Positions 1 through 64,000 of a DNA stretch of 64,000 nucleotides are shown one piece after another; position 1 is the first letter of the stretch, and every line of letters begins with the position of its first letter. Location of the stretch: NCBI RefSeq assembly GCF_017255295.1, contig NZ_JAFKDE010000002.1:434001-498000 (forward strand). The letters are read 5' to 3'. The translations under genes and the position numbers were made by a program. The stretch comes from Nitratireductor aquimarinus (GTDB taxonomy: Bacteria > Pseudomonadota > Alphaproteobacteria > Rhizobiales > Rhizobiaceae). Below the pieces are notes generated by a model. The model was not told where the DNA came from and did no database searches. It was given only the letters and a program-made list of their open reading frames with translations.

Positions 1-2
1 CG

Positions 3-554
3 CTTTCCTTCGACCTGGTGGGCGAGGACGTGCTGGTGACGGGCGCAGGCCCCATCGGCATCATGGGCGCATTGGTGGCGCAGGCCGTGGGCGCGCGCAA
101 GGTGGTCATCACCGACATCAATCCGGGCCGGCTGGAGCTCGCCAGAAAGCTTGGCGTGCAGCACACGATGAACGCGGCGGAAGAAACGCTGCCGGAGGTG
201 ATGCGCCAGCTGGGCATGACCGAGGGCTTTGATGTGGGGCTTGAAATGTCGGGTGCGGCTCCCGCCTTCCGCGACATGATCGACGTGATGAACAATGGCG
301 GCAAGATCGCCATTCTGGGCATTGCGCCGGCGGGTTTCGAGATCGACTGGAACAAGGTCATCTTCAAGATGCTGCACCTGAAGGGCATTTACGGGCGCGA
401 GATGTTCGAGACCTGGTACAAGATGATCGCGCTGGTTCAGACGCGGCTCGACGTGCGCGACCTGATCACCCACCGCATTGCCGCAGACGATTTCCGCGAA
501 GGCTTCGCCGCCATGCGTTCGGGCGAGGCCGGCAAGGTGGTGATGAGCTGGTAG
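3..554 (+). CDS. tdh: L-threonine 3-dehydrogenase, C-terminal part (5' end outside window)
   Basis: This is the last 183 residues of a medium-chain zinc alcohol dehydrogenase; the frame is open to the window edge, so the start and the catalytic zinc ligands lie upstream. The visible part holds the Rossmann NAD-binding motif GAGPIG and the segments [24 protein letters not shown] and MRSGEAGKV, which closely follow my recollection of E. coli Tdh. The enzyme oxidises L-threonine to 2-amino-3-ketobutyrate, which Kbl cleaves to glycine and acetyl-CoA. kbl is not in view and may lie upstream. A long palindrome follows the stop and separates this gene from the convergent MarR gene. Confidence 0.93.
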
Positions 555-564
555 CGCCGTTGCA

Positions 565-608
565 GCAATTCCAGGAAAAGCGGGAACCGGTTTTCCGTCC
601 GGAATTGC
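565..608. repeat. Rhizobial-type intergenic palindrome
   Basis: GCAATTCC at 565-572 pairs with GGAATTGC at 601-608, and the inner arms GGAAAA and TTTTCC also pair, giving a long hairpin. The sequence resembles a palindrome that recurs between genes in many Rhizobiales genomes (from memory). It fills the gap between the convergent tdh and MarR stops and may act as a bidirectional 3' end. Confidence 0.7.
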
Positions 609-609
609 T

Positions 610-1095
610 CTAATCTTCCAGTGCGGCGCGCTCCAGGGCTTCAAGGCCGGTGAGAAGGGCTGCGCGCTCTTCCGGCTCCATGCGGGCGAGAAGCCGCGTC
701 TCGAAGCCGTGCGCGACGGGCACCATGTCTTCATAGGCCTTCTGGCCCACCCTGCTGAGGGTCAGGCGCTCCACGCGGCGATCCTGCGCGTCGGGCTCGC
801 GCAGGAGCCAGCGCCGCTCTTCCAGCGAGGCGACGGCGCGGCTCACCTTGGTCTTGTGCATGGAAGAATGCGCGCCGATATCGGTCGCGGTCATGGTGCC
901 GAACTGGCCGAGCGTGGCGAGCGTGCGCCATTCGGGCCGCGTCAGGCCGAGGCGTGCGCGATAGGCCTGCGAGAATTTGCGGCTGATCGCATCGGTGAGA
1001 CGCGTGAGCCGATAGGGCAGAAAAGCCTCCAGTGCGAGGATGGTGCGGTCGGTTGCGTTCCGGGGGAAGCCGGGCGGGGGAACGGACGTGGTCAT
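610..1095 (-). CDS. MarR family transcriptional regulator, probable homogentisate pathway regulator
   Basis: The 161-residue protein has a MarR-type winged helix: LTRPEWRTLATLGQFG, then TATDIGAHSSMHKTKVSRAVA as the recognition region, then a wing with DRRVERLTLS. I start it at the ATG at 1095 because GGAG lies 12 bases upstream and family similarity begins near there; the frame is open further upstream to 1260. It is divergent from hmgA across a 197-base gap, so the simplest reading is ligand-responsive repression of the homogentisate genes and of itself. The ligand is inferred from context only. Confidence 0.85.
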   Translation of the reverse strand: MTTSVPPPGFPRNATDRTILALEAFLPYRLTRLTDAISRKFSQAYRARLGLTRPEWRTLATLGQFGTMTATDIGAHSSMHKTKVSRAVASLEERRWLLREPDAQDRRVERLTLSRVGQKAYEDMVPVAHGFETRLLARMEPEERAALLTGLEALERAALED

Positions 1096-1126
1096 GTGCG
1101 GCGGTTTCTCCTTATGTTTCCCTCTG

Positions 1127-1190
1127 GAGCGCCGTGCGTCCATTCGGACGCAGAAAGGACGCTCTAACCTGTTTGACCCGCGCATCGTGT
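1127..1190. repeat. Dispersed intergenic repeat, copy 1
   Basis: A GAGCGCCGTGCGTCC block is followed by ATTC and GGACGCA, forming the inverted repeat TGCGTCC/GGACGCA, then AAAGGACGCT. A nearly identical block sits at 15658-15720. The family resembles a short intergenic repeat common in rhizobial genomes (from memory). Here it lies in the hmgA/MarR divergent region. Confidence 0.75.
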
Positions 1191-1248
1191 TTTCCGAATT
1201 TCGGGCCGATGCTCTGGTGCCGTTGATAGTTACATTCGCCATGGTTAC

Positions 1249-1258
1249 GGTTGCAACC
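1249..1258. promoter_or_regulatory. Candidate operator in the MarR-hmgA divergent region
   Basis: GGTTGCAACC is a perfect 10-base palindrome 35 bases before the hmgA start. Just upstream are two direct copies of GTTAC (about 1229 and 1244). It is a plausible MarR-family binding site by position and symmetry only. Confidence 0.4.
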
Positions 1259-1292
1259 AATTCGTCGCTTCCCCGACTTCATGGAGGAATGA

Positions 1293-2606
1293 ATGACCGT
1301 CCAGTACATGCCGGGCTTCGGCAATGACTTTGAAACGGAAAGCCTGCCCGGCGCGCTGCCGCAGGGGCAGAACTCGCCGCAGCAGCCCGCTTACGGGCTT
1401 TATGCAGAACAGCTTTCGGGCTCGCCCTTCACCGCGCCGCGCGGGACGAATGAGCGGTCCTGGCTCTATCGCATTCGCCCGAGCGTGAGGCACACCGGCC
1501 GCTTTACGGCGGTCAGCTTCGATGAGTGGAAGTCTGCGCCCAATGTGAACGATCACCAGCTTGCGCTCGGTCAGCTGCGCTGGGACCCGACGCCGATCCC
1601 GAACGAGAAGACCGATTTCCTGTCGGGCGTGCACACCATGACCACGGCGGGCGACGCGCAGGGGCAGGCCGGTATGGCGGCCCATGTCTACGCCTTCAAC
1701 ACGTCTATGGTGGATGACTATTTCTTCAACGCCGATGGCGAGTTGATGCTGGTGCCGCAGGAAGGCGGTCTGCGCATCAAGACCGAAATGGGCATCATCG
1801 AGATCCAGCCCGGCGAACTGGCGGTTCTGCCGCGGGGCATGGTTTTCCAGGTGGAGCTGATGGACGGGCCGGCGCGCGGCTATATGTGCGAGAATTACGG
1901 CGCGAAATTCACCCTGCCGGATCGCGGCCCCATCGGCGCGAACTGCCTGGCCAATCCGCGCGACTTCAAGACGCCGGTCGCCTGGTATGAGGAAAAGGAA
2001 ACGCCCTGCCGGCTGTTCGTGAAATGGTGCGGCCAGTTTCATGTGACGGAGATCGGCCATTCGCCGCTCGACGTGGTGGCATGGCACGGCAATTACGCGC
2101 CTTACAAATACGACCTGTCCACCTTCTCGCCGGTGGGAGCGATCCTGTTCGATCATCCCGACCCGTCGATCTTCACGGTGCTGACCGCGCCGTCGGGTGA
2201 GGAGGGCACGGCCAATATCGATTTCGTGATCTTCCCGCCGCGCTGGATGGTGGCCGAACACACGTTCCGCCCGCCCTGGTATCACCGCAACATCATGAGC
2301 GAGTTCATGGGCCTGATCAAAGGCCAGTACGACGCCAAGGAAGAGGGTTTCGTGCCCGGCGGCTCGTCGCTGCACAACATGATGCTGCCGCATGGGCCGG
2401 ACACGTTCGGCTTCGAGAAGGCCAGCCATGGGGAACTGAAGCCGGTGAAACTGGAAGAGACCATGGCGTTCATGTTCGAAACCCGGTTCCCGCAGCACCT
2501 CACGCGCTATGCGGCCGAGACCGACACACTGCAGGAAGATTACATCGACTGCTGGAAGGACCTCAAGAAGCGCTTCAACGGAACGCCGGAGGGCGACTGG
2601 TCCTGA
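1293..2606 (+). CDS. hmgA: Homogentisate 1,2-dioxygenase
   Basis: The 437-residue protein matches HmgA in length and sequence throughout, starting with the typical [19 protein letters not shown]. It cleaves the homogentisate ring with O2, using non-haem Fe(II), to give 4-maleylacetoacetate. The iron-site region is visible as FRPPWYHRN followed by SEFMG, with the conserved [11 protein letters not shown] near the C-terminus. The ATG at 1293 follows GGAGGAATGA. The fumarylacetoacetase gene follows 91 bases downstream on the same strand, so the two are probably co-transcribed. Repression by the divergent MarR protein is likely. Confidence 0.97.
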
Positions 2607-2697
2607 TCGACCAGAGCGACCACAGGCGATATGATCGGCGTTGGTCCGGTGGACCTGCGCCGATTGCGCGTCTTCCCCAACGCATAAAGGACATTGC

Positions 2698-3717
2698 ATG
2701 AAACTCGCTACGCTGAAGAACGGAACGCGCGACGGCAAGCTGGTCGTCGTCTCGCGCGACCTGACCCGTTGCACGGACGCTTCCTTTCTTGCGCCGACGC
2801 TGCAGGCAGCGCTCGATGACTGGTCCCGGATCGCGCCGCATCTGGCAGCCCTTTCCGAAAGCCTGGATCACGGCTCGGTGCCGGCAGAGCGCTTCCATGA
2901 GCATGATGCGCTTTCGCCGCTGCCGCGCGCCTATCAGTGGGCGGACGGTTCGGCCTACGTCAATCACGTGGAGCTGGTGCGCAAGGCGCGCGGGGCGGAA
3001 ATGCCCGCAAGCTTCTGGACCGATCCGCTGATGTATCAGGGCGGCTCCGACACGTTTCTGGCCCCGCGCGACCCGATCGTGATGGCGGATGAAGCCTATG
3101 GCATCGACATGGAAGGCGAGATCGCCGTGGTCGTCGATGACGTGCCGATGGGCGCGACGCCGGAAGAGGCGGCAGCGGCGATCCGGCTGGTGATGCTGGT
3201 GAACGACGTTTCGCTGCGGGGCCTGATCCCCGCCGAACTCGGCAAGGGGTTCGGCTTCTTCCAGTCGAAGCCGTCCTCGGCCTTCTCGCCGGTGGCGGTG
3301 ACGCCGGAAGAGCTGGGCGATGCATGGAACGGCGGCAAGCTCTCGCTGCCGCTTTGCGTGGACTACAATGGCAAGCCGTTCGGCCGGGCCGATGCGGGCG
3401 TCGACATGACCTTCGATTTCCCGACGCTGGTGGCGCATGCGGCAAAGACGCGACCGCTCGGAGCGGGTGCGATCATCGGTTCGGGCACGGTATCCAACAA
3501 GCTCGACGGCGGCCCCGGCAAGCCGGTTGACGCCGGTGGCGTGGGCTATTCCTGCATTGCCGAAATCCGCATGATCGAGACCATCAATGACGGCAAGCCG
3601 TCGACGCCCTTCATGCGCTTCGGCGACACGGTGCGCATCGAGATGAAGGATGGCGATGGCCATTCGATCTTCGGCGCGATCGAGCAGACTGTTCAGAAAT
3701 ACGAGAAAGGCGCGTAA
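2698..3717 (+). CDS. fahA: Fumarylacetoacetate hydrolase family protein (fumarylacetoacetase)
   Basis: The 339-residue protein belongs to the short prokaryotic class of fumarylacetoacetases, with the FAH fold: a metal-binding acidic motif DMEGEIAVVVD, then LVNDVSLRGL, FFQSKPSSAFSPVAV and the late IGSGTVSN. It should hydrolyse fumarylacetoacetate to fumarate and acetoacetate, the last step after HmgA. I use the ATG at 2698 after AAAGGACATTGC. Its stop overlaps the next start (TAATG), indicating translational coupling to the MBL-fold gene. The isomerase normally needed between HmgA and this enzyme is not encoded in the cluster. Confidence 0.92.
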   Translation: MKLATLKNGTRDGKLVVVSRDLTRCTDASFLAPTLQAALDDWSRIAPHLAALSESLDHGSVPAERFHEHDALSPLPRAYQWADGSAYVNHVELVRKARGAEMPASFWTDPLMYQGGSDTFLAPRDPIVMADEAYGIDMEGEIAVVVDDVPMGATPEEAAAAIRLVMLVNDVSLRGLIPAELGKGFGFFQSKPSSAFSPVAVTPEELGDAWNGGKLSLPLCVDYNGKPFGRADAGVDMTFDFPTLVAHAAKTRPLGAGAIIGSGTVSNKLDGGPGKPVDAGGVGYSCIAEIRMIETINDGKPSTPFMRFGDTVRIEMKDGDGHSIFGAIEQTVQKYEKGA

Positions 3718-4667
3718 TGGCCAAGCAATTCGCATCCGCAGGCGACCTGACCGAAAAGAAGATCTCGTTTGACGAGATCGGCCGGGACCTCTGGGCCTTC
3801 ACCGCCGAGGGCGATCCCAATTCGGGCATCATCATTGGCGACGAGTCGGTGATGGTGATCGAGGCGCAGGCAACGCCGCGCCTCGCCGAAAAGGTGATCG
3901 AGAAGGTGCGCTCCGTCACCGACAAGCCGATCAGCCATCTGGTGCTGACGCATTATCACGCGGTGCGCGTGCTTGGCGCATCGGCCTATCAGGCCCCGAC
4001 CGTGATCATGAGCGACAAGGCGCGCTCGATGGTGGTGGAGCGCGGCAAGGAGGACTGGGATTCTGAATTCGTGCGGTTCCCGCGCCTGTTCCAGGGGCAT
4101 GAATCGATCCCCGGCCTGACCTGGCCCACCACCACCTTCTCGCAGTCGATGACGGTGTATCTGGGCAAGCGCCGGGTGGACCTGATGTTCCTTGGTCGCG
4201 CGCACACGGCGGGCGACATCGTGGCGTTCGTGCCGGACGCCAATGTGATGTTCACCGGCGATATCGTGGAGTACCACTCGGCCTGCTATTGCGGTGACGG
4301 GCATTTCCACGACTGGCCGGCGACGCTGGAGGAAATCCGCGCTTTCGATCTGGACGCCATCGCACCGGGACGCGGTGACGCGCTGGTGGGGCAGGGCATG
4401 GTCAACGAAGCGCTCGACCTGACGGGCGATTTCGTGATGTCCACCTATCAGCCGGTGGCCCGTGTGGCGCAGGGCGGTGGCACGCTGAAGGAGGCGTGGG
4501 ACGCCTGCCGCGCGGTGTGCGATCCGAAATTCTCCGACTATGCGATCTACGAGCATTGCCTGCCGTTCAATGTGGCGCGCGCCTATGACGAAGCGCTGGG
4601 CATCGATACGCCGCGCATCTGGACGGCAGAACGTGACCGCGAAATGTGGGACGCGCTGCAGGGATGA
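3717..4667 (+). CDS. MBL-fold metallo-hydrolase with altered metal motif
   Basis: The 316-residue protein has the metallo-beta-lactamase fold. The usual HxHxDH motif reads H79-Y-H81-A-V-R84, so the Asp and third His that bind the second metal are replaced by Val and Arg. Later motifs are kept: GRAHTAGD and FTGDIVE. The start overlaps the fumarylacetoacetase stop by one base. Similar proteins with the HYHAVRVLGAS segment occur beside homogentisate genes in other proteobacteria (from memory), but I know of no proven substrate. Given the missing isomerase, a role in handling maleylacetoacetate or a related ester is conceivable, but this is only inference. Confidence 0.8.
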   Translation: MAKQFASAGDLTEKKISFDEIGRDLWAFTAEGDPNSGIIIGDESVMVIEAQATPRLAEKVIEKVRSVTDKPISHLVLTHYHAVRVLGASAYQAPTVIMSDKARSMVVERGKEDWDSEFVRFPRLFQGHESIPGLTWPTTTFSQSMTVYLGKRRVDLMFLGRAHTAGDIVAFVPDANVMFTGDIVEYHSACYCGDGHFHDWPATLEEIRAFDLDAIAPGRGDALVGQGMVNEALDLTGDFVMSTYQPVARVAQGGGTLKEAWDACRAVCDPKFSDYAIYEHCLPFNVARAYDEALGIDTPRIWTAERDREMWDALQG

Positions 4668-4726
4668 CGTGATGAAGCGGGCCGGCGCGACGTTTGGAGG
4701 ACGCGCGCCGCTCGCGATGTCGGCTT

Positions 4727-4752
4727 CCTTCTCCCCGCTTGCGGGGAGAAGG
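4727..4752. repeat. 26-base palindrome (RIME-like), copy 1
   Basis: A perfect inverted repeat has 12-base arms (CCTTCTCCCCGC and its complement) around TT. The same 26 bases recur at 4876-4901. This core is typical of rhizobial intergenic mosaic elements (from memory). Confidence 0.8.
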
Positions 4753-4763
4753 TCCCGGCAGGG

Positions 4764-4805
4764 GGATGAGGGGCTGGGGATGAGGGGCTGGGGATGAGGG
4801 GCTGG
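4764..4805. repeat. 14-base tandem repeat, three copies
   Basis: The unit GGATGAGGGGCTGG repeats exactly three times (4764-4777, 4778-4791, 4792-4805), just downstream of the first palindrome. Its inverted counterpart CCCCTCATCC precedes the second palindrome once, so the tandem array looks like a local expansion of one arm of the element. Confidence 0.85.
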
Positions 4806-4875
4806 CGGCGACCTGATTGAGACTGGTTTTGCCGCGCATCCGCTGATTGCCGATGGCGCTTGCCCCTCATCCTTA

Positions 4876-4901
4876 CCTTCTCCCCGCTTGCGGGGAGAAG
4901 G
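4876..4901. repeat. 26-base palindrome (RIME-like), copy 2
   Basis: This is identical to the palindrome at 4727-4752 and is preceded by CCCCTCATCC, the mirror of the GATGAGGGG that follows copy 1. Confidence 0.8.
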
Positions 4902-5030
4902 GGTCGTCAGCGCTGGCGCTGTTTTTTCATGACCACCGACTTCATGACCGGAGTTGAGGGTCGTGCACTGGAAGAGGTTTGAGCCGCTTCTTTTTTGAGG
5001 AGAAGCGGCTGCAAGGGAGGGTAAAATCCA

Positions 5031-6647
5031 ATGCCGCGTTACGAGTACAGTCCCTTTCCCTACGCGACGCCGCCTGAACTCGCCGAAGGGCATGTCGGGC
5101 AATATCCGGTCGCCATCATTGGCGCAGGGCCAGTGGGGCTTGCCGCCGCCATCGACCTTGCGCAGCGTGGCGTTCCCGTCGTCGTGCTCGATGACAATGA
5201 TGTCGTGTCGGTGGGCAGCCGGGCGATCTGCTGGTCAAAACGCACGCTGGAGATTTTCGACCGGCTGGGCGTTGGCGAACGGATGGTCGAGAAGGGCGTG
5301 ACCTGGAAGGTGGGGCGCCTGTTCCACCGCGACCGCGAGGTGTGGAACTTCGACCTTTTGCCGGAGGAAGGCCATAAGATGCCGGCCTTCATCAACCTGC
5401 AGCAATATTACGTCGAACAGTATCTGGTGGAGCGGGCGGCCGACTTTCCCGAGCTGATCGATTTGCGCTGGAAGAACCGTGTTGCCGGGCTTGAGCAGAA
5501 GGGCAGCGATGTGCGCCTTCAGGTGGAAACGCCTGATGGCGCTTACGAGATGGACGCGGCCTGGGTGATCGCCTGTGATGGCGCGCGCTCGCCCGTGCGC
5601 GGCATGATGGGGCTCGATTTTGCGGGGCAGGTGTTCGAGGAGCGTTTCCTGATCGCCGATGTGGAGATGAAGGCGGACTTTCCCTCAGAGCGCTGGTTCT
5701 GGTTCGAGCCGCCCTTCCACAAGGGGCAGTCGGCGCTGCTGCACAAGCAGCCGGACGATATTTACCGCATCGATCTGCAGCTTGGCCCGGACGCCGATCC
5801 GGACGAAGAGAAAAAGCCGGAGAATGTGATCCCGCGCATCGCCAAGGTGATCGGGCACTCGAAATTCGAGCTCGACTGGGTGTCGGTCTACACATTCCAG
5901 TGCCGCAGGCTGGAGCGCTTCGTGCATGATCGCGTGATCTTTGCCGGCGACAGCGCGCACATCGTGTCGCCCTTCGGCGCGCGGGGCGGCAATGGCGGCA
6001 TTCAGGACATCGACAATCTGTGCTGGAAGCTGGCGCTGGTGGTGCAGGGCGAGGCTCCGGCCTCGCTGATTGAGACCTATGACGAGGAGCGCGTTCACGG
6101 GGCGGATGAGAACATCCTGAACTCGGCGCGTTCCACTTCGTTCATGACGCCGAAGAGCGAGATGGAGCGCATTTTCCGCGACAGCATTCTGGAGCTTTCG
6201 CAGGAGCATGATTTTGCGCGGCGACTGGTGAATTCGGGCCGGCTTTCAAAACCGTGCTCGCTGGCCGGCTGCACATTGCAGGCGCCGTGGGATGGCGAGA
6301 GCCCGCTTGCGCCGGGCGAAGCGATGGCCGATGCGCCGGTGCGCGTGGAAGGCAGGGCGTCCTGGCTGCTCGGCGAGGCGGGCGGCGGTTTCGTGCTTCT
6401 GGCGGTCGATTGCGATCCGCCCATCGGTCTGCCTGCGGGGCTGCATGTGGTGCAGGTGACGCAACCCGGCGCTTCGGCGGTGGACGGTGTGGAGCATGTC
6501 GAGGACAGCGCGGGGGCGGTTGCGGCACGCTATGGCGCGGGGCGGCTTTATCTGTTGCGGCCCGACCAGCATGTGGCGGCGGTGTTCAGGCAGCCCGACG
6601 CCCATGAGATCGCCGCCGCCATGACCCATGCGATGGGGAGGGAATGA
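5031..6647 (+). CDS. FAD-dependent aromatic monooxygenase (PheA/TfdB/MhpA class), possibly 3-hydroxyphenylacetate 6-hydroxylase large subunit
   Basis: The 538-residue flavoprotein has the group A aromatic hydroxylase layout: an FAD-binding GAGPVGLAAAIDLAQRG near residue 27, a DGARSPVR motif near residue 182, and FAGDSAHIVSPFGARGGNGG for the second FAD contact near residue 305. It lies in the homogentisate cluster and is translationally coupled to a 68-residue DUF2783 protein. Pseudomonas putida 3-hydroxyphenylacetate 6-hydroxylase (MhaAB) is reported as a flavoprotein with a small coupling protein and makes homogentisate, so this pair may do the same. Other phenolic substrates remain possible. 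The ATG follows a strong AAGGGAGG site. Confidence 0.85.
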   Translation: MPRYEYSPFPYATPPELAEGHVGQYPVAIIGAGPVGLAAAIDLAQRGVPVVVLDDNDVVSVGSRAICWSKRTLEIFDRLGVGERMVEKGVTWKVGRLFHRDREVWNFDLLPEEGHKMPAFINLQQYYVEQYLVERAADFPELIDLRWKNRVAGLEQKGSDVRLQVETPDGAYEMDAAWVIACDGARSPVRGMMGLDFAGQVFEERFLIADVEMKADFPSERWFWFEPPFHKGQSALLHKQPDDIYRIDLQLGPDADPDEEKKPENVIPRIAKVIGHSKFELDWVSVYTFQCRRLERFVHDRVIFAGDSAHIVSPFGARGGNGGIQDIDNLCWKLALVVQGEAPASLIETYDEERVHGADENILNSARSTSFMTPKSEMERIFRDSILELSQEHDFARRLVNSGRLSKPCSLAGCTLQAPWDGESPLAPGEAMADAPVRVEGRASWLLGEAGGGFVLLAVDCDPPIGLPAGLHVVQVTQPGASAVDGVEHVEDSAGAVAARYGAGRLYLLRPDQHVAAVFRQPDAHEIAAAMTHAMGRE

Positions 6648-6850
6648 CGATGGACAGAACGGATGTCGGCCGTGACCGGCTGGGGACTGACGGCGATGAT
6701 TTCTATGCGGCCCTGATGGCGGCGCATGAGGGGCTCAGCCTTGAGGAAAGCGCGCGGCTGAACGCGAAGCTGGTGCTGCTTCTGGCCAATCAGGTGGGCG
6801 ATCTGGAAACGATCCGCGAGGTGCTGGCAGCGGCACGCGGCAGCGCCTGA
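6644..6850 (+). CDS. DUF2783 family small protein, probable partner of the monooxygenase
   Basis: The 68-residue, helical, acidic protein (for example GDDFYAALMAAHEGLSLEESARLNAKLVLLL split over two predicted helices) matches the DUF2783 type seen next to FAD monooxygenases. Its ATG overlaps the monooxygenase stop (ATGA), which favours equimolar synthesis. It has no catalytic motif, signal or membrane segment. A coupling or stabilising subunit role like that described for MhaB is inferred from size and position. A terminator follows 16 bases after the stop. Confidence 0.75.
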   Translation: MTMDRTDVGRDRLGTDGDDFYAALMAAHEGLSLEESARLNAKLVLLLANQVGDLETIREVLAAARGSA

Positions 6851-6866
6851 CAGGCGCATGAGAGAA

Positions 6867-6898
6867 GGGGCAGGCCGTTTTCCGGTCCTGCCCCTTTT
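6867..6898 (+). terminator. Rho-independent terminator after the monooxygenase operon
   Basis: GGGGCAGG (6867-6874) pairs with CCTGCCCC (6887-6894) around a 12-base loop and is followed by TTTT. It lies between the convergent DUF2783 gene and hppD. Confidence 0.8.
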
Positions 6899-6946
6899 CC
6901 GCTTCCTGCGGGCCGCAATCGGTGCAGCCCGCATCTGACGTAGCGC

Positions 6947-8059
6947 CTATTCGGCGGCGTCGACCTTGATGACGCCGCGGCGGATCTGGTCTTCCTCGAT
7001 GCTCTCGAACAGGGCGCGGAAATTGCCCTCGCCGAAGCCTTCATCGCCCTTGCGCTGAATGAACTCGAAGAAGATCGGGCCGATGACGGTTTTGGAGAAG
7101 ATCTGCAGCAGAATCTTGGTCATGCCGCCATTCACCACGCCTTCGCCATCGATCAGGATGCCGTGCGTCTTCATGCGCTCAATGGGCTCGTCATGGCCCT
7201 GCACGCGATCATGGCTGCGCTCGAAATAGGTCTCGGGCGGGCCGGGCATGAATTTCAGGCCGTTGTCGGCAAGCCTGTCGGTGGCATCATAGATGCCGTC
7301 CGTGCCGACTGCGATGTGCTGGATGCCTTCGCCCTTGTATTTCTTCAGATATTCGACGATCTGGCTCGTGTCGTCCTTGGACTCGTTGAGCGGGATGCGG
7401 ATCTTGCCGCAGGGGCTGGTGATCGCGCGGGAAACGAGGCCGGTGATGCGGCCGTCGATGTCGAAATAGTGGATCTGCGTGAAGCCGAAGAGCTCACGGT
7501 AGAAGTCCCACCACTTGTCCATGTTGCCGCGATAGACATTGTGGGTGAGGTGATCGAGATAGTAGAAGCCGACGCCTTCCGGGCGCGGGTTCTTCTCGCC
7601 CAGCCAGTCGAATTCGGCCTCATAGGCCGAGCCTTTGTCGCCATAGGCGTCGATGAAGTAGATCAGCGAGCCGCCAATGCCGACAATGGCCGGCACGTCG
7701 AGCGTCCTGTCGTCGCCTTCATAGGGCTCTGCGCCCTTGGAAACCGCATGATCGAAGGCTTGCTTCGCATCGACCACGCGCCAGGCCATGGACGGTGCGC
7801 AGGGGCCATGCTCGTCGACGAAGCGCATGGCGTGGCTGCCGGGCTCGGCATTGACGATGTAGTTGATGTCGCCCTGACGCCAGACGGAGACCTTCTTCGT
7901 CTTGTGACGGGCCACTTCCGTGTAACCCATCTTGGTGAACAGATCGGCGAGTTTTTCCGGCTCCGAATGGGCGAATTCGACGAATTCAAAACCGTCCGTG
8001 CCGGCCGGGTTTTCCTTCGTGATTTCCGGGGGCGGTGCGTCGTGGGGGAACGGACCCAT
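6947..8059 (-). CDS. hppD: 4-hydroxyphenylpyruvate dioxygenase
   Basis: The 370-residue protein has the two vicinal-oxygen-chelate halves of HppD. The Fe(II) ligands are visible in context: His in YLDHLTHNV, His in GIQHIAVGTDGIYD and Glu in FFEFIQRKGDEGFGEGNF. It converts 4-hydroxyphenylpyruvate to homogentisate with CO2 release, feeding HmgA. It is convergent with the monooxygenase operon and divergent from an Lrp-type regulator. The ATG at 8059 is preceded by AGGAGGAGTT, a strong binding site. Repeated GCATTTT motifs in the divergent gap suggest control by the Lrp protein. Confidence 0.96.
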   Translation of the reverse strand: MGPFPHDAPPPEITKENPAGTDGFEFVEFAHSEPEKLADLFTKMGYTEVARHKTKKVSVWRQGDINYIVNAEPGSHAMRFVDEHGPCAPSMAWRVVDAKQAFDHAVSKGAEPYEGDDRTLDVPAIVGIGGSLIYFIDAYGDKGSAYEAEFDWLGEKNPRPEGVGFYYLDHLTHNVYRGNMDKWWDFYRELFGFTQIHYFDIDGRITGLVSRAITSPCGKIRIPLNESKDDTSQIVEYLKKYKGEGIQHIAVGTDGIYDATDRLADNGLKFMPGPPETYFERSHDRVQGHDEPIERMKTHGILIDGEGVVNGGMTKILLQIFSKTVIGPIFFEFIQRKGDEGFGEGNFRALFESIEEDQIRRGVIKVDAAE

Positions 8060-8082
8060 GGAATAACTCCTCCTGAATTGGG

Positions 8083-8161
8083 AAAATGCGCGCGTTTTTC
8101 AACGCATGGGGCATTTTAGGCGGAGTGGCCTGCAAGCGGCTTGCATTCTGGGGCGCATTTT
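8083..8161. promoter_or_regulatory. Candidate Lrp/AsnC operator region between hppD and the lrp-type gene
   Basis: Three copies of one motif lie in the 144-base divergent gap: AAAATGCGC at 8083, GGGGCATTTT at 8108 and GCGCATTTT at 8153. The first is inverted relative to the others. Repeated, loosely symmetric AT-containing sites suit octameric Lrp/AsnC regulators. No binding evidence is available. Confidence 0.4.
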
Positions 8162-8203
8162 GTGACAAGAGCGCGTGGATCGTGCATGTTGGAGGAGAAT
8201 TGC

Positions 8204-8671
8204 ATGGCTGAAGCGCGTATCGACGGATATGACCGCAAGATATTAGCCCTCTTGCAGGTCGATGCCCGGCTCACCAACAATGACTTATCGGAACGGGTAA
8301 ACTTATCGCCCTCGCAATGCTCGCGCCGCCGGCAGCGACTGGAGGAGGAGGGCTATATTCGCGGCTATGCCGCGATGCTCGATCGTGACCGGCTGGGCTT
8401 TCCGCTGGTCAACATCATCACCGTAACACTCGCCACGCACAACCCCGACAATGCCCGCCGTTTCGGCGAATTGCTTGCGCGGTTGCCCGAAGTGCAGGAG
8501 GCGCACGCGCTGACCGGCGAGATGGACTACATATTGAAGGTCGTGACGCCCGACCTCAAATCGCTCTCCAATTTCGTCAATGGCGTGCTGTTGCCGCATG
8601 ACTCGGTGCAACATGTGAAAAGCGCCATTGTTCTGGAGACCCTGAAGGAAACCGGTGCGCTGCCGCTCTGA
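8204..8671 (+). CDS. Lrp/AsnC family transcriptional regulator
   Basis: The 155-residue protein has an N-terminal AsnC helix-turn-helix (DYDRKILALLQVD-like opening, then LTNNDLSERVNLSPSQCSRRR) and a C-terminal RAM effector domain (ALTGEMDYILKVV is the typical strand). It is divergent from hppD and probably senses an aromatic amino acid or its keto acid to control hppD; this follows from position only. I start at the ATG at 8204 because GGAGGAGA sits just upstream, rather than at the upstream in-frame codon at 8141. Confidence 0.88.
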   Translation: MAEARIDGYDRKILALLQVDARLTNNDLSERVNLSPSQCSRRRQRLEEEGYIRGYAAMLDRDRLGFPLVNIITVTLATHNPDNARRFGELLARLPEVQEAHALTGEMDYILKVVTPDLKSLSNFVNGVLLPHDSVQHVKSAIVLETLKETGALPL

Positions 8672-8887
8672 AAGCGCTTTGCGTTACGAATCTTGTGAGA
8701 TTTTCCTCTTTATTGTTACATAATTTCCACTAAAGTCACGGCTGGACGGAGGGCGCGTTTCCAGAGGATACTTGGCGTGACGGCCACCCCGCGAAGAAAG
8801 GGAGTTCTTCGGGCGGAGACGCATCAGCCGTAAACAACGATACGAAGCGTTCGCTGGCGCTTTGACCATGCAATCGGGAGGAGAAGC

Positions 8888-9937
8888 ATGAAATCATTTT
8901 CCGTGAGAAAATTAGCCCTTGCGGCTGCCGTAGCGGCAAGCGGGCTCGTGGGCGCTTCGGTGGCCTCGTTCGCGCAGGAGGTGACGCTGAGGCTGCACCA
9001 GTTCCTGCCGCCGCAGGCGAATGTGCCGAAACTGGTGCTCGACCCGTGGGCCGACAAGGTGGAGAAGGATTCGGGCGGGCGCATCAAGATCGAGCGTTAT
9101 CCCGCCATGCAGCTCGGCGGCACGCCGCCGCAGCTTTACGATCAGGCGCGCGACGGCATCGTTGATATCGTCTGGACGCTGCCGGGCTCCACGCCGGGCC
9201 GCTTCCCCTCCACGGAAGTGTTCGAACTGCCCTTCATGATGACCAATGCCGAGGCGACCTCGCGCGCCTATTGGGATCTGTACGAAAAATACATGAAGGA
9301 CACGGAATTCAAGGACACGCATGTGCTGGGTGTCTGGGTTCACGGTCCGGGCATGCTGCACTCCAAGGCGCCGATCGAGAAGCTCGACGATCTGAAGGGC
9401 ATGAAGATCCGTGCCCCCACGCGCATCATCAACTCGCTTCTTGGCCAGCTGGGCGCGACGCCCGTGGGCATGCCGGTGCCGCAGATCACGGAATCGCTCT
9501 CCAAGGGCGTGATCGATGGCTGCGTCATTCCCTGGGAAGTGACGCCGGCGCTCAAGGTGCCCGAGCTCGTTTCCAACCACACGGAATTTGGCGGCGATCA
9601 GGCGCTCTATACGACGACCTTCGTTCTGGCGATGAACAAGGCGAAGTATAACAGCCTGCCCGACGACCTGAAAAAGGTGATCGACGACAATTCCGGTCAG
9701 GAATTTGCAGCCTTTGCCGGCAGCACGCAGGCAGGGGCCGATGGTCCGAGCCGCCAGATCGCGGTGGATCGCGGCAACAACATCATCCAGATCAGCGCCG
9801 AGGACACCGAAACCTGGAAGAAGGCCGCCGAGCCGGTCTATGCCCAGTGGGTTGAGGAAATGAAGGAGAAGGGCATCGACGGTCAGAAGCTGATCGATGA
9901 AGCCCGCGCCCTGATCGACCAGTACACCGGTCAGTAA
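8888..9937 (+). CDS. dctP: TRAP transporter solute-binding protein, DctP family
   Basis: The 349-residue periplasmic protein has a cleavable signal peptide (basic KSFSVRK, hydrophobic core, ASFAQE cleavage region). The DctP fold is recognisable from LDDLKGMKIRAPTR, with the Arg that salt-bridges a substrate carboxylate, and from GCVIPWEV. It should deliver an organic acid to the QM permease encoded after a 347-base leader. GGGAGGAGAAGC precedes the ATG. It lies beside the tyrosine genes, so an aromatic or keto-acid ligand is possible, but nothing in the sequence fixes this. A terminator-like hairpin right after the stop suggests it is made in excess over the permease. Confidence 0.92.
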   Translation: MKSFSVRKLALAAAVAASGLVGASVASFAQEVTLRLHQFLPPQANVPKLVLDPWADKVEKDSGGRIKIERYPAMQLGGTPPQLYDQARDGIVDIVWTLPGSTPGRFPSTEVFELPFMMTNAEATSRAYWDLYEKYMKDTEFKDTHVLGVWVHGPGMLHSKAPIEKLDDLKGMKIRAPTRIINSLLGQLGATPVGMPVPQITESLSKGVIDGCVIPWEVTPALKVPELVSNHTEFGGDQALYTTTFVLAMNKAKYNSLPDDLKKVIDDNSGQEFAAFAGSTQAGADGPSRQIAVDRGNNIIQISAEDTETWKKAAEPVYAQWVEEMKEKGIDGQKLIDEARALIDQYTGQ

Positions 9938-9959
9938 GGCCCTGAGGCCATGAAACCGA

Positions 9960-9987
9960 GGCGGGCCCCTGCGGTCCGCCCCTTTTT
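9960..9987 (+). terminator. Intra-operon terminator or attenuator after dctP
   Basis: GGCGGGCC (9960-9967) pairs with GGTCCGCC (9973-9980), with one G-U pair, and is followed by CCTTTTTC. Placed between P and Q genes, it would lower permease expression relative to the binding protein. Confidence 0.7.
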
Positions 9988-10133
9988 CTGAACGGTCTCG
10001 CCGCTTCGGCAAGGGCGAGACGATCCGATCTTTCAACTTTGCATCGGTCCGGTGGGAACCGGCGGGCTCCGGCTCCGCAGGCGTTCGGGCGCTTGCGTGG
10101 GAAGAAGTGGCTGGCTAACGTCATCGGACCCTG

Positions 10134-10179
10134 CCGAAAAGGTACAAGGCTGAAAAGGTGCAAGCCGAAAAGGTACAAG
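10134..10179. repeat. 15-base repeat, three copies
   Basis: CCGAAAAGGTACAAG (10134-10148), CTGAAAAGGTGCAAG (10150-10164) and CCGAAAAGGTACAAG (10165-10179) form a near-perfect array in the dctP-dctQ leader. Confidence 0.85.
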
Positions 10180-10200
10180 AATGAGTGGGAACGCCATGGG

Positions 10201-10260
10201 AAGGCACGCGGGACTGGACGTGCGAAGGCACGCGGGACTGGACGTGCGACGGCACGCGGG
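10201..10260. repeat. 24-base tandem repeat, two exact copies plus a partial
   Basis: The unit starts AAGGCACGCGGGACTGG and ends ACGTGCG. Copies are at 10201-10224 and 10225-10248, and a diverged half copy begins ACGGCACGCGGGA at 10249. It lies just before the dctQ start. Confidence 0.85.
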
Positions 10261-10284
10261 ACGGCACGGGAGACGGGAAGGCGC

Positions 10285-10815
10285 ATGAGACTATCGAGCA
10301 TCATTGTCTGGCTGGCCAGGACAATGGCCATTCTGGGCGGGATCGTTCTGGTGGCGGTGATCGTCATGACGGTCGCCAGCATTACCGGCCGCGCGCTGGT
10401 GCGCTTCGGGCTCGGCCCCGTGCCGGGCGATTTTGAACTGGTGCAGGCCGGCGTCGGCTTTGCCGTCTTTGCCTTTCTGCCCTGGTGCCAGCTCAATCGC
10501 GGTCATGCCACGGTGGACATTTTCACCGCTTTCCTGCCGGGCAGCGTGAACCATGTGATCGATCTGGTGACGGAGATCATCATGACGCTGTTTCTGGTGC
10601 TGATCGCCCGCCAGCTCTATTACGGCATGATCGACAAGCTGAGCTACAGCGAAACCACCTTCATTCTGCAGTTCCCCCTGTGGTGGCCCTATGCGGCCTG
10701 CCTGGTGGCGGCTGTCATCGCGGTGATCGTGTCGATCTACATGGTCTTCGTCCGCTATCGTGAATTCAGGGCCGGAACGCCGACGCCGGGGCTTGGGCAG
10801 GGGAGTGTCCATTGA
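10285..10815 (+). CDS. dctQ: TRAP transporter small permease, DctQ family
   Basis: The 176-residue membrane protein has the four-helix DctQ pattern: helix 1 around AILGGIVLVAVIVMTVASI, helix 2 around VGFAVFAFLPW with the conserved PWCQLNRGHATVD, helix 3 around IDLVTEIIMTLFLVLIA and helix 4 around YAACLVAAVIAVIVSIYM. I chose the ATG at 10285 because it puts helix 1 near the N-terminus and has a ribosome site; the same frame continues upstream through repeats. It overlaps dctM (TTGA). Confidence 0.88.
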   Translation: MRLSSIIVWLARTMAILGGIVLVAVIVMTVASITGRALVRFGLGPVPGDFELVQAGVGFAVFAFLPWCQLNRGHATVDIFTAFLPGSVNHVIDLVTEIIMTLFLVLIARQLYYGMIDKLSYSETTFILQFPLWWPYAACLVAAVIAVIVSIYMVFVRYREFRAGTPTPGLGQGSVH

Positions 10816-12134
10816 CCAATCTTGAAATCGGGCTCTGGTCCTTTCCGTTACTGCTGCTTCTGATCTTCCTGCGTCTGCCCATCGGTCTCGCCATGCTTCT
10901 GTGCGGGCTCGGCGGCAGCTGGATTGTGTTCGGCAATGTCACGCCGGTGCTCGCCAAGCTGAAGAACGAGACCTATTCGACCTTTTCCGGCTATTCGCTT
11001 TCCATCATTCCGCTGTTCCTGCTGATGGGGCAGTTTGCAACGCTGGGCGGCATGTCGCGGGCGCTGTTCAAGGCGGCTGAAACATGGATGGGCCACCGGC
11101 GCGGTGGTGTGGCCATGGCGGCGGTGGGCGCATGCGCCGGCTTTGGCGCGATCTGCGGCTCGTCGCTGGCGACGGCGGCGACGATGAGCCAGGTGGCGCT
11201 GCCGGAGCTGCGGCGCTACGGCTATTCGGGCGCGCTCGCCACGGGCACGCTGGCGGCCGGCGGCACGCTCGGCATTCTTATCCCGCCATCGGTGATCCTC
11301 GTCATCTATGCGATCCTGACCGAGCAGAACATCGCGAAACTGTTCGTTGCGGCCCTCGTGCCGGGCGTTCTGGCTGCTGTCGGGTACATGCTCGCCATCT
11401 CGATCTATGTGCGGCTCTGGCCCGACTCCGCTGGCACGCGCGAGCGTGCGCCCTATTCGGAGCGGATGCGGGCGCTTCTCGATGTCTGGCCGGTGCTGAT
11501 CGTGTTTCTGGCGGTTGTGGGCGGCATCTATCTGGGTGTCTTCACGCCGACGGAAGGCGCTGCGGTGGGGGCGGCGGGCACGGGCCTGATCGCGCTCATC
11601 AATGGCGGGCTGACACGCGAAACCTTCGTGGAATCAATCCTTGCGACGGCAACCGCCACGGCGATGATTTTCTTCATCGTTCTGGGGGCCGGGTTCTACA
11701 ATTCGTTCCTGGCGCTGGCTCAGGTGCCGCAGCAGATGGCGGCGTTTGTGAGCGAGCAGGGCTACAGCCCCTGGATGGTGCTGACGCTGATCCTGCTGCT
11801 TTATCTCGTGTTCGGCTGCGTGATGGACTCGCTGTCCATGATCCTGCTGACCATTCCGATCTTCTTCCCGATCGTCACGGTTCTGGATTTCGGGCTGGGC
11901 GCGGAAGAATTCGCGATCTGGTTCGGCATTCTGGTGCTGATCGTCGTGGAGGTGGGGCTGATAACGCCGCCCGTGGGCATGAACCTGTTCGTGTTGAACT
12001 CGATGGCCAAAGACACGCCGATCTCGGCGACTTATCGCGGTGTTCTGCCCTTCGTGATGAGCGATATTCTGCGGGTGGCGCTTTTGACGCTGTTCCCGGC
12101 GATATCGCTGTTCATGTTGCGCTGGCTTTATTGA
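10812..12134 (+). CDS. dctM: TRAP transporter large permease, DctM family
   Basis: The 440-residue protein has about twelve membrane segments and the DctM signatures SGYSLSIIPLFLLMG near the N-terminus, GFGAICGSSLATAATM and LITPPVGMNLFV. It is the ion-coupled translocating subunit working with DctQ and the DctP protein. The start is TTG at 10812, overlapping the dctQ stop in TTGA, so translation is coupled. A strong bidirectional terminator follows seven bases after the stop. Confidence 0.93.
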   Translation: MTNLEIGLWSFPLLLLLIFLRLPIGLAMLLCGLGGSWIVFGNVTPVLAKLKNETYSTFSGYSLSIIPLFLLMGQFATLGGMSRALFKAAETWMGHRRGGVAMAAVGACAGFGAICGSSLATAATMSQVALPELRRYGYSGALATGTLAAGGTLGILIPPSVILVIYAILTEQNIAKLFVAALVPGVLAAVGYMLAISIYVRLWPDSAGTRERAPYSERMRALLDVWPVLIVFLAVVGGIYLGVFTPTEGAAVGAAGTGLIALINGGLTRETFVESILATATATAMIFFIVLGAGFYNSFLALAQVPQQMAAFVSEQGYSPWMVLTLILLLYLVFGCVMDSLSMILLTIPIFFPIVTVLDFGLGAEEFAIWFGILVLIVVEVGLITPPVGMNLFVLNSMAKDTPISATYRGVLPFVMSDILRVALLTLFPAISLFMLRWLY

Positions 12135-12140
12135 GGACAC

Positions 12141-12178
12141 AAAAAAAAGCGGGGCCGGAAATCGGCCCCGCTTTTTTT
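12141..12178. terminator. Bidirectional rho-independent terminator
   Basis: The sequence AAGCGGGGCCG, GAAAT, CGGCCCCGCTT flanked by A and T tracts forms a long GC-rich hairpin between the convergent dctM and TIGR01244 genes. It can serve both strands. Confidence 0.9.
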
Positions 12179-12207
12179 AGCGATCAATCACGTCCGGGCG
12201 GTGCTTC

Positions 12208-12546
12208 TTAAAGACCGCGTTCCTTGATGATGCCGTAGAGATTTGCCGAGCGCGCGCCGCTGCGGCAATAGGCGAAAACCGGGCCGGGAAGCTCTTTCAG
12301 AGCCGCTGCCATGTCGGTCACGTCGTCCATTGTCATGGCGCCGGAAACCACCGGCACATGGCGGAAGGAGAGCCCCGCCTCTTCTGCAGCGCGGGCGATG
12401 CTCTCGACTGCGGGCTGGCCTGCTTCCTCGCCCTCGGGGCGGTTGCAGATGATGCTCTTGAAACCGGCTGCCTTCACGGTCGCGATGTCTTCCGCCGTGA
12501 TCTGCGCGGCGACGGCGTACTCTTCTGAAATCTGACGAATGTCCAT
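12208..12546 (-). CDS. TIGR01244 family phosphatase-like protein (Blh N-terminal type)
   Basis: The 112-residue protein is a stand-alone DUF442 domain with the dual-specificity-phosphatase-like fold. Characteristic stretches are FKSIICNRPEGE and the cysteine loop FAYCRSGARSANL. In other bacteria the domain is fused to an MBL persulfide dioxygenase-like part (Blh) involved in sulfide handling; here it is alone. Whether it acts as a phosphatase or a sulfur transferase is not settled by sequence. The ATG at 12546 starts a typical MDIRQI opening. It is convergent with dctM, and its neighbour fadJ lies 53 bases away on the upstream side on the same strand. Confidence 0.85.
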   Translation of the reverse strand: MDIRQISEEYAVAAQITAEDIATVKAAGFKSIICNRPEGEEAGQPAVESIARAAEEAGLSFRHVPVVSGAMTMDDVTDMAAALKELPGPVFAYCRSGARSANLYGIIKERGL

Positions 12547-12599
12547 ACTGTCTCGTTCCGCTGTTTCGTTTGGCGTCGAATATAGGGTGCGACCCCGCC

Positions 12600-14672
12600 T
12601 TATGCGAGGTCGGCAAAGCCTCCGCCGGTCAATGCAAGCTGGCGAAGCAGCGGCGCAGGCTCAAAGAGCGGGTTGCCGGTCTTCTGATGCCAATGCTCCA
12701 GCCGTTCGACGATTGTCTTGATGCCGAAGCGCTCGGCCCAGAACATCGGTCCGCCCTTGGCGACCGGGAAGCCGTAGCCATTGACCCACACCACGTCGAT
12801 GTCGGAGGCGCGGGCGGCAATGCGCTCCTCAAGGATCTTCGCACCCTCGTTGATCATCGGGTAAAGTGTGCGCTCGGTGATCTCGTCCGCGCTGATCTCG
12901 CGCCGTTCGACGCCGAGTTCCGCAGCCTTCTTCTCGATGAGCTCCTGAACGAAGGGGTCAGGCTTGGGTGTGCGGGAGCCTTCCTCATAGAGATAGAAGC
13001 CGCGTCCGGCCTTCTGGCCGAAATGGCCCGCTTCGCACAGCGTGTCGGCGATGGGGGCGGTGAGACCGAGCGACTGGCGGTGCTTCCAGCTGATGTCGAG
13101 GCCGGCAAGGTCGACCATCTGGAACGGCCCCATGGGCCAGCCGAAATCGGTGAACACGCGATCGACCTGCTCGGGCGTTGCGCCGGAGAGGAGAAGGTCT
13201 TCGTTCTGCTCGCGCCGGGCGGCAAGCATGCGGTTTCCGACGAAGCCATTGCACACGCCGACCACGACCGGAACCTTGCCGATTTTACGGGCAAGGGTCA
13301 GCGCGGTCTTGATGACTTCCGGTGCGGTCTCGTCGCCGCGCACGATCTCCAGAAGCTTCATGACGTGGGCGGGCGAGAAGAAGTGAAGGCCGACCACATC
13401 CTGCGGACGCTTCGTGGTGGCCGCGATCTCGTTGACGTCGAGATAGGAGGTGTTGGAGGCGAGGATCGCGCCGGGCTTCAGCACGCTGTCGAGCGCGGTG
13501 AAGACCTGACGCTTCACGCCCATGTCCTCGAACACGGCTTCGATGACGATGTCGCAGTCGGAAAGGTCTGCATAATCGGTGGTGCCGGAGATGCGCGCGA
13601 TCCGCGCTTCCTTCTCTTCAGGCGCGATGGAGCCGCGCTTGACCGACCCGGCATAGGTTTTCTCGACATGGGCGAGACCGCGCGCAATGGCGTCCTCGTT
13701 CATCTCCAGAATGGTGACGGGAATGCCGCCATTGGCCAGCGCCATGGCGATGCCCGCACCCATCGTGCCTGCACCGATGACGCCCGCGCGGGCGATCTTG
13801 CGCGCCTCGGTCTCGCGACCGACGCCGGGCACTTTGGTGGCTTCGCGGGTGGCGAAGAAGAGATGGCGCTGGGCGGCGGATTCGGCGCTGTCGCGGCGCT
13901 CCAGAAAGAGTTCGCGCTCGCGGTCGAGTGCTGCGTCGAACTCCATGGTGATGGCGTTGCGGACGGCTTCGGCCGCCGTGTGCGGGGCGGTGAGGCCGCG
14001 CGCCTTCTTCGTGACCGCCTTGACCGCTTCGTCAAAGGCGGCGAGGTCGACGGCGAGCTTTTCGGCGCGTGCGCGGATGTGGGGGTGTGCGTTGCCGGAG
14101 GCCGCCTTCTCGCGGGCGAATGCGATGGCTTCTGCAAGCAGATCGGTTTCGGCCAGCCGGTCGACCGCGCCAAGCCGCACCGCTTCGTCCATGCCGATGG
14201 GCTTGCCGGAGACGATCATCTTCAGCGCCGCTTCGGGGCCGACCAGGCGCGGCAGGCGCACCGTGCCGCCGGCGCCCGGGATGAGACCCAGATTGACTTC
14301 GGGAAGGCCGATCATGGCGCTCTTGTCGGCTACTCGGTAGTGGCAGCCGAGCGCCAGTTCGAGACCGCCGCCAAGCGCGGTGCCGTGGATGGCGGCCACG
14401 GTGGGCTTGTCGATGCTTTCGAGCATGGCGATCAGGTCGGGAAGGCTCGGCTCCTTCGGTGGCTTGCCGAATTCGGAAATGTCGGCTCCGGCGATGAAGG
14501 TGCGGCCTGCGCAGGTGATGACGATGGCCTGAACGGCGTCATCGGCTTTTGCCTGCTGCAGCGCTTCGAAGAGCGGCGCGCGCAGCGCATGGCCGAGCGC
14601 GTTGACCGGGGGATTGTCCAGAGTGAGGACGGCGATGCCATCGTCCCGGGTGATCTTTACGGTGTCGCTCAT
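12600..14672 (-). CDS. Bifunctional enoyl-CoA hydratase / 3-hydroxyacyl-CoA dehydrogenase (FadJ type)
   Basis: The 690-residue protein joins a crotonase domain (about 1-190) to a 3-hydroxyacyl-CoA dehydrogenase (about 290-670). The crotonase part has FIAGADISEF, HGTALGGGLELAL and the catalytic-Glu region GLPEVNLGLIPGAGGT. The dehydrogenase part has the NAD motif GVIGAGTMGAGIA, ASNTSYLDVNEIA, and HFFSPAHVMKLLEIV with the catalytic His. It carries out the hydration and oxidation steps of beta-oxidation. No thiolase or acyl-CoA dehydrogenase lies beside it, so it may serve fatty or aromatic acyl-CoA breakdown more generally. Confidence 0.93.
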   Translation of the reverse strand: MSDTVKITRDDGIAVLTLDNPPVNALGHALRAPLFEALQQAKADDAVQAIVITCAGRTFIAGADISEFGKPPKEPSLPDLIAMLESIDKPTVAAIHGTALGGGLELALGCHYRVADKSAMIGLPEVNLGLIPGAGGTVRLPRLVGPEAALKMIVSGKPIGMDEAVRLGAVDRLAETDLLAEAIAFAREKAASGNAHPHIRARAEKLAVDLAAFDEAVKAVTKKARGLTAPHTAAEAVRNAITMEFDAALDRERELFLERRDSAESAAQRHLFFATREATKVPGVGRETEARKIARAGVIGAGTMGAGIAMALANGGIPVTILEMNEDAIARGLAHVEKTYAGSVKRGSIAPEEKEARIARISGTTDYADLSDCDIVIEAVFEDMGVKRQVFTALDSVLKPGAILASNTSYLDVNEIAATTKRPQDVVGLHFFSPAHVMKLLEIVRGDETAPEVIKTALTLARKIGKVPVVVGVCNGFVGNRMLAARREQNEDLLLSGATPEQVDRVFTDFGWPMGPFQMVDLAGLDISWKHRQSLGLTAPIADTLCEAGHFGQKAGRGFYLYEEGSRTPKPDPFVQELIEKKAAELGVERREISADEITERTLYPMINEGAKILEERIAARASDIDVVWVNGYGFPVAKGGPMFWAERFGIKTIVERLEHWHQKTGNPLFEPAPLLRQLALTGGGFADLA

Positions 14673-14757
14673 TCAAAGTCCTCTCGTCATCTGAAGTGAC
14701 CAGTTTGCCGTGCGGCGTGGGCAAATGCAGCGCGGCATATCGCCCGTTGGGAAATGT

Positions 14758-15555
14758 TCAGGCATCGGGCGCGGTGCTGCGCAGGAAGTCTGCAATGAGT
14801 GCGGCCGTTTTCTCGGGCTGCTCGATGCAGGGCAGGTGACCGGCGTCTTTCACGATCTCGAACCGTGCGCCTTCGATGAGCCCGGCAAGCGTGCGCACCA
14901 GATCGGGCGGGGTCGAGCCATCGTGATCGCCGACGATGCACAGGGTGGGCAGTTTCAGGGTGGCTGTCGATCCCGTCAGGTCGGCGTCGCGCAGGGCAAA
15001 GCCGGTGCCGGCATAACCGTCGACCGTGGTGCGGGTGAGCATCGCGGTGTAGCCGATGAAATCGGCGTTCTCCGGCGAGCGGAAGGCGGGCGTGAACCAG
15101 CGTTCGAGGATGCCGTCCGAGATGGCGGCAATGCCTTTCGTGTTCACCGCCTCAATGCGGTTGTTCCAGAGGTCGTCATTGCCGATTCTGTGGGCGGTGT
15201 CGCAGAGCACAAGGCGCGACACGCGATGCGGATGCCAGGTGGCGAGGCCCTGGGCGATCATGCCGCCGACCGAAAGGCCGATAATGGTCGCGCCGGAAAT
15301 ATCGAGATGGTCGAGCAGGGCGGCCAGATCATCGACGTGATCGGCAAGCGCATAGGGCTGCGGCGTGGCCTCAGAAAGGCCATGGCCGCGCTTGTCATAG
15401 AGGACGATGCGGTAGTCGGCTTCGAGCCGCGCGACGACGCCATCCCAGATGCGGAAATCTGTTCCCAGCGAGTTGGAAAAGACCAGAACAGGCTTGCCTG
15501 CCGTTCCCCTGACCTCGTGATGAATGACGACGCCGTTTACCCGCACAAAGCGCAT
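14758..15555 (-). CDS. Alpha/beta hydrolase, 3-oxoadipate enol-lactonase-like
   Basis: The 265-residue alpha/beta hydrolase resembles PcaD. It has the opening NGVVIHHEVRG, LVFSNSLGTDFRIWD, the nucleophile elbow GLSVGGMIAQGLA and the late catalytic His in DAGHLPCIEQPE. PcaD hydrolyses beta-ketoadipate enol-lactone to 3-oxoadipate in the protocatechuate branch. No other pca genes are nearby, so the exact substrate is less certain than the fold. I start at the ATG at 15555, which follows GGGAGGAGAGTAT, although the frame is open upstream to 15684. Confidence 0.82.
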   Translation of the reverse strand: MRFVRVNGVVIHHEVRGTAGKPVLVFSNSLGTDFRIWDGVVARLEADYRIVLYDKRGHGLSEATPQPYALADHVDDLAALLDHLDISGATIIGLSVGGMIAQGLATWHPHRVSRLVLCDTAHRIGNDDLWNNRIEAVNTKGIAAISDGILERWFTPAFRSPENADFIGYTAMLTRTTVDGYAGTGFALRDADLTGSTATLKLPTLCIVGDHDGSTPPDLVRTLAGLIEGARFEIVKDAGHLPCIEQPEKTAALIADFLRSTAPDA

Positions 15556-15657
15556 ATACTCTCCTCCCATGGTTTGCCGTAAGGCGGCTTCTGTATGGGA
15601 GAAGGGCGCGGCGTCGTCAATGATCGGAAGATCGAAACGCTTTAGCTTCTGATCCCA

Positions 15658-15720
15658 GAGCGCCGTGCGTCCATTCGGACGCACAAAGGACGCTTCAACC
15701 CATTGAAAGCACGATGCGTT
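15658..15720. repeat. Dispersed intergenic repeat, copy 2
   Basis: GAGCGCCGTGCGTCC, ATTC, GGACGCA and AAAGGACGCT match the block at 1127-1190, followed in both by a looser tail. It fills the gap between the osmC stop and the PcaD-like gene and runs up to the osmC stop codon. Confidence 0.75.
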
Positions 15721-16132
15721 AGCCGGCCATCGTCATTTCGACGGGACCGTTCAGCGAGTTGGAAACGGTGCAGCGGGCCTTGGCGCGCTTGATGAGCTCT
15801 TCGCACTGCGCCTCGTCGGGCATGGTGTCGAGCGAGACGGTGGCGGCGTAGCTGCCGATACGGTCGGGCAGATCCTCGGCCTTCTTGCCGCTCACTTCCA
15901 CGGAAACCGTGCCGACCTCGATCTTCATTTCCTGGGCAGCGTGGTGGAAGGAGAGCGCAAGGCATGCGCCGAGCGCGGAGATCATGAAGTCCACCGGCGT
16001 TCCGGCCTCTTCCGTGGAGGGCGAGGTGATGGCGACATTCTGCTTCGGCGCGGTGTCGACATTGATGACCTTGCCAGGGCCGATGGCCGTGGTGAAGGGA
16101 CCGTAGGTTTTCGCTTTGATGCGGATCGCCAT
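15719..16132 (-). CDS. OsmC/Ohr family peroxiredoxin-like protein
   Basis: The 137-residue OsmC-fold protein carries the two redox cysteines: one in SALGACLALSFHHAAQ and one in KARCTVSNSLN. Such proteins reduce organic hydroperoxides using a dithiol reductant. The OsmC subfamily rather than classic Ohr is suggested by the GKVINVDTAPKQN opening. Length fits the family (about 140). The stop codon touches the dispersed repeat, and the BKACE gene lies upstream on the same strand across a 120-base gap containing a hairpin and a tandem duplication, so co-transcription is doubtful. Confidence 0.87.
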   Translation of the reverse strand: MAIRIKAKTYGPFTTAIGPGKVINVDTAPKQNVAITSPSTEEAGTPVDFMISALGACLALSFHHAAQEMKIEVGTVSVEVSGKKAEDLPDRIGSYAATVSLDTMPDEAQCEELIKRAKARCTVSNSLNGPVEMTMAG

Positions 16133-16162
16133 GTTTAGAGACTCCAGAAAGGCAATTCAGAC

Positions 16163-16268
16163 GCGCCACATGTAATGGCGCGCCTGTCCCGCGTCCACCG
16201 GAGAAGAGGCGAAGCCCCGGCGACCGATTGCCGACGGAGAAGAGGCGAAGCCTCAGCGGCCAATTGCC
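16163..16268. repeat. Hairpin plus 33-base imperfect duplication at the BKACE 3' end
   Basis: The hairpin CGCGCCA/TGGCGCG (16162-16168 with 16176-16182) lies downstream of the BKACE stop. Two 33-base units starting GGAGAAGAGGCGAAGCC (16200-16232 and 16236-16268, period 36) follow; the second covers the last codons and stop of the BKACE gene, so the gene's end has been duplicated into the spacer. Confidence 0.75.
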
Positions 16269-17128
16269 GGTGCGCCGAGCCCCCAGCTCCCGCGCAGATC
16301 ATCGGCTGTCGCGAGCGGCGTGCCAAGCGCGGTGAGGGATGCAGCGACACTGGAAACGAGGGCCGCATTGTCCGGCGCGATCCCGCCATCGGGGCGTTGC
16401 AGATTGTTCTCGAAGCCGACGCGGGCATGGCCGCCGAGAAGACAGCCCGCCGTGACACAGGCGGCTTCGCGCGGGCCGAAGGCGCAGAGCATGAAATGCG
16501 CGAAATCCGGCATGGTTCCGTCAAGGAAGGGCAGGAGATCGGCAGGATCGGAGCGCTGGCCTTCCGTGTAGCGGCCGAGCACGTAGAGAACCGGAATGTC
16601 GGGGAAGGGGATAAGGCCGTGCGCCATCATGCGCTTGAGCTGCAGCGCCTCTTCCGGGTGGTAGAGGATGATCTGCGGGGCGATGTTCTCGGCGCGCATG
16701 AAGGAGAGAAATTTTGAAAACTCCTCTTCGTGCGAGGCGTCGGGCACCAGTTCGCGCAGGGCAAGCGATACCGCCTCCGGGCGCAGCTGGCGCACCACAT
16801 CCATCTGCTCGCGCACGCCATAGCGCCCCACGGCCTCGGTGGTGATCTGGATCACCAGACGGTCGCCGACAGCCTTCCTGATGGCGGCAATGGCGTCGCG
16901 ATAGGCATCGGCATCAAGGATGTGACGGCCTTCTTCATCGCGCACATGGCAATGGATCATGGCGGCACCGGCTTCAAGGCAGGCCGCTGCGGTTTCGGCC
17001 AGCTGGGCGGATGTCTGCGGCAGGGCGGGATGGTCCGCGCGGGTGCGGCGTCCACCATTGGGGGCGACGGCGATGGCGGCGCGATGGGCGTTTGCAGATG
17101 CGCTCACGGAATACTCCATTTGAAGCAT
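16253..17128 (-). CDS. BKACE family beta-keto acid cleavage enzyme (3-keto-5-aminohexanoate cleavage-type)
   Basis: The 291-residue TIM-barrel protein belongs to the BKACE (DUF849) family. Family motifs are APNGGRRTRADHP, the Zn ligands in MIHCHVRDEEGRH, VIQITTEAVGRYG and EAVSLALRELVPD. These enzymes condense a beta-keto acid with acetyl-CoA, giving a new CoA thioester and acetoacetate; substrates differ by subgroup (3-keto-5-aminohexanoate, dehydrocarnitine, beta-ketoadipate and others). Which applies here cannot be read off. The ATG at 17128 or at 17119 could be the start; neither has a clear ribosome site. It is divergent from an RpiR regulator and probably under its control. Confidence 0.88.
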   Translation of the reverse strand: MLQMEYSVSASANAHRAAIAVAPNGGRRTRADHPALPQTSAQLAETAAACLEAGAAMIHCHVRDEEGRHILDADAYRDAIAAIRKAVGDRLVIQITTEAVGRYGVREQMDVVRQLRPEAVSLALRELVPDASHEEEFSKFLSFMRAENIAPQIILYHPEEALQLKRMMAHGLIPFPDIPVLYVLGRYTEGQRSDPADLLPFLDGTMPDFAHFMLCAFGPREAACVTAGCLLGGHARVGFENNLQRPDGGIAPDNAALVSSVAASLTALGTPLATADDLRGSWGLGAPAIGR

Positions 17129-17140
17129 TTAATATCAACT

Positions 17141-17156
17141 TGCAACACTTGTTGCA
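17141..17156. promoter_or_regulatory. Candidate RpiR operator between the BKACE and rpiR genes
   Basis: TGCAAC (17141-17146) and GTTGCA (17151-17156) form a perfect inverted repeat with an ACTT spacer, in a 60-base divergent gap. Position 12 bases before one start and 32 bases before the other suits a site controlling both directions. Confidence 0.5.
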
Positions 17157-17188
17157 TACGCCGAAGCGCCCGTCTAGGATGAGCCATC

Positions 17189-18094
17189 ATGGATCGCGCC
17201 ACACTTGCTGACCGCATTACGGAATCCTTTGAAGACCTGCCGGGCCAGCTTGGCGCGGCGGCGCGCTACATTCTCGACAATCCGGGCGATGTGGCGCTGC
17301 TTTCCATGCGCGAGCAGGCGCGGCGTGCGGGCGTTCAGCCCTGGACGATGACGCGGCTTGCGAAGCGTTTCGGCTTTGATGGTTACGACGAACTGCGCCA
17401 GCTTCACGGCGAGGCGCTGAAAGAGCAGGCGCTCGGCTTTGCCGGCAAGGCGGGGGAGCAGGTTGCCAGGCAGAGGCAGGGCGGGAGTCATGCGCTGGCG
17501 CGCGATATCGCCGCGCAGACGGCGGCCCAGCTTGGCAATCTCGCTGACGCCGGCACGCTGGAAGCGCTGGCGCGCGCTGCGGCAACCCTGGCCGCAGCGC
17601 GCCGCATCTATTGCTTCGGGCTGCGCTCGAGCCACGCGGTGGCGGCGCATTTCACCTATTCGATGACCTTTCTCGGCGAGAAGGCGCATCTGCTCGACCA
17701 TGTGAACGGGGCAGGGCTCGACAAGCTGCGCCACGCGACCGCCGAGGACGTGTTCTTCGTGACCACGGTTGCGCCCTACACACGGGCGACGGTGGAAGCG
17801 GCGGCCAGCGCACGGGCGCTGGGGCTGACCGTGGTTGCGCTGACGGACAGTGCCGTTTCACCGCTCGCCAGCCTTGCAGACCAGTGCGTGATCATTTCGA
17901 CGGAGAGCCCGTCCTTTCTGCACACGATGACGCCGGCCTTCGCGGCCGCCGAAATTCTGGCAGCGCTCGTTGCCGGCGAAGGAGGCGAGGAGGCGCTGGC
18001 GGAAATCGCAAAGACCGAAGCGCTGCTTTCCACCCTCAACACCCATTTGCTCGATCCCGCGCCGCGTGCGCATCGTTCTGGAAAACCCAAATGA
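17189..18094 (+). CDS. MurR/RpiR family transcriptional regulator
   Basis: The 301-residue protein has an N-terminal RpiR helix-turn-helix (ALLSMREQARRAGVQPWTMTRLAKRFGF, split across two helices) and a C-terminal SIS domain (RRIYCFGLRSSHAVAAHF; later TVVALTDSAVSPLA). SIS domains usually bind phosphosugars, but RpiR proteins also control amino acid and carboxylate catabolism. The ATG overlaps no neighbour upstream, while its stop overlaps the aminotransferase start (ATGA), tying regulator and enzyme into one transcript. The palindrome in front of it suggests autoregulation. Confidence 0.9.
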   Translation: MDRATLADRITESFEDLPGQLGAAARYILDNPGDVALLSMREQARRAGVQPWTMTRLAKRFGFDGYDELRQLHGEALKEQALGFAGKAGEQVARQRQGGSHALARDIAAQTAAQLGNLADAGTLEALARAAATLAAARRIYCFGLRSSHAVAAHFTYSMTFLGEKAHLLDHVNGAGLDKLRHATAEDVFFVTTVAPYTRATVEAAASARALGLTVVALTDSAVSPLASLADQCVIISTESPSFLHTMTPAFAAAEILAALVAGEGGEEALAEIAKTEALLSTLNTHLLDPAPRAHRSGKPK

Positions 18095-19413
18095 CACACA
18101 TTCTGCATCGTCAGATCCATGCCTCACTGCCGGTCGCCAAGGGCGGCCGCGGCGTCGAACTCTTCGATGAGGCGGGCAATGCCTATATCGACGCATGTGG
18201 CGGCGCTGCCGTTTCGTGCCTCGGCCATGGTCACCCCGATGTGGTGGATGCGCTGAAAAAGCAGGCGGAGACGCTCGCCTATGCCCATACAAGCTTTTTC
18301 ACCAACGAACCGGCCGAACAGCTCGCGGATCGACTGATTGCGGGTGCGCCCGAGGGCATCAGCCATGCCTATTTCGTGTCTGGCGGTTCGGAGGCCAATG
18401 AGGCGGCGCTGAAGATGGCGCGCCAGTATTTCGTGGAGAAGGGCGAGCCGCAGCGGCGCAGGATCATCGCCCGTAGGCAGAGCTATCACGGCAACACGCT
18501 GGGCACGCTGGCGACCGGCGGCAATGAGTGGCGGCGCGAGCCGTTCAGGCCGCTCCTGATCGAAACGCACCACATCGACCCGTGCTACGCCTATCGCTAC
18601 CAGGACGCCGGAGAGAGCGAAGAGGCTTACGGCCTTCGCGCCGCGCAGGCGCTGGAAGACAGGATCAACGCGCTGGGGCCGGACACGGTGATGGCGTTTG
18701 TCGCCGAGCCGGTGGTCGGGGCCACGGCGGGCGCCGTGCCGGCGGTGAGCGGCTATTTCAAACGCATCCGCGAGATCTGCGACCGTTATGGCGTCCTGCT
18801 CATTCTTGACGAGGTGATGTGCGGCATGGGACGCACGGGCACCATGCATGCCTGCGAGCAGGACGGGATTGCACCGGACATGCTGACCATCGCCAAGGGA
18901 CTCGGCGGCGGCTATCAGCCCATCGGCGCGGTGCTTCTGGGGCAGCATATCTTCGATGCCTTCGCGGAAGGGTCGGGCCTGTTCCAGCATGGCCACACCT
19001 ATATCTGCCACCCGATGGCGTGCGCCGCCGCGCTGGCCGTTCAGGACGTGATCGAGCGCGACGGGCTTCTCGCCAATGTGCGCGAGATGGGCGCTTATCT
19101 GCGCGAGCGCCTTGAAGCGCGTTTCGGCAACCACGCCCATGTGGGCGACATTCGCGGGCGGGGCCTGTTCCTCGGTCTCGAACTGGTGGCCGACCGCGGG
19201 ACGAAGGAGCCGTTCGATCCGGCGCGCAAGGTCCATGCAGCGGTCAAGAAAGAAGCGATGAAACGCGGCCTCATGGTCTACCCGTCCGGCGGCACGATCG
19301 ACGGAACGCGCGGCGACCACGTGTTGCTGGCTCCGCCCTTCATCATCGACAGGGCCGTCGCGGACACGATTGTCGAGCGGCTCGGAGAGGCGGTCGACGC
19401 GGCTACAGGGTAA
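18091..19413 (+). CDS. Class III PLP-dependent aminotransferase
   Basis: The 440-residue protein is a class III (omega) aminotransferase. Visible motifs are YFVSGGSEANEAALKMAR for the phosphate cup, SYHGNTLGTLATGG, ILDEVMCGMGRTG with the cofactor-ring Asp, and TIAKGLGGGYQPIGAVLL with the PLP lysine at K269. Family members move an amino group from omega-amino acids, beta-alanine, taurine or similar compounds to pyruvate or 2-oxoglutarate. Coupled to the RpiR gene and facing a BKACE gene, it may deaminate a beta- or omega-amino acid to a keto acid that BKACE then cleaves. That link is inference. Confidence 0.9.
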   Translation: MTHILHRQIHASLPVAKGGRGVELFDEAGNAYIDACGGAAVSCLGHGHPDVVDALKKQAETLAYAHTSFFTNEPAEQLADRLIAGAPEGISHAYFVSGGSEANEAALKMARQYFVEKGEPQRRRIIARRQSYHGNTLGTLATGGNEWRREPFRPLLIETHHIDPCYAYRYQDAGESEEAYGLRAAQALEDRINALGPDTVMAFVAEPVVGATAGAVPAVSGYFKRIREICDRYGVLLILDEVMCGMGRTGTMHACEQDGIAPDMLTIAKGLGGGYQPIGAVLLGQHIFDAFAEGSGLFQHGHTYICHPMACAAALAVQDVIERDGLLANVREMGAYLRERLEARFGNHAHVGDIRGRGLFLGLELVADRGTKEPFDPARKVHAAVKKEAMKRGLMVYPSGGTIDGTRGDHVLLAPPFIIDRAVADTIVERLGEAVDAATG

Positions 19414-19485
19414 TTTTACGTAAACGGAGGAGGAAGAAATAATCCGCAGGAAAAACAGAAGTTTGTGTTTTGCGCGCTAATGGCG

Positions 19486-19514
19486 TTGACACAGATTTCA
19501 GTCATAGCAAATTG
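19486..19514 (+). promoter_or_regulatory. Possible promoter upstream of the TAXI-TRAP genes
   Basis: TTGACA at 19486-19491, a 17-base spacer, then AAATTG, a poor -10. Next to it, GCAAATTGCAAATTGC repeats an AAATTGC unit. The 290-base spacer 19414-19703 holds no gene that I can support. Confidence 0.35.
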
Positions 19515-19703
19515 CAAATTGCGCGTCCGAGCCATTGACTCGCGACGGGGGGCGTTTAACGCTTCACGTCAGGTCTTTGCGGGCCGCGCTTTGCCGGGCA
19601 TCTCGCACGCAATGCCCGGCTGCGGTTGTTCGGTCCGGACCGACCACAGCATCTTTCGACGTGCACGTATGCGTAAAGCATCATTTCATTAGGGAGACGC
19701 ACT

Positions 19704-20684
19704 ATGAAACCTCATCGCATTCTCGGTTTTGGCCTCGCGGCCGCGATGCTCGGCTCGCTGGCGACCGGGACGGCCAGCGCCCAGGAGCAGCGCTTCGTTT
19801 CCGTCGGCACTGGCGGCGTGACGGGCGTTTACTATCCGGTTGGTGGCGCGATCTGCCGCCTGATGAACCAGAACCGTCGCGAGACGGGCATTCGCTGCTC
19901 GGTCGAGTCGACCGGTGGTTCCGTCTTCAACGTCAACGCCATCAAGGGCGGCGACCTGGAATTCGGCGTCGTGCAGTCTGACGTTCAGTACAATGCCAAC
20001 AAGGGCGAAGCCAATTTCGCCGACGGCGGCGCACACGACAAGCTGCGTTCGGTCTTCTCGCTGCATGCCGAGCCGCTGACCCTGGTGGCGCGCAAGGAAG
20101 CAGGCATTGCATCCTTTGACGACCTCAAGGGCAAGCGCGTGAACATCGGCAATCCGGGTTCGGGCCAGCGCGCCCTCATGGACCTGCTGATCGCTGAAAA
20201 GGGCTGGACGAACTCGGACTTCGCCGTTGCTGCAGAGCTGGCCCCGGCCGAACAGAGCTCCGCACTGTGCGACAACAACATCGATGCGTTCGCCTACACG
20301 GTCGGTCACCCGGCTGGCGCCATTCAGGAAGCCACCACGACCTGTGACAGCGTGATCGTGGCTGTCGAGGGTGAGGCAGTCGACAAGCTCGTTGCCGACA
20401 ACCCCTACTACTTCAAGGCGACGATCCCGGGCGGCATGTACCGCGGCACCGACAATGACGTGAACACCTTCGGTGTTGGCGCGACCGTCGTGACCTCGGC
20501 TGATGTTCCCGATGACGTTGTGGCTGCTTTCGTGGACGCCGTGTTCAAGGACTTCGACGCCTTCAAGGCACTGCATCCGGCACTTGCCAACCTGACGCCT
20601 GAGAGCATGGTCAATCAGGGCAACTCCGCCCCGATGCATCCGGGCGCAGAAGCCTACTACAAGGAAAAAGGCTGGCTCAAATAA
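19704..20684 (+). CDS. TAXI family TRAP transporter solute-binding protein
   Basis: The 326-residue periplasmic protein has a signal peptide ([19 protein letters not shown], cleavage near TASAQEQ) and the TAXI fold: [20 protein letters not shown] at the mature N-terminus, [14 protein letters not shown], and the ligand-loop [18 protein letters not shown] proteins bind dicarboxylates or amino acids such as glutamate. GGGAGACGCACT precedes the ATG. A strong terminator-like hairpin lies between it and the fused permease, as expected where binding protein is needed in excess. Confidence 0.95.
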
Positions 20685-20699
20685 GCCGGTTTAAAAAAG

Positions 20700-20730
20700 G
20701 GGCGCCCGCCATGCGGGCGCCCTTCTTTTC
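20700..20730 (+). terminator. Hairpin terminator or attenuator after the TAXI gene
   Basis: GGGCGCCCGC (20700-20709), CAT, GCGGGCGCCC (20713-20722) and then TTCTTTTC. The perfect 10-base stem sits between the binding-protein and permease genes. Confidence 0.85.
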
Positions 20731-20764
20731 CCAATGAAGAAAACGCATCAAGAGGGGATGGCGC

Positions 20765-23458
20765 ATGGCGACGAAACCTGAAACCGCTGGCAAGAATTCA
20801 GCGCCACTGAATGACGACGAACTTCAGGATCTTGTTGCGTCATCCGATACCGGAGCGCGCGATCCCGAAGGCACTGCCGGCTATATCATTGCCGGTGTTG
20901 CGCTTTGCTGGTCGCTTTTCCAGCTCTACATCGCGTCGCCCCTGCCTTTCACACTGACCAGCATGACCGGCCTGCCGCTGGTGTTAAACGATGCGCAGTC
21001 GCGCGCGATCCATCTGGCATTCGGCCTGTTTCTCGCATTCATGGCGTTTCCGGCGCTGGCCTCCAGCCCGCGAAACCGCATTCCCGTAAGCGACTGGGTG
21101 CTCGCCATCGTGGCGGCAAGCTGTGCGCTCTACATCTTCGTTTTCTACCGCGACCTCTCGCAGCGGCCCGGCCTCCCGATCACACAGGATCTGGTGGTGG
21201 CGGGCATCGGCATGGTGCTGTTGCTGGAAGCGACGCGCCGCGCGCTCGGGCCACCGCTCGCCGTGGTCGCCATTGTCTTCCTGCTCTACGTCTTCTTCGG
21301 CTCGTCGACCTTCGTGCCAGACATCATCCGCTGGGGCGGCGCTTCGTTCAGCCGCGCCATGGACCAGATGTGGCTCTCGCCGAACGGCGTGTTCGGCGTG
21401 GCGCTGGGCGTTTCGTCGGCCTTCGTGTTCCTGTTCGTGCTGTTCGGCTCGATGCTGGACCGGGCGGGCGCGGGCAATTTCTTCATCAAGCTCGCCTTTG
21501 CGCTGCTTGGCCATCTGCGTGGCGGACCGGCCAAGGCGGCGGTTCTGGCCTCGATGATGACCGGTCTGATTTCGGGTTCCTCCATCGCCAATGTGGTGAC
21601 GACGGGCACCTTCACCATTCCGCTCATGAAGCGCGTCGGCTTCTCGCCGGAAAAGGCGGGCTCCGTCGAGGTGGCGAGTTCGGTCAACGGACAGATCATG
21701 CCGCCCGTCATGGGCGCGGCCGCGTTCCTGATGGTCGAATATGTCGGCATTCCCTATTTGCAGGTGATCAAGCACGCGTTCCTGCCGGCCGTGGTCTCCT
21801 ACATTGCGCTGCTCTATCTGGTGCATCTGGAAGCCGTGAAGAAAGACATGCCGGTGCTTGAGAAGCGCCAGTCGCACCCGGCCCTGGTGGCCCTGATGCG
21901 CTCGGGCATCGTCATTTCGTCCATCGTCATTCTGATTGGCGTGATCTACTACGCGATCAACTTCATCAAGTTCATGCTGCCGAACCTCTCGGCGCCGGTG
22001 CTGATGGCAGCCCTCCTGATCGCCTATGTGGCGCTCATCTGGTATGCGGCCAAATCGCCGGATCTGGAGATGGACGACCCGAATGCGCCGGTGGTGGAAC
22101 TGCCGCTGCCGGGCGAGGTTATCCGCACCGGTCTGCATTACCTTCTGCCGCTGTTCGTGCTCGTCTGGTCGCTGATGGTCGAGCGCAAGTCGCCCGGTCT
22201 CTCGGCCTTCTATGCGGTGCTGCTGCTGATCGTCATCATCGTCACGCAGAAACCGTTGAAGGCGCTGTTCCGTGGTCTGCAGAGCGCAGACCAGCGGGCG
22301 GCCTTCAAGGAAGGCTTCGACGATCTGGTGGTCGGCCTCATTCTCGGCGCGCGCAACATGATCGGCATCGCCTGCGCCACGGCGGCAGCCGGCGTCATCG
22401 TCGGCACGGTCACGCTGACGGGTATTGGTCAGGTGATGGCCGAGTTCGTCGAGTTCCTGTCGGGCGGCAACATTCTGCTGATCCTCGTCTTCACGGCGCT
22501 GATCAGTCTGGTGCTGGGCATGGGCCTGCCGACCACGGCGAACTACATCGTGGTCTCCTCGCTGATGGCTCCGGTGATCGTGGAGCTGGGCGCCGCCAAT
22601 GGCGTTCTGATCCCGCTCATCGCCGCGCACATGTTCGTGTTCTACTTCGGCATCATGGCGGATGTGACGCCACCGGTGGGGCTAGCTTCCTTTGCGGCTG
22701 CGGCCGTTTCGGGCGGCGATCCGATCAAGACCGGCTTCACGGCGTTCTTCTATTCGCTGCGCACGGTGCTGCTGCCCTTCATCTTCGTGTTCAACACCGA
22801 TCTGCTTCTGATCGATGTGAGCTGGGCGGGCGCGATCTGGGTGACCATTCAGGCGACCGTCGCCATGTTGATCTTTGCGGCTGCGACGCAGGGCTTCTTC
22901 ATGGCGCGCAACAGGCTTTGGGAGTCGGCGGCGCTGCTGCTCGTCACCTTCATGCTGCTGCGTCCGGGTTTCTTCCTGGATCTGGTTCAGCCGCCCTATA
23001 TCGAAACCGAACCGACTAAGATCTTCGAGGCGGTTGCCGAGGAGCCCGATGATGCGGAAATCCGCTTCACGATCCGCGGGCCGAACTTCGACAATCCCGA
23101 CGAGATCGACGAGCGCACCATGGCGTTCAATCTGGGGGCTGCGGGCGAGCCGGGTGAAGCCCGCTTCGAGGCAGCGACCGGGCTGGTTGCACAGATCGAC
23201 GGGGAGCGGGTGCTTCTGGAAGAGCCGTTCGACATGAACAGCCTCGCCGGCAAGACGCTTGCGAGCCTCGATTTCTACGCCGACGAGCCGGTTCAGATCA
23301 CTTCAGTCGAGGTGAGCGACGAGGGGCGCATGCCGCGCGAGATCTTCTATCTTCCGGCCGCTCTTCTGCTGGCGCTGGTCATGTTCCTGCAGCGCCGCCG
23401 CGGGGGCACGCTGACCGGCAATCCGAAAGCCGGTGCGCCGCGTTCGGCAGAAGCCTGA
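20765..23458 (+). CDS. TRAP transporter fused permease (4TM plus 12TM)
   Basis: The 897-residue membrane protein fuses DctQ- and DctM-like parts, as is usual with TAXI partners. Early helices lie around residues 40-200, and the DctM-type core shows LRGGPAKAAVLASMMTGLISGSS split over a loop, SSVNGQIMPPVMGAAAFLM and LVLGMGLPTTANYIVVSSLM, with ADVTPPVGLASFAAAAVSGG later. After the last membrane helices a soluble beta-rich segment (about 750-860) resembles DUF3394 seen at the end of this permease subgroup, followed by one more helix and a basic tail. The universal stress protein follows 14 bases downstream. Confidence 0.93.
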   Translation: MATKPETAGKNSAPLNDDELQDLVASSDTGARDPEGTAGYIIAGVALCWSLFQLYIASPLPFTLTSMTGLPLVLNDAQSRAIHLAFGLFLAFMAFPALASSPRNRIPVSDWVLAIVAASCALYIFVFYRDLSQRPGLPITQDLVVAGIGMVLLLEATRRALGPPLAVVAIVFLLYVFFGSSTFVPDIIRWGGASFSRAMDQMWLSPNGVFGVALGVSSAFVFLFVLFGSMLDRAGAGNFFIKLAFALLGHLRGGPAKAAVLASMMTGLISGSSIANVVTTGTFTIPLMKRVGFSPEKAGSVEVASSVNGQIMPPVMGAAAFLMVEYVGIPYLQVIKHAFLPAVVSYIALLYLVHLEAVKKDMPVLEKRQSHPALVALMRSGIVISSIVILIGVIYYAINFIKFMLPNLSAPVLMAALLIAYVALIWYAAKSPDLEMDDPNAPVVELPLPGEVIRTGLHYLLPLFVLVWSLMVERKSPGLSAFYAVLLLIVIIVTQKPLKALFRGLQSADQRAAFKEGFDDLVVGLILGARNMIGIACATAAAGVIVGTVTLTGIGQVMAEFVEFLSGGNILLILVFTALISLVLGMGLPTTANYIVVSSLMAPVIVELGAANGVLIPLIAAHMFVFYFGIMADVTPPVGLASFAAAAVSGGDPIKTGFTAFFYSLRTVLLPFIFVFNTDLLLIDVSWAGAIWVTIQATVAMLIFAAATQGFFMARNRLWESAALLLVTFMLLRPGFFLDLVQPPYIETEPTKIFEAVAEEPDDAEIRFTIRGPNFDNPDEIDERTMAFNLGAAGEPGEARFEAATGLVAQIDGERVLLEEPFDMNSLAGKTLASLDFYADEPVQITSVEVSDEGRMPREIFYLPAALLLALVMFLQRRRGGTLTGNPKAGAPRSAEA

Positions 23459-23472
23459 AAGGATTAGGATCC

Positions 23473-23898
23473 ATGTATAAGGACATTCTCGTTTCCATCG
23501 ATCTGGGGCATGCCGAGGGGGAGGTGCGCACGCTGGAAACAGCGGTCGATTACGCCCGCACCTTCGGTAGCCGCCTGCATGTGATGACGGTCGTGCCCGA
23601 TTACGGCATGTCCATCGTCGGCGGTTTCTTTCCCAAGGGGCATGAGCATGACGCGATCCAGCACGCCAATGAGGCGCTGCATGAGTTCACGAAGAAATAT
23701 GTGCCCGACGAAATCAAGCATCGGCACATTGTCGGCCATGGATCGATCTATCGCGAGATCCTGCGCTATGCGGGTGAAGTGAAGGCGGATCTGATCGTGC
23801 TGTCGGCTTCGCGCCCAAGCCCGGAGGATTACCTCATCGGGCCGAATGCCGCGCGCGTTGTGCGGCATGCCTCCATTTCGGTTCTGGTGGTGCGCTAG
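23473..23898 (+). CDS. Universal stress protein, UspA family
   Basis: The 141-residue protein is a single Usp domain: ILVSIDLGHAEGEVRTLETA at the N-terminus and the nucleotide-binding end ADLIVLSASRPS, followed by GPNAARVVRHASISVLVVR. The canonical G-2x-G-9x-G(S/T) motif reads less cleanly here, so ATP binding is uncertain. It lies 14 bases after the TRAP permease; Usp proteins are known partners of some TRAP systems (TeaD regulates TeaABC), so a role in regulating this transporter is reasonable. A terminator follows. Confidence 0.9.
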   Translation: MYKDILVSIDLGHAEGEVRTLETAVDYARTFGSRLHVMTVVPDYGMSIVGGFFPKGHEHDAIQHANEALHEFTKKYVPDEIKHRHIVGHGSIYREILRYAGEVKADLIVLSASRPSPEDYLIGPNAARVVRHASISVLVVR

Positions 23899-23937
23899 CG
23901 TTTTTTGCAATTGCCGAGCCGGTAATCGAACTCAAAG

Positions 23938-23977
23938 AAAACGGCCGTGCTTCCTGAGGGAGCGCGGCCGTTTTTTT
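23938..23977. terminator. Terminator between the TRAP/Usp operon and ccoS
   Basis: AAAACGGCCG (from 23938) pairs with CGGCCGTTTT (from 23965) and a T tract follows to 23977. The A tract before the stem lets it work for the convergent cco operon too. Confidence 0.85.
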
Positions 23978-23999
23978 GTGTCTGCCTGTCTTGCCGGGA

Positions 24000-24200
24000 T
24001 CAGCGTTTCTTCCCGTCTTTCGCGTTGTTCGGCGGGTCGTTCGGGGGATCGTCCGGGCTGTCGTCATCATCGAACAGGATGCGTTCCGCTGCTCCGTCGA
24101 GGTCTTCGTACTGGCCGCTCTTGAGCGACCAGAGGAAGGCGGCAAGGCCGACTGCGCCAAGGAAGAGGGCAATCGGAATGAGAATGACGAGATTGGTCAT
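24000..24200 (-). CDS. ccoS: cbb3-type cytochrome oxidase assembly protein CcoS
   Basis: The 66-residue protein has one N-terminal membrane helix (LVILIPIALFLGAVGLAAF) and then the family's WSLKSGQYEDLDGAAERIL, followed by an acidic and proline-rich tail. CcoS is needed to place haem and copper in the CcoN subunit. Its ATG overlaps the ccoI stop (ATGA). It is the last gene of the ccoGHIS operon, in front of the shared terminator. Confidence 0.95.
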   Translation of the reverse strand: MTNLVILIPIALFLGAVGLAAFLWSLKSGQYEDLDGAAERILFDDDDSPDDPPNDPPNNAKDGKKR

Positions 24201-26482
24201 GCCGCAGCCTCGGCGAGGGGCGCGTTGTGGCCCTGTGTCGGGGCCTTGGCTTCCGCCGGTCCGACCAGACGCCTGTCGGTGCGCAGGCGCAGCGCATTGC
24301 CGATGACGATCAGCGACGACAGCGACATGGCGACCGCCGCCACGAGTGGCGTGACATAGCCAAGCACGGCGATCGGAACGGCCAGCAGGTTGTAGATGAT
24401 GGCCAGGCCGAAATTCTGACGGATCAGACGGCCGGCGCGGCGCGATACGTCGCGGGCGAGCGGCACGGCCAGCATGTTGTCGCGCAGAAACACGAAATCG
24501 GCGGCGTTGCGGCCAATGTCGGCTGCCGTGGCCGGAGCCATGGAGACGTGTGCCGCAGCAAGTGCGGGCGCATCGTTCAGCCCGTCGCCAACCATCAGAA
24601 CCTTGCGGCCTTCGGCTGCGAGCGCGCGCATCCGGTCAAGCTTCTCGCCGGGCAGGACGCCCGCCTGAAAACGCTCGACGCCGAGTTTCTCGGCAATGTC
24701 GCGGACCTGTTCTTCGCTGTCGCCGGAGATGATCTCGATGCTGACGCCATTCTTCTGGAGGAAGGCGACGGCCTTCTTCGCGTCGGGCCGCAGCCGGTCT
24801 TCGAAACGGAAGGCGGCCAGCTCTTCGCCATTGCGCGAAAGGACGGTGCCGCCGGCGTCATTCTCATGCGCATCTTCGCGGCCAAGCGACCAGCCTGCGC
24901 GGCCAAGCCGCCAGACGGTGCCGCCGGAGCGCGCCTCGATGCCAAGGCCCGGCACCTCCTCGACACTGTCGAAGGCGGTGGTTGCGCGGGCGGAACCCGC
25001 AGCGCGCAGAATGGCGCGGGAGAAGGGGTGGCGCGAGTGGGAGGCCACGGAAGCGGCGATGGCGAGAACCTGCGGGTCGATGTCTGCCAGATTGCGCAAT
25101 TCGGGAATGCCGAGCGTGAGCGTGCCGGTCTTGTCGAACACGGCGGTGTCGATCTGGGCGAAGCGCTCCATGGCCGCGCCGTCCTTCACCATGATGCCGT
25201 TTTCAAACAGCCGGCGGGCGGCGACGACCTGAACGATCGGCACGGCAAGGCCAAGCGCACAGGGGCAGGTGATGATGAGAACGGCAATGGCGATGGTAAT
25301 TGCGCGATGCCAGTCGCCGCTGGCCGCCATCCAGCCCAGAAAGGTGATGAAGGCGGTGGCGTGGACCACCGGCGAGTACAGTGCAGAGGCGCGGTCTGCC
25401 AGCCGGCGATAATGCGCGCGGCCACCTTCGGCCGCCTCCATGAGGCGCATCATTTCGGCAAGGAAGGAGGTGTCGGCGGTGGCGGTCGATTCCATCACCA
25501 GCGGCTGGGTGAGGTTGAGCATGCCGGCGCGCACATCCGAGCCGGGCTTGACCGGCTGGGGCGCGCTTTCGCCGGTGGCCATGGAGCAATCCAGCTCCGA
25601 AGCGCCGGTCATGACCACGCCGTCGACGGGAATGCGTTCACCAGCGGCGACGACCAGCTTCATGCCGGGCGTGACTTCCTGCAGCGGAAGATAATCGCGA
25701 CCGCCATCCTCGGCGACGACCAGCGCGCCGCGTGGAGCAAGGCGGGCAAGCCCCTTCACGGCGGTGCGGGCGCGTTCGCGCATCACGTGGTCGAGCGTGC
25801 GTCCGATCAGAAGGAAGAAGAGGAGCGAGACCGAGGCGTCGAAATAGGCGTGCTGGCCGCTGTTGATGGTCTCATAGATGCTGAGCCCGTAGGCAAGCGA
25901 TACGCCGAGCGCGATGGGCACATCCATGTTCATGCGCCCGTGGCGCAGCGCGTTCCAGGCGGAGCTGTAGAAGATGCCGCCGGCAAAGACGAGCGCGGGC
26001 AGGGCGATCAGCGCGGAGAGCCAGTGAAAGAGATCGCGCGTGCTGTCTTCCGCGCCGGACCAGACCGACACGGACAGAAGCATGATGTTGCTGGCGGCAA
26101 AGCCGGAGATAGCCACGGCGCGGATCAGCTGCGACAGGACGGGGTCCTTGCCGGATTCGACGCTGTCGAACAGGTGGGCGGCGTAGCCCAGCCGGTTCAG
26201 CGTATCGATGATGGGCGGCAGTTCGCCATCGCGCCACTTCACGCTGACGCGCTTGGTGGAGAGATTGACACGCGCGCCGACAACGCCGTCAAGCTTGCTG
26301 AGCGCGCTCTCGATTGTCTGAATGCAAGCACCGCAATGGACGCCGGGCACGGAAAGATCCGTTTGCTTCACGCCTTCGCCGACGGTGCGGCTGGCGAGAA
26401 GGATTTCTTCCGAACGCGGCCCGGCATCGCGGGCCTGTTCCGCTTCCAGCGCCATTTCGGTGCCGGGGGCGCAACAGCTCAT
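24197..26482 (-). CDS. ccoI: Copper-transporting P-type ATPase for cbb3 oxidase assembly (CcoI/FixI)
   Basis: The 761-residue P1B ATPase begins MSCCAPG, then has an HMA metal-binding domain with CGAC near residue 50, eight membrane helices, the ion-path motif CPCALGLAVP, the phosphorylation motif DKTGTLTLG and the hinge MVGDGLNDAPAL. FixI/CcoI exports Cu(I) for insertion into the CcoN CuB site. It overlaps fixH upstream and ccoS downstream by four bases each, typical of this operon. Confidence 0.95.
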   Translation of the reverse strand: MSCCAPGTEMALEAEQARDAGPRSEEILLASRTVGEGVKQTDLSVPGVHCGACIQTIESALSKLDGVVGARVNLSTKRVSVKWRDGELPPIIDTLNRLGYAAHLFDSVESGKDPVLSQLIRAVAISGFAASNIMLLSVSVWSGAEDSTRDLFHWLSALIALPALVFAGGIFYSSAWNALRHGRMNMDVPIALGVSLAYGLSIYETINSGQHAYFDASVSLLFFLLIGRTLDHVMRERARTAVKGLARLAPRGALVVAEDGGRDYLPLQEVTPGMKLVVAAGERIPVDGVVMTGASELDCSMATGESAPQPVKPGSDVRAGMLNLTQPLVMESTATADTSFLAEMMRLMEAAEGGRAHYRRLADRASALYSPVVHATAFITFLGWMAASGDWHRAITIAIAVLIITCPCALGLAVPIVQVVAARRLFENGIMVKDGAAMERFAQIDTAVFDKTGTLTLGIPELRNLADIDPQVLAIAASVASHSRHPFSRAILRAAGSARATTAFDSVEEVPGLGIEARSGGTVWRLGRAGWSLGREDAHENDAGGTVLSRNGEELAAFRFEDRLRPDAKKAVAFLQKNGVSIEIISGDSEEQVRDIAEKLGVERFQAGVLPGEKLDRMRALAAEGRKVLMVGDGLNDAPALAAAHVSMAPATAADIGRNAADFVFLRDNMLAVPLARDVSRRAGRLIRQNFGLAIIYNLLAVPIAVLGYVTPLVAAVAMSLSSLIVIGNALRLRTDRRLVGPAEAKAPTQGHNAPLAEAAA

Positions 26483-26973
26483 CTCAGTGCTCCGTCCTTG
26501 ATGACGATGCGACGTACGTCGCGATAGGGATGGTCGAGACCGGCTTCGGCGGTGATGCTGACGACCCAGGTGCCGTCACCGGGACCATGGTCGACGCCGA
26601 AAGCGCCATCGGGGCGGCGCTCAAGCTCGAGCGTCGTGTCTTCGTCCGCCGTCACGGGACGGTGCATGATCAGCTTGACGCCGTCGAGCGGGATCAGGCT
26701 GCCGCTGGCATCGGTCAGGCGATAGGTGATCGCGCCGTCCTCAACGATGAGGTCGCCGTTCCAGCCGAGTGCGGCCTGCGCGCGGCCCTCTGCCGCACGC
26801 TCGTTGAAGGTCTGGCTCGCCACATAGCTGTTCTTGACGATAAGGCCGGTCCAGCTCGAATTGGCGTAGAAGGCCATGGTCAGGTTCACCGCGATGATGA
26901 CGCCGAAGAAAGCGATCATGATGGCGAGCATGTGCCACCCGGTGAAGACTTTCTGCTTTTGTGCGCTGCTCAT
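26479..26973 (-). CDS. ccoH: FixH/CcoH family cbb3 oxidase assembly protein
   Basis: The 164-residue protein has a single membrane helix near the N-terminus (GWHMLAIMIAFFGVIIAVNLTM in the genome, residues about 12-33) and a periplasmic beta domain with SYVASQTFNERAAEGRAQAAL-like family sequence. FixH/CcoH stabilises the CcoNOQP complex during assembly. It overlaps ccoG and ccoI by four bases each, so all four assembly genes are translationally coupled. Confidence 0.92.
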   Translation of the reverse strand: MSSAQKQKVFTGWHMLAIMIAFFGVIIAVNLTMAFYANSSWTGLIVKNSYVASQTFNERAAEGRAQAALGWNGDLIVEDGAITYRLTDASGSLIPLDGVKLIMHRPVTADEDTTLELERRPDGAFGVDHGPGDGTWVVSITAEAGLDHPYRDVRRIVIKDGALR

Positions 26974-28547
26974 CGTGAGGCCTCCGGAATGTTGAAGCTG
27001 GCCCGGTAAACGTCGCTCTCGAAGCTGGCCTTGTCTTCAACAACAAAGCTGAACCTTTCGCCGGCCTCGTCGAGACGGTCCGCAGGCAGGGTGACGAAAA
27101 TGCGCACTTCACGCAAGCGATCCGGCTCCACGGGCACGGAGGCCGAGCGGCCTTCCGCCTGATCGAGGCCGACCACGTTCATTGTAGCACCCGGCAGGCC
27201 GTCGAGCGACAGCACGATTACACGCGGTTCCGGGATCATGTTCAGGAGCTTGACCGTGTAGCCGTTGCGCACGGAGCCGTCGGACAGAAGCACATATTGC
27301 GGATTGCGGTCGTGCAGGACGTTCACTTCCAGCCGGTCACGGGTCAGGAGGGCGTAGAGCATGGCGAGACCGACCAGCGACCACGCGCCGAAATAGACGA
27401 AGGTGCGCGGGCGGAAGATCTTCTTCCAGCGGAAATGCGCGACCTTGTCGGTCAGGCGACCGTTTTCGTTGCGCACGCGGTCGGGGTTGATCGCGTCGGT
27501 GCCGCCGGCGGTGGCGAGCGCCATGTTGGCATTGTAGTCGGAGAGGGTCGCATAGGAGATGAGACCGCGGTCGCGACCGAGCTTGTCCATCACGCCGTCA
27601 CAGGCGTCGATGCACAGGGCGCAGGTGATGCACTCGAGCTGCTGGCCGTCGCGAATGTCGATGCCCATCGGGCAGACCGCCACACAGGCGTTACAGTCGA
27701 CGCAGTCGCCAACAGTCTGACCGGCTGCCGCAGCCTTCTTGGCATGGCGGGTGCGGGGTTCGCCGCGCCAGTCATTGTAGGTGACGGTCAGCGAGTTTTC
27801 GTCGAGCATGGCCGCCTGAATGCGCGGCCACGGGCACATATAGGTGCAGACCTGTTCGCGCATCAGGCCGCCGAACACATAGGTGGTGGCGGTCAGAACG
27901 GCGATGGTGATGTAGGCGACGGGGGCCGCCTGACCGGTCACGAGGTCGATGAGCAGAGCAGGGGCGTCGGCGAAGTAGAACACCCAGGCACCGCCTGTCG
28001 CCACCGCGATCAGAAGCCATATCAGGTGCTTGGAAAAGCGCTTGCCGAGCTTGTTGACCGACATGGGCGCGCCATCAAGTTTGATGCGCGCATTGCGGTC
28101 GCCCTCAATGGCGCGCTCCACCACGAGGAAGAGGTCGACCCAGACCGTCTGCGGGCAGGTGTAGCCGCACCATGCGCGTCCCACCGTGGAGGTGATCAGG
28201 AAGAGCCCGATGCCAGCCATGACGAGCAAGCCCGCGACATAGAAGAATTCCTGCGGCCAGATCTCAATGAAGAAGAAGTAGAAGCGCCGGTTGGCCAGAT
28301 CCACGAGCACGGCCTGATCGGGTGCGTAGGGGCCGCGATCCCAGCGAATCCAGGGCGTCAGGTAATAGATGCCCAGCGTGACCAGCATGATCAGCCACTT
28401 GAACCGCCGGAACTGCCCGGAGGCGCGCTTGGGGAAAATCTTCTTGCGCGCGGCGTAAAGCGATTGCCGCTTGCCGGCGGAGTTTACAGCTTCGGCATCA
28501 AGTCGTTCGACGTCGTTGCTGGCTGCATTGTTCGTAACAAGGGTCAT
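26970..28547 (-). CDS. ccoG: cbb3 oxidase accessory protein CcoG (FixG), 2x[4Fe-4S] membrane protein
   Basis: The 525-residue protein has about five membrane helices and two ferredoxin-type clusters in CVDCNACVAVCPMGID and CITCALCIDACD, and a C-terminal Ig-like domain. CcoG is a membrane ferredoxin proposed to reduce Cu(II) for CcoI. It heads ccoGHIS. A perfect TTGAT-N4-ATCAA box is centred 67 bases before the ATG, so FixK or FNR activation under low oxygen is expected. Confidence 0.95.
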   Translation of the reverse strand: MTLVTNNAASNDVERLDAEAVNSAGKRQSLYAARKKIFPKRASGQFRRFKWLIMLVTLGIYYLTPWIRWDRGPYAPDQAVLVDLANRRFYFFFIEIWPQEFFYVAGLLVMAGIGLFLITSTVGRAWCGYTCPQTVWVDLFLVVERAIEGDRNARIKLDGAPMSVNKLGKRFSKHLIWLLIAVATGGAWVFYFADAPALLIDLVTGQAAPVAYITIAVLTATTYVFGGLMREQVCTYMCPWPRIQAAMLDENSLTVTYNDWRGEPRTRHAKKAAAAGQTVGDCVDCNACVAVCPMGIDIRDGQQLECITCALCIDACDGVMDKLGRDRGLISYATLSDYNANMALATAGGTDAINPDRVRNENGRLTDKVAHFRWKKIFRPRTFVYFGAWSLVGLAMLYALLTRDRLEVNVLHDRNPQYVLLSDGSVRNGYTVKLLNMIPEPRVIVLSLDGLPGATMNVVGLDQAEGRSASVPVEPDRLREVRIFVTLPADRLDEAGERFSFVVEDKASFESDVYRASFNIPEASR

Positions 28548-28607
28548 TCGGCGGCTCGCAGACTGCTCGGTATTGAAATTTCTAGTCTCTCAGGGTGCAC
28601 CAGTGCA

Positions 28608-28621
28608 TTGATCCCGATCAA
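28608..28621 (-). promoter_or_regulatory. FNR/FixK box upstream of ccoG
   Basis: TTGATCCCGATCAA is a perfect match to the anaerobox TTGAT-N4-ATCAA. It lies between ccoG and the ccoP terminator and points to the ccoGHIS promoter on the minus strand. Confidence 0.9.
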
Positions 28622-28666
28622 AGCCCTTTTTGCGCGCAGGGAAAGTCGACGTTACGTCGCTGCGAC

Positions 28667-28697
28667 AAAAAACCCGGCCAGATGGCCGGGTTTTTGC
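28667..28697 (-). terminator. Terminator of the ccoNOQP operon
   Basis: AAAACCCGGCCA (28669-28680) and TGGCCGGGTTTT (28683-28694) form a perfect 12-base stem with a GA loop and flanking A and T tracts. It lies 20 bases after the ccoP stop. Confidence 0.9.
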
Positions 28698-28716
28698 TTT
28701 CCGTATGGCGCTGCGG

Positions 28717-29583
28717 CTACTGGCCGCCACCAAGGGAGTAGACGTAGACGGACAGTTGCTTGACCGTCGGATCGCCAAGGCGGGCCTGCCAGGCTGGCAT
28801 GACGCCGTGCTTCGGCTGACGCACCTGCGCGGCGATTTCCCGCTCGCTGGAACCGTAGAGCCAGATCGCATCGGCCAGGTTCGGCGCACCGAAGGTGATG
28901 TCGCCCTGGCCATTGTCGCCGTGGCAGGAAGCGCAGTTGTCGGCGAAGACCTGTGCACCGGCCTCGGCCAGCGCCGGGTCGGACGGCGTTCCGGTGAAGG
29001 ACACCACATGGGCGGCCACCTGACGGATCTCGTCAGCGCTCAGGATGTCGCCGAAGGCCGGCATTTCGCCGAAGCGGGTGTCGTCGTCGCCAGCAAAGCG
29101 CACGCCGTGCGCGATGGTCTGGTGAATCGATTCGATGTCTCCGCCCCACAGCCAGTCATCGTCATTGAGGTTCGGATAACCGGCAGAACCCTGCGCGCCC
29201 GAGCCATGGCACTGCGAGCAGTTGACCTTGAACGCGGCGTCGCCTGCTGCGGTCGCAAAGCGGCGCAGCGTCTCGTCGGCGAGAATCTCTTCAAGCGACT
29301 TGTCGGCGATGGCCTGACGCAGATCGGCCTGCTGTGCAGAGACCACGTCCATGGTGGTGGAGAACTCGCTGCGGCTCGAATAGCCCAGAACGCCCTGGGT
29401 GGCGGAGCTGACCAGCGGCCATGCCGGGTAGGCGACGGTGTAGCCGATCGCCCACACGATGGTGGCGTAAAAGGTCCAGACCCACCAGCGGGGCATGGGG
29501 TTGTCGAGTTCCTTGATGCCGTCCCACTCATGGCCGGTGGTCGAGACGCCGGAAACCTCGTCGATATCTTTCTTCTCACTCAT
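28717..29583 (-). CDS. ccoP: cbb3 cytochrome c oxidase subunit III, dihaem CcoP
   Basis: The 288-residue protein has an N-terminal membrane region (WWVWTFYATIVWAIGYTVAY) and two c-type haem motifs, CSQCHG and CASCHG. It passes electrons from soluble cytochrome c to CcoO and CcoN. It begins MSEKKDIDEVSG, and the ATG overlaps no neighbour, one base after the ccoQ stop. Length matches the rhizobial FixP family. Confidence 0.97.
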   Translation of the reverse strand: MSEKKDIDEVSGVSTTGHEWDGIKELDNPMPRWWVWTFYATIVWAIGYTVAYPAWPLVSSATQGVLGYSSRSEFSTTMDVVSAQQADLRQAIADKSLEEILADETLRRFATAAGDAAFKVNCSQCHGSGAQGSAGYPNLNDDDWLWGGDIESIHQTIAHGVRFAGDDDTRFGEMPAFGDILSADEIRQVAAHVVSFTGTPSDPALAEAGAQVFADNCASCHGDNGQGDITFGAPNLADAIWLYGSSEREIAAQVRQPKHGVMPAWQARLGDPTVKQLSVYVYSLGGGQ

Positions 29584-29584
29584 C

Positions 29585-29737
29585 TCAATCGTCCTTAAGC
29601 GGGATGCGTGCGGCTTCTTCGGCGCTCTTCTTGCTTCCGGGACGGAAGGCGAAGATGACCACGCCGATGAAGAAGACGGTCATGGCCAGTAGGCCCCAGC
29701 TATCTGCGAACTGTCGGAGCGCTGTATAGGCTTCCAT
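29585..29737 (-). CDS. ccoQ: cbb3 cytochrome c oxidase subunit CcoQ (small, 50 residues)
   Basis: The 50-residue protein reads MEAYTALRQFADSWG, a single membrane helix (LLAMTVFFIGVVIFAF), then RPGSKKSAEEAA and a short charged tail. This is the FixQ/CcoQ pattern in length, topology and position between ccoO and ccoP. GGAGGATAAATC precedes the ATG. CcoQ stabilises the oxidase complex and may protect it from oxygen. It is small enough to be missed by length-filtered gene callers. Confidence 0.95.
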   Translation of the reverse strand: MEAYTALRQFADSWGLLAMTVFFIGVVIFAFRPGSKKSAEEAARIPLKDD

Positions 29738-29749
29738 GATTTATCCTCC

Positions 29750-30481
29750 TCACCGATATCCGGCCGTTTCGTCGTAGGTCGAGAAATCAACCAGCGTGCC
29801 GAGCATCTGCAGATAGGCGATCAGCGCGTCCATCTCCGTCAGCGCGTTGGGGTTTCCGTCGAAATCACCCAGAACGGCCTTGGGATAGCGTTCTTCGAGC
29901 CCGGACGTATCCGCATTCGGATCAGCCTGGGCGCGAATGTCCGCATTGGCGTTGAGCACCATTTCTTCCGTGTAGGGCACACCCACGCGCTGATTGGCGA
30001 TGAGCTCGGTCGAGAAATCGTTGATCTCGAGCGGGGTGTCCTTGAGGAAGGCGTAGCTCGGCATGATCGATTCCGGCACCACGGAGCGCGGCTCGATCAG
30101 ATGGTCGACGTGCCACTCGTTGGAGTAGCGGCCACCCACACGGGCCAGATCCGGGCCCGTGCGCTTCGATCCCCACTGGAAGGAGTGATCGTACATCGAT
30201 TCCGCCGCCAGGCTGTAATGGCCGTAACGCTCCACCTCGTCGCGGAACGGACGGATCATCTGGCTGTGACAGGTGTAGCACCCTTCACGGACATAGATGT
30301 TGCGTCCGGCCAGCTCCAGCGGCGAGTAAGGGCGCATGCCCTCCACCTTCTCGATCGTGTTCTCCAGATAGAAGAGAGGCACGATCTCGACGATGCCGCC
30401 GACGGTAACCACGAGGAACGATCCCACCAGGAGCAGTGTGGCGTTCTTTTCGATGATCTTGTGTTTGTCCAGCAATGCCAT
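29750..30481 (-). CDS. ccoO: cbb3 cytochrome c oxidase subunit II, monohaem CcoO
   Basis: The 243-residue protein has an N-terminal membrane anchor ([21 protein letters not shown]) and one haem c motif in [17 protein letters not shown], with the typical [15 protein letters not shown] following. It relays electrons between CcoP and the CcoN active site. It lies between ccoN (12 bases) and ccoQ (12 bases) in one operon. Confidence 0.97.
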
Positions 30482-30493
30482 CGTGTGGGCTCC

Positions 30494-32134
30494 TTAACCG
30501 GCGTTTTGAATGGTGGCTGCGGGCTGTACGACAGTGCCGCCGATCGGCTCTTCCTCGCGCTGGTGGCCGAGGATGGTCATGGCCAGGTTGTAGGCCATGA
30601 CGATGCCACCGAGCAGGAAGAGCACGCCGCCGAGTGCGCGCAGCACGTAGTAGGGGTGCATTGCAGCCACGGTTTCGGCGAAGGAGTAGACCAGGAAGCC
30701 CTGAGAGTCGTACTCGCGCCACATCAGACCCTGCTGGATGCCGGAGACCCACATCACGGCCGCATAGACCACGATGCCGAGGGTGGCGAGCCAGAAGTGC
30801 CAGGTGACGAGCCGCAGCGAGTAGAGACGCTCGCGGTGCCACAGCTTCGGAACCAGATAGTAGAGTGCGCCGAAGGTGATCATGCCGACCCAGCCGAGCG
30901 CACCGGAATGCACGTGACCGATGGTCCAGTCAGTGTAGTGCGACAGCGAGTTGACGGCCTTGATGGACATCAGCGGACCTTCGAAGGTGGACATGCCGTA
31001 GAAGGCAACGGCCAGAACCATCATGCGGATGATCGGGTCGGTGCGCAGCTTGTCCCATGCGCCCGAAAGCGTCATCAGACCGTTGATCATGCCACCCCAG
31101 GACGGCATCCACAGCATGATCGAGAAGACCATGCCCAGCGTCTGCGCCCAGTCGGGCAGGGCGGTGTAGTGCAGGTGGTGCGGACCGGCCCAGATGTACA
31201 GGAAGATCAGCGCCCAGAAGTGAATGATCGACAGACGGTAGGAGTAAACCGGACGGTCGGCCTGCTTCGGAATGAAGTAATACATCATGCCGAGGAAGCC
31301 GGCGGTCAGGAAGAAGCCCACCGCGTTGTGGCCGTACCACCACTGGGTCAGTGCGTCCTGAACGCCGGCAAAGAGCGAGTAGCTCTTGGAACCGAAGGGC
31401 GAAACGGGAACAGCAAGGTTGTTCACGATGTGCAGCATCGCGATGGTCACGATGAAGGACAGGTAGAACCAGTTGGCCACATAGATATGTGGCTCCTTGC
31501 GCCTCATGATCGTGCCGAAGAAGACGATGAAATACGCCACCCAGACAATGGTGAGGAACAGGTCCACATACCATTCCGGCTCGGCGTATTCACGGCTCTG
31601 GGTGATGCCCAGAAGATAGCCGGTTGCCGCCATGACGATGAAGAGCTGATAGCCCCAGAACACGAACCAGGCCAGGTTGCCGCCAAACAGGCGCGCCCGG
31701 CTCGTGCGCTGCACCACGTAGAACGAGGTGGCGATCAGCGCGTTGCCGCCGAAGGCGAAGATAACGGCCGAGGTGTGCAGCGGCCGGGTGCGGCCGAAGT
31801 TGAACCACGGTTCGATGTTCAAATCCGGGTAGGCAAGCTGGAGCGCCACGATGACGCCAACCAGAAAGCCGACAACGCCCCAGAATGTCGTTGCGATGAC
31901 GCCGTACCGTATCGGACCGTCCATATAGCCGTCGGTGTCGGCCTTGAGCGGTATCGATGCCGCGCCCTCGGGCGCAAAGCTGGTGTTGCGCATCAACACG
32001 ATCGCCGATCCCAGCAGGACAAAGAACAGAACCCACATATGGGCCTGAAAAGCTGAATCCTGCGCCAGACCCGCAGCGGCCAGAGCTGCAAAAGCAGCCA
32101 GGCCGACCAATACGATCTCGGTGCCAAATCTCAT
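30494..32134 (-). CDS. ccoN: cbb3 cytochrome c oxidase subunit I, CcoN
   Basis: The 546-residue protein is the haem-copper catalytic subunit with about fourteen helices. Visible landmarks are [17 protein letters not shown] with a haem ligand, [15 protein letters not shown] with a CuB ligand, and GPHHLHYT. I start at the ATG at 32134 ([11 protein letters not shown]), preceded by GGGGAAACAGCA; the frame is open upstream without homology. A TTGAT-N4-GTCAA box is centred about 95 bases upstream, so FixK activation under low oxygen is expected. It leads ccoNOQP. Confidence 0.97.
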
Positions 32135-32221
32135 TGCTGTTTCCCCAATCCAGAAAAGCTCGCGGGAATCCGTTCCCCGATTCCCACATTCAACGCATCT
32201 CTTAACGGGAACCGAACTGCC

Positions 32222-32235
32222 TTGATCTGCGTCAA
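32222..32235. promoter_or_regulatory. FNR/FixK box in the ccoN-hemN divergent region
   Basis: TTGATCTGCGTCAA matches TTGAT-N4-ATCAA with one change. It lies 87 bases before ccoN and 57 bases before hemN, so it could activate either or both. Confidence 0.8.
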
Positions 32236-32292
32236 AGCTGCGCGCCCCCAGCCATGAAAAACAGTTTCCGTTCATTATGAGGGATGGTCAAC

Positions 32293-33657
32293 ATGCAGCG
32301 CGCAGGCGAACAGATCACCGGGACAGTGCCGGCAACCCGTTATTCAGAAGCGGTTCCGCGCTATACGAGCTATCCGACGGCCCCGCATTTCCATGCAGGA
32401 ATCGGCGCAGAAACCTTCCGTGGATGGCTGCAACAGACGGGCAGCAGCGACGACGTGTCGCTCTATGTACACATCCCTTTTTGTGATCGGCTGTGCTGGT
32501 TCTGCGCCTGCCACACGAAAATGACCCGCCGTTACGAGCCGGTCGCGGCGTTTCTGGACGCGCTCCTTAGTGAAATAAAGACTGTGGGAAACGTGCTGGA
32601 TGGCAATGGGCGCATCCGCGCGCTCCATTTCGGCGGCGGCTCGCCTACCATGCTCCGGCCCGAAGACGTGCTGCGGCTGGGCGCGGCGCTGAAAGACGCC
32701 TTCAACTTCGCCGATGATGCGGAGATCAGTGTCGAACTCGATCCCAACGATATGGACGATGCGCGGTTCGACGCGTTTGCGGCAATCGGCATGACGCGCG
32801 CCAGCCTTGGCGTGCAGGATTTCGACCCGAAGGTGCAGACGGCCATCAATCGCGAGCAGACCTTTGAACAGACCAGGGGCGTTGTGGATGGCGTTCGCGC
32901 GCGCGGCGTGCACTCGGTCAATCTGGACCTGCTCTACGGCCTGCCGCACCAGACGCTTGAAAGCGTGGCCGATACGATCAGGCAGGCGCTGACGCTTTCG
33001 CCGGATCGCATCGCGCTTTTCGGCTATGCGCATGTGCCCTGGTTCAAGAAGCACCAGACGATGATCGACGAGGCGTTTCTTCCGGGGCCGGAAGAGCGCT
33101 TTGCGCAGCAGCAGGAAACGGCGCGCATCATCCGCGAGGCGGGATATCAGACCATCGGGCTCGATCATTTCGCAAAGCCGGACGATCCGCTGGCGGTGGC
33201 TGCGCGGGAAGGGCGGCTGTTCCGCAATTTCCAGGGCTATACGGAAGATGCCTGCCGGACGCTGATCGGGCTCGGGCCTTCATCGGTGTCGCGCCTGCCG
33301 CAGGGCTATGCGCAGAACACGCCGGCGACTGCGAATTACGAGCGCATCGTCAGCGAAGGCGGTCTGGCCACGGCGCGGGGCATCGCGCTCAGCGAAGAGG
33401 ATCAGGCGCGGGCCTGGGTGATCGAGCGGCTCATGTGCGACTTCGCCTTTTCGGGCGAAGAGGCAATCCGGCTATTCGGCGAATGCGGGCGGCGGATCGT
33501 GAGCGAGGCGCGTCAGGCGGACGAAGAGGCCGGACTGGTGGAAGATGGCGGCACCTTCAGCCTGCGTGACGAGGCGCGGCCGCTGGTGCGTTCGACGGCT
33601 GCGCTGTTCGACCAGTATCTGAAGCGTGGCGGCGCGCGCCACTCTGCTGCCGTGTGA
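32293..33657 (+). CDS. hemN: Oxygen-independent coproporphyrinogen III dehydrogenase
   Basis: The 454-residue radical SAM enzyme carries the HemN cluster motif CDRLCWFCAC (C64, C68, C71 and C73) and the family segments LHFGGGSPT and GLDHFAKPDDPL. It makes protoporphyrinogen IX without oxygen, supplying haem for the cbb3 oxidase at low oxygen. I start at the ATG at 32293, since GAGGG lies nine bases upstream; the ATG at 32284 abuts that same site and would lack spacing. It is divergent from ccoN, sharing the FNR box. Confidence 0.95.
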   Translation: MQRAGEQITGTVPATRYSEAVPRYTSYPTAPHFHAGIGAETFRGWLQQTGSSDDVSLYVHIPFCDRLCWFCACHTKMTRRYEPVAAFLDALLSEIKTVGNVLDGNGRIRALHFGGGSPTMLRPEDVLRLGAALKDAFNFADDAEISVELDPNDMDDARFDAFAAIGMTRASLGVQDFDPKVQTAINREQTFEQTRGVVDGVRARGVHSVNLDLLYGLPHQTLESVADTIRQALTLSPDRIALFGYAHVPWFKKHQTMIDEAFLPGPEERFAQQQETARIIREAGYQTIGLDHFAKPDDPLAVAAREGRLFRNFQGYTEDACRTLIGLGPSSVSRLPQGYAQNTPATANYERIVSEGGLATARGIALSEEDQARAWVIERLMCDFAFSGEEAIRLFGECGRRIVSEARQADEEAGLVEDGGTFSLRDEARPLVRSTAALFDQYLKRGGARHSAAV

Positions 33658-33672
33658 CCGACGCGCGGCTTG

Positions 33673-33686
33673 TTGCGTCAGCGCAA
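33673..33686 (+). promoter_or_regulatory. NnrR/FNR-type box upstream of the DUF1858 gene
   Basis: TTGCGTCAGCGCAA has symmetric TTGCG and CGCAA half-sites with a four-base spacer. It lies in the gap after hemN, 92 bases before the DUF1858 start. TTGCG half-sites are typical of NnrR-class regulators. Confidence 0.75.
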
Positions 33687-33777
33687 TGAACCGTGGCCCG
33701 AAGGCCGCTATCCTGCGTGTCGAAGCCATCGAGCTGAATGCCTGAGTGGAGGATGTTTCGGTCTGGAGGAGGCGACG

Positions 33778-33987
33778 ATGCGACAGACGCATTTGCGTGC
33801 CGGGATGACGCTTGAGGAGATCATGGAGCGCTGGCCGGACACGGTCGCGGTGATGCTGAGCCATCACATGCTGTGCGTGGGGTGCCCGATTACCGCGTTT
33901 CATTCGGTGAGCGACGCCTGCCAGGAACATGGCATCGATGAAAAGGCGTTCAGGCGTGAGCTGGAACTGGCAATCACGGAGGGCTGA
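33778..33987 (+). CDS. DUF1858 domain protein (hybrid-cluster-protein-associated redox type)
   Basis: The 69-residue protein is a single DUF1858 domain: GMTLEEIMERWPDTVAVML, then the CVGCPITAF motif with two cysteines, then DACQEHGID. The CxxC pair suggests a redox disulfide or a metal site. The ATG at 33778 has GGAGGAGGCGACG in front. The upstream NnrR-type box and the nnrR/nnrS genes next to it suggest a role in nitric oxide or nitrosative stress. The exact function is not established. Confidence 0.85.
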   Translation: MRQTHLRAGMTLEEIMERWPDTVAVMLSHHMLCVGCPITAFHSVSDACQEHGIDEKAFRRELELAITEG

Positions 33988-34013
33988 CGGATTCTGACCC
34001 CAGGGTCAGGACC

Positions 34014-34715
34014 CTAGCTCTCCTTGCGGGCCTCGGCTTTCAGGAGCAGGCGGTGCGGGCTGATCACCACGACGCGCTTGCGGCCACCGCGAACGATGCC
34101 GTCCTTCTCCCATGCCTGAAGGACGCGGCTGACCGTGTGCAGCGTCGCGCCGGTCATCTCCGCGATGTCCTGCCGGGTGATCGGAAAGTCGATCTCCACC
34201 CCTTCGGCGGTCTTGCGTCCGGTCTGCTTGACGAGGCGCAGGAGAGCATGGGCCACCCGCTGCTCGACCTGCTCGGTCGACATTTCGACAACGCGCGTAT
34301 GCGCGTCCTGCAGACGGCCGCCGACGGTCTTGTAGGTGTTCGCGCCAAGTGAAGGGAAGCGTGCGGTCAGTTCGTCCCATTTCGCGTTGGGCCAGGCGAG
34401 CGCCACGCATTCTGCTGCGGCGACAGCGGACGCCGGATAGGTGCTGCGGCCAAGGGCGGCTGCGATGCCGAACAGTTCGCCGACGCTGATATAGCGCACG
34501 ATCACCTGTTGCCCCTCGGGCGTTGAGCGAACCACGCGAATGTGGCCATCGAGCAGGACGTAAAACGATTCCGCTTCATCGCCCTGGGCGAAGACTGTCG
34601 CGCCTTCGGAATAGCGCAGGGGCTGGGCATAGCCCAGAAGCGTCTCCAGCTCCCGGCGCTCCAGCCCCGAAAAGCTGGGCAGATCGGCAATCAGCGAAGG
34701 GTCGAGGCCCGGCAT
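34014..34715 (-). CDS. nnrR: Crp/Fnr family regulator, NnrR type (NO-responsive)
   Basis: The 233-residue protein has a cNMP-binding-like sensor domain and a C-terminal helix-turn-helix ITRQDIAEMTGATLHTVSR, matching NnrR rather than FNR; it lacks the N-terminal Cys cluster of FNR. NnrR activates nitrite and NO reductase and nnrS genes in response to NO, and no nir or nor genes are in the window. I start at the ATG at 34715, six bases after GGAG, although the frame is open upstream to 34832. It is divergent from nnrS with an intervening palindrome. Confidence 0.85.
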   Translation of the reverse strand: MPGLDPSLIADLPSFSGLERRELETLLGYAQPLRYSEGATVFAQGDEAESFYVLLDGHIRVVRSTPEGQQVIVRYISVGELFGIAAALGRSTYPASAVAAAECVALAWPNAKWDELTARFPSLGANTYKTVGGRLQDAHTRVVEMSTEQVEQRVAHALLRLVKQTGRKTAEGVEIDFPITRQDIAEMTGATLHTVSRVLQAWEKDGIVRGGRKRVVVISPHRLLLKAEARKES

Positions 34716-34756
34716 TTGCAACTCCGCGTTCAAAATCGCGCTTTTTTTAGACCGTC

Positions 34757-34772
34757 TTTGCGCTAGCGCAAA
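34757..34772. promoter_or_regulatory. NnrR-type palindrome between nnrR and nnrS
   Basis: TTTGCGCTAGCGCAAA is a perfect 16-base palindrome with a TTGCG-N4-CGCAA core. It lies 42 bases before nnrR and 192 bases before nnrS and could control both. Confidence 0.85.
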
Positions 34773-34964
34773 TTCTCGCGGCGCGAAAGCCGCTAGAAAA
34801 ACACTCAGAGAGCCACCCAAAAGGATATCCAACGGCTCTTCATGAGATGCTGCTGCGACAACCAGCGGCGGTGCGCACCGGCCAGTCCGGTAGCGTCGAC
34901 GCAGCAGCCGGCCGGACGGAATGGGGGAAGCATCCGTCCGGCCCTAGCTTTTCAGGAGTTGGCG

Positions 34965-36143
34965 ATGGCTGTACCGAGATTGCGGGCCTATGAGGGGCCG
35001 GCGGTGTTGTCCTATGGGTTTCGGCCCTTCTTCCTTCTGGGCGCAGCCTATTCGGGCCTCTCCATTCTCGCCTGGTTGCCCATCTATATGGGGCTTCTTG
35101 AAACGCGCAGTCTTTTCCTGCCGGTCGACTGGCATGTGCACGAGATGCTGTTCGGCTTTCTGGCGGCTGTCGTCGCCGGCTTTCTGCTCACCGCCATTCC
35201 CAACTGGACCGGGCGGCTGCCCGTGCAGGGAACGCCGCTCGCGGTTCTGGTCGCGCTGTGGATCGCGGGGCGGGTGGCCATCTACTATTCCGCATCGCTT
35301 GGATGGTGGCAGGCCGCCATCATCGACAATGCGTTTCTCGTGGCGCTGACGCTGGCGGCTGTGCGCGAAATCGTTGCCGGCCGCAACTGGCGCAATCTCA
35401 AGGTGCTGATGCCGCTTGCGGTTCTTCTGCTCGCCAACATCCTGTTTCATGTCGAGGTGCAGACGGCAGGGATCTCCGATGTGAGCCGCCGGCTTGGCCT
35501 TGGCGCAGCCATTGTCCTGATCATGATCATCGGCGGGCGCATCATTCCGAGCTTCACCCGCAACTGGCTGGTGCGCGAAAATCCCGGGCGTCTACCCGTG
35601 CCGTTCGGGCAATATGACGTCGCGTCGCTCGTCGTTTCAACGGCGGCGCTTACTCTGTGGGTGTTTCTGCCCGAGGCGCTGCTGACGGGCGTTCTGCTTG
35701 CAATCGCCGCAGTCTCGCAGGCCGTTCGCCTGACGCGCTGGGCCGGTGAGCGCACCGTGCGGGACGCGCTGGTGCTCATGCTGCACATCGCCTATGCCTT
35801 CGTGCCCTTCGGTCTCGGGCTGCTGGCGCTCTCGGCGCTGTTGCCCGAGAGCGTGCCGCAGGCCGCCGGGTTTCATGCGCTCGGCGGCGGCGCCATTGGC
35901 GCGATGACGCTGGCGGTCATGATGCGCGCGACGCTGGGGCACACCGGGCGCATGCTGAAGGCCGGACTGGCGGGAGGCGTGATCTTCGGTGCTGTCTGCG
36001 TGGCCGCAATCGTGCGCGTCTGGGCTGCTTTCGAGCCGGGACTGGCCTGGGTTCACATTTCCGGAACGGCCTGGATGATCGCGTTTCTCGGGTTTGCGCT
36101 GCTCTACAGCCCGGCGCTGCTCAGGGCGAGGCGTTCGTCCTGA
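34965..36143 (+). CDS. nnrS: NnrS family haem-copper membrane protein
   Basis: The 392-residue membrane protein has about ten to twelve helices and the NnrS landmarks: YGFRPFFLLGA near the N-terminus, WHVHEMLFGFLAAVVAGFLLTAIPNWTGR split over helix 2, MIIGGRIIPSFTRNWL and MTLAVMMRATLGHTGR. NnrS proteins relieve NO and metal-nitrosyl stress. I start at the ATG at 34965 after CAGGAGTTGGCG; the frame is open further upstream. Its last 40 bases overlap the convergent DUF6455 gene. Confidence 0.92.
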   Translation: MAVPRLRAYEGPAVLSYGFRPFFLLGAAYSGLSILAWLPIYMGLLETRSLFLPVDWHVHEMLFGFLAAVVAGFLLTAIPNWTGRLPVQGTPLAVLVALWIAGRVAIYYSASLGWWQAAIIDNAFLVALTLAAVREIVAGRNWRNLKVLMPLAVLLLANILFHVEVQTAGISDVSRRLGLGAAIVLIMIIGGRIIPSFTRNWLVRENPGRLPVPFGQYDVASLVVSTAALTLWVFLPEALLTGVLLAIAAVSQAVRLTRWAGERTVRDALVLMLHIAYAFVPFGLGLLALSALLPESVPQAAGFHALGGGAIGAMTLAVMMRATLGHTGRMLKAGLAGGVIFGAVCVAAIVRVWAAFEPGLAWVHISGTAWMIAFLGFALLYSPALLRARRSS

Positions 36144-36409
36144 GGCTCTTCCTCAAGGCGCGTCATTTTATCGAAGAGAACTGCGTTCGGGCAGAAGGAC
36201 GGCGGCTGGCGTTTTGTTTCTCCGGCAGTTGCCGCCAGCCAGCCCTGACAGGAATCGGCATTGCGGCAGCGGGCGCAGGTGCGAACGGCCGAGGCGAGCG
36301 TCAGGCCAAGGCGATCGGCAGCGAGCCGCTGCAAATCCACATCGCAGCGGTCCATCATCTTGCCCATCAATTTGGCATGCGTTTCAATTTTCTGGGACAA
36401 GCGTTTCAT
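36104..36409 (-). CDS. DUF6455 family Cys-rich protein
   Basis: The 101-residue soluble protein has a cysteine pattern (CARC, then a later Cys in the DSCQGWL segment, and FCPNA) that suits a metal or iron-sulfur site. The ATG at 36409 lies seven bases after GGAG; a TTG at 36421 is an alternative. Its 3' end overlaps nnrS by 40 bases, convergently. A hybrid TTGCG-N4-ATCAA box lies about 60 bases upstream, so it probably belongs to the low-oxygen or NO regulon. Its function is unknown to me. Confidence 0.8.
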   Translation of the reverse strand: MKRLSQKIETHAKLMGKMMDRCDVDLQRLAADRLGLTLASAVRTCARCRNADSCQGWLAATAGETKRQPPSFCPNAVLFDKMTRLEEEPQDERLALSSAGL

Positions 36410-36462
36410 TTCCGACTCCAAACATTAATCGGAGACTATCACCCGTTACGATACAGTGCGCT

Positions 36463-36476
36463 TTGCGCTGGATCAA
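36463..36476. promoter_or_regulatory. Hybrid FNR/NnrR box between DUF6455 and fixL
   Basis: TTGCGCTGGATCAA joins a TTGCG half-site to an ATCAA half-site. It is 54 bases before DUF6455 and 57 bases before fixL, so either or both may respond. Confidence 0.75.
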
Positions 36477-36532
36477 ACAGTTGGCAATTGTGCCATGGCC
36501 GAGGCTTGCAGTGACACGCACGTGCGGAAATA

Positions 36533-38062
36533 ATGCGCACCACAAACGAACCCGTTGCGGAAGGGGCAATCTTGGGTCACGATTTCGATATTGCTGAACC
36601 GGCGCGCCGCACCGGGGTGCCGGGCTATGTCGTTGCCATGGGCGGCAGTCTGATCCTTCTGGCCGCCCGCCTGTGGATGGGGCCGGCGTTCAGCGGCATC
36701 TGGATCATTTTCCTTGCATCGCTCACGGCCCTTTACGCCGCGATCCTTGGCGGGCGTGTTGCCGGAATTGTCGCGGTGGCGCTGGTTGCCGGAGCCGTGG
36801 CGCTGGTCGGCGTCGTGGACACGCTGCCGCTCTCGCTTCCCGTGTTTGCCGCGCTCATCGCCTTTCTCATCCTTATCGCCCATGTGGGCGCTGCCTATTT
36901 CAACGCCGAAGATGCGGGAAAGCTGGTGCGCCAGCAGCTTGCGGCGCGCGACGCGCATCTGAACTCCATTCTCGACACGGTTCCGGACGCCACCGTGGTC
37001 ATCGACCACAAGGGAACGATGGTGTCGTTCAACCGCGCAGCAGTGCGCCAGTTCGGCTATACGGAAGACGAGGCGCGCGGCAACAATGTGAAAATGCTGA
37101 TGCCCGAGCCCTATCGCGGGCAGCATGACGGCTATATCGAGCGCTACAAGACCACGGGTGAACGCCGCATCATCGGCATCGACCGCGTGGTGGTCGGTCA
37201 GCGCAAGGATGGCTCCACCTTTCCCATGAAGCTCGCTGTTGGCGAGATGAAGAGTGGCGGGCGCACCTTCTTCACCGGTTTCATCCGTGACCTGACCGAG
37301 CGTGCGGAAACCGAAGCGCAGATGGAAGAGGTGCAGGCGGAACTGGCGCGTCTTGCCCGCCTCAACGAGCTGGGGGAAATGGCCTCGACCCTGGCGCATG
37401 AACTCAATCAGCCGCTTTCGGCCGTCTCCAACTATGTGCAGGGCTGCAAGCGGCTCCTGAACGATCTGGATGACCCCGTGGCCGAGCGCATGCGCGATGC
37501 GCTGGAAGAGACGGCGCGGCAGTCGCTTCATGCCGGACAGATCATCCGTCATCTGCGTGAATTCGTCTCGCGTGGTGAGAGCGAGAAGCACCCGGAAGAC
37601 CTGCAAAAACTGGTCGAGGAGGCCGCCGCACTCGCCCTGATGGGCTCACGCGAGCTCGGCGTGCACACCGTCTTCGAGTTCGAAGCCGGGCTTGGCAGGG
37701 TTTTCGTGGACCGGGTGCAGATCCAGCAGATCTTGATCAATCTCATGCGCAATGCCATGGAGGCGATGCGCGAGAGTGACGGTCGCGAACTCAAGGTGAC
37801 CGTGGCTTTCAACGAGGAAGGCGATGCCATAGACATTGACGTGTCCGATACGGGAACGGGAGTTCCCGAGGAGATCGCCGAGAACCTTTTCAAGCCGTTC
37901 GTTTCATCCAAGAGGGGCGGCATGGGCGTGGGGCTTGCGATCTCAAAGCGGATTGCCGAGGCCCATGGCGGCATGTTGAAACTGATCGTGAGTTCGGGCG
38001 AGGGGACGACATTCCGTTTCACGCTGCCCGCAATGGAAGAGCAGGAATTGCAGAATGCCTGA
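36533..38062 (+). CDS. fixL: Oxygen-sensing haem PAS histidine kinase FixL
   Basis: The 509-residue protein has four N-terminal membrane helices (about 30-122), a haem PAS domain (about 135-255) and a HisKA/HATPase core. The PAS part has the haem-ligand His at about H198 in [11 protein letters not shown] and RIIGIDRVV; the phospho-acceptor His is H289 in AHELNQPL. The ATP domain shows [10 protein letters not shown] and [18 protein letters not shown]. FixL is inhibited by O2 binding and at low O2 phosphorylates FixJ. Its stop lies eight bases inside fixJ, so the two are coupled. Confidence 0.96.
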
Positions 38063-38672
38063 TGATGTGGTGATCCATATCGTTGATGATGAAGAGCCGG
38101 TGCGCAAATCGCTGGCTTTTCTGCTCACCATGTCCGGGCATGTGGCGCGGGTGCATGAATCGGCAACGGCCTTTCTCAAGGTTGCGCCCGGGCTGCAGAA
38201 TGCCTGCCTGATCACCGATCTGAGAATGCCGGACATGAGCGGCGTCGAGCTTCTGCAGCGGCTGAACGAGCACGGCGCCATGCTGCCGGCCATCGTCATC
38301 ACCGGCCATGGCGACGTGCCGATGGCGGTCGAGGCGATGAAGGCGGGCGCGCTCGACTTCATCGAGAAGCCGTTCTCCGACGACACGCTCATGGAGGCGC
38401 TTTCCCGCGCGATCTGCGAACTCGACAAGCGGCCACCGGCCGCCGCCGATGCGGCGCTGGTGCGGGGCCGGGTGGAGCAGCTTTCGGAGCGCGAACAGCA
38501 GGTGATGCGCCGGATCGTGGCGGGCATGCCCAACAAGACGATCGCCTTTGAACTCGATATTTCCCCGCGCACGGTCGAGGTTCACCGGGCCAATGTGATG
38601 TCCAAGATGCAGGCCAGAAACCTGCCGGAACTGGTTCGCATGGTCCTGCAGGCCGGTGATCCGGTCGGCTGA
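38055..38672 (+). CDS. fixJ: Response regulator FixJ
   Basis: The 205-residue protein has a receiver domain ([14 protein letters not shown]; phospho-Asp D55 in ITDLRMPD; Lys in IEKPF) and a LuxR/GerE helix-turn-helix ([24 protein letters not shown]). Phosphorylated FixJ activates fixK. The ATG at 38055 overlaps the end of fixL by eight bases. FixK and the FixT-like gene follow on the same strand. Confidence 0.96.
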
Positions 38673-38693
38673 TTTCGCCTTTCACTGGGCGTT

Positions 38694-38707
38694 TTGATCC
38701 AACGCAA
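38694..38707 (+). promoter_or_regulatory. Hybrid FNR/FixK box upstream of the FixT-like gene
   Basis: TTGATCCAACGCAA has TTGAT and CGCAA half-sites with the N4 spacer. It lies between fixJ and the receiver-like gene and would make that gene FixK-dependent. Confidence 0.75.
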
Positions 38708-38799
38708 AGCACGATGGCGACCGACGGCAGAGATTGTACACTGCTGCGGTGACTGATTTGCGTTGCCCGGCAGTGAGGAGATGCCGGGATGTGCATGCA

Positions 38800-39153
38800 A
38801 TGATTCTCGTGGTGGCGCCCGATTCAGCCTTTCGATTGTCACTGCGATTCATGCTTGAATCGGAGGGGTACGACGTTGTCGTGCCGCGCAATCTGGAAGA
38901 GGTTGAACGGCTGCGCCGCACGGCTGCCTGCACGATTGTGGATCATGAAGTCCTTGCCGACATGAAGGTGCCGCTTGAACGGCTGCTTGGCGGGGCCGGG
39001 CCACTCGTTCTTCTGGCCGATACGCTGGATGAGATGCCGCAGGCCGGGCACATAAGAACCATAGAAAAACCGCTCCTTGGGAGCGCCGTCGTCAACGCGG
39101 TTCACGACCTTCTGGAGCAGGCCCGGCATCGCGATCTGAGAGGCGCTACGTAG
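38800..39153 (+). CDS. Single-domain receiver-like protein, FixT candidate
   Basis: The 117-residue protein aligns with receiver domains but has no output domain. The first acidic pair is reduced (APDS in place of DDEE), the phospho-Asp position is kept at D48 in TIVDHEV, the Thr/Ser is lost and Lys is kept at K90 in TIEKP. One cysteine lies at residue 44. It sits between fixLJ and fixK with a FixK-type box upstream. In Sinorhizobium and Caulobacter, FixT is a receiver-like inhibitor of FixL made under FixK control, so the same role is likely. Start codons at 38734, 38791 and 38800 are possible; I prefer the ATG at 38800. Confidence 0.75.
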   Translation: MILVVAPDSAFRLSLRFMLESEGYDVVVPRNLEEVERLRRTAACTIVDHEVLADMKVPLERLLGGAGPLVLLADTLDEMPQAGHIRTIEKPLLGSAVVNAVHDLLEQARHRDLRGAT

Positions 39154-39232
39154 AATCCCGTAGGGACAAAACCGAATTTCGCGCGTGCGGGCATTGCGGC
39201 AGTAATGGAGCATCCAAACGACGGAGGCACCC

Positions 39233-39901
39233 ATGTTTGCACAGGCCGCAACCGCACACGCACCGACAGCTCCTTTCCGGGGGCATCAGCGTCTTGCCGA
39301 GGCGCGTCCGGCGCCTGCGTCGTTTTCTCCCGACCAGCCGCACCAGATTGCCTTCTTCGAGGCCAATGAAGAGGTCTATGCGCAGGGCGAGCGCGCCAAT
39401 GCGCTCTATCAGGTCGAGTTCGGTGCGGTTCGCCTCTATCGCCTCCTGTCGGACGGTCGCCGTCAGATCAGCGCCTTCCATGTGGCGGGCGAAGTGTTCG
39501 GTTTCGAAGCCGACGGCCATCATCATTTCTTTGCTGAAGCCGTTGGCCCGGCCGGCATTCGCGTGTTCCGTCAGCCTGCCAATGAAGGCAACTGGCGTCA
39601 GACGCTGGACGCCGCTCTGGGTGCGCTCGTTCGTGCGCAGGAGCATCTTCTGGTGATCGGCCGGCAGAACGCCGCCGAACGCGTCGCTGCCTTCCTTCTC
39701 GACATGATGGAGCGCCAGGACAATGCCCGCGAGGTGCAGCTTCCCATGTCGCGCACCGATATTGGCGATTATCTGGGCCTGACCATCGAAACGGTTTCGC
39801 GCACTTTCTCGAAGTTCAAGAGCAAGGGCCTCGTCCGCCTGGCCAACACGCGCACGGTGGAAGTGGTCGACGAAGCCGCCCTCAGGGCCATGTGCGCCTG
39901 A
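39233..39901 (+). CDS. fixK: Crp/Fnr family regulator FixK
   Basis: The 222-residue protein has a cNMP-binding-like fold without an FNR-type Cys cluster and a C-terminal helix-turn-helix MSRTDIGDYLGLTIETVSRTFSKFK, as in rhizobial FixK. It activates ccoNOQP, ccoGHIS and other FNR-box genes. The ATG follows GGAGGCACCC. It closes the regulatory part of the fix block, downstream of the FixT-like gene. Confidence 0.92.
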   Translation: MFAQAATAHAPTAPFRGHQRLAEARPAPASFSPDQPHQIAFFEANEEVYAQGERANALYQVEFGAVRLYRLLSDGRRQISAFHVAGEVFGFEADGHHHFFAEAVGPAGIRVFRQPANEGNWRQTLDAALGALVRAQEHLLVIGRQNAAERVAAFLLDMMERQDNAREVQLPMSRTDIGDYLGLTIETVSRTFSKFKSKGLVRLANTRTVEVVDEAALRAMCA

Positions 39902-40085
39902 AGCGGCGGGGCGAGAACCAGTGCGCGGATACAGTTCAAAGAAGCATTCAGTCTAGAAAGACTCTTTTCTGGTATTCGGTCTATCCAAACGGTATAGAGC
40001 GTTGTCCTGATTGCCTGTTCTGATTTCGGACGGGACAAGTCGGGGCGATCTATGGGCAGACGAATGGTAAAAGGGACGATCGACT

Positions 40086-40877
40086 TTGGCTTCGGTTTTC
40101 GGTGAGGCTGTCTCGGATATATGCGCTGGCCTGAAACGCTATTACGTTTGGGCGGCTTTGGCGCGCGAAGATCTGGATGATCAGCATCGTCGAACCACCC
40201 TTGGCCCGCTGTGGATGCTATTGAACTATCTCCTCCTTGCAGGGGCCTTCATCGTCGTCTTCGGTCGCGGTGAAGATGTTGGGCATCACGTGGCTTACGT
40301 TGCTATCGGGCTTTTTGTCTGGTTTTACTGCTCGGAGCTCATTTCGCGCTCCGTGACACTGTTCAAACGCGAAGAGAGCCTTATTCTCGGAACCCCATTA
40401 CCGATAACTGTCTACGTAATGCGCTTGTGCATGCAGGCATTTATCCGTGCCTGCTACTCCGGGGCCGGGTGCCTTCTTCTGCTTCTTTTTTCTGATGTCT
40501 CTCCAAGCCTGATGGATATCGGTTATGCGGTCTTGGGAATTGCCTTGATCGCTGCAATTACACCAGCTGTTGTTATTGTATTGGCAATGGCTGGCGCCTG
40601 GTTCCCTGATCTGCAGTTTATTGTTTCAAATCTTCTCAGGCTCGGCCTCTTTTTAACACCAATTTTCTGGAGTTATGGAGGTGGCGATAGTCTGCGTGAT
40701 TACATCTATATGTATAACCCGTTCACTTGGGTCCTGCATGTCGTGCGTGCGCCTATCATAGAAGGGGGCTTTCCCTTGGTCGCTTTTAACATCACCTTGA
40801 TGATCGGTCTTTGCTGCTGGATTGTTGCTATGTGGCTGTTGGGAAGTCTTCGCAAGAAAGTCGTGTTTGTCTTGTAA
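40086..40877 (+). CDS. Polysaccharide ABC exporter permease (Wzm/TagG type)
   Basis: The 263-residue ABC-2 type permease has an N-terminal region ([18 protein letters not shown]) and six membrane helices, ending in KKVVFVL. It resembles exporters of O-antigen, capsule or teichoic chains. It starts with TTG at 40086 and its stop overlaps the next start (TAATG). With Wzt and the convergent TagD/LicD genes it forms an envelope glycan locus without any glycosyltransferase in the window. Confidence 0.85.
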
Positions 40878-41608
40878 TGGTTTCTGTTGATGTAAAAGAT
40901 CTCGGGCTGCGGTATCGCCTGCAGAAGAGGTTTTCACTTGCCCCTGGTCGTCAGCAGGCGAAGGCCACGGGCGGCGCGATCATGCGCGAGGGGGGCTCTG
41001 CCTATGTGCAGGCTCTGGATGGCATCAGTTTTTCGCTGAAGGCGGGGGATCGCCTGGGGCTTGTGGGTTCCAATGGTGCAGGCAAGACCACGCTTCTCAA
41101 GGTGCTCTACGGGATTTACGAGCCGACCTCCGGAACCGTTGACGTGGAGGGGCGTGTTGATGCGCTCTTCAATATCCGTCTGGGGTTTCGTGCAGGGGCA
41201 AGCGGACGGCGGAACATCGAACTTCGTTGTCTGATCAACGGGTGGACGCCGGAGCAGATCTCAGACAGGATTGATGAAATCGTCGAGTTTTCCGAGCTGG
41301 GGGATTTTATTGATCTTCCGCTAAAGTCCTACAGTCAGGGGATGGCCGCCCGCTTGGCTTTTGCGGTCGCCACTGCAACGGAACCCGAAGTCCTGCTGAT
41401 GGATGAGTGGATCGGCGCTGGGGATCCTGAATTCCAGGAAAAGGCCAAGGCACGTATGCAGGAGATTACGGAAGAGGCGGGAATTATCGTGCTGGCCAGC
41501 CATAATAAGAACCTTATCCAGAAGAGCTGTAACAAGGTTTTGCATTTGGAAAAGGGGAAGCTGAGGAGCCTGCTTTCCGTTGAAGAGTGGGCGAACGGCA
41601 GCAAGTAA
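40877..41608 (+). CDS. Polysaccharide ABC exporter ATPase (Wzt/TagH type)
   Basis: The 243-residue ATPase has Walker [10 protein letters not shown] (64-72), signature YSQGMAARL and Walker B VLLMDEW, and the subfamily insert [22 protein letters not shown]. It lacks the C-terminal carbohydrate-binding domain of O9a-type Wzt, so it is closer to KpsT or TagH. The ATG overlaps the permease stop by one base. It drives export by the TTG-started permease. Confidence 0.88.
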
Positions 41609-41631
41609 AAAAAAGGCGTTTTTGTTTTCTT

Positions 41632-41662
41632 CCGCTGATCGAAATTATCCCTCGATCAGCGG
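41632..41662. terminator. Inverted repeat between convergent wzt- and licD-like genes
   Basis: CCGCTGATCGA (41632-41642) and TCGATCAGCGG (41652-41662) form a perfect 11-base stem. It overlaps the end of the LicD-like gene and has a T-rich tract on the minus strand side, so it probably ends that transcript. Confidence 0.6.
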
Positions 41663-42835
41663 GTGCCCCGAGAGACTTTTCTTGAGTTTCTCTGCCTGTT
41701 CATAATTCCCCTCTTCATACAGTGCGCCTACGCGTTTTAGGAAAAGGGCTGGCGAAAAGAGATTGCTGACGATCGCCAGGTTTGGAGTTCCGGTTGTGCA
41801 ATTGAACTCGGTCACAGGTGTTTTCCAGTCGCCGTAGTTCTCCGTTAGATACTGGTCGGCATTCTTCGGACCTTTCACGGCAACACCATCGAGTTCATAA
41901 TCCACCAGCTCAAAATCGTGGTTGTCCCACCGATGTAAGATTGAGCCATGCCATCGCACGCCATCCTCCAGGTAGTGAACGAACAAGTCGATGTTTATCC
42001 CGCTCTTGTGGATCACCTTGATCATGGTGGGAAGGTTTTCGATCACATAGCGATCGCCCTGCCGGGCAATGCGTATCTGATTGTCGATCTTCCGTATCTC
42101 AAAAGCAGGACACTCCTGGAGTGCCGTTTTCATCTGCTGAAGGTCGAACTCTTCCGCATGCACCCCGATGTCGACGTCGTAATCGTGATCCAGCCATCCG
42201 CCCTCACGGATCAGTCCCAGGAAAGTTCCCGATATCACGTACCAGGGAGAACCGTTCTGAGCCGCAAGAGCAGCAAAATCCGATAGCGCGTGTCGCGCAT
42301 CTGATTTGGAGAAAACGTTTTCGTTTTCGCCATGTTTGGGCTTCCCCTGTCTGGGCGCTGGTTTGATATCTTTCAGCAGCTCTTCGGCTTCCCTGAAACA
42401 ACGCCGGTAGGTTTGCAGTGTCTGCTCAAACTTGGCTTGGTCGCCTTGCGTCAGGTGCAGGTGCGCTTCACGAGCCAGCGCATACAGCCTGTCCGTGGCG
42501 TCATCAAACGGGGAACGCTTGCCGCCTATTCGATCCAGATAGCGATGAAACGCCTGAAGTTCCGTCAACTCCATGCCGTCGGTAGGGTCAAAAAAACGGT
42601 CATTCAGAAGCGAAAGCCGAAACGGGCTTCGCCTTGTGATCCAGTGGAGCTGCCTCAGCCCCGTCTTGAAGTCATCGGCAGCAATTTTCGAGCGGACATG
42701 ATTGGCAAGTGTGAAGGAGTTGCTGGACACCGCAGCGAGCGCCCAAGATGCTCCCGAGACTGTTCCTTTGACAGGGGCGGAGTGTCTTCTGTTCAAGAAG
42801 TTCAGAAGGCGGTAGCTTTTGGAAATGGGTCGCAT
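41645..42835 (-). CDS. LicD/fukutin-like nucleotidyl or phospho-transferase
   Basis: The 396-residue protein has an N-terminal region of about 160 residues that I do not recognise and a C-terminal LicD-like domain. The key motif runs ISGTFLGLIREGG then DHDYDVDIGV (about 201-225), with the acidic metal triad D218, D220 and D222. LicD moves phosphocholine onto glycans, and fukutin moves ribitol phosphate from CDP-ribitol. Sitting directly after a CDP-glycerol synthesising gene, this protein may transfer glycerol phosphate. Its ATG abuts the TagD stop. Confidence 0.78.
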   Translation of the reverse strand: MRPISKSYRLLNFLNRRHSAPVKGTVSGASWALAAVSSNSFTLANHVRSKIAADDFKTGLRQLHWITRRSPFRLSLLNDRFFDPTDGMELTELQAFHRYLDRIGGKRSPFDDATDRLYALAREAHLHLTQGDQAKFEQTLQTYRRCFREAEELLKDIKPAPRQGKPKHGENENVFSKSDARHALSDFAALAAQNGSPWYVISGTFLGLIREGGWLDHDYDVDIGVHAEEFDLQQMKTALQECPAFEIRKIDNQIRIARQGDRYVIENLPTMIKVIHKSGINIDLFVHYLEDGVRWHGSILHRWDNHDFELVDYELDGVAVKGPKNADQYLTENYGDWKTPVTEFNCTTGTPNLAIVSNLFSPALFLKRVGALYEEGNYEQAEKLKKSLSGHPLIEG

Positions 42836-43231
42836 TCAGGAGGCCGCACGTATTCCGGCCAGAAGTTCCGTCGTGGAGATGTCGGCTGTACGTGGCAGGT
42901 AGACGACCTCGCAAAGTTCTTTGAAGACGTCGAACTTTCCGGCCCAATCATCTCCCATCACCAGGATATCCGCTTTTTGTTCACGGATGTACTGGCCTTT
43001 CCATTCGAGACTTTCTTCTCGAAAGACGCCGTCAACGCAGCTCAGTCCAGCTATGATCGCGAGCCTGTCCTCTTCCCGGTAGATCGGGTAGCGGTTCTTT
43101 TTCTTGAAGTTCAACGCATCCGTTGAAACTCCGACGACCAGTTTATCTCCGAGATCGCGTGCACGCTTCAGAATATTGAGATGGCCTATGTGGAACACAT
43201 CAAACGTTCCGAATGTGATCACGGTTCGCAC
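42836..43231 (-). CDS. tagD: Glycerol-3-phosphate cytidylyltransferase (TagD type)
   Basis: The 131-residue cytidylyltransferase has the nucleotide motif TFDVFHIGH near the N-terminus (residues 9-17) and the late RTADISTTELL. It makes CDP-glycerol from CTP and sn-glycerol 3-phosphate. I take the GTG at 43231 because CGGAG sits seven bases before it and the length then matches TagD; an upstream TTG at 43249 is possible. CDP-glycerol pathways are best known from Gram-positive wall teichoic acid. Confidence 0.85.
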   Translation of the reverse strand: MRTVITFGTFDVFHIGHLNILKRARDLGDKLVVGVSTDALNFKKKNRYPIYREEDRLAIIAGLSCVDGVFREESLEWKGQYIREQKADILVMGDDWAGKFDVFKELCEVVYLPRTADISTTELLAGIRAAS

Positions 43232-43426
43232 GGCGTAGCTCCGTTTCAAAAAAGTGTCACAAAACTGTTACAAATCCAACTTACGAAAATCAACCTCCGC
43301 TCGATATAACGATTTACTGGGCTGCGAATTATCCCGTGACCCCGGCGGCGCGCTCTCAACGAGCGGTGGCGCGGGAGTCATTTTGAGATCCGATCCGAAA
43401 CGGGCCGAAGAGCCTCTTGATCAAGC

Positions 43427-46400
43427 TCAAATCTCATGAACGCGGGGCGGGGTGTCGCAGACTTTTTGTGCCAGGTCGATCACGTGGCGGTGGTGGGTCA
43501 GGTAGATGGCCTGGCCGCGGCGGCCGATCTGTTCCATCACCCGGCACGCGGCGCTGGTGCGGTTTTCGTCGAACGTCTCGAAAATGTCGTCGCAGAAGAA
43601 GGGCAGGCGGGTGCCCTGCGCGATGAGCTGCTCGTGGGCGGCGGCGCGCAGCGCAAGATAAAGCTGGAAGCGTGTTCCCTTGGAAAGCTCAGCCACCCGC
43701 TTGGCCGTTCCCTCGCGATCGACCGCCAGAAGCGTTTCGTCATTGCCATCGGGCTGTGTCGTCAGGCGTTCATAAGCGCCCTGCGTCAGCGTTGAGAAGC
43801 AGCTTTCGGTGGCGGCCATCATGCCGCTGCGATGGGTGTCCCGGTAGCGGCGGATCGCCTCGTCGGCCAGCCGGTAGCCCAGCGAAAGCTCCAGATGATC
43901 GCGGGCAGCCTCTTCCAACTCCAATTCAAGCGTGGCCTTGCGCTCCGTCATGGCGGCAATGTCGGCGTCGCCGGTCACGCGAAGCAGCGCCTGCTCTGCC
44001 GTCACGCGCTTCTCGGTCGTTGCGGTCAACTGGCGTTCGGCCTCCGTCGCGTCAGCTTTCAGGCTTTCCGCCTCGGCTTCAAGGGCGGCAGCTGTGACGC
44101 CTTGCAGCATATCGCGGGCGCACTTCATGCTTTCCAGGCCCAGTTCGGAGAGAACCGTGCGTTCAAGCCTGGCCTTTTCCTGTCGCTCGGCGATGACTTG
44201 TTGGGCCTGTGTCGCGGTGCGGCGCAGGGCGTCGAGCGTGTCGACCGGCGCGTCTTCGGGGAAAATCCGCCCCATCACTTCGACCTCGCGGTCAATGTCT
44301 TTCAGCCGCTTCTCTTTCTCCGTCAGCCGGGTGCTGGCCCGGTCGAGATTTGCGCTCAGCTCCGCCGCGCGTGATTCCGCAGCGCGCGCCGCTTCGGAGC
44401 GTTCACGCAGCAGCGAGAATGTTGCAGCTGCGGTTTTGGCCACGGGAATATCGTGGGTGGCGGCGAGCGCCGTGACCCTGCTTTCGAAAAGCGCCTGATC
44501 GGCCTCCATGGTCGCGACGCGCTGCGCGGCGTCGGCGCGTTTTTCTTCGCCGTCGCGCAGAGCCCGCAGCGGATCGAGTGTCGCCAGAAGGCTCTCCTCA
44601 TTCACTGCATTGCTTAAAAGATCGCGGACCAGATCGCGCCAGGCGGCTTTCGCCTGCGTGGCCTTTTCCTTTGCAGCTTCCTGCCTTTTCGTTCTGCGGC
44701 GCAGCTCTTCGTCAATCGTGCGGCGCGCCTCATGAGCCTGTGCTGCGGCGGCAATCGCCTCGCTTTCCGCCTCGGCCAGAGTGCGGGCTGTGGCAAGAGC
44801 GCTGTCCAGATCCGGGTTCTCGAGGTTCAGATGGGGGAGGAGCGCATCAAGCAGATGCGCCGCCCGCGCCAGCGTCGGGCGATGCGTTTCGCGCAGGCGC
44901 GCGGTTCTCACAGAGGCCTCTGCCGCCGCCTCGTGGCGTTTCACCCAGTCAAGCCACTGCGCCGGCGACAGCGGGCGCGGAAGGCCCACGGATGCGGCGG
45001 CATCGTTCACGGTGCTTTCAAGCGCGGCCTGTTTTTCGCGAAGCGCTGTCAGTCGCGCCTGTGCCTGACCGGCGCGCGCCTGCAACTCAGCACCGGCCTG
45101 TTCGATCTGGCGCAGCTGCCCGAGATCGCGCGCCTGCAGGACGCGCGACTGCATCGCCGCATCAAGCGCGTGAAGCGCATGTTCGAAGGTCTGTGCGGTC
45201 CCGTCGTTCAATTCCGCGCGGTGTTTTTGCCAAAGCCGGTCCCGCTCGGTCTTGAGGGTGTTTGCCTCGCCATCTGAAACAAGGCTTGTGTCGGAGGCGA
45301 GCTGGGCGGCCTGCGCGCGGCGGGCGGCCAAATCCTCACGATGCTGCGAAAGCGCTTCTTCGGCCTGGGCGATCTGCCGCGTAAGTTCCGCGTGGGCCTC
45401 GGCCCAGTCCTGCGCCTTCAGGGGGCTTGTCGGGCAGTCCGGCAGTGTCTCGAAACGGACAGCGCCGACCGTGAGGCCTTCGCGCGCAAGGCGCTCGTCA
45501 GCGGCCGCCGCATCAATCGCCTGCTCGGCCCGTGCGATAAGGGGAACAAGGCGCTCCACATCATGGCGGGCGAGTATCTCGCCGATCCCGCACGCGGCCG
45601 GGATCTTCGCTGCCGCCGCTTCATGTGCCGTTTCCGCCTGCTCGAAACGCGCCGCCAGATCCTCGATCTCCCGGGTTTCGGCCAAAAGCGTCTGCTCGGC
45701 GCTGCGCAATTCATCGCGCGCGCGTTCAAGGCTGGCAATCTGGGCGGGCGTCAGCACAAGGCTTCGCGGATCGGTGGTCTCGTCAGCGCCAAGGTCTCTG
45801 GCTGCGCGCAGCATGGCGCTCTCGGCTTCAAAGACATTTGCGCGCCGGCGTTCAAGATCAAGCCCCGCGGTCACGTCACGCGCGCGCAGATCATCCAGTG
45901 CGTCCAGCGTCTCGGAGAGGGCCGCCAGTTCCGGCGCGCGGCTCAGGCCATCGCGCGCCGCGCTCGCCTCTTCGATCTCCATGGTCAGGCGCTCGATGTC
46001 CGCCCGTGTCCGGCTTTCCTCGGCAAGCAGTGTGACCAGACTTTCCGGTTCGAAATCCAGCCTTTCGGGAAAGGATGTGAAGGGGGCGATGCGGGCTGCG
46101 AGCGCCTCGATTTCGGCCAGCATGGGCACGGCGCGGCGTCTGGCGGCAATCCGGGCTGCATTCTCAAGCAGCCCATCGCGCGCGGTTCTGGCTTCGCCTT
46201 CCGCCTTGCGCGCATCGGTCAGCTCTTTCTTGAGGCTGCGCCATGCGCTTGCTGAAACGTCGCGCTCGCGAATGTCCTTTTCAAGCTGCGCCAGCTCACG
46301 CTTGAGAATGGCGATGCGCGTCTTGCTGGCCCTTTTGCGCCAGATTTCGTCCGCTTCTTCACGCACCTTGTCCAGAACGGTGCTCAGATCCGCCACGCCG

Positions 46401-46861
46401 GCGGCTGCGGAGAAGAGAAGCCGCCCGATATCGCCGCGCGCCTGCGCGATTTCTTCGCCGCCGCGCTCGATGGTTTCGTCGTCAAGGCACAGAAGGTGGC
46501 GGTAATCCTCTTCGGAAAGACCGGCCAGAAGGGCCGATATGGCGGTCTCGGGCAGGGGCGCGCCTGCCTCATCCACCAGCGCGCCGCTGCGTGTGGGAAG
46601 GCGGGTGAACCAGCGCAGGTCGCCGTCGATTTCCAGTTGCCCGGACACCTGCAGATTGCTGCGCTGGTGTTTGAAGGCGTAGCCCTCGCGGTTCGGGAAG
46701 CCATAGAAGAGGCGCAGCGCCGCCTCCATCGTGGTCGTCTTGCCCGCCTCGTTGGGCCCGTAGATGATGTGGAAATCGGGTTTCTCTCCGGCTTCGCCGA
46801 AGTCGAACTGACGGCCCGTGAAATGGCCGAAACGGTCCATGGAGAGTTTGCGCAGACGCAT
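43427..46861 (-). CDS. YhaN-type AAA ATPase, Rad50/SbcC-like
   Basis: The 1144-residue protein has an N-terminal ATPase half with Walker A GPNEAGKTTT, a long coiled coil (about 180-970), and a C-terminal half with the signature ELSKGTRFQLYLALR and Walker B FFCDDIFETFDEN. It begins MRLRKLSMDRFGHFTGR and overlaps the nuclease stop by one base. This is the SMC-like partner of the YhaO nuclease, as in Mre11-Rad50, likely in DNA end processing or repair. Confidence 0.92.
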   Translation of the reverse strand: MRLRKLSMDRFGHFTGRQFDFGEAGEKPDFHIIYGPNEAGKTTTMEAALRLFYGFPNREGYAFKHQRSNLQVSGQLEIDGDLRWFTRLPTRSGALVDEAGAPLPETAISALLAGLSEEDYRHLLCLDDETIERGGEEIAQARGDIGRLLFSAAAGVADLSTVLDKVREEADEIWRKRASKTRIAILKRELAQLEKDIRERDVSASAWRSLKKELTDARKAEGEARTARDGLLENAARIAARRRAVPMLAEIEALAARIAPFTSFPERLDFEPESLVTLLAEESRTRADIERLTMEIEEASAARDGLSRAPELAALSETLDALDDLRARDVTAGLDLERRRANVFEAESAMLRAARDLGADETTDPRSLVLTPAQIASLERARDELRSAEQTLLAETREIEDLAARFEQAETAHEAAAAKIPAACGIGEILARHDVERLVPLIARAEQAIDAAAADERLAREGLTVGAVRFETLPDCPTSPLKAQDWAEAHAELTRQIAQAEEALSQHREDLAARRAQAAQLASDTSLVSDGEANTLKTERDRLWQKHRAELNDGTAQTFEHALHALDAAMQSRVLQARDLGQLRQIEQAGAELQARAGQAQARLTALREKQAALESTVNDAAASVGLPRPLSPAQWLDWVKRHEAAAEASVRTARLRETHRPTLARAAHLLDALLPHLNLENPDLDSALATARTLAEAESEAIAAAAQAHEARRTIDEELRRRTKRQEAAKEKATQAKAAWRDLVRDLLSNAVNEESLLATLDPLRALRDGEEKRADAAQRVATMEADQALFESRVTALAATHDIPVAKTAAATFSLLRERSEAARAAESRAAELSANLDRASTRLTEKEKRLKDIDREVEVMGRIFPEDAPVDTLDALRRTATQAQQVIAERQEKARLERTVLSELGLESMKCARDMLQGVTAAALEAEAESLKADATEAERQLTATTEKRVTAEQALLRVTGDADIAAMTERKATLELELEEAARDHLELSLGYRLADEAIRRYRDTHRSGMMAATESCFSTLTQGAYERLTTQPDGNDETLLAVDREGTAKRVAELSKGTRFQLYLALRAAAHEQLIAQGTRLPFFCDDIFETFDENRTSAACRVMEQIGRRGQAIYLTHHRHVIDLAQKVCDTPPRVHEI

Positions 46862-48096
46862 CAGTTTTCAGCACCCTTCAGCCGCGCCAGAACACGCTCG
46901 CTTCCGGCTTCGGCAAGGCTTTGGGTGAGCCTTTCCGCTGCGGCCTCATCGGGCACGAGCCGCGCGCGAATGGCCGGCGGCAGATCCATCAGAACCTCAT
47001 CGATTTCGGTCTGGGCCGCGCTCGCAAAGCCCTGTTCCGCCTGGATTGCGGTGATCGTTGCGGCCAGCTCGTCGGTGGCGCTAAGCGCGCCGTCGTGCTG
47101 TGCCGGCGCGTCGAGGCTGAAGTCCAGCTTCTCGATCCAGAGGCGGTCGGTCTCCCGCGCCAACTCGCTGATCTGCTCGCCCCAGTAATCGCGGTCGCGC
47201 AGGAAATGCCAGTGGCGTTCCGGCGCGCCCTGCAGGGTGAGGCGCAGAACGCCGGCATCTGCCGTCAGCTCACCGGCGGTCGTGCGCAGGTGATCGCGCA
47301 GGAGGGTGCGCAGCGCCTCGTCGCTCTGCGCCGCCGTGATGTCGAGCGCGGAATTGGTGAACTCCAGCGCCGATGTGGGGATTTCGTCGACGCGAATGCC
47401 ACCGTCGTTGACGCTCAGAAGCGTCGCCGATTTCGGGCCTGCCTCTCCGATGTCACGCCCCTGCGGGATGCCGGGCATGACCACCCATGGCGCCTGCGAA
47501 TGGACCTGTCTCTTGTGGACATGGCCGAGCGCCCAGTAATCGAAGCCCATCCCTGACAATTCACTGACAGTGCAGGGGGCGTAGGTGTCATGCCCCGCCG
47601 CCCCGGCAAGCGATGTGTGCAGCATGGCGATGTTCACCGCACCGGCCACGGGGGCCGAAAAGCGCGGCAGGAGGCTGTCGGGCGCGTGTCGATCTGCAAA
47701 GCTGACGCCGTGCACCCAGATATTCTCCGCAAGCTGCACCTTTCCGCCCCGTGCGTCGAAGACATGCACATGATCGGGCAGGTCGAGCGTACCGGTTATG
47801 GGGTTTTCGGCATCGTGGTTGCCCTTGATGTAGAAGACCCGGGCACCCGCCGCGCGCAGGCGATCGAGCTGTCCGGTGAGGAAGGCGGCGGTGCGCGCAC
47901 TGCGCTCCTTGCCATCGAAGAGATCGCCCGAGATCAGCAGCGCCGAAACCTCTTCCGAGAGCGCGGTGTCGATGATCCGCGAAAAGGCGGCGCGGCTGGC
48001 GGTTTCCACCTTTTCACGCAGCGTCACATCGCGCAGGGCGAGCGATTTGAGCGGGGAGTCGAGGTGAATGTCGGCGGTGTGCAGAATTTTGATCAA
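46861..48096 (-). CDS. YhaO-type DNA repair metallophosphoesterase, Mre11/SbcD-like
   Basis: The 411-residue protein has the calcineurin-like metal motifs HTADIHLDSPL, ISGDLFDGKER, YIKGNHDAENP and GHVHKRQVHS. Its C-terminal part probably caps and contacts YhaN. I start it at the TTG at 48096, giving MIKILHTADIH, since AGAGGAAAC precedes it; the frame is open to 48144. It leads a two-gene operon with the ATPase. Confidence 0.9.
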   Translation of the reverse strand: MIKILHTADIHLDSPLKSLALRDVTLREKVETASRAAFSRIIDTALSEEVSALLISGDLFDGKERSARTAAFLTGQLDRLRAAGARVFYIKGNHDAENPITGTLDLPDHVHVFDARGGKVQLAENIWVHGVSFADRHAPDSLLPRFSAPVAGAVNIAMLHTSLAGAAGHDTYAPCTVSELSGMGFDYWALGHVHKRQVHSQAPWVVMPGIPQGRDIGEAGPKSATLLSVNDGGIRVDEIPTSALEFTNSALDITAAQSDEALRTLLRDHLRTTAGELTADAGVLRLTLQGAPERHWHFLRDRDYWGEQISELARETDRLWIEKLDFSLDAPAQHDGALSATDELAATITAIQAEQGFASAAQTEIDEVLMDLPPAIRARLVPDEAAAERLTQSLAEAGSERVLARLKGAEN

Positions 48097-48282
48097 TGCG
48101 TTTCCTCTGGACACGAACATGTCACCGGCAATCGCCAATCTCAAGCATGTCCCGGCGTCGGTCGTTCAGGTTTTCGGGGAAAACGACGTTCTGTGGCTCA
48201 ACCCTTTGGTTGCGAAGGGAGATGCGGCGCTGAAGCAGCGTCCCTCGTATAGGTGAAAGCTCATATAAAAATCATATTGTGA

Positions 48283-48341
48283 GAATTGTAATTCAAAAAG
48301 GGTCAAAAAACTTTGACAGGTATCGCATGGTGATGTTACGA
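48283..48341 (+). promoter_or_regulatory. Promoter and palindrome region before the second dctP gene
   Basis: GAATT-GT-AATTC (48283-48294) is an inverted repeat, followed by TTGACA (48313-48318), a 17-base spacer and TTACGA. This is a plausible sigma-70 type promoter with an operator for the locus regulator. The 286-base spacer 48097-48382 has no gene. Confidence 0.45.
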
Positions 48342-48382
48342 AAATTGCGCCATCGCCAAGATGTGTTTTTTGGGAGGAATTC

Positions 48383-49381
48383 ATGAAACTGCTTAAAGCC
48401 GCCGCTCTTTCCGTTTCGGTTGCCGCACTCAGCGCGGGCGCCGTGTCCGCCGCAGAGATCAAGTTCAGCTACCCCGTCGCCCAGGACAGCACGATGGGGC
48501 AGACCGTCACGAAGTTTGCAGAGCTTGTGGAGGAGAAGACCGGCGGGGCCGTCACGGTGCGCCAGTTCCCGCAGGCGCAGATCGGTAACGAGATCCAGTC
48601 GATCTCCTCGGCGCAGGGCGGCATCGTCGAAATGGCGGTGACCACGACTGCAGGCCTGGCCGCCATGGTGCCGGAATTCAACGTCTTCCAGCTTCCCTTC
48701 ATGTTCGGTAGCTACGAGCAGCTGGACAAGGTTTCCCGCAGCCCGGTGTCGCAGAAAATTCTGGACAAGATGGAGCCGAACAACCTCGTCGGTCTGTGCT
48801 TCTGGGATTACGGCTTCCGCAACATCACCAACAACAAGCGTCCCGTGACCAGCCTCGACGATGTGCAGGGGCTGCGCATCCGCACGATCCAGAACAAGGT
48901 CTATATCGACGCGCTTTCAGCCATGGGCATGAACCCGACGCCGCTGCCTTTCCCGGAGACGTTTACGGCTCTGGAGACCGGCGCGATCGACGGCAATGAG
49001 ATCGCCAACGATGTCACCCGCTCGACATCTTTCTATGAGGTTCAGGACTACCTGACCGAGACCCAGCACTTCACCACCATCTCGGTTGTCTATGCCAGCA
49101 AGAAGTTCTGGGATGGACTGGATGCGTCCCAGCAGGATGCGGTCCGCGCCGCCTGTGCGGAGAGCTCCGACTACAATCGTGAGATCATCAACGCCTCGAG
49201 CGGCGAAACGCTCGAATTCCTGAAGGAGAAGGGCATGCAGATCGACACGATCTCGGCCGAGAACCTTCAGGCCTTCCGCGATGCCGTCAAGCCGGTGGTC
49301 GAGGAAGTGAGCGCACAGCTCGATCAGGAGATCGTGACGGAGTTCATGGCCGAGATCGAAGCTTCGAAGAGCGCCAACTGA
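48383..49381 (+). CDS. dctP: TRAP transporter solute-binding protein, DctP family (second locus)
   Basis: The 332-residue periplasmic protein has a signal peptide (KLLKAAALSVSVAALSAGAVSAAE) and the DctP fold with LDDVQGLRIRTIQNK and the C-terminal helix. The class fits sugar-acid or carboxylate uptake. GGGAGGAATTC precedes the ATG. A perfect ten-base hairpin follows the stop, likely stabilising the dctP mRNA. Confidence 0.92.
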   Translation: MKLLKAAALSVSVAALSAGAVSAAEIKFSYPVAQDSTMGQTVTKFAELVEEKTGGAVTVRQFPQAQIGNEIQSISSAQGGIVEMAVTTTAGLAAMVPEFNVFQLPFMFGSYEQLDKVSRSPVSQKILDKMEPNNLVGLCFWDYGFRNITNNKRPVTSLDDVQGLRIRTIQNKVYIDALSAMGMNPTPLPFPETFTALETGAIDGNEIANDVTRSTSFYEVQDYLTETQHFTTISVVYASKKFWDGLDASQQDAVRAACAESSDYNREIINASSGETLEFLKEKGMQIDTISAENLQAFRDAVKPVVEEVSAQLDQEIVTEFMAEIEASKSAN

Positions 49382-49390
49382 GATTGGCTG

Positions 49391-49421
49391 TCCTGCCGCG
49401 TGGCTCGGCCGCGCGGCAGGA
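49391..49421 (+). other. Stable hairpin after dctP (second locus)
   Basis: TCCTGCCGCG (49391-49400) and CGCGGCAGGA (49412-49421) form a perfect stem without a T tract. It probably stabilises the binding-protein mRNA. Confidence 0.6.
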
Positions 49422-49463
49422 TGGGCAGCCTTGTGCTGCGTTTCTCGTGCGTGGGAGAAGTCA

Positions 49464-50207
49464 TTGCTTTTGAAAGACAAGATTGCGCTGGTCACGGGCG
49501 CTGGCAACCCTGAAGGCATCGGGTTTTCCGTTGCGCAGACCTTTGTGGCCGAGGGTGCATCCGTCGTGGTCGTGGACCGTGACGAGCGAGCCGTCGACCA
49601 GGCCGTAAAGGCGCTCGGCGAACGGGCTGTCGGTGTTGCGGCAGACCTGCGTGACGAGGCAGCCTGCCGGCGAGTTTTCGATGTGACGCGCGAGCGTTTC
49701 GGCCGCCTCGATGTTCTGGTGAACAATGCCGGGATCACCCAGCCGCGCAAATTCACCGAAATCACCGCTGCCGATTACGACGCCATCATGGACATCAATC
49801 TGCGCGGCACGGTGATGATGACCCAGGGCGCGCTGGGAATGATGGAAAGCGGCGCATCGATCATCTGCATCGCATCCATTGCCGGCCAGCGTGGCGGTGG
49901 CCTGATGGGCGGCGCTCACTATGCCGCCTCCAAGGGAGCCGTGCTGTCGCTTGTGAAGTCGGTCGCGCGCGAAATCTCTCCGGACGGCATTCGTATCAAT
50001 GCGGTGAACCCCGGCGTCATCATGTCGAGCATGACGCGTGATTTCTATGATGATGTGCAGACGGCGCGGGTTCTGCCGCAGATCCCGATCGGTCGCTTTG
50101 GAGCGCCGCAGGATGTGGCGAACACCTGCCTTTTCCTCGCATCCGACCTGTCGTCCTACATGACCGGCTCTGCCGTCGATGTGAATGGCGGCATGCACAT
50201 GAACTGA
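49464..50207 (+). CDS. SDR family oxidoreductase
   Basis: The 247-residue classical SDR has the NAD(P) motif TGAGNPEGIG and the catalytic YAASK, with NNAGITQ earlier. I start at TTG 49464, which lies six bases after GGAG. In the same operon are a cupin, a TRAP transporter, an IclR regulator and a FAH-family hydrolase, so oxidation of a sugar or hydroxy acid is likely. Confidence 0.88.
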   Translation: MLLKDKIALVTGAGNPEGIGFSVAQTFVAEGASVVVVDRDERAVDQAVKALGERAVGVAADLRDEAACRRVFDVTRERFGRLDVLVNNAGITQPRKFTEITAADYDAIMDINLRGTVMMTQGALGMMESGASIICIASIAGQRGGGLMGGAHYAASKGAVLSLVKSVAREISPDGIRINAVNPGVIMSSMTRDFYDDVQTARVLPQIPIGRFGAPQDVANTCLFLASDLSSYMTGSAVDVNGGMHMN

Positions 50208-50259
50208 GGCGGCGATTGCCGTCTCACCGACTTCAACATCAATCCAACAGGAGATTGTG

Positions 50260-50688
50260 ATGAGTGGACCCGTTGTCCCCGTCGTTACCCGCGCCAATGA
50301 GCTGAGCGACAAGACCGGCCAGTCCGGCGATTGCGTTCGCCGCTCGGGGGTCAGCCCGCAGCACACGCCGGCAACGAAGATCTGGTTTGGCCAGGTTTCC
50401 AACGAACCGGGCTTTCGCTCGCCGCCGCACCATCATGGCGAAGCAGAGACGGGCGGCTACGTTCTCTCCGGCCACGGCCGCATCTATTTCGGCGAAGGCT
50501 ACCGCGACTATGTGGACATGATGCCCGGCGACTTCGTGTTCGTGCCGCCGCACATGCCGCATGTGGAAGTGAACATGAGCACGACCGAGGAGCTGGTCTG
50601 GCTGACCTGCCGGACGCCGGACAATATCGTGGTCAACCTGCCAGACGTTCCCGACAGCGATCTGGAAGGCTATCGTCGTCCCGCATAA
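50260..50688 (+). CDS. Cupin domain protein
   Basis: The 142-residue single cupin has the metal motif HHHGEAETGGYVLSGHG and a second His in HMPHVEV. It may isomerise or bind a sugar acid. The ATG at 50260 has AGGAG spaced six bases upstream. Confidence 0.85.
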   Translation: MSGPVVPVVTRANELSDKTGQSGDCVRRSGVSPQHTPATKIWFGQVSNEPGFRSPPHHHGEAETGGYVLSGHGRIYFGEGYRDYVDMMPGDFVFVPPHMPHVEVNMSTTEELVWLTCRTPDNIVVNLPDVPDSDLEGYRRPA

Positions 50689-50701
50689 GCGACCAAGCGC
50701 A

Positions 50702-50723
50702 GCGCCCCCGGAAAGAGGGGCGC
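50702..50723 (+). other. Hairpin between the cupin and dctQ genes
   Basis: GCGCCCC and GGGGCGC form a perfect seven-base stem. No T tract follows, so it is more likely an mRNA-shaping element than a terminator. Confidence 0.5.
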
Positions 50724-50757
50724 GCGTGACATTCATGATCCTGGAGGGGGAGGACCA

Positions 50758-51282
50758 ATGTCCAAGGTGATCGAAGCCTATTTCAGACTGCTGAAAATAC
50801 TGATTGTGGTTTGCCTTGCGGGCATGGTTCTGCTGGTTTTCGGCAATGTGGTGCTGCGCTACGCCTTCAACTCGGGCATTACGGAGTCCGAGGAGTTCTC
50901 GCGCTGGCTCTTCGTCTGGATGGTGTTTCTGGGGGCGATTGTCGTTCTCCGGGAAAATGGCCATCTGGGGCTGGAATTCGTGGTCAACAGCCTGCCGCGC
51001 CCGCTCCGCAGGATCTGCCTCGGCCTTGCCCATGTGCTGATGATCTTTGCCACATGGCTGATCATCTCCGGCAGCTACACGCAGTTTCTTCTCAACATGC
51101 ACACCTATGCGCCGGCGACCGGATTGCCGATCTCGTTCCTCGTGGGCGTCGGGCTGATCTTTGGCGTGTCGACCGGCGCCATTCTGGTCTGGCGGCTCTA
51201 TCTGATCGTTGTCGGCAGGCTCGACCGCGTCGTGACCTTCGATGAAGAGCTGCAGGCTCTCCAGCAGAGCGGGGTGAAGTGA
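50758..51282 (+). CDS. dctQ: TRAP small permease DctQ (second locus)
   Basis: The 174-residue protein has four membrane helices in the DctQ pattern, with ESEEFSRWLFVWMVFLGAIV after helix 1 and LRENGHLGLEFVV. GGAGGGGGAGGACC precedes the ATG. It lies one base before dctM. Confidence 0.92.
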   Translation: MSKVIEAYFRLLKILIVVCLAGMVLLVFGNVVLRYAFNSGITESEEFSRWLFVWMVFLGAIVVLRENGHLGLEFVVNSLPRPLRRICLGLAHVLMIFATWLIISGSYTQFLLNMHTYAPATGLPISFLVGVGLIFGVSTGAILVWRLYLIVVGRLDRVVTFDEELQALQQSGVK

Positions 51283-51283
51283 G

Positions 51284-52567
51284 ATGACGCTTGGTGTCTT
51301 TCTCGTCAGCCTGCTCGGCAGCATGGCGATCGGCATGCCCATCGCCTATGCGCTGATCATGACCGGTATCGCGCTGATGTGGTATCTGGGTTTCTTCGAC
51401 GCCCAGGTGATCGCGCAGAACCTTTTGAACGGCGCGGACAGCTTTCCGCTCATGGCGGTTCCCTTCTTCATGCTCGCCGGCGAAGTGATGAATGCGGGCG
51501 GCCTGTCGCGCCGGATCGTCAATCTCTCGGTTGCAGCCGTTGGCCATGTGCGCGGCGGGCTTGGTTATGTGGCAATCCTCGCGGCCCTGATCCTTGCAAG
51601 TCTCTCTGGTTCGGCTGCGGCCGACGCCGCAGCGCTTGCGGCCATCCTCGTGCCGATGATGGTGAAGGCGGGGCACGATCAGGGGCGCTCGGCGGGGCTT
51701 ATCGCATCGGCGGGCATTTCCGCCCTCGTCATTCCGCCGTCCATTGGCTTCATTCTGATCGGCGTGGTGGGCAATATCTCGATCACGCGCATCTTCATCG
51801 CCGGCATCGTGCCCGGCCTCGTCATGGCGCTTGCGCTGACGGCGACCTGGTTCCTGGTGTCGCGGCGTGAAGAGACGGTGACGCGTGAGCGCGTGCCATT
51901 CTCGGTTGTCATGAAAGAAGCGTGGTCGGGCATCTGGGCGCTGATGCTGCCCGTGATCATTCTCGTCGGCCTGCGTTTTGGCGTCTTCACGCCGACCGAG
52001 GCCGGTGTGATCGCCGCCGTCTACGCGCTGTTTGTCTCAATGGTGATCTATCGGGAACTGAGCGTCGCCCAACTCTTCGACGTGTTTCTTGGCGCGGCCA
52101 AGACCACTTCCATGGTCATGTTCCTCGTGGCTGCCGCTCTGGTTTCCAGCTGGATGATCACGATTGCCGGCCTGACCGCGCAGATTTCGGCGCTGGTTGC
52201 GCCCTTTGCCGACAATCCCATTCTTCTGATGGCGGCAGTGGTGGGGCTGGTCGTGGTGATTGGCTGTGCAATGGACATGGTGCCGATCATCCTGATCCTC
52301 GTCCCGGTCCTGATGCCAACCATCAAGGCGGCAGGGATCGATCCGGTCTATTTTGCAGTGATCTTCATGGTTGCGGCGGCGGTTGGCCTGCTCACGCCGC
52401 CGGTCGGCAGCGTGCTCAACGTCGTGGCCGGCGTGGCCCGGATACCGCTCGCACGGGTCATTCAGGGCGTGGGACCGTTTATCCTGGCGCAGATTGCCGT
52501 GCTTGTTCTGCTTATCCTGTTCCCCGATATCGTTATGGTACCGGCGAACTTCATTTCTGGAAATTAG
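51284..52567 (+). CDS. dctM: TRAP large permease DctM (second locus)
   Basis: The 427-residue permease has about twelve helices with FPLMAVPFFMLAGEVMNAGG, LSGSAAADAAALAAILVPMM and LLTPPVGSVLNVV. It works with the DctQ and DctP proteins to import a carboxylate. The IclR gene follows nine bases downstream. Confidence 0.95.
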   Translation: MTLGVFLVSLLGSMAIGMPIAYALIMTGIALMWYLGFFDAQVIAQNLLNGADSFPLMAVPFFMLAGEVMNAGGLSRRIVNLSVAAVGHVRGGLGYVAILAALILASLSGSAAADAAALAAILVPMMVKAGHDQGRSAGLIASAGISALVIPPSIGFILIGVVGNISITRIFIAGIVPGLVMALALTATWFLVSRREETVTRERVPFSVVMKEAWSGIWALMLPVIILVGLRFGVFTPTEAGVIAAVYALFVSMVIYRELSVAQLFDVFLGAAKTTSMVMFLVAAALVSSWMITIAGLTAQISALVAPFADNPILLMAAVVGLVVVIGCAMDMVPIILILVPVLMPTIKAAGIDPVYFAVIFMVAAAVGLLTPPVGSVLNVVAGVARIPLARVIQGVGPFILAQIAVLVLLILFPDIVMVPANFISGN

Positions 52568-52576
52568 GGACACGTC

Positions 52577-53419
52577 ATGGCTCCGTTGGAAGACGAAACC
52601 GAAGGCAAGATGAACAGCCTCGACAAGATGCTGTCCGTTCTGAACGGGTTCAACGAAGACAATCTGATGATCGATGTCGCCCAGGCGGCGGAACTGTCGG
52701 GTTCGTCCCGTGCAAGCGCCTATCGGTATCTGCAGGCGCTGACGCGGTCGGGCCTGCTGACGCCCGCGAGCGGCGGCAGCTATGTGATCGGTTCGCGCGT
52801 GATCGAGCTGGAAATGCTGAAGCGGGAGAACGATCCGCTCCTGCGCGCGGCACGTTATCTGATTCGCTACTATGCCGATTGCATGGGCATGAACATCATG
52901 CTGTGCAGCTATTATGGCGACAAGGTGCTCTGCGCGGACAATGCATGGCCCGACCACAGCATCCCGGAGATCTACAAGCCCGGCCGTTCCATGCCGATTT
53001 TCAAGGGTGCTATGGCGAAGGTCATTCTGGCCAATCTCTCGCCTTCGCAGCTGAAGAGCATCCATTCGTGGAACGCCGAGCGCATTCGCGAGAGTGGTCT
53101 TGGCGAAACGCTGGAAGCGTTCCTCGCGCGCATGGCGGAAATCCGCAGTGCAGGCGTGACGATCACCCAGGGCGAGGTGGTCGACGGTCTCGTCGGAATA
53201 GCCGCGCCGATCCGCGACGGTGAGGAGCGCGTTCTGGGAAGCGTCGTCTTCGTCCTGGCCATCGAACACTTCAACAGTCTCGAGCGTGATGCGCTGGCAC
53301 AGGAGATCCGCCACATCGCGTCTGAAATCGAGCACGGCATTCTGCGCGCCAGCAAATTTGCCGCCACCGCACCCATCGCGGCAGCGCGTCCGCGCCGCGT
53401 TCCCGTTTATCGGGGCTGA
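52577..53419 (+). CDS. IclR family transcriptional regulator
   Basis: The 280-residue protein has an N-terminal winged helix (AQAAELSGSSRASAYRYLQALTRSG) and a C-terminal IclR effector domain (MPIFKGAMAKVILANL; later VDGLVGIAAPIRDGEERVLGSVVFVLAI). It lies inside the transport and catabolic operon and likely responds to a pathway intermediate. The ATG at 52577 or the one at 52613 could be the start. Confidence 0.9.
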   Translation: MAPLEDETEGKMNSLDKMLSVLNGFNEDNLMIDVAQAAELSGSSRASAYRYLQALTRSGLLTPASGGSYVIGSRVIELEMLKRENDPLLRAARYLIRYYADCMGMNIMLCSYYGDKVLCADNAWPDHSIPEIYKPGRSMPIFKGAMAKVILANLSPSQLKSIHSWNAERIRESGLGETLEAFLARMAEIRSAGVTITQGEVVDGLVGIAAPIRDGEERVLGSVVFVLAIEHFNSLERDALAQEIRHIASEIEHGILRASKFAATAPIAAARPRRVPVYRG

Positions 53420-53495
53420 GTTCGTCGATCAGCGTGATCGCCGACGAAATGCCCGATCCATCCAAGCCCGACCCGTTCAAGGAGGAGAAACACAG

Positions 53496-54338
53496 ATGAA
53501 GTTGCTGCGCTATGGGCCGAAAGGGCAGGAAAAGCCCGGTCTGGTCGATGCGGAGGGTCAGATCCGTGACCTGTCGCAACATGTTCCCGACATTGCCGGC
53601 GATGCTCTTTCTCCCGCAGGGCTCGCGGCGATTGCTGCGCTGGATATCGCTTCCCTTCCGCCTGTTGAAGGCTCGCCACGGATTGGCCCCTGCGTCGGTC
53701 GGGTCGGCAAGTTTCTCTGCATCGGACTGAACTTCGCCGACCACGCGCGCGAGACGGGCAAGGAGCCTCCGAGCGAACCCGTTGTCTTTGCCAAGGCCGT
53801 CTCCGCGATCTGCGGACCCAATGACGATGTCGAAATTCCGCGTGGCTCGGACCGCACCGACTGGGAAGTCGAGATGGGCGTGGTGATCGGCTCGCGGGCG
53901 AAATACATCTCCGAAGCCGAGGCGATGGATCATGTCGCCGGTTTCTGTCTCATCAATGACCTGTCCGAGCGCCGTTTCCAGTCGGAGCGAGGCGGGCAGT
54001 GGACGAAGGGCAAGAGCCACGACACGTTTGGCCCGATTGGCCCCTGGCTTGTGACGCGGGACGAGATTGCCGATGTGCAGAATCTCGATATGTGGCTGGA
54101 TGTCGATGACGAGCGACGGCAGACCGGCAACACCAGCACGATGATTTTCGGTGTGGCGGAACTCGTCAGCTATCTCTCCCAGTTCATGACGCTGGAGCCG
54201 GGCGATGTCATCTCGTCGGGCACGCCGCCCGGCGTCGGCCTTGGCATGAAGCCGCCAACCTTCCTGAGGGAAGGGCAGGTCGTGCGGCTTGGCATTTCCG
54301 GTCTCGGTGAGCAGCGTCAGACGATGGTGCAGGCGTGA
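53496..54338 (+). CDS. FAH family hydrolase (2,4-diketo-3-deoxy sugar acid hydrolase type)
   Basis: The 280-residue protein has the FAH fold with FLCIGLNFADHARETG, DWEVEMGVVIG for the metal site, and ISSGTPPGVGLGMKPP. Its closest look is to 2,4-diketo-3-deoxy-L-fuconate or ureidoglycolate lyase-like members. The ATG at 53496 follows GGAGGAGAAACACAG. With two SDRs it fits the non-phosphorylated degradation of L-fuconate or L-rhamnonate, but no dehydratase is present. Confidence 0.87.
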   Translation: MKLLRYGPKGQEKPGLVDAEGQIRDLSQHVPDIAGDALSPAGLAAIAALDIASLPPVEGSPRIGPCVGRVGKFLCIGLNFADHARETGKEPPSEPVVFAKAVSAICGPNDDVEIPRGSDRTDWEVEMGVVIGSRAKYISEAEAMDHVAGFCLINDLSERRFQSERGGQWTKGKSHDTFGPIGPWLVTRDEIADVQNLDMWLDVDDERRQTGNTSTMIFGVAELVSYLSQFMTLEPGDVISSGTPPGVGLGMKPPTFLREGQVVRLGISGLGEQRQTMVQA

Positions 54339-55138
54339 GCACGGCTGCCGAATGGCGGGCGCAGATGACGGATCTCTCCGGCAAGGCGGCAATCGTCACC
54401 GGGGGCGCGCGCGGTCAGGGGGAGGCGGAAGCGCGCCTTCTGGCCGAGTGCGGCGCGCAGGTCATGATCTGCGATGTGCTTGTGGATGAAGGAACGGCGC
54501 TGGCGGCAGAGCTCGGCGAGCGCGCGTGCTTTCGTCAGCTGGACGTGACCGATGCGGAAGCCTGGGGAAATACGGTCGCGGCGATGCGCGACTGGGCTGG
54601 CAGGCTCGATATCCTCGTCAACAATGCGGGGATCATCAATCGCACGCTGATCGCGTCGACGGAGCCCGAAGCCTGGCGCAGGCTTCTCGATGTGAACCTG
54701 ACGGGCGCGTTTCTCGGCATCCGCGCCGCAGCTCCCCTGATGGTAGAGAGCGGCGGCGGCAGCATCATCAACATCTCCTCCAATTCCGCATTCTCCGGCC
54801 ATGCGGATCCGGCCTACACGGCCAGCAAATGGGGGCTTCGCGGCTTGACACGGTCGGCGGCGAACGAGTTTTCCGCAGATGGCATTCGCGTGAATGCGGT
54901 CTGCCCCGGCCTGATCGTGACGGGACTGAACCGCGAGTCACCGCATCTGCGCCCGATGATCGACCTGACCCCTGCCGGGCGCTCCGGTGAGGCGGAGGAG
55001 GTTGCGCAGCTCGTGCTCTATCTCGCCTCGGACGCCTCGCGGTTCGTGACAGGCGAGGATTTCCTGATCGATGGCGGCTTCGTCGCCGGCGCGGCCTATC
55101 GGCGGGTCGGCGTTGATACGGGGATACTTCGGGGGTAG
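54335..55138 (+). CDS. SDR family oxidoreductase (second)
   Basis: The 267-residue classical SDR has TGGARGQGEAEARLLAE for NAD binding, NNAGIINRT and the catalytic YTASKWGLRGLTRSAA. Its GTG at 54335 overlaps the FAH stop (GTGA), so the two are coupled. It may be the 3-deoxy-sugar-acid 4-dehydrogenase acting just before the hydrolase. Confidence 0.88.
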   Translation: MSTAAEWRAQMTDLSGKAAIVTGGARGQGEAEARLLAECGAQVMICDVLVDEGTALAAELGERACFRQLDVTDAEAWGNTVAAMRDWAGRLDILVNNAGIINRTLIASTEPEAWRRLLDVNLTGAFLGIRAAAPLMVESGGGSIINISSNSAFSGHADPAYTASKWGLRGLTRSAANEFSADGIRVNAVCPGLIVTGLNRESPHLRPMIDLTPAGRSGEAEEVAQLVLYLASDASRFVTGEDFLIDGGFVAGAAYRRVGVDTGILRG

Positions 55139-55163
55139 GGCGCGGGAGCGGCCGTGTTCGTGA

Positions 55164-56000
55164 TCAGACAGCGCCATCTGTCTCGATCTTCAACAGCTCC
55201 CCGCAATGCTTGCAGTGGATCGCATCCGGTTCGTGACGGTTGAGGCCGCATTCCGGACAGGTGTACTTGATCCTTGATGGCTGGAAGATTGCGCGTGCCA
55301 ATTGCACAAAGAGCGCCACGCCCACGACCATGATGAAGACGGACAACAGCTTTCCGCCTGTGGTCGTCATGGTGATGTCGCCAAAGCCGGTCGTGGTCAA
55401 TGTCGCAACCGTGAAATAGAGTGCATCGACATAGCCCGTAATGCCGGCTTGATCATCGAAGGCCAGCACGAAGACGAGCGATGTTGTCACGAAAATGAAG
55501 ACGAACAGGTTCACCGCAGCGAGGATTGCGTCCTCGTGGCGCCGAAAGAACAGGCTCTCGCGCCGAAGATCACGCAAGAGGTGGTAGGCGTGAATCAATC
55601 GCAGGCCCCGCAGGACGCGCAGGAAGGCGAGGTTGGCGGCGAGAAGCGGCGCCAGCAGCAGGGATGACACCACGACCAGATCCGCCAGCGTGTAGACGCG
55701 CATTATCTCCTTGCGCCGGTTTTCCGAAATCCATAGCCGGGCGGCGAGGTCAAGAAGGATCAGCACGCCAAGAGTGACGTTCAGTACGGCGAGAGCCGGC
55801 GTTGCTGGCAGAGATTCTGCGACGATGAAATAGATGATTGTCAGCAGATCGAAAACGATCAGCCCATAGCGAAATCGCTGCGCGCGCTGGCTTCGACCGG
55901 CATAGAGCAGCCTGATTGATCGGTGCAGTTGTTCCATGTCTGCTACATGCCACAGGTCTGCACCTGAAACCACACGCGGTTCCACCATGCTGCCTTGCAT
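55164..56000 (-). CDS. Voltage-gated-type potassium channel with C-terminal zinc ribbon
   Basis: The 278-residue protein has six membrane segments, with regularly spaced Arg in S4 (FLRVLRGLRLIHAYHLLRDLRRE), a pore helix and filter TTTGFGDI near residue 205, and S6 (FIMVVGVALFVQLARAIF). After S6 a zinc ribbon follows: CPEC then CKHC with thirteen residues between. No cyclic-nucleotide domain is present. The ATG at 56000 is weakly supported; downstream ATGs at 55988 and 55937 are possible. Confidence 0.85.
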   Translation of the reverse strand: MQGSMVEPRVVSGADLWHVADMEQLHRSIRLLYAGRSQRAQRFRYGLIVFDLLTIIYFIVAESLPATPALAVLNVTLGVLILLDLAARLWISENRRKEIMRVYTLADLVVVSSLLLAPLLAANLAFLRVLRGLRLIHAYHLLRDLRRESLFFRRHEDAILAAVNLFVFIFVTTSLVFVLAFDDQAGITGYVDALYFTVATLTTTGFGDITMTTTGGKLLSVFIMVVGVALFVQLARAIFQPSRIKYTCPECGLNRHEPDAIHCKHCGELLKIETDGAV

Positions 56001-56246
56001 ATGGCATCCCGGTTTTGTGCTCCGATGAATGCCCGGTTTTCAGGAAAGAGAGGAACCCGGCAAGTGAACGAAAAGAGGGCGCGCACTGCCGTTTCCCGGC
56101 TCGTGCTCAGCTGCGCCTGTCTCGTGAGGCAATGCACGCTGCATTCCGTGGTTTGGGCGGAGGAAATCGTCTCGATCTCTCAAGTCGCCGAAACGCTGCG
56201 CCAATCAGAGCGCGTATCTAATGTCTGAAAATTTCAGAGAGAGATT
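56001..56246. other. Non-coding spacer between the K+ channel gene and tRNA-Gln
   Basis: The 246 bases hold no gene I can support; a plus-strand reading frame across it has no recognisable domain and no ribosome site. I see no repeat or hairpin of note. Confidence 0.5.
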
Positions 56247-56320
56247 TGGCTGGGGAACCTGGATTCGAACCAGGACTAACGGAGTCAGAGTCCGTGGGTC
56301 TACCGTTAACCTATTCCCCA
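56247..56320 (-). tRNA. tRNA-Gln (anticodon CTG)
   Basis: The 74 bases fold as a cloverleaf, with acceptor arms TGGGGAA and TTCCCCA, discriminator G and an encoded CCA end. The T arm contains GGTTCGAATCC. The anticodon stem is ACGGA/TCCGT around loop CTCTGAC, giving anticodon CTG, which reads CAG. Confidence 0.95.
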
Positions 56321-56554
56321 GCGGGCGGCGGTGGCCGCTTTCGACACGCTATTTAACAAGCTGAATTTCATAGTCAAGGGCACATGCGTATTCAATTTCG
56401 CGATTGCGCAATTTTCTTCGTAATCATCGAACAGTGCGTTTCAGGCAAACACCGCTATTGGTGAAATCGACGCCGGCTGATACGTTGGCGGCAACTAAAC
56501 GAAATAAGCTGCCTGACGCGCCCCCGAGGCTTGCGCGGCGGCGAAGGAATAGCG

Positions 56555-57889
56555 GTGGAAAACCACGACCACGGCGATGTTTCGCCGGTTGAGAGGGTCG
56601 TCCGGGATGCCGCGTCGGATGGGGGATCAACCCTCGGCTTCGACGATCGGTCGGCCGGCCCCTCTGCATGCAGGGATGGTGCGTCTGCATCATCCGGCAG
56701 CGCGGATGTGCGCGATGGCGATGAGCCCGTGCGCAAGCGGAAGCGCAGAAAACGGCGGAAACGCCGGGCTTTCGTGCGTGATGCGCAGGAAGGTGCTGCC
56801 GCACAGGAAGCGCCCCAAAGCGAACCCAAAAAGGCAAAACGCCCGCAACAGGCCCGTCGACGCGAATCATCGCAGGAAAGCCAGCGCGCCTCCTATGCGG
56901 CGCTCGATCTGGGCACGAACAATTGCCGGCTTCTCGTGGCGACGCCCACGCGGCCGGGATATTTTCGTGTCGTCGACGCCTTTTCGCGAATCGTTCGCCT
57001 GGGCGAGGGGCTTTCGATCGAAGGCCGCCTGAGCGACGCTGCGATGGATCGCGCGGTCTCGGCGCTCAGCGTCTGCGCCGACAAGCTCGGCAATCGCCGG
57101 CCCAAGCGCATGCGGCTGATCGCGACGGAAGCCTGTCGCTCGGCGCAGAATGGCGCGGCCTTCATTGAGCGCGTGAAGAAGGAAACCGGGCTCAGGCTCG
57201 AAATCATCGACCGGCAGACCGAGGCCCGCCTGGCGGTGGCCGGTTGCAGCACGCTGGTCGAGCGCGGCACGGAAGGCGTGGTCCTGTTCGACATTGGCGG
57301 AGGCTCGTCGGAAATCGCGCTGGTGGACATTTCGCGCCACCGCACGCCACGGCTCGCCGATCACATCGTCGCCTGGACATCGCTGCCGGTGGGCGTGGTG
57401 TCGCTTGCCGAACGCTTTGGCGGACACCATGTGACGCCCGAGAGCTTTGCTGCGATGGTCGATGCGGTGAGCGAGATGCTCGACCGGTTCGATGATGGCG
57501 GGCGGCTGGCGCAGGTCGCTGCCGGCGGGCGCTTCCACCTGATCGGCACGTCCGGAACGGTGACGACGCTGGCGGGCGTTCATCTGGGGCTGGCGCGCTA
57601 TGACCGCCGTCAGGTCGACGGTCTTTGGATGGAGCGGGACAATGTGGACCGCATGATCGACACGCTGCTTTCGTGGGATTTCGAGCAGCGCAAGGCCAAT
57701 CCCTGCATCGGTGCGGACCGGGCGGATCTGGTGCTTGGCGGCTGCGCGATCCTTGAGGCGATACGCCGCCGCTGGCCATCGGAACGGTTGAGAGTGGCCG
57801 ACCGGGGCCTGCGCGAAGGCATGTTGAGTGAAATGATGGCGGCCGATGGCGCTTGGCGTCGCCGGCGGCGGACGGGACGGAGTGCATGA
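56555..57889 (+). CDS. Ppx/GppA family exopolyphosphatase/phosphatase
   Basis: The 444-residue protein has a Ppx/GppA actin-like fold beginning at [18 protein letters not shown] (about residue 115), then EACRSAQNG, the second phosphate loop [15 protein letters not shown] and [11 protein letters not shown]. The first 110 residues are disordered and basic, with [11 protein letters not shown]. The GTG at 56555 follows AAGGAA. It overlaps rlmE by four bases. The phosphatase acts on polyphosphate or pppGpp. Confidence 0.9.
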
Positions 57890-58605
57890 CCAAGAAACCG
57901 GCAGGCAAGAGCGGTGGCGCACGCGCGCTCAAGACGCGTATCAAGAAGACCAAGCTCAAGAATTCGTCGCGCCGCTGGCTCGAACGCCATCTGAACGATC
58001 CCTATGTGCACAAGGCGCAGGCCGAGGGCATGCGTTCGCGCGCGGCTTACAAGCTGACCGAGATCGATGACCGCCACAAGCTCCTGTTTCCGGGCGCGCG
58101 GGTCATCGACCTGGGGGCGGCTCCCGGTGGCTGGTGTCAGGTGGCGGCCGAGCGCGTCAACTCGACGCCGGAGAACCCGCTGGTGGTCGGCATCGATTAT
58201 CTGGGCATGGATGCGGTGCCGGGCGCCATCGTTCTGGAAATGGACTTTCTGGATGATGATGCGCCGGAGCGCCTGATGGAGACGCTTGGCGCAGAGCCGG
58301 ATCTGGTGATCTCCGACATGGCCGCGCCGACAACCGGGCACCGTCAGACAGATCATCTGCGCACCATGCATCTGTGCGAGACGGCGGCGGATTTCGCCCT
58401 GTCAGTGCTCAAGCCCGGCGGCCACTTCCTGTGCAAGGCCTTTCAGGGCGGTGCGGAAACCGGCCTGCTCGATCAGCTGAAGCGCAACTTCAAGTCGGTT
58501 CATCATGTGAAGCCGCAGGCCTCGCGGGCGGAATCGGTGGAGCTTTATCTGCTCGCCAAGGGCTTCAAGGGCCGCAAGAAGGAAGAACCCGAAGACGAAG
58601 CGTAA
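57886..58605 (+). CDS. rlmE: 23S rRNA 2'-O-ribose methyltransferase RlmE (FtsJ)
   Basis: The 239-residue enzyme has the FtsJ SAM motif [14 protein letters not shown] and catalytic residues in [14 protein letters not shown] and [12 protein letters not shown]. It methylates U2552 of 23S rRNA. The ATG overlaps the Ppx stop (ATGA), and the pairing of these two genes is conserved in Rhizobiales (from memory). Confidence 0.95.
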
Positions 58606-58618
58606 GGCGCAAAACGCC

Positions 58619-60037
58619 TTACTCTGCTGCGGGAGCCGGCGTCGCGGATGCGGCGCTCCTGCGGCGTTTGTGGCCCGACACCCTGCTGCCCGTCTCTGGC
58701 GGGAGGCTGAGGAACGGAATTGCCGCCAGTGCTGAAAGACCAGCCACGATCAGGAAGGCGTTGAAGAACGCATCGATGCCCAGAGCGGTGCCGGTGACAA
58801 GCGCGGTTGCCTCAAGAATGCCGCCGCCCACGGCCACGCCCATTGCAATGCTCACCTGCTGGAAAGCCGCAGAAAGCGTGGCGGCCTGACTGGCCTCCCG
58901 GTCGCCGAGCTCTGAGAATGTGAGCGCGTTGGACGACGTGAAGAAGAGCGAGCGCAGAAGGCCTGAAAACACCAGAACCGTGATGATGGTCCAGTGCGAT
59001 GTCTGCGGCGTGAAGAAGGCGTTGACGCCGATGCTGGCCGCACCCAGCAGGGATGCGGTGACCAAAACGACGCGGAAGCCGCCAAGGCGCAGCGCCGTGC
59101 TGGCGATGAACTTCATGGCAATGGCCCCGAAGGCCGAAGCGAAGGTCAAAAGGCCGGACTGGAAGGGCGTGAGCCCGAACACGACCTGGAACATCAGCGG
59201 CAGCAGGAACGGCACTGCGCCGACGCCGATGCGAAACAGCGAGCCGCCGATGATCGACGAGCGGAAGGCGCGGTTGGCGAACAGGCCGAGATTGAGAACC
59301 GGATGCGAGGTGCGCCGTGCATGACGCACGTAAAGCACGGCTGCAAGCGCGCCGATGAGCACGGTGCAGACACCCACGATCGGCGGCAGGGCGGGCAGGC
59401 TGATGACCGAAAGGCCGAACACCAGACCGGAGGCGGCGATGCTTGAGAGCATGAAGCCGATCGTGTCCAGCCGGCCGGTCTCCTGTTTGGGAAACTCCGG
59501 CAGCACGCGGCCCGAGACATAGATGCCCAGAAGGCCGATGGGCACATTGATCAGAAAGATCCAGTGCCAGGAAAAATAGGTGGTGATGAAGCCGCCCAGC
59601 GGCGGGCCGGCCACGGGGCCGATCAGCGCGGGGGCGGCGAGCCACGCCATGGCGCTGACGAGCTTTTCGCGCGGCACGGCGCGCACCAGCACCAGCCGTG
59701 CGACGGGCGTCATCATTGCGCCGCCCATGCCCTGCAGGAAGCGCGCCATAACGAACGAAGCCAGCGAATTGGAAAAGGCGCAGGCGATGGAGCCGATCAC
59801 GAACACGCCAATGGCGATGCGGAAGACCCGCTTTGCGCCGTAGCGGTCGGCCATGAAGCCGCTGATGGGAATGAAAATCGCCAGCGAGACGAGATAGCTG
59901 GTCAGCGCGAGTTTCAGCGTGACCGGGCTGGTGTCGAGGTCGGCAGCGATGGCCGGCAGCGAGGTGGCGATGACGGTGGAATCCATCTGCTCCATGAAGA
60001 GCGCGACGGCGAGTATGAGCGGCAGTGTGCGGTTCAA
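58619..60037 (-). CDS. MFS transporter, DHA2 drug-exporter type
   Basis: The 472-residue protein has about fourteen helices, with the DHA2 motifs MEQMDSTVIATSLPAIA in helix 1, FMADRYGAKRVFR in the loop and LQGMGGAMMTPVARLVLV. Such pumps export drugs or metabolites by proton antiport. I start at TTG 60037, with AGGA ten bases upstream; an ATG at 60181 is an alternative. It lies convergent to rlmE. Confidence 0.88.
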   Translation of the reverse strand: MNRTLPLILAVALFMEQMDSTVIATSLPAIAADLDTSPVTLKLALTSYLVSLAIFIPISGFMADRYGAKRVFRIAIGVFVIGSIACAFSNSLASFVMARFLQGMGGAMMTPVARLVLVRAVPREKLVSAMAWLAAPALIGPVAGPPLGGFITTYFSWHWIFLINVPIGLLGIYVSGRVLPEFPKQETGRLDTIGFMLSSIAASGLVFGLSVISLPALPPIVGVCTVLIGALAAVLYVRHARRTSHPVLNLGLFANRAFRSSIIGGSLFRIGVGAVPFLLPLMFQVVFGLTPFQSGLLTFASAFGAIAMKFIASTALRLGGFRVVLVTASLLGAASIGVNAFFTPQTSHWTIITVLVFSGLLRSLFFTSSNALTFSELGDREASQAATLSAAFQQVSIAMGVAVGGGILEATALVTGTALGIDAFFNAFLIVAGLSALAAIPFLSLPPETGSRVSGHKRRRSAASATPAPAAE

Positions 60038-61842
<1,805 letters not shown>

Positions 61843-61865
61843 GCGCTTCAGGCATCTACGCGTTT

Positions 61866-61892
61866 GGAAAAGGGCCGCTCAGGCCCTTTTTT
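61866..61892. terminator. Terminator between guaB and aqpZ
   Basis: AAAAGGGCC (61868-61876), GCTCA, GGCCCTTTT (61882-61890) and a further T tract form a hairpin that serves both convergent genes. Confidence 0.9.
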
Positions 61893-61898
61893 ATTGCG

Positions 61899-62579
61899 TC
61901 AGGCGCGCTCCAGGTATCCTGTTCTTCCCAGAATGCCGGCGAGGATCGCCCCGGTAAGCGGTGCGGCGATGAACAGCCAGAGCTGGTTCATCTCGCGCGC
62001 GCCGGCAAACAGGGCGGGGCCGATTGAGCGCGCGGGATTGATGGACGTGCCCGTCACCGGGATGAGGCACAGGTGAAGGACCGCGAGCGTCAGTCCGATC
62101 ACCATGCCGGAAAGCGCGGTGCGGTGTTTCTTCGCGGTTACCCCCAGAATGACCGTCACGAAAATGAAGGTGCCGAGCGCTTCAAGCGCGAAGGCGGTGG
62201 GTGTGGGGTAAAGTCCGGCGGATTCCCAGCCGTTTGCGGCGCGTGAAACGGGAGCGACCGCGTTGTTGCCCTGCGCAATGCCCCAGAGGGCTGCTGCGGC
62301 GAGCGTTCCGCCGACAATCTGCGCCAGAATGTAGGGAAGCACGTCGCGGGCCGGCATGCGCCCCGAAAGAAAAACGCCGGCGGTGACTGCCGGGTTCATA
62401 TGCGCGCCGGAAACGGGGCCAATGGCATAGGCCATGGCAATGACGGCAACGCCGAATGACAGGGCGATGCCGATGCCGCCCAGCGGCAGAAGATTGCCGA
62501 ATCCCCCGGCGATGATGCTCGCACAGCCCAGAAAGACGAGGCAGAACGTGCCGAAACACTCGGCGGCATAAGCTTTCAT
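61899..62579 (-). CDS. aqpZ: Aquaporin Z
   Basis: The 226-residue water channel has six helices and the two NPA motifs, in AHMNPAVTAG and SINPARSIGPA, with the aromatic/Arg filter of orthodox aquaporins. I start at the ATG at 62579 (MKAYAAECFGTF), with AGGA at suitable spacing. It is convergent with guaB. Confidence 0.95.
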   Translation of the reverse strand: MKAYAAECFGTFCLVFLGCASIIAGGFGNLLPLGGIGIALSFGVAVIAMAYAIGPVSGAHMNPAVTAGVFLSGRMPARDVLPYILAQIVGGTLAAAALWGIAQGNNAVAPVSRAANGWESAGLYPTPTAFALEALGTFIFVTVILGVTAKKHRTALSGMVIGLTLAVLHLCLIPVTGTSINPARSIGPALFAGAREMNQLWLFIAAPLTGAILAGILGRTGYLERA

Positions 62580-62674
62580 GATTCGATCCTTGCAATGTGG
62601 GCAACCTTGCAAAGGCTCTGGATTTAGGAGCTGATGGGGAAATCAGGATTCACAGTTCACACAGGGGGAAGACC

Positions 62675-63088
62675 ATGTCCCAGACCGCCATTTTCTGGCC
62701 GATGATCGCGCAGGTGGCGCTGGTCTATGCGGTTTATCTGCTGATCGGCATGCGGCGGAAGAAGGCGGTGGAAAGCGGCAGCGCCACGGTCTCGCAGTTT
62801 CGCGAAAACCGCGATGAGCCGGCGGAAAGCCTCTATGTGCGCAACAATCTGGCCAATCAGTTCGAGCTGCCGGTGCTCTTTTATGCGGTCTGCCTGGCGC
62901 TTTTCGTGACCGGGGGCGCCGGCGTGGCGGCGGTCTCGCTGGCCTGGGTCTTCGTTCTGTCGCGCTGTGGTCATGCTTATGTGCATGTTACGTCGAACAG
63001 GATACGCCACCGCCAGCCGCTGTTTGTGCTGGGGTTTTTCGCGCTTGGCGCAATGTGGCTTCTGCTCGCCCTGCGGCTGGCGATCTGA
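62675..63088 (+). CDS. MAPEG family membrane protein
   Basis: The 137-residue protein has four membrane segments and the MAPEG pattern: SLYVRNNLANQFELPVLFYA, with the conserved NxxxxFE/QLP region, and HVTSNRIRHR. MAPEG members act on glutathione and eicosanoids in eukaryotes; the bacterial role is not known. I start at the ATG at 62675, near GGGGGAAGACC. Only three bases separate its stop from the convergent oxyR stop. Confidence 0.85.
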   Translation: MSQTAIFWPMIAQVALVYAVYLLIGMRRKKAVESGSATVSQFRENRDEPAESLYVRNNLANQFELPVLFYAVCLALFVTGGAGVAAVSLAWVFVLSRCGHAYVHVTSNRIRHRQPLFVLGFFALGAMWLLLALRLAI

Positions 63089-63091
63089 GGT

Positions 63092-64000
63092 TCAGCCGCG
63101 CGCGAGAAGCGCCGTGTGAGCCTGCAGGATCGCCTCGTGCAGGGCCGCGAAATCGGCCTTGCGCGGATTGGACTTTCGCCCGGCCAGGCATATGCTGCGG
63201 GAAGGGCCGGGGGCGAGAAACGGCAGCACGCTGACGGAGGGCAGGAGCTTTGCCGAAGCGCGCGCCATTTGCGGTATGAGGGTCACGCCCATCCCATGCG
63301 ACACCATGTGCAAAAGCGTCGTCAGGCTGGTTGCGCCAAAGGTCTCCATGGTGACCGGTTTCACCTTGCCGCAGATTTCCAGCGCCTGTCCGCGCATGCA
63401 GTGCCCGTCTTCCAGAAGCATCAGCCGTTCGAGCGCCATGCTCTCCTGCGCCACGGGCGGGGCAAGGCGTTCGGCGTCTTCGCTCGGCACGGCGAGATAG
63501 AAGGGGTCGTCAAAAAGCGCTTCGGGCAGCAACCGGTTGTCATTGATGGGCCGCGCCGCGATCATGGCATCGAGCCTGCCGGTCGCCGTGTCCTCGGCCA
63601 GCGTCTCGGTAACCGCCTCGCGCACCTCCAGCCGCAGTTTGGGAAACCGCTGTTTGAGAAGCGGCAGAAGCTCGGGCAGCAGGTAAGGCGCAATCGTAGG
63701 GATGACACCAAGGCGGAAACGGCCTTCAAGCGCCTGGCGCTCGCGCCGGGCCTCGCCCTCCAGCTCCCGGATCTCGGAGAGAATGCGCACCACGCGCGGA
63801 AGCAGCGTATGAGCCTCGGCGGTCAGGCGCACGGCCCCGCTGCCGCGTTCGAACAGCTTGAAACCGAGCTGCGCCTCCATTTCAGAAATCTGCGCCGAAA
63901 GGGCAGGCTGGGTCACGCCGCAGCTCGTGGCCGCGCGTCCGAAATGAAGCGTTTCGGCCAGTCGCTCGAAATACTGCATCTGTCTGATGGTGAGGCGTAT
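63092..64000 (-). CDS. oxyR: Hydrogen peroxide-sensing regulator OxyR (5' end outside window)
   Basis: The 302 visible residues form a LysR-type regulator: a helix-turn-helix (FGRAATSCGVTQPALSAQI) and an effector domain with the redox cysteine pair in LEDGHCMRGQALEIC, nine residues apart as in E. coli OxyR C199 and C208. The frame runs to the window end, where the start codon is missing by only a few residues. OxyR activates peroxide defence genes on disulfide formation. katG or ahpCF is likely nearby but outside the window. Confidence 0.92.
   Translation of the reverse strand: MRLTIRQMQYFERLAETLHFGRAATSCGVTQPALSAQISEMEAQLGFKLFERGSGAVRLTAEAHTLLPRVVRILSEIRELEGEARRERQALEGRFRLGVIPTIAPYLLPELLPLLKQRFPKLRLEVREAVTETLAEDTATGRLDAMIAARPINDNRLLPEALFDDPFYLAVPSEDAERLAPPVAQESMALERLMLLEDGHCMRGQALEICGKVKPVTMETFGATSLTTLLHMVSHGMGVTLIPQMARASAKLLPSVSVLPFLAPGPSRSICLAGRKSNPRKADFAALHEAILQAHTALLARG

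Follow-up and report, generated by a model that had tools for sequence, protein, structure and literature searches.

A four-gene locus joining a Wzm/Wzt-like exporter to TagD-like and LicD-family genes in Nitratireductor aquimarinus, read as a possible cassette for glycerol-phosphate transfer

A TagD-like/LicD-family polymerase pair, CpsB-CpsC, has been characterised in the group 2 capsules of Actinobacillus (PMC11666461, PMC8262930). A 2024 paper reported that LicD-family enzymes can act as polyol-phosphate polymerases, with CpsC as a LicD-family protein and Cps7C as a CDP-glycerol-dependent glycerol-phosphate polymerase; the capsules concerned also rely on a primer enzyme of PF04464 (PMC11666461). 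The wall teichoic acid loci of Gram-positive bacteria (TagD, TagB/TagF, TagGH) and plasmid capsule loci of Rhodobacterales can also be compared with the locus described here. Among the literature matches listed, none dealt with a LicD/TagD locus of Rhizobiaceae, most subscription journals lying outside the search.

We analysed a stretch of 64,000 nucleotides of the N. aquimarinus genome (C2:434001-498000, hereafter the window), in which a sequence-only reading had proposed an exporter pair convergent with a TagD and LicD pair. The four genes (40086-43231) were all present and intact, with profile scores above the Pfam cut-offs. On the forward strand, the Wzm-like ABC-2 exporter permease (40086-40877, 263 aa; PF01061, 31.8 bits for a cut-off of 26.9) does open with the TTG start first proposed, and the Wzt-like ATPase is best read as 40877-41608 (243 aa; PF00005, 83.9 bits), from an ATG that shares one base with the stop codon of the permease; it has no long C-terminal extension. 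On the reverse strand, the stop of the TagD-like cytidylyltransferase (42836-43231; PF01467, 80.2 bits) is immediately followed by the ATG of the LicD-family transferase (41645-42835, 396 aa; PF04991, 29.5 bits, above the gathering cut-off of 22.6). The program-called TagD frame begins at TTG 43249, but several relatives begin, in the alignment, at the position of GTG 43231, and we thus preferred the latter, as the sequence-only reading had done. The left flank (36533-39901, forward strand) comprises a sensor kinase/regulator pair, which we take to be FixLJ-like, a small ORF (38800-39153, forward) and a Crp/Fnr-type regulator with Crp domains (39233-39901, forward), presumably FnrL.

The LicD-family protein combines an FKRP-like catalytic domain with a helical N-terminal part (predicted model, mean pLDDT 93.3). 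The top 13 Foldseek matches of this model were all FKRP chains, including the CDP-ribitol complex 6kam, over about 180 columns with an rmsd of 7-8 A and a TM-score of about 0.3, and residues H217, D218, D220, D222 and D283 were invariant across 32 aligned sequences. As in A. pleuropneumoniae, and in the Pasteurellaceae loci L064, L070 and L083, a TagD-type gene lies here beside a LicD-family gene near an ABC exporter, and the catalytic domain is homologous to that of the Pasteurellaceae CpsC-type proteins (overall identity 29% for L064 and 26% for L070). However, the window LicD did not group with the Actinobacillus-type CpsC: a branch with SH-aLRT 97 placed it among 25 rows, with the Pasteurellaceae CpsC-type proteins among the 27 on the other side, in a midpoint-rooted tree that was obtained by a short search, has some long branches and does not include the A. 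pleuropneumoniae protein itself. As to the N-terminal TPR domain of CpsC-type enzymes, Pfam, which may miss it, found no TPR family in the window LicD, nor in its clade mate L055; TPR_19 was above cut-off in L045:105-1604, and the CpsC-type L070 had a TPR-like match only below cut-off. The clade of the window LicD has members in, for example, Rhodobacterales from the sea, halophilic gammaproteobacteria and one actinobacterial assembly, and we know of none that has been characterised.

We recovered tagD in the examined flank of 18 of the 22 clade loci (L041-L062), in nine of them on the strand of the LicD gene and no more than 400 bases upstream of it, and PF04464 in 23 of the 25 searched genomes or records that hold LicD relatives; both occur in Thioalkalivibrio (L049), in the order PF04464-GDPD-TagD-LicD. 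In a member of the Dermatophilaceae (L044), a LicD of the same clade lies beside an ABC exporter (LytR/CpsA/Psr ligase-GT2/PF04464-LicD-Wzm-Wzt), in an arrangement that resembles a wall teichoic acid locus. Besides this relative, the window shares with Gram-positive wall teichoic acid systems the predicted CDP-glycerol synthesis and an ABC-2 exporter, whose ATPase reached 152 bits against the TagH model (cut-off of 320 missed), whereas it has a LicD in place of the PF04464 enzymes and its host is Gram-negative. The LicD homologues on Phaeobacter inhibens pP78_d and Paracoccus denitrificans PD1222 plasmid 1 match over 91-95% of the protein (32-34% identity) with tagD in the same region, but these loci are larger, with separate genes annotated as ABC transporter and as capsule/sugar transporter (Kps-type in our naming) and with PF04464 proteins; the Paracoccus plasmid also has an XcbB/CpsF-type gene, unlike the window.

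The TagD-like protein was closer to the B. subtilis TagD structure 1coz (E=3.4e-34) than to choline-phosphate enzymes (E 5.9e-8), and phosphocholine transfer was thus not favoured. Of the GCT motifs HxGH and RTxGISTT (PMC8262930), it carries the CTP-binding versions HIGH and RTADISTT, the latter with G replaced by D in the alignment; the third motif is degenerate. Its best model by far was the glycerol-3-phosphate cytidylyltransferase equivalog TIGR01518 (125.4 bits against 76 for the next), although the cut-off of 165.4 was missed, as it was by the five nearest relatives (123-133 bits) and by five of ten TagDs from other LicD loci (141-187 bits across the ten). At the place of WEQ in other TagDs, the window protein and these five nearest relatives have SLE/SLD-type residues in common. 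At E<=1e-15, TagD relatives were confined to 14 of the 394 genomes of the family, its own included, and the five nearest in the family (62-66%) all adjoin PF04464-type (glycerophosphotransferase) proteins, one of which (L141) scored 21.7 bits, just under cut-off.

The FKRP-like fold of LicD, the frequent presence of tagD in its clade and the PF04464-type neighbours of the nearest TagDs favour CDP-glycerol-dependent phosphoglycerol transfer, which is our best reading from context and homology. TagD would convert CTP and glycerol 3-phosphate into CDP-glycerol. From this donor LicD, acting like CpsC, would transfer glycerol phosphate, once or repeatedly, to a lipid-linked saccharide whose assembly enzymes are encoded at other places in the genome, and Wzm/Wzt would flip the product over the inner membrane. 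The analysis shows which genes are present and that they are intact, their conserved motifs, the predicted fold, the association with particular neighbours and the atypical composition; the substrate, the acceptor, the number of units and the export of this product by this exporter are inferred. The sequence-only reading had proposed a CDP-glycerol-dependent decoration; the supply of CDP-glycerol and a CDP-alditol-using LicD/fukutin-type transferase are supported by context and homology, but decoration is only one possibility, and the CpsC precedent points to a linker or polymerase role instead.

The block had also been described as AT-richer than its flanks, with a hint of lateral acquisition, and both points were borne out. 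The GC content over 40086-43249 was 0.530 for a window mean of 0.623, a value as low being reached by one of 305 equally long sliding windows (those over the block itself included), and in codon usage each of the four genes scored lower than every one of the other 33 long genes called there. Glycan-export cassettes adjoin the conserved left flank in sister genomes, some of which carry other cassettes at the same site. Together, the atypical GC and codon usage and these differing cassettes make lateral acquisition well supported. At the same site in the sister genomes G001 and G008, the exporter permease is 53% identical and the ATPase 63-64%, with 79-83% for three of the four left-flank genes. 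This greater divergence of the exporter, together with the low GC and codon usage shared by the four genes, suggests their joint import, although the small flank ORF (65-69%) is nearly as diverged as the ATPase. Inheritance of the exporter in common with the sisters was not favoured, since its identities (53/64%) fall under those of most flank genes and its composition differs. Direct repeats of at least 16 bases, as island-end marks, were not found, and three inverted pairs resemble chance; promoter-like matches numbered one for 1.6 expected, and terminator-like matches seven for 4.4 +/- 2.1. Eight viral contigs encode relatives, one match spanning most of the protein.

We put at about an even chance the reading of the four genes as one laterally acquired glycan-export cassette for CDP-glycerol-dependent glycerol-phosphate addition and export. 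Against it count the missing PF04464 and KpsC/KpsS genes, the sub-cut-off score and degenerate third motif of TagD, the lack of GT2/GT4 genes in the window, the extent and rmsd of the FKRP match and the lack of a TPR family match in LicD. The convergent layout is by itself no proof of co-function, and TagD and LicD could instead decorate, with a single glycerol phosphate side-group, a glycan that leaves the cell by a different route (e.g., a Wzx/Wzy-type exopolysaccharide or LPS), the adjoining Wzm/Wzt being unrelated. Genes of Wza, Wzc, GT2, GT4, sugar-transferase and flippase types do form a cluster about 35 kb away (at about G000:C2:512.6-522.8k), the gene order is not co-directional, and the side-group would fit the earlier analogy with phosphocholine-type LicD decoration. 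We nevertheless consider this unlikely: the composition is common to all four genes, many relatives have a LicD of this clade in loci that combine an ABC exporter with TagD and polymerases, and the closest characterised relatives make linkers or polymers rather than side-groups.

Returning to the cassette reading, galactan models were the closest for the exporter, although both cut-offs were missed (permease, NF050109, 103 bits for 380; ATPase, NF050108, 219 bits for 400), as they were by the exporter of G008. The sisters G001, G002 and G008 have homologous Wzm/Wzt, at the same chromosomal site in G001 and G008, but there the exporter is followed by UDP-galactopyranose mutase (glf) and GT2 genes, joined in G001 by a sulfotransferase and a GlfT2-like gene, whereas no GT2 lies in the window and no glf (PF03275) was found by profile search in the genome. 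The missing glf led us to reject a galactan cargo.

The locus had been ranked as a candidate for an undescribed system, a claim that is not supported: the TagD-LicD pairing is already described as CpsB-CpsC of Actinobacillus (PMC11666461, PMC8262930), and related pairs are present in many other loci. What is unusual is the absence of the usual partner enzymes, PF04464, KpsC/KpsS and UDP-galactopyranose mutase not being found in the genome. The genome-wide profile search, which could miss a very divergent member such as that of L141, gave no match to PF04464 (CpsA/CpsD type, CpsA being the priming transferase). A hidden CpsA near the cassette was discounted, as eight PF04464-type tblastn queries had no match in own-genome stretches (256,929 bases with overlaps, window included, of a 4.57 Mb genome); the single weak match of all 11 queries (E 0.003) came from a LytR/CpsA/Psr query. 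KpsC/KpsS (PF05159) had no match in the genome either, so that group 2 capsule membership was rejected; with both PF04464 and KpsC/KpsS missing, the known CpsA-CpsC route is incomplete. No KpsE-like gene lies beside the exporter. None of the genome's four PF00535 and four PF00534 places falls within the window and local GT models found none, which confirms for GT2 and GT4 the glycosyltransferase-free window first reported. The acceptor must be supplied from elsewhere, or LicD must build the polymer alone.

GT2 or GT4 genes lie in the examined DNA around 20 of the 24 compared loci of this exporter type (one of them weak, L188, 1e-6), and their absence here, with that of PF04464, KpsC/S and glf, would also fit an incomplete remnant of an O-antigen or capsule locus that has lost its glycosyltransferase genes and left the exporter without cargo; the four intact reading frames, their tight spacing and the conserved motifs make such decay rather improbable. 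We hold equally little expectation of a GT-free teichoic-acid-like pathway of four genes in a Gram-negative, in which LicD alone would start and extend a poly(glycerol phosphate) chain, with a general lipid-linked sugar as its base, replacing all PF04464 enzymes, with TagD supplying CDP-glycerol and Wzm/Wzt exporting. Least probable is a different CDP-activated donor, another polyol phosphate or phospho-amino-alcohol activated by the divergent TagD subclade and transferred by LicD, as the low TIGR01518 scores and SLE/SLD-type residues, the use or proposed use of CDP-ribitol by LicD relatives and the best NCBIfam match of LicD (cholinephosphotransferase, far under cut-off) might suggest, given that the glycerol-3-phosphate model is by far the best, that its cut-off is likewise missed by five of the ten TagDs taken from other LicD loci and that the nearest relatives adjoin PF04464 proteins.

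The locus offers a compact natural test of whether a LicD of this clade can work without PF04464 partners, and of whether an alphaproteobacterium of Rhizobiaceae type displays products of teichoic-acid-like chemistry on its surface.

The four genes proposed at 40086-43231 by the sequence-only reading were borne out in their existence, intactness and arrangement. On the forward strand, a Wzm-like permease gene (40086-40877) overlaps a Wzt-like ATPase gene (40877-41608) by one base; on the reverse strand, a TagD-like gene (42836-43231) precedes licD (41645-42835), which starts immediately after the TagD stop. For the permease, the proposed TTG start is plausible: its counterparts in sister genomes start a few residues upstream, at a position with no in-frame ATG, GTG or TTG counterpart in the window, and the mechanical ORF opens at the TTG itself. 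The GTG start of TagD at 43231 was supported by alignment, several relatives starting at the same position; the mechanical ORF extends to a TTG at 43249.

As suspected, the block is AT-richer, its GC content being 53.0% where the window averages 62.3%, a value as low being found in only 1 of 305 same-length windows, and each cassette gene scored lower in codon usage than all 33 other long genes of the window. Three of the four left-flank genes were 79-83% identical to those of sister genomes G001 and G008 (65-69% for the small fourth ORF), whereas the exporter genes reached 53% (permease) and 63-64% (ATPase). Low GC, atypical codons and an exporter diverged more than most flank genes thus support lateral acquisition. 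When the DNA of 10 genus genomes, including that of the window, was searched, four of nine sisters (G001, G002, G008 and G009) each gave a long match to the ATPase gene of the exporter, located at the window's site in G001 and G008; in G003 and G005, the same regulators are followed, some 7-12 kb further downstream, by other ABC-export genes. The site thus repeatedly hosts glycan cassettes. It resembles a replacement hotspot, a picture drawn from loci L025, L026, L029 and L031, and import is the simplest account of the cassette in the window. In sisters, different glycan-export cassettes lie to the right of the block (36533-39901) that holds a Crp/Fnr-type regulator and a sensor-kinase/regulator pair. 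Directly adjoining the cassette, a large AAA_27 ATPase and calcineurin-like phosphoesterase pair (43427-48144), which we take to be YhaN/YhaO-like, has scarcely any DNA match in sister genomes.

The closest solved structure to the window TagD was B. subtilis TagD (E 3.4e-34). The HxGH and RTxxISTT motifs are kept and the RYVDEVI-like motif is degenerate. Its score against the glycerol-3-phosphate cytidylyltransferase model TIGR01518, 125 bits, was under the cut-off of 165.4; ten TagDs from LicD loci scored 141-187 bits, five of them also under the cut-off. The five nearest family relatives (L139-L143; 62-66% identity) scored 123-133 bits, and all five adjoin a PF04464-type (glycerophosphotransferase) protein, just under the cut-off in L141 (21.7 vs 22.1); in L142 a borderline LicD (22.8 bits) lies about 4 kb from TagD. 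These relatives carry SLE/SLD-type residues where others have WEQ. Together with the window TagD they look like a real subclade, most likely still working with a glycerophosphotransferase-type donor. Its substrate may differ, and a donor other than CDP-glycerol is a live alternative.

The window LicD, the only one recovered in a search of its own genome, matched PF04991 at 29.5 bits. The nine sister genomes yielded no homologue; the only match among 60 relatives was the own genome, and 5 of 394 family genomes, this one included, held homologues. A structure model from a 32-sequence alignment (mean pLDDT 93.3) had fukutin-related protein (FKRP) as its top 13 Foldseek matches (E ~1e-6), over about 180 columns with a TM-score of ~0.3 and an rmsd of 7-8 Å; the matches included 6kam, FKRP with CDP-ribitol. 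Scanning genome contigs gave 105 LicD relatives, 80 of which were kept, in 79 loci. The tree comprised 52 rows (49 from L041-L083, plus L099, L007 and the window), two rows below 95 bits being dropped and L084-L119 left out. In this midpoint-rooted tree, from a short search and with several long branches, one branch (SH-aLRT 97) separated 25 rows including the window from 27 including the CpsC-type proteins (LicD-family glycerol-phosphate polymerases) of Actinobacillus and Bibersteinia. On the CpsC side, Pfam detected TPR_19 in L045:105-1604 and, below threshold, a TPR-like match in L070; it detected no TPR family in the LicD of the window or of L055. A further relative (L199:4001-5065; 32% identity over most of its length) lies on a 41-kb contig classed as viral, perhaps wrongly: it could instead be part of a plasmid or chromosome.

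TagD was present in 49 of the 79 LicD loci (tblastn, E ≤ 1e-12). Of the 22 closest loci (L041-L062), 18 had it, the exceptions being L043, L044, L045 and L048, some of which are near contig ends; in 9 of the 22 it precedes licD on the same strand by no more than 400 bases. Loci L064, L070 and L083 hold CpsA-like, TagD, LicD and CpsD-like genes in this order, adjoining KpsTME-like genes. PF04464 occurred in 23 of 25 genomes or records picked from 81 LicD-holding loci (the 79 plus two plasmids); the two in which it was not found were the genome of L055 and that of L045, a MAG that may be incomplete. In L055, two Stealth-type proteins accompany TagD and LicD. The TagD-LicD region of Paracoccus plasmid 1 includes an XcbB/CpsF-type gene. 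The polymerase type changes while the pair recurs, which fits a linker role; a decoration role for TagD and LicD in another pathway is also in play. Other arrangements were a PF04464, GDPD, TagD and LicD series in Thioalkalivibrio (L049, 7024-11236), whose GDPD phosphodiesterase could, at a guess, trim or remodel glycerol-phosphate chains; tandem LicD genes adjoining KpsTEM-like genes (L045:105-3191, in the MAG in which PF04464 was not found), the TPR-bearing one falling on the CpsC side in the tree, the other on the window's; and, adjoining TagD and a second LicD, a 797-aa protein in which a polysaccharide pyruvyl transferase domain is joined to a LicD domain (L054:6775-9168). An actinobacterial assembly whose LicD belongs to the window's group (L044:2-8073) encodes a LytR/CpsA/Psr ligase, GT2/PF04464, LicD, Wzm and Wzt in this order, a gene content that appears teichoic-acid-like.

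Genome-wide searches found no PF04464, KpsC/KpsS or UDP-galactopyranose mutase in the window's own genome. They located four PF00535 (GT2) and four PF00534 (GT4) places, none inside the window, so that the earlier statement that it contains no glycosyltransferase holds in the narrower form of these two families. As for partner glycosyltransferases elsewhere, a cluster starting about 35 kb downstream holds glycosyltransferases, Wza-/Wzc-type genes and a flippase. Exporter permease relatives occurred in 38 of 394 family genomes, the own one and four sisters included. Among 24 loci compared (20 of 33 outside the genus and the four sisters), 20 carried GT2 or GT4 in the flanking DNA examined; the others were L182 and L194, both cut by contig ends, L180, with GT8 and RgpF-type domains, and L176, with no glycosyltransferase family in four proteins tested. 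The window is thus an unusual, cassette-poor case, if perhaps not a unique one. That the cassette is a remnant is likewise a live reading.

The system had been proposed as undescribed, a claim that we do not retain since its chemistry is already known. One report describes Cps7C, of the LicD family like CpsC generally, as polymerising glycerol 3-phosphate from CDP-glycerol once Cps7A has primed poly-Kdo (PMC11666461); others attribute CDP-glycerol synthesis to Cps3B and Cps7B (PMC8262930) and propose LicD proteins for Enterococcus ribitol phosphate (PMC7188991). A bolder view, a teichoic-acid-like pathway relying on LicD only, seems improbable. The best reading is that of a laterally acquired cassette that would make CDP-glycerol, join glycerol phosphate to an acceptor built elsewhere and export the product bearing it; the gene combination in the window is a variant of known chemistry.
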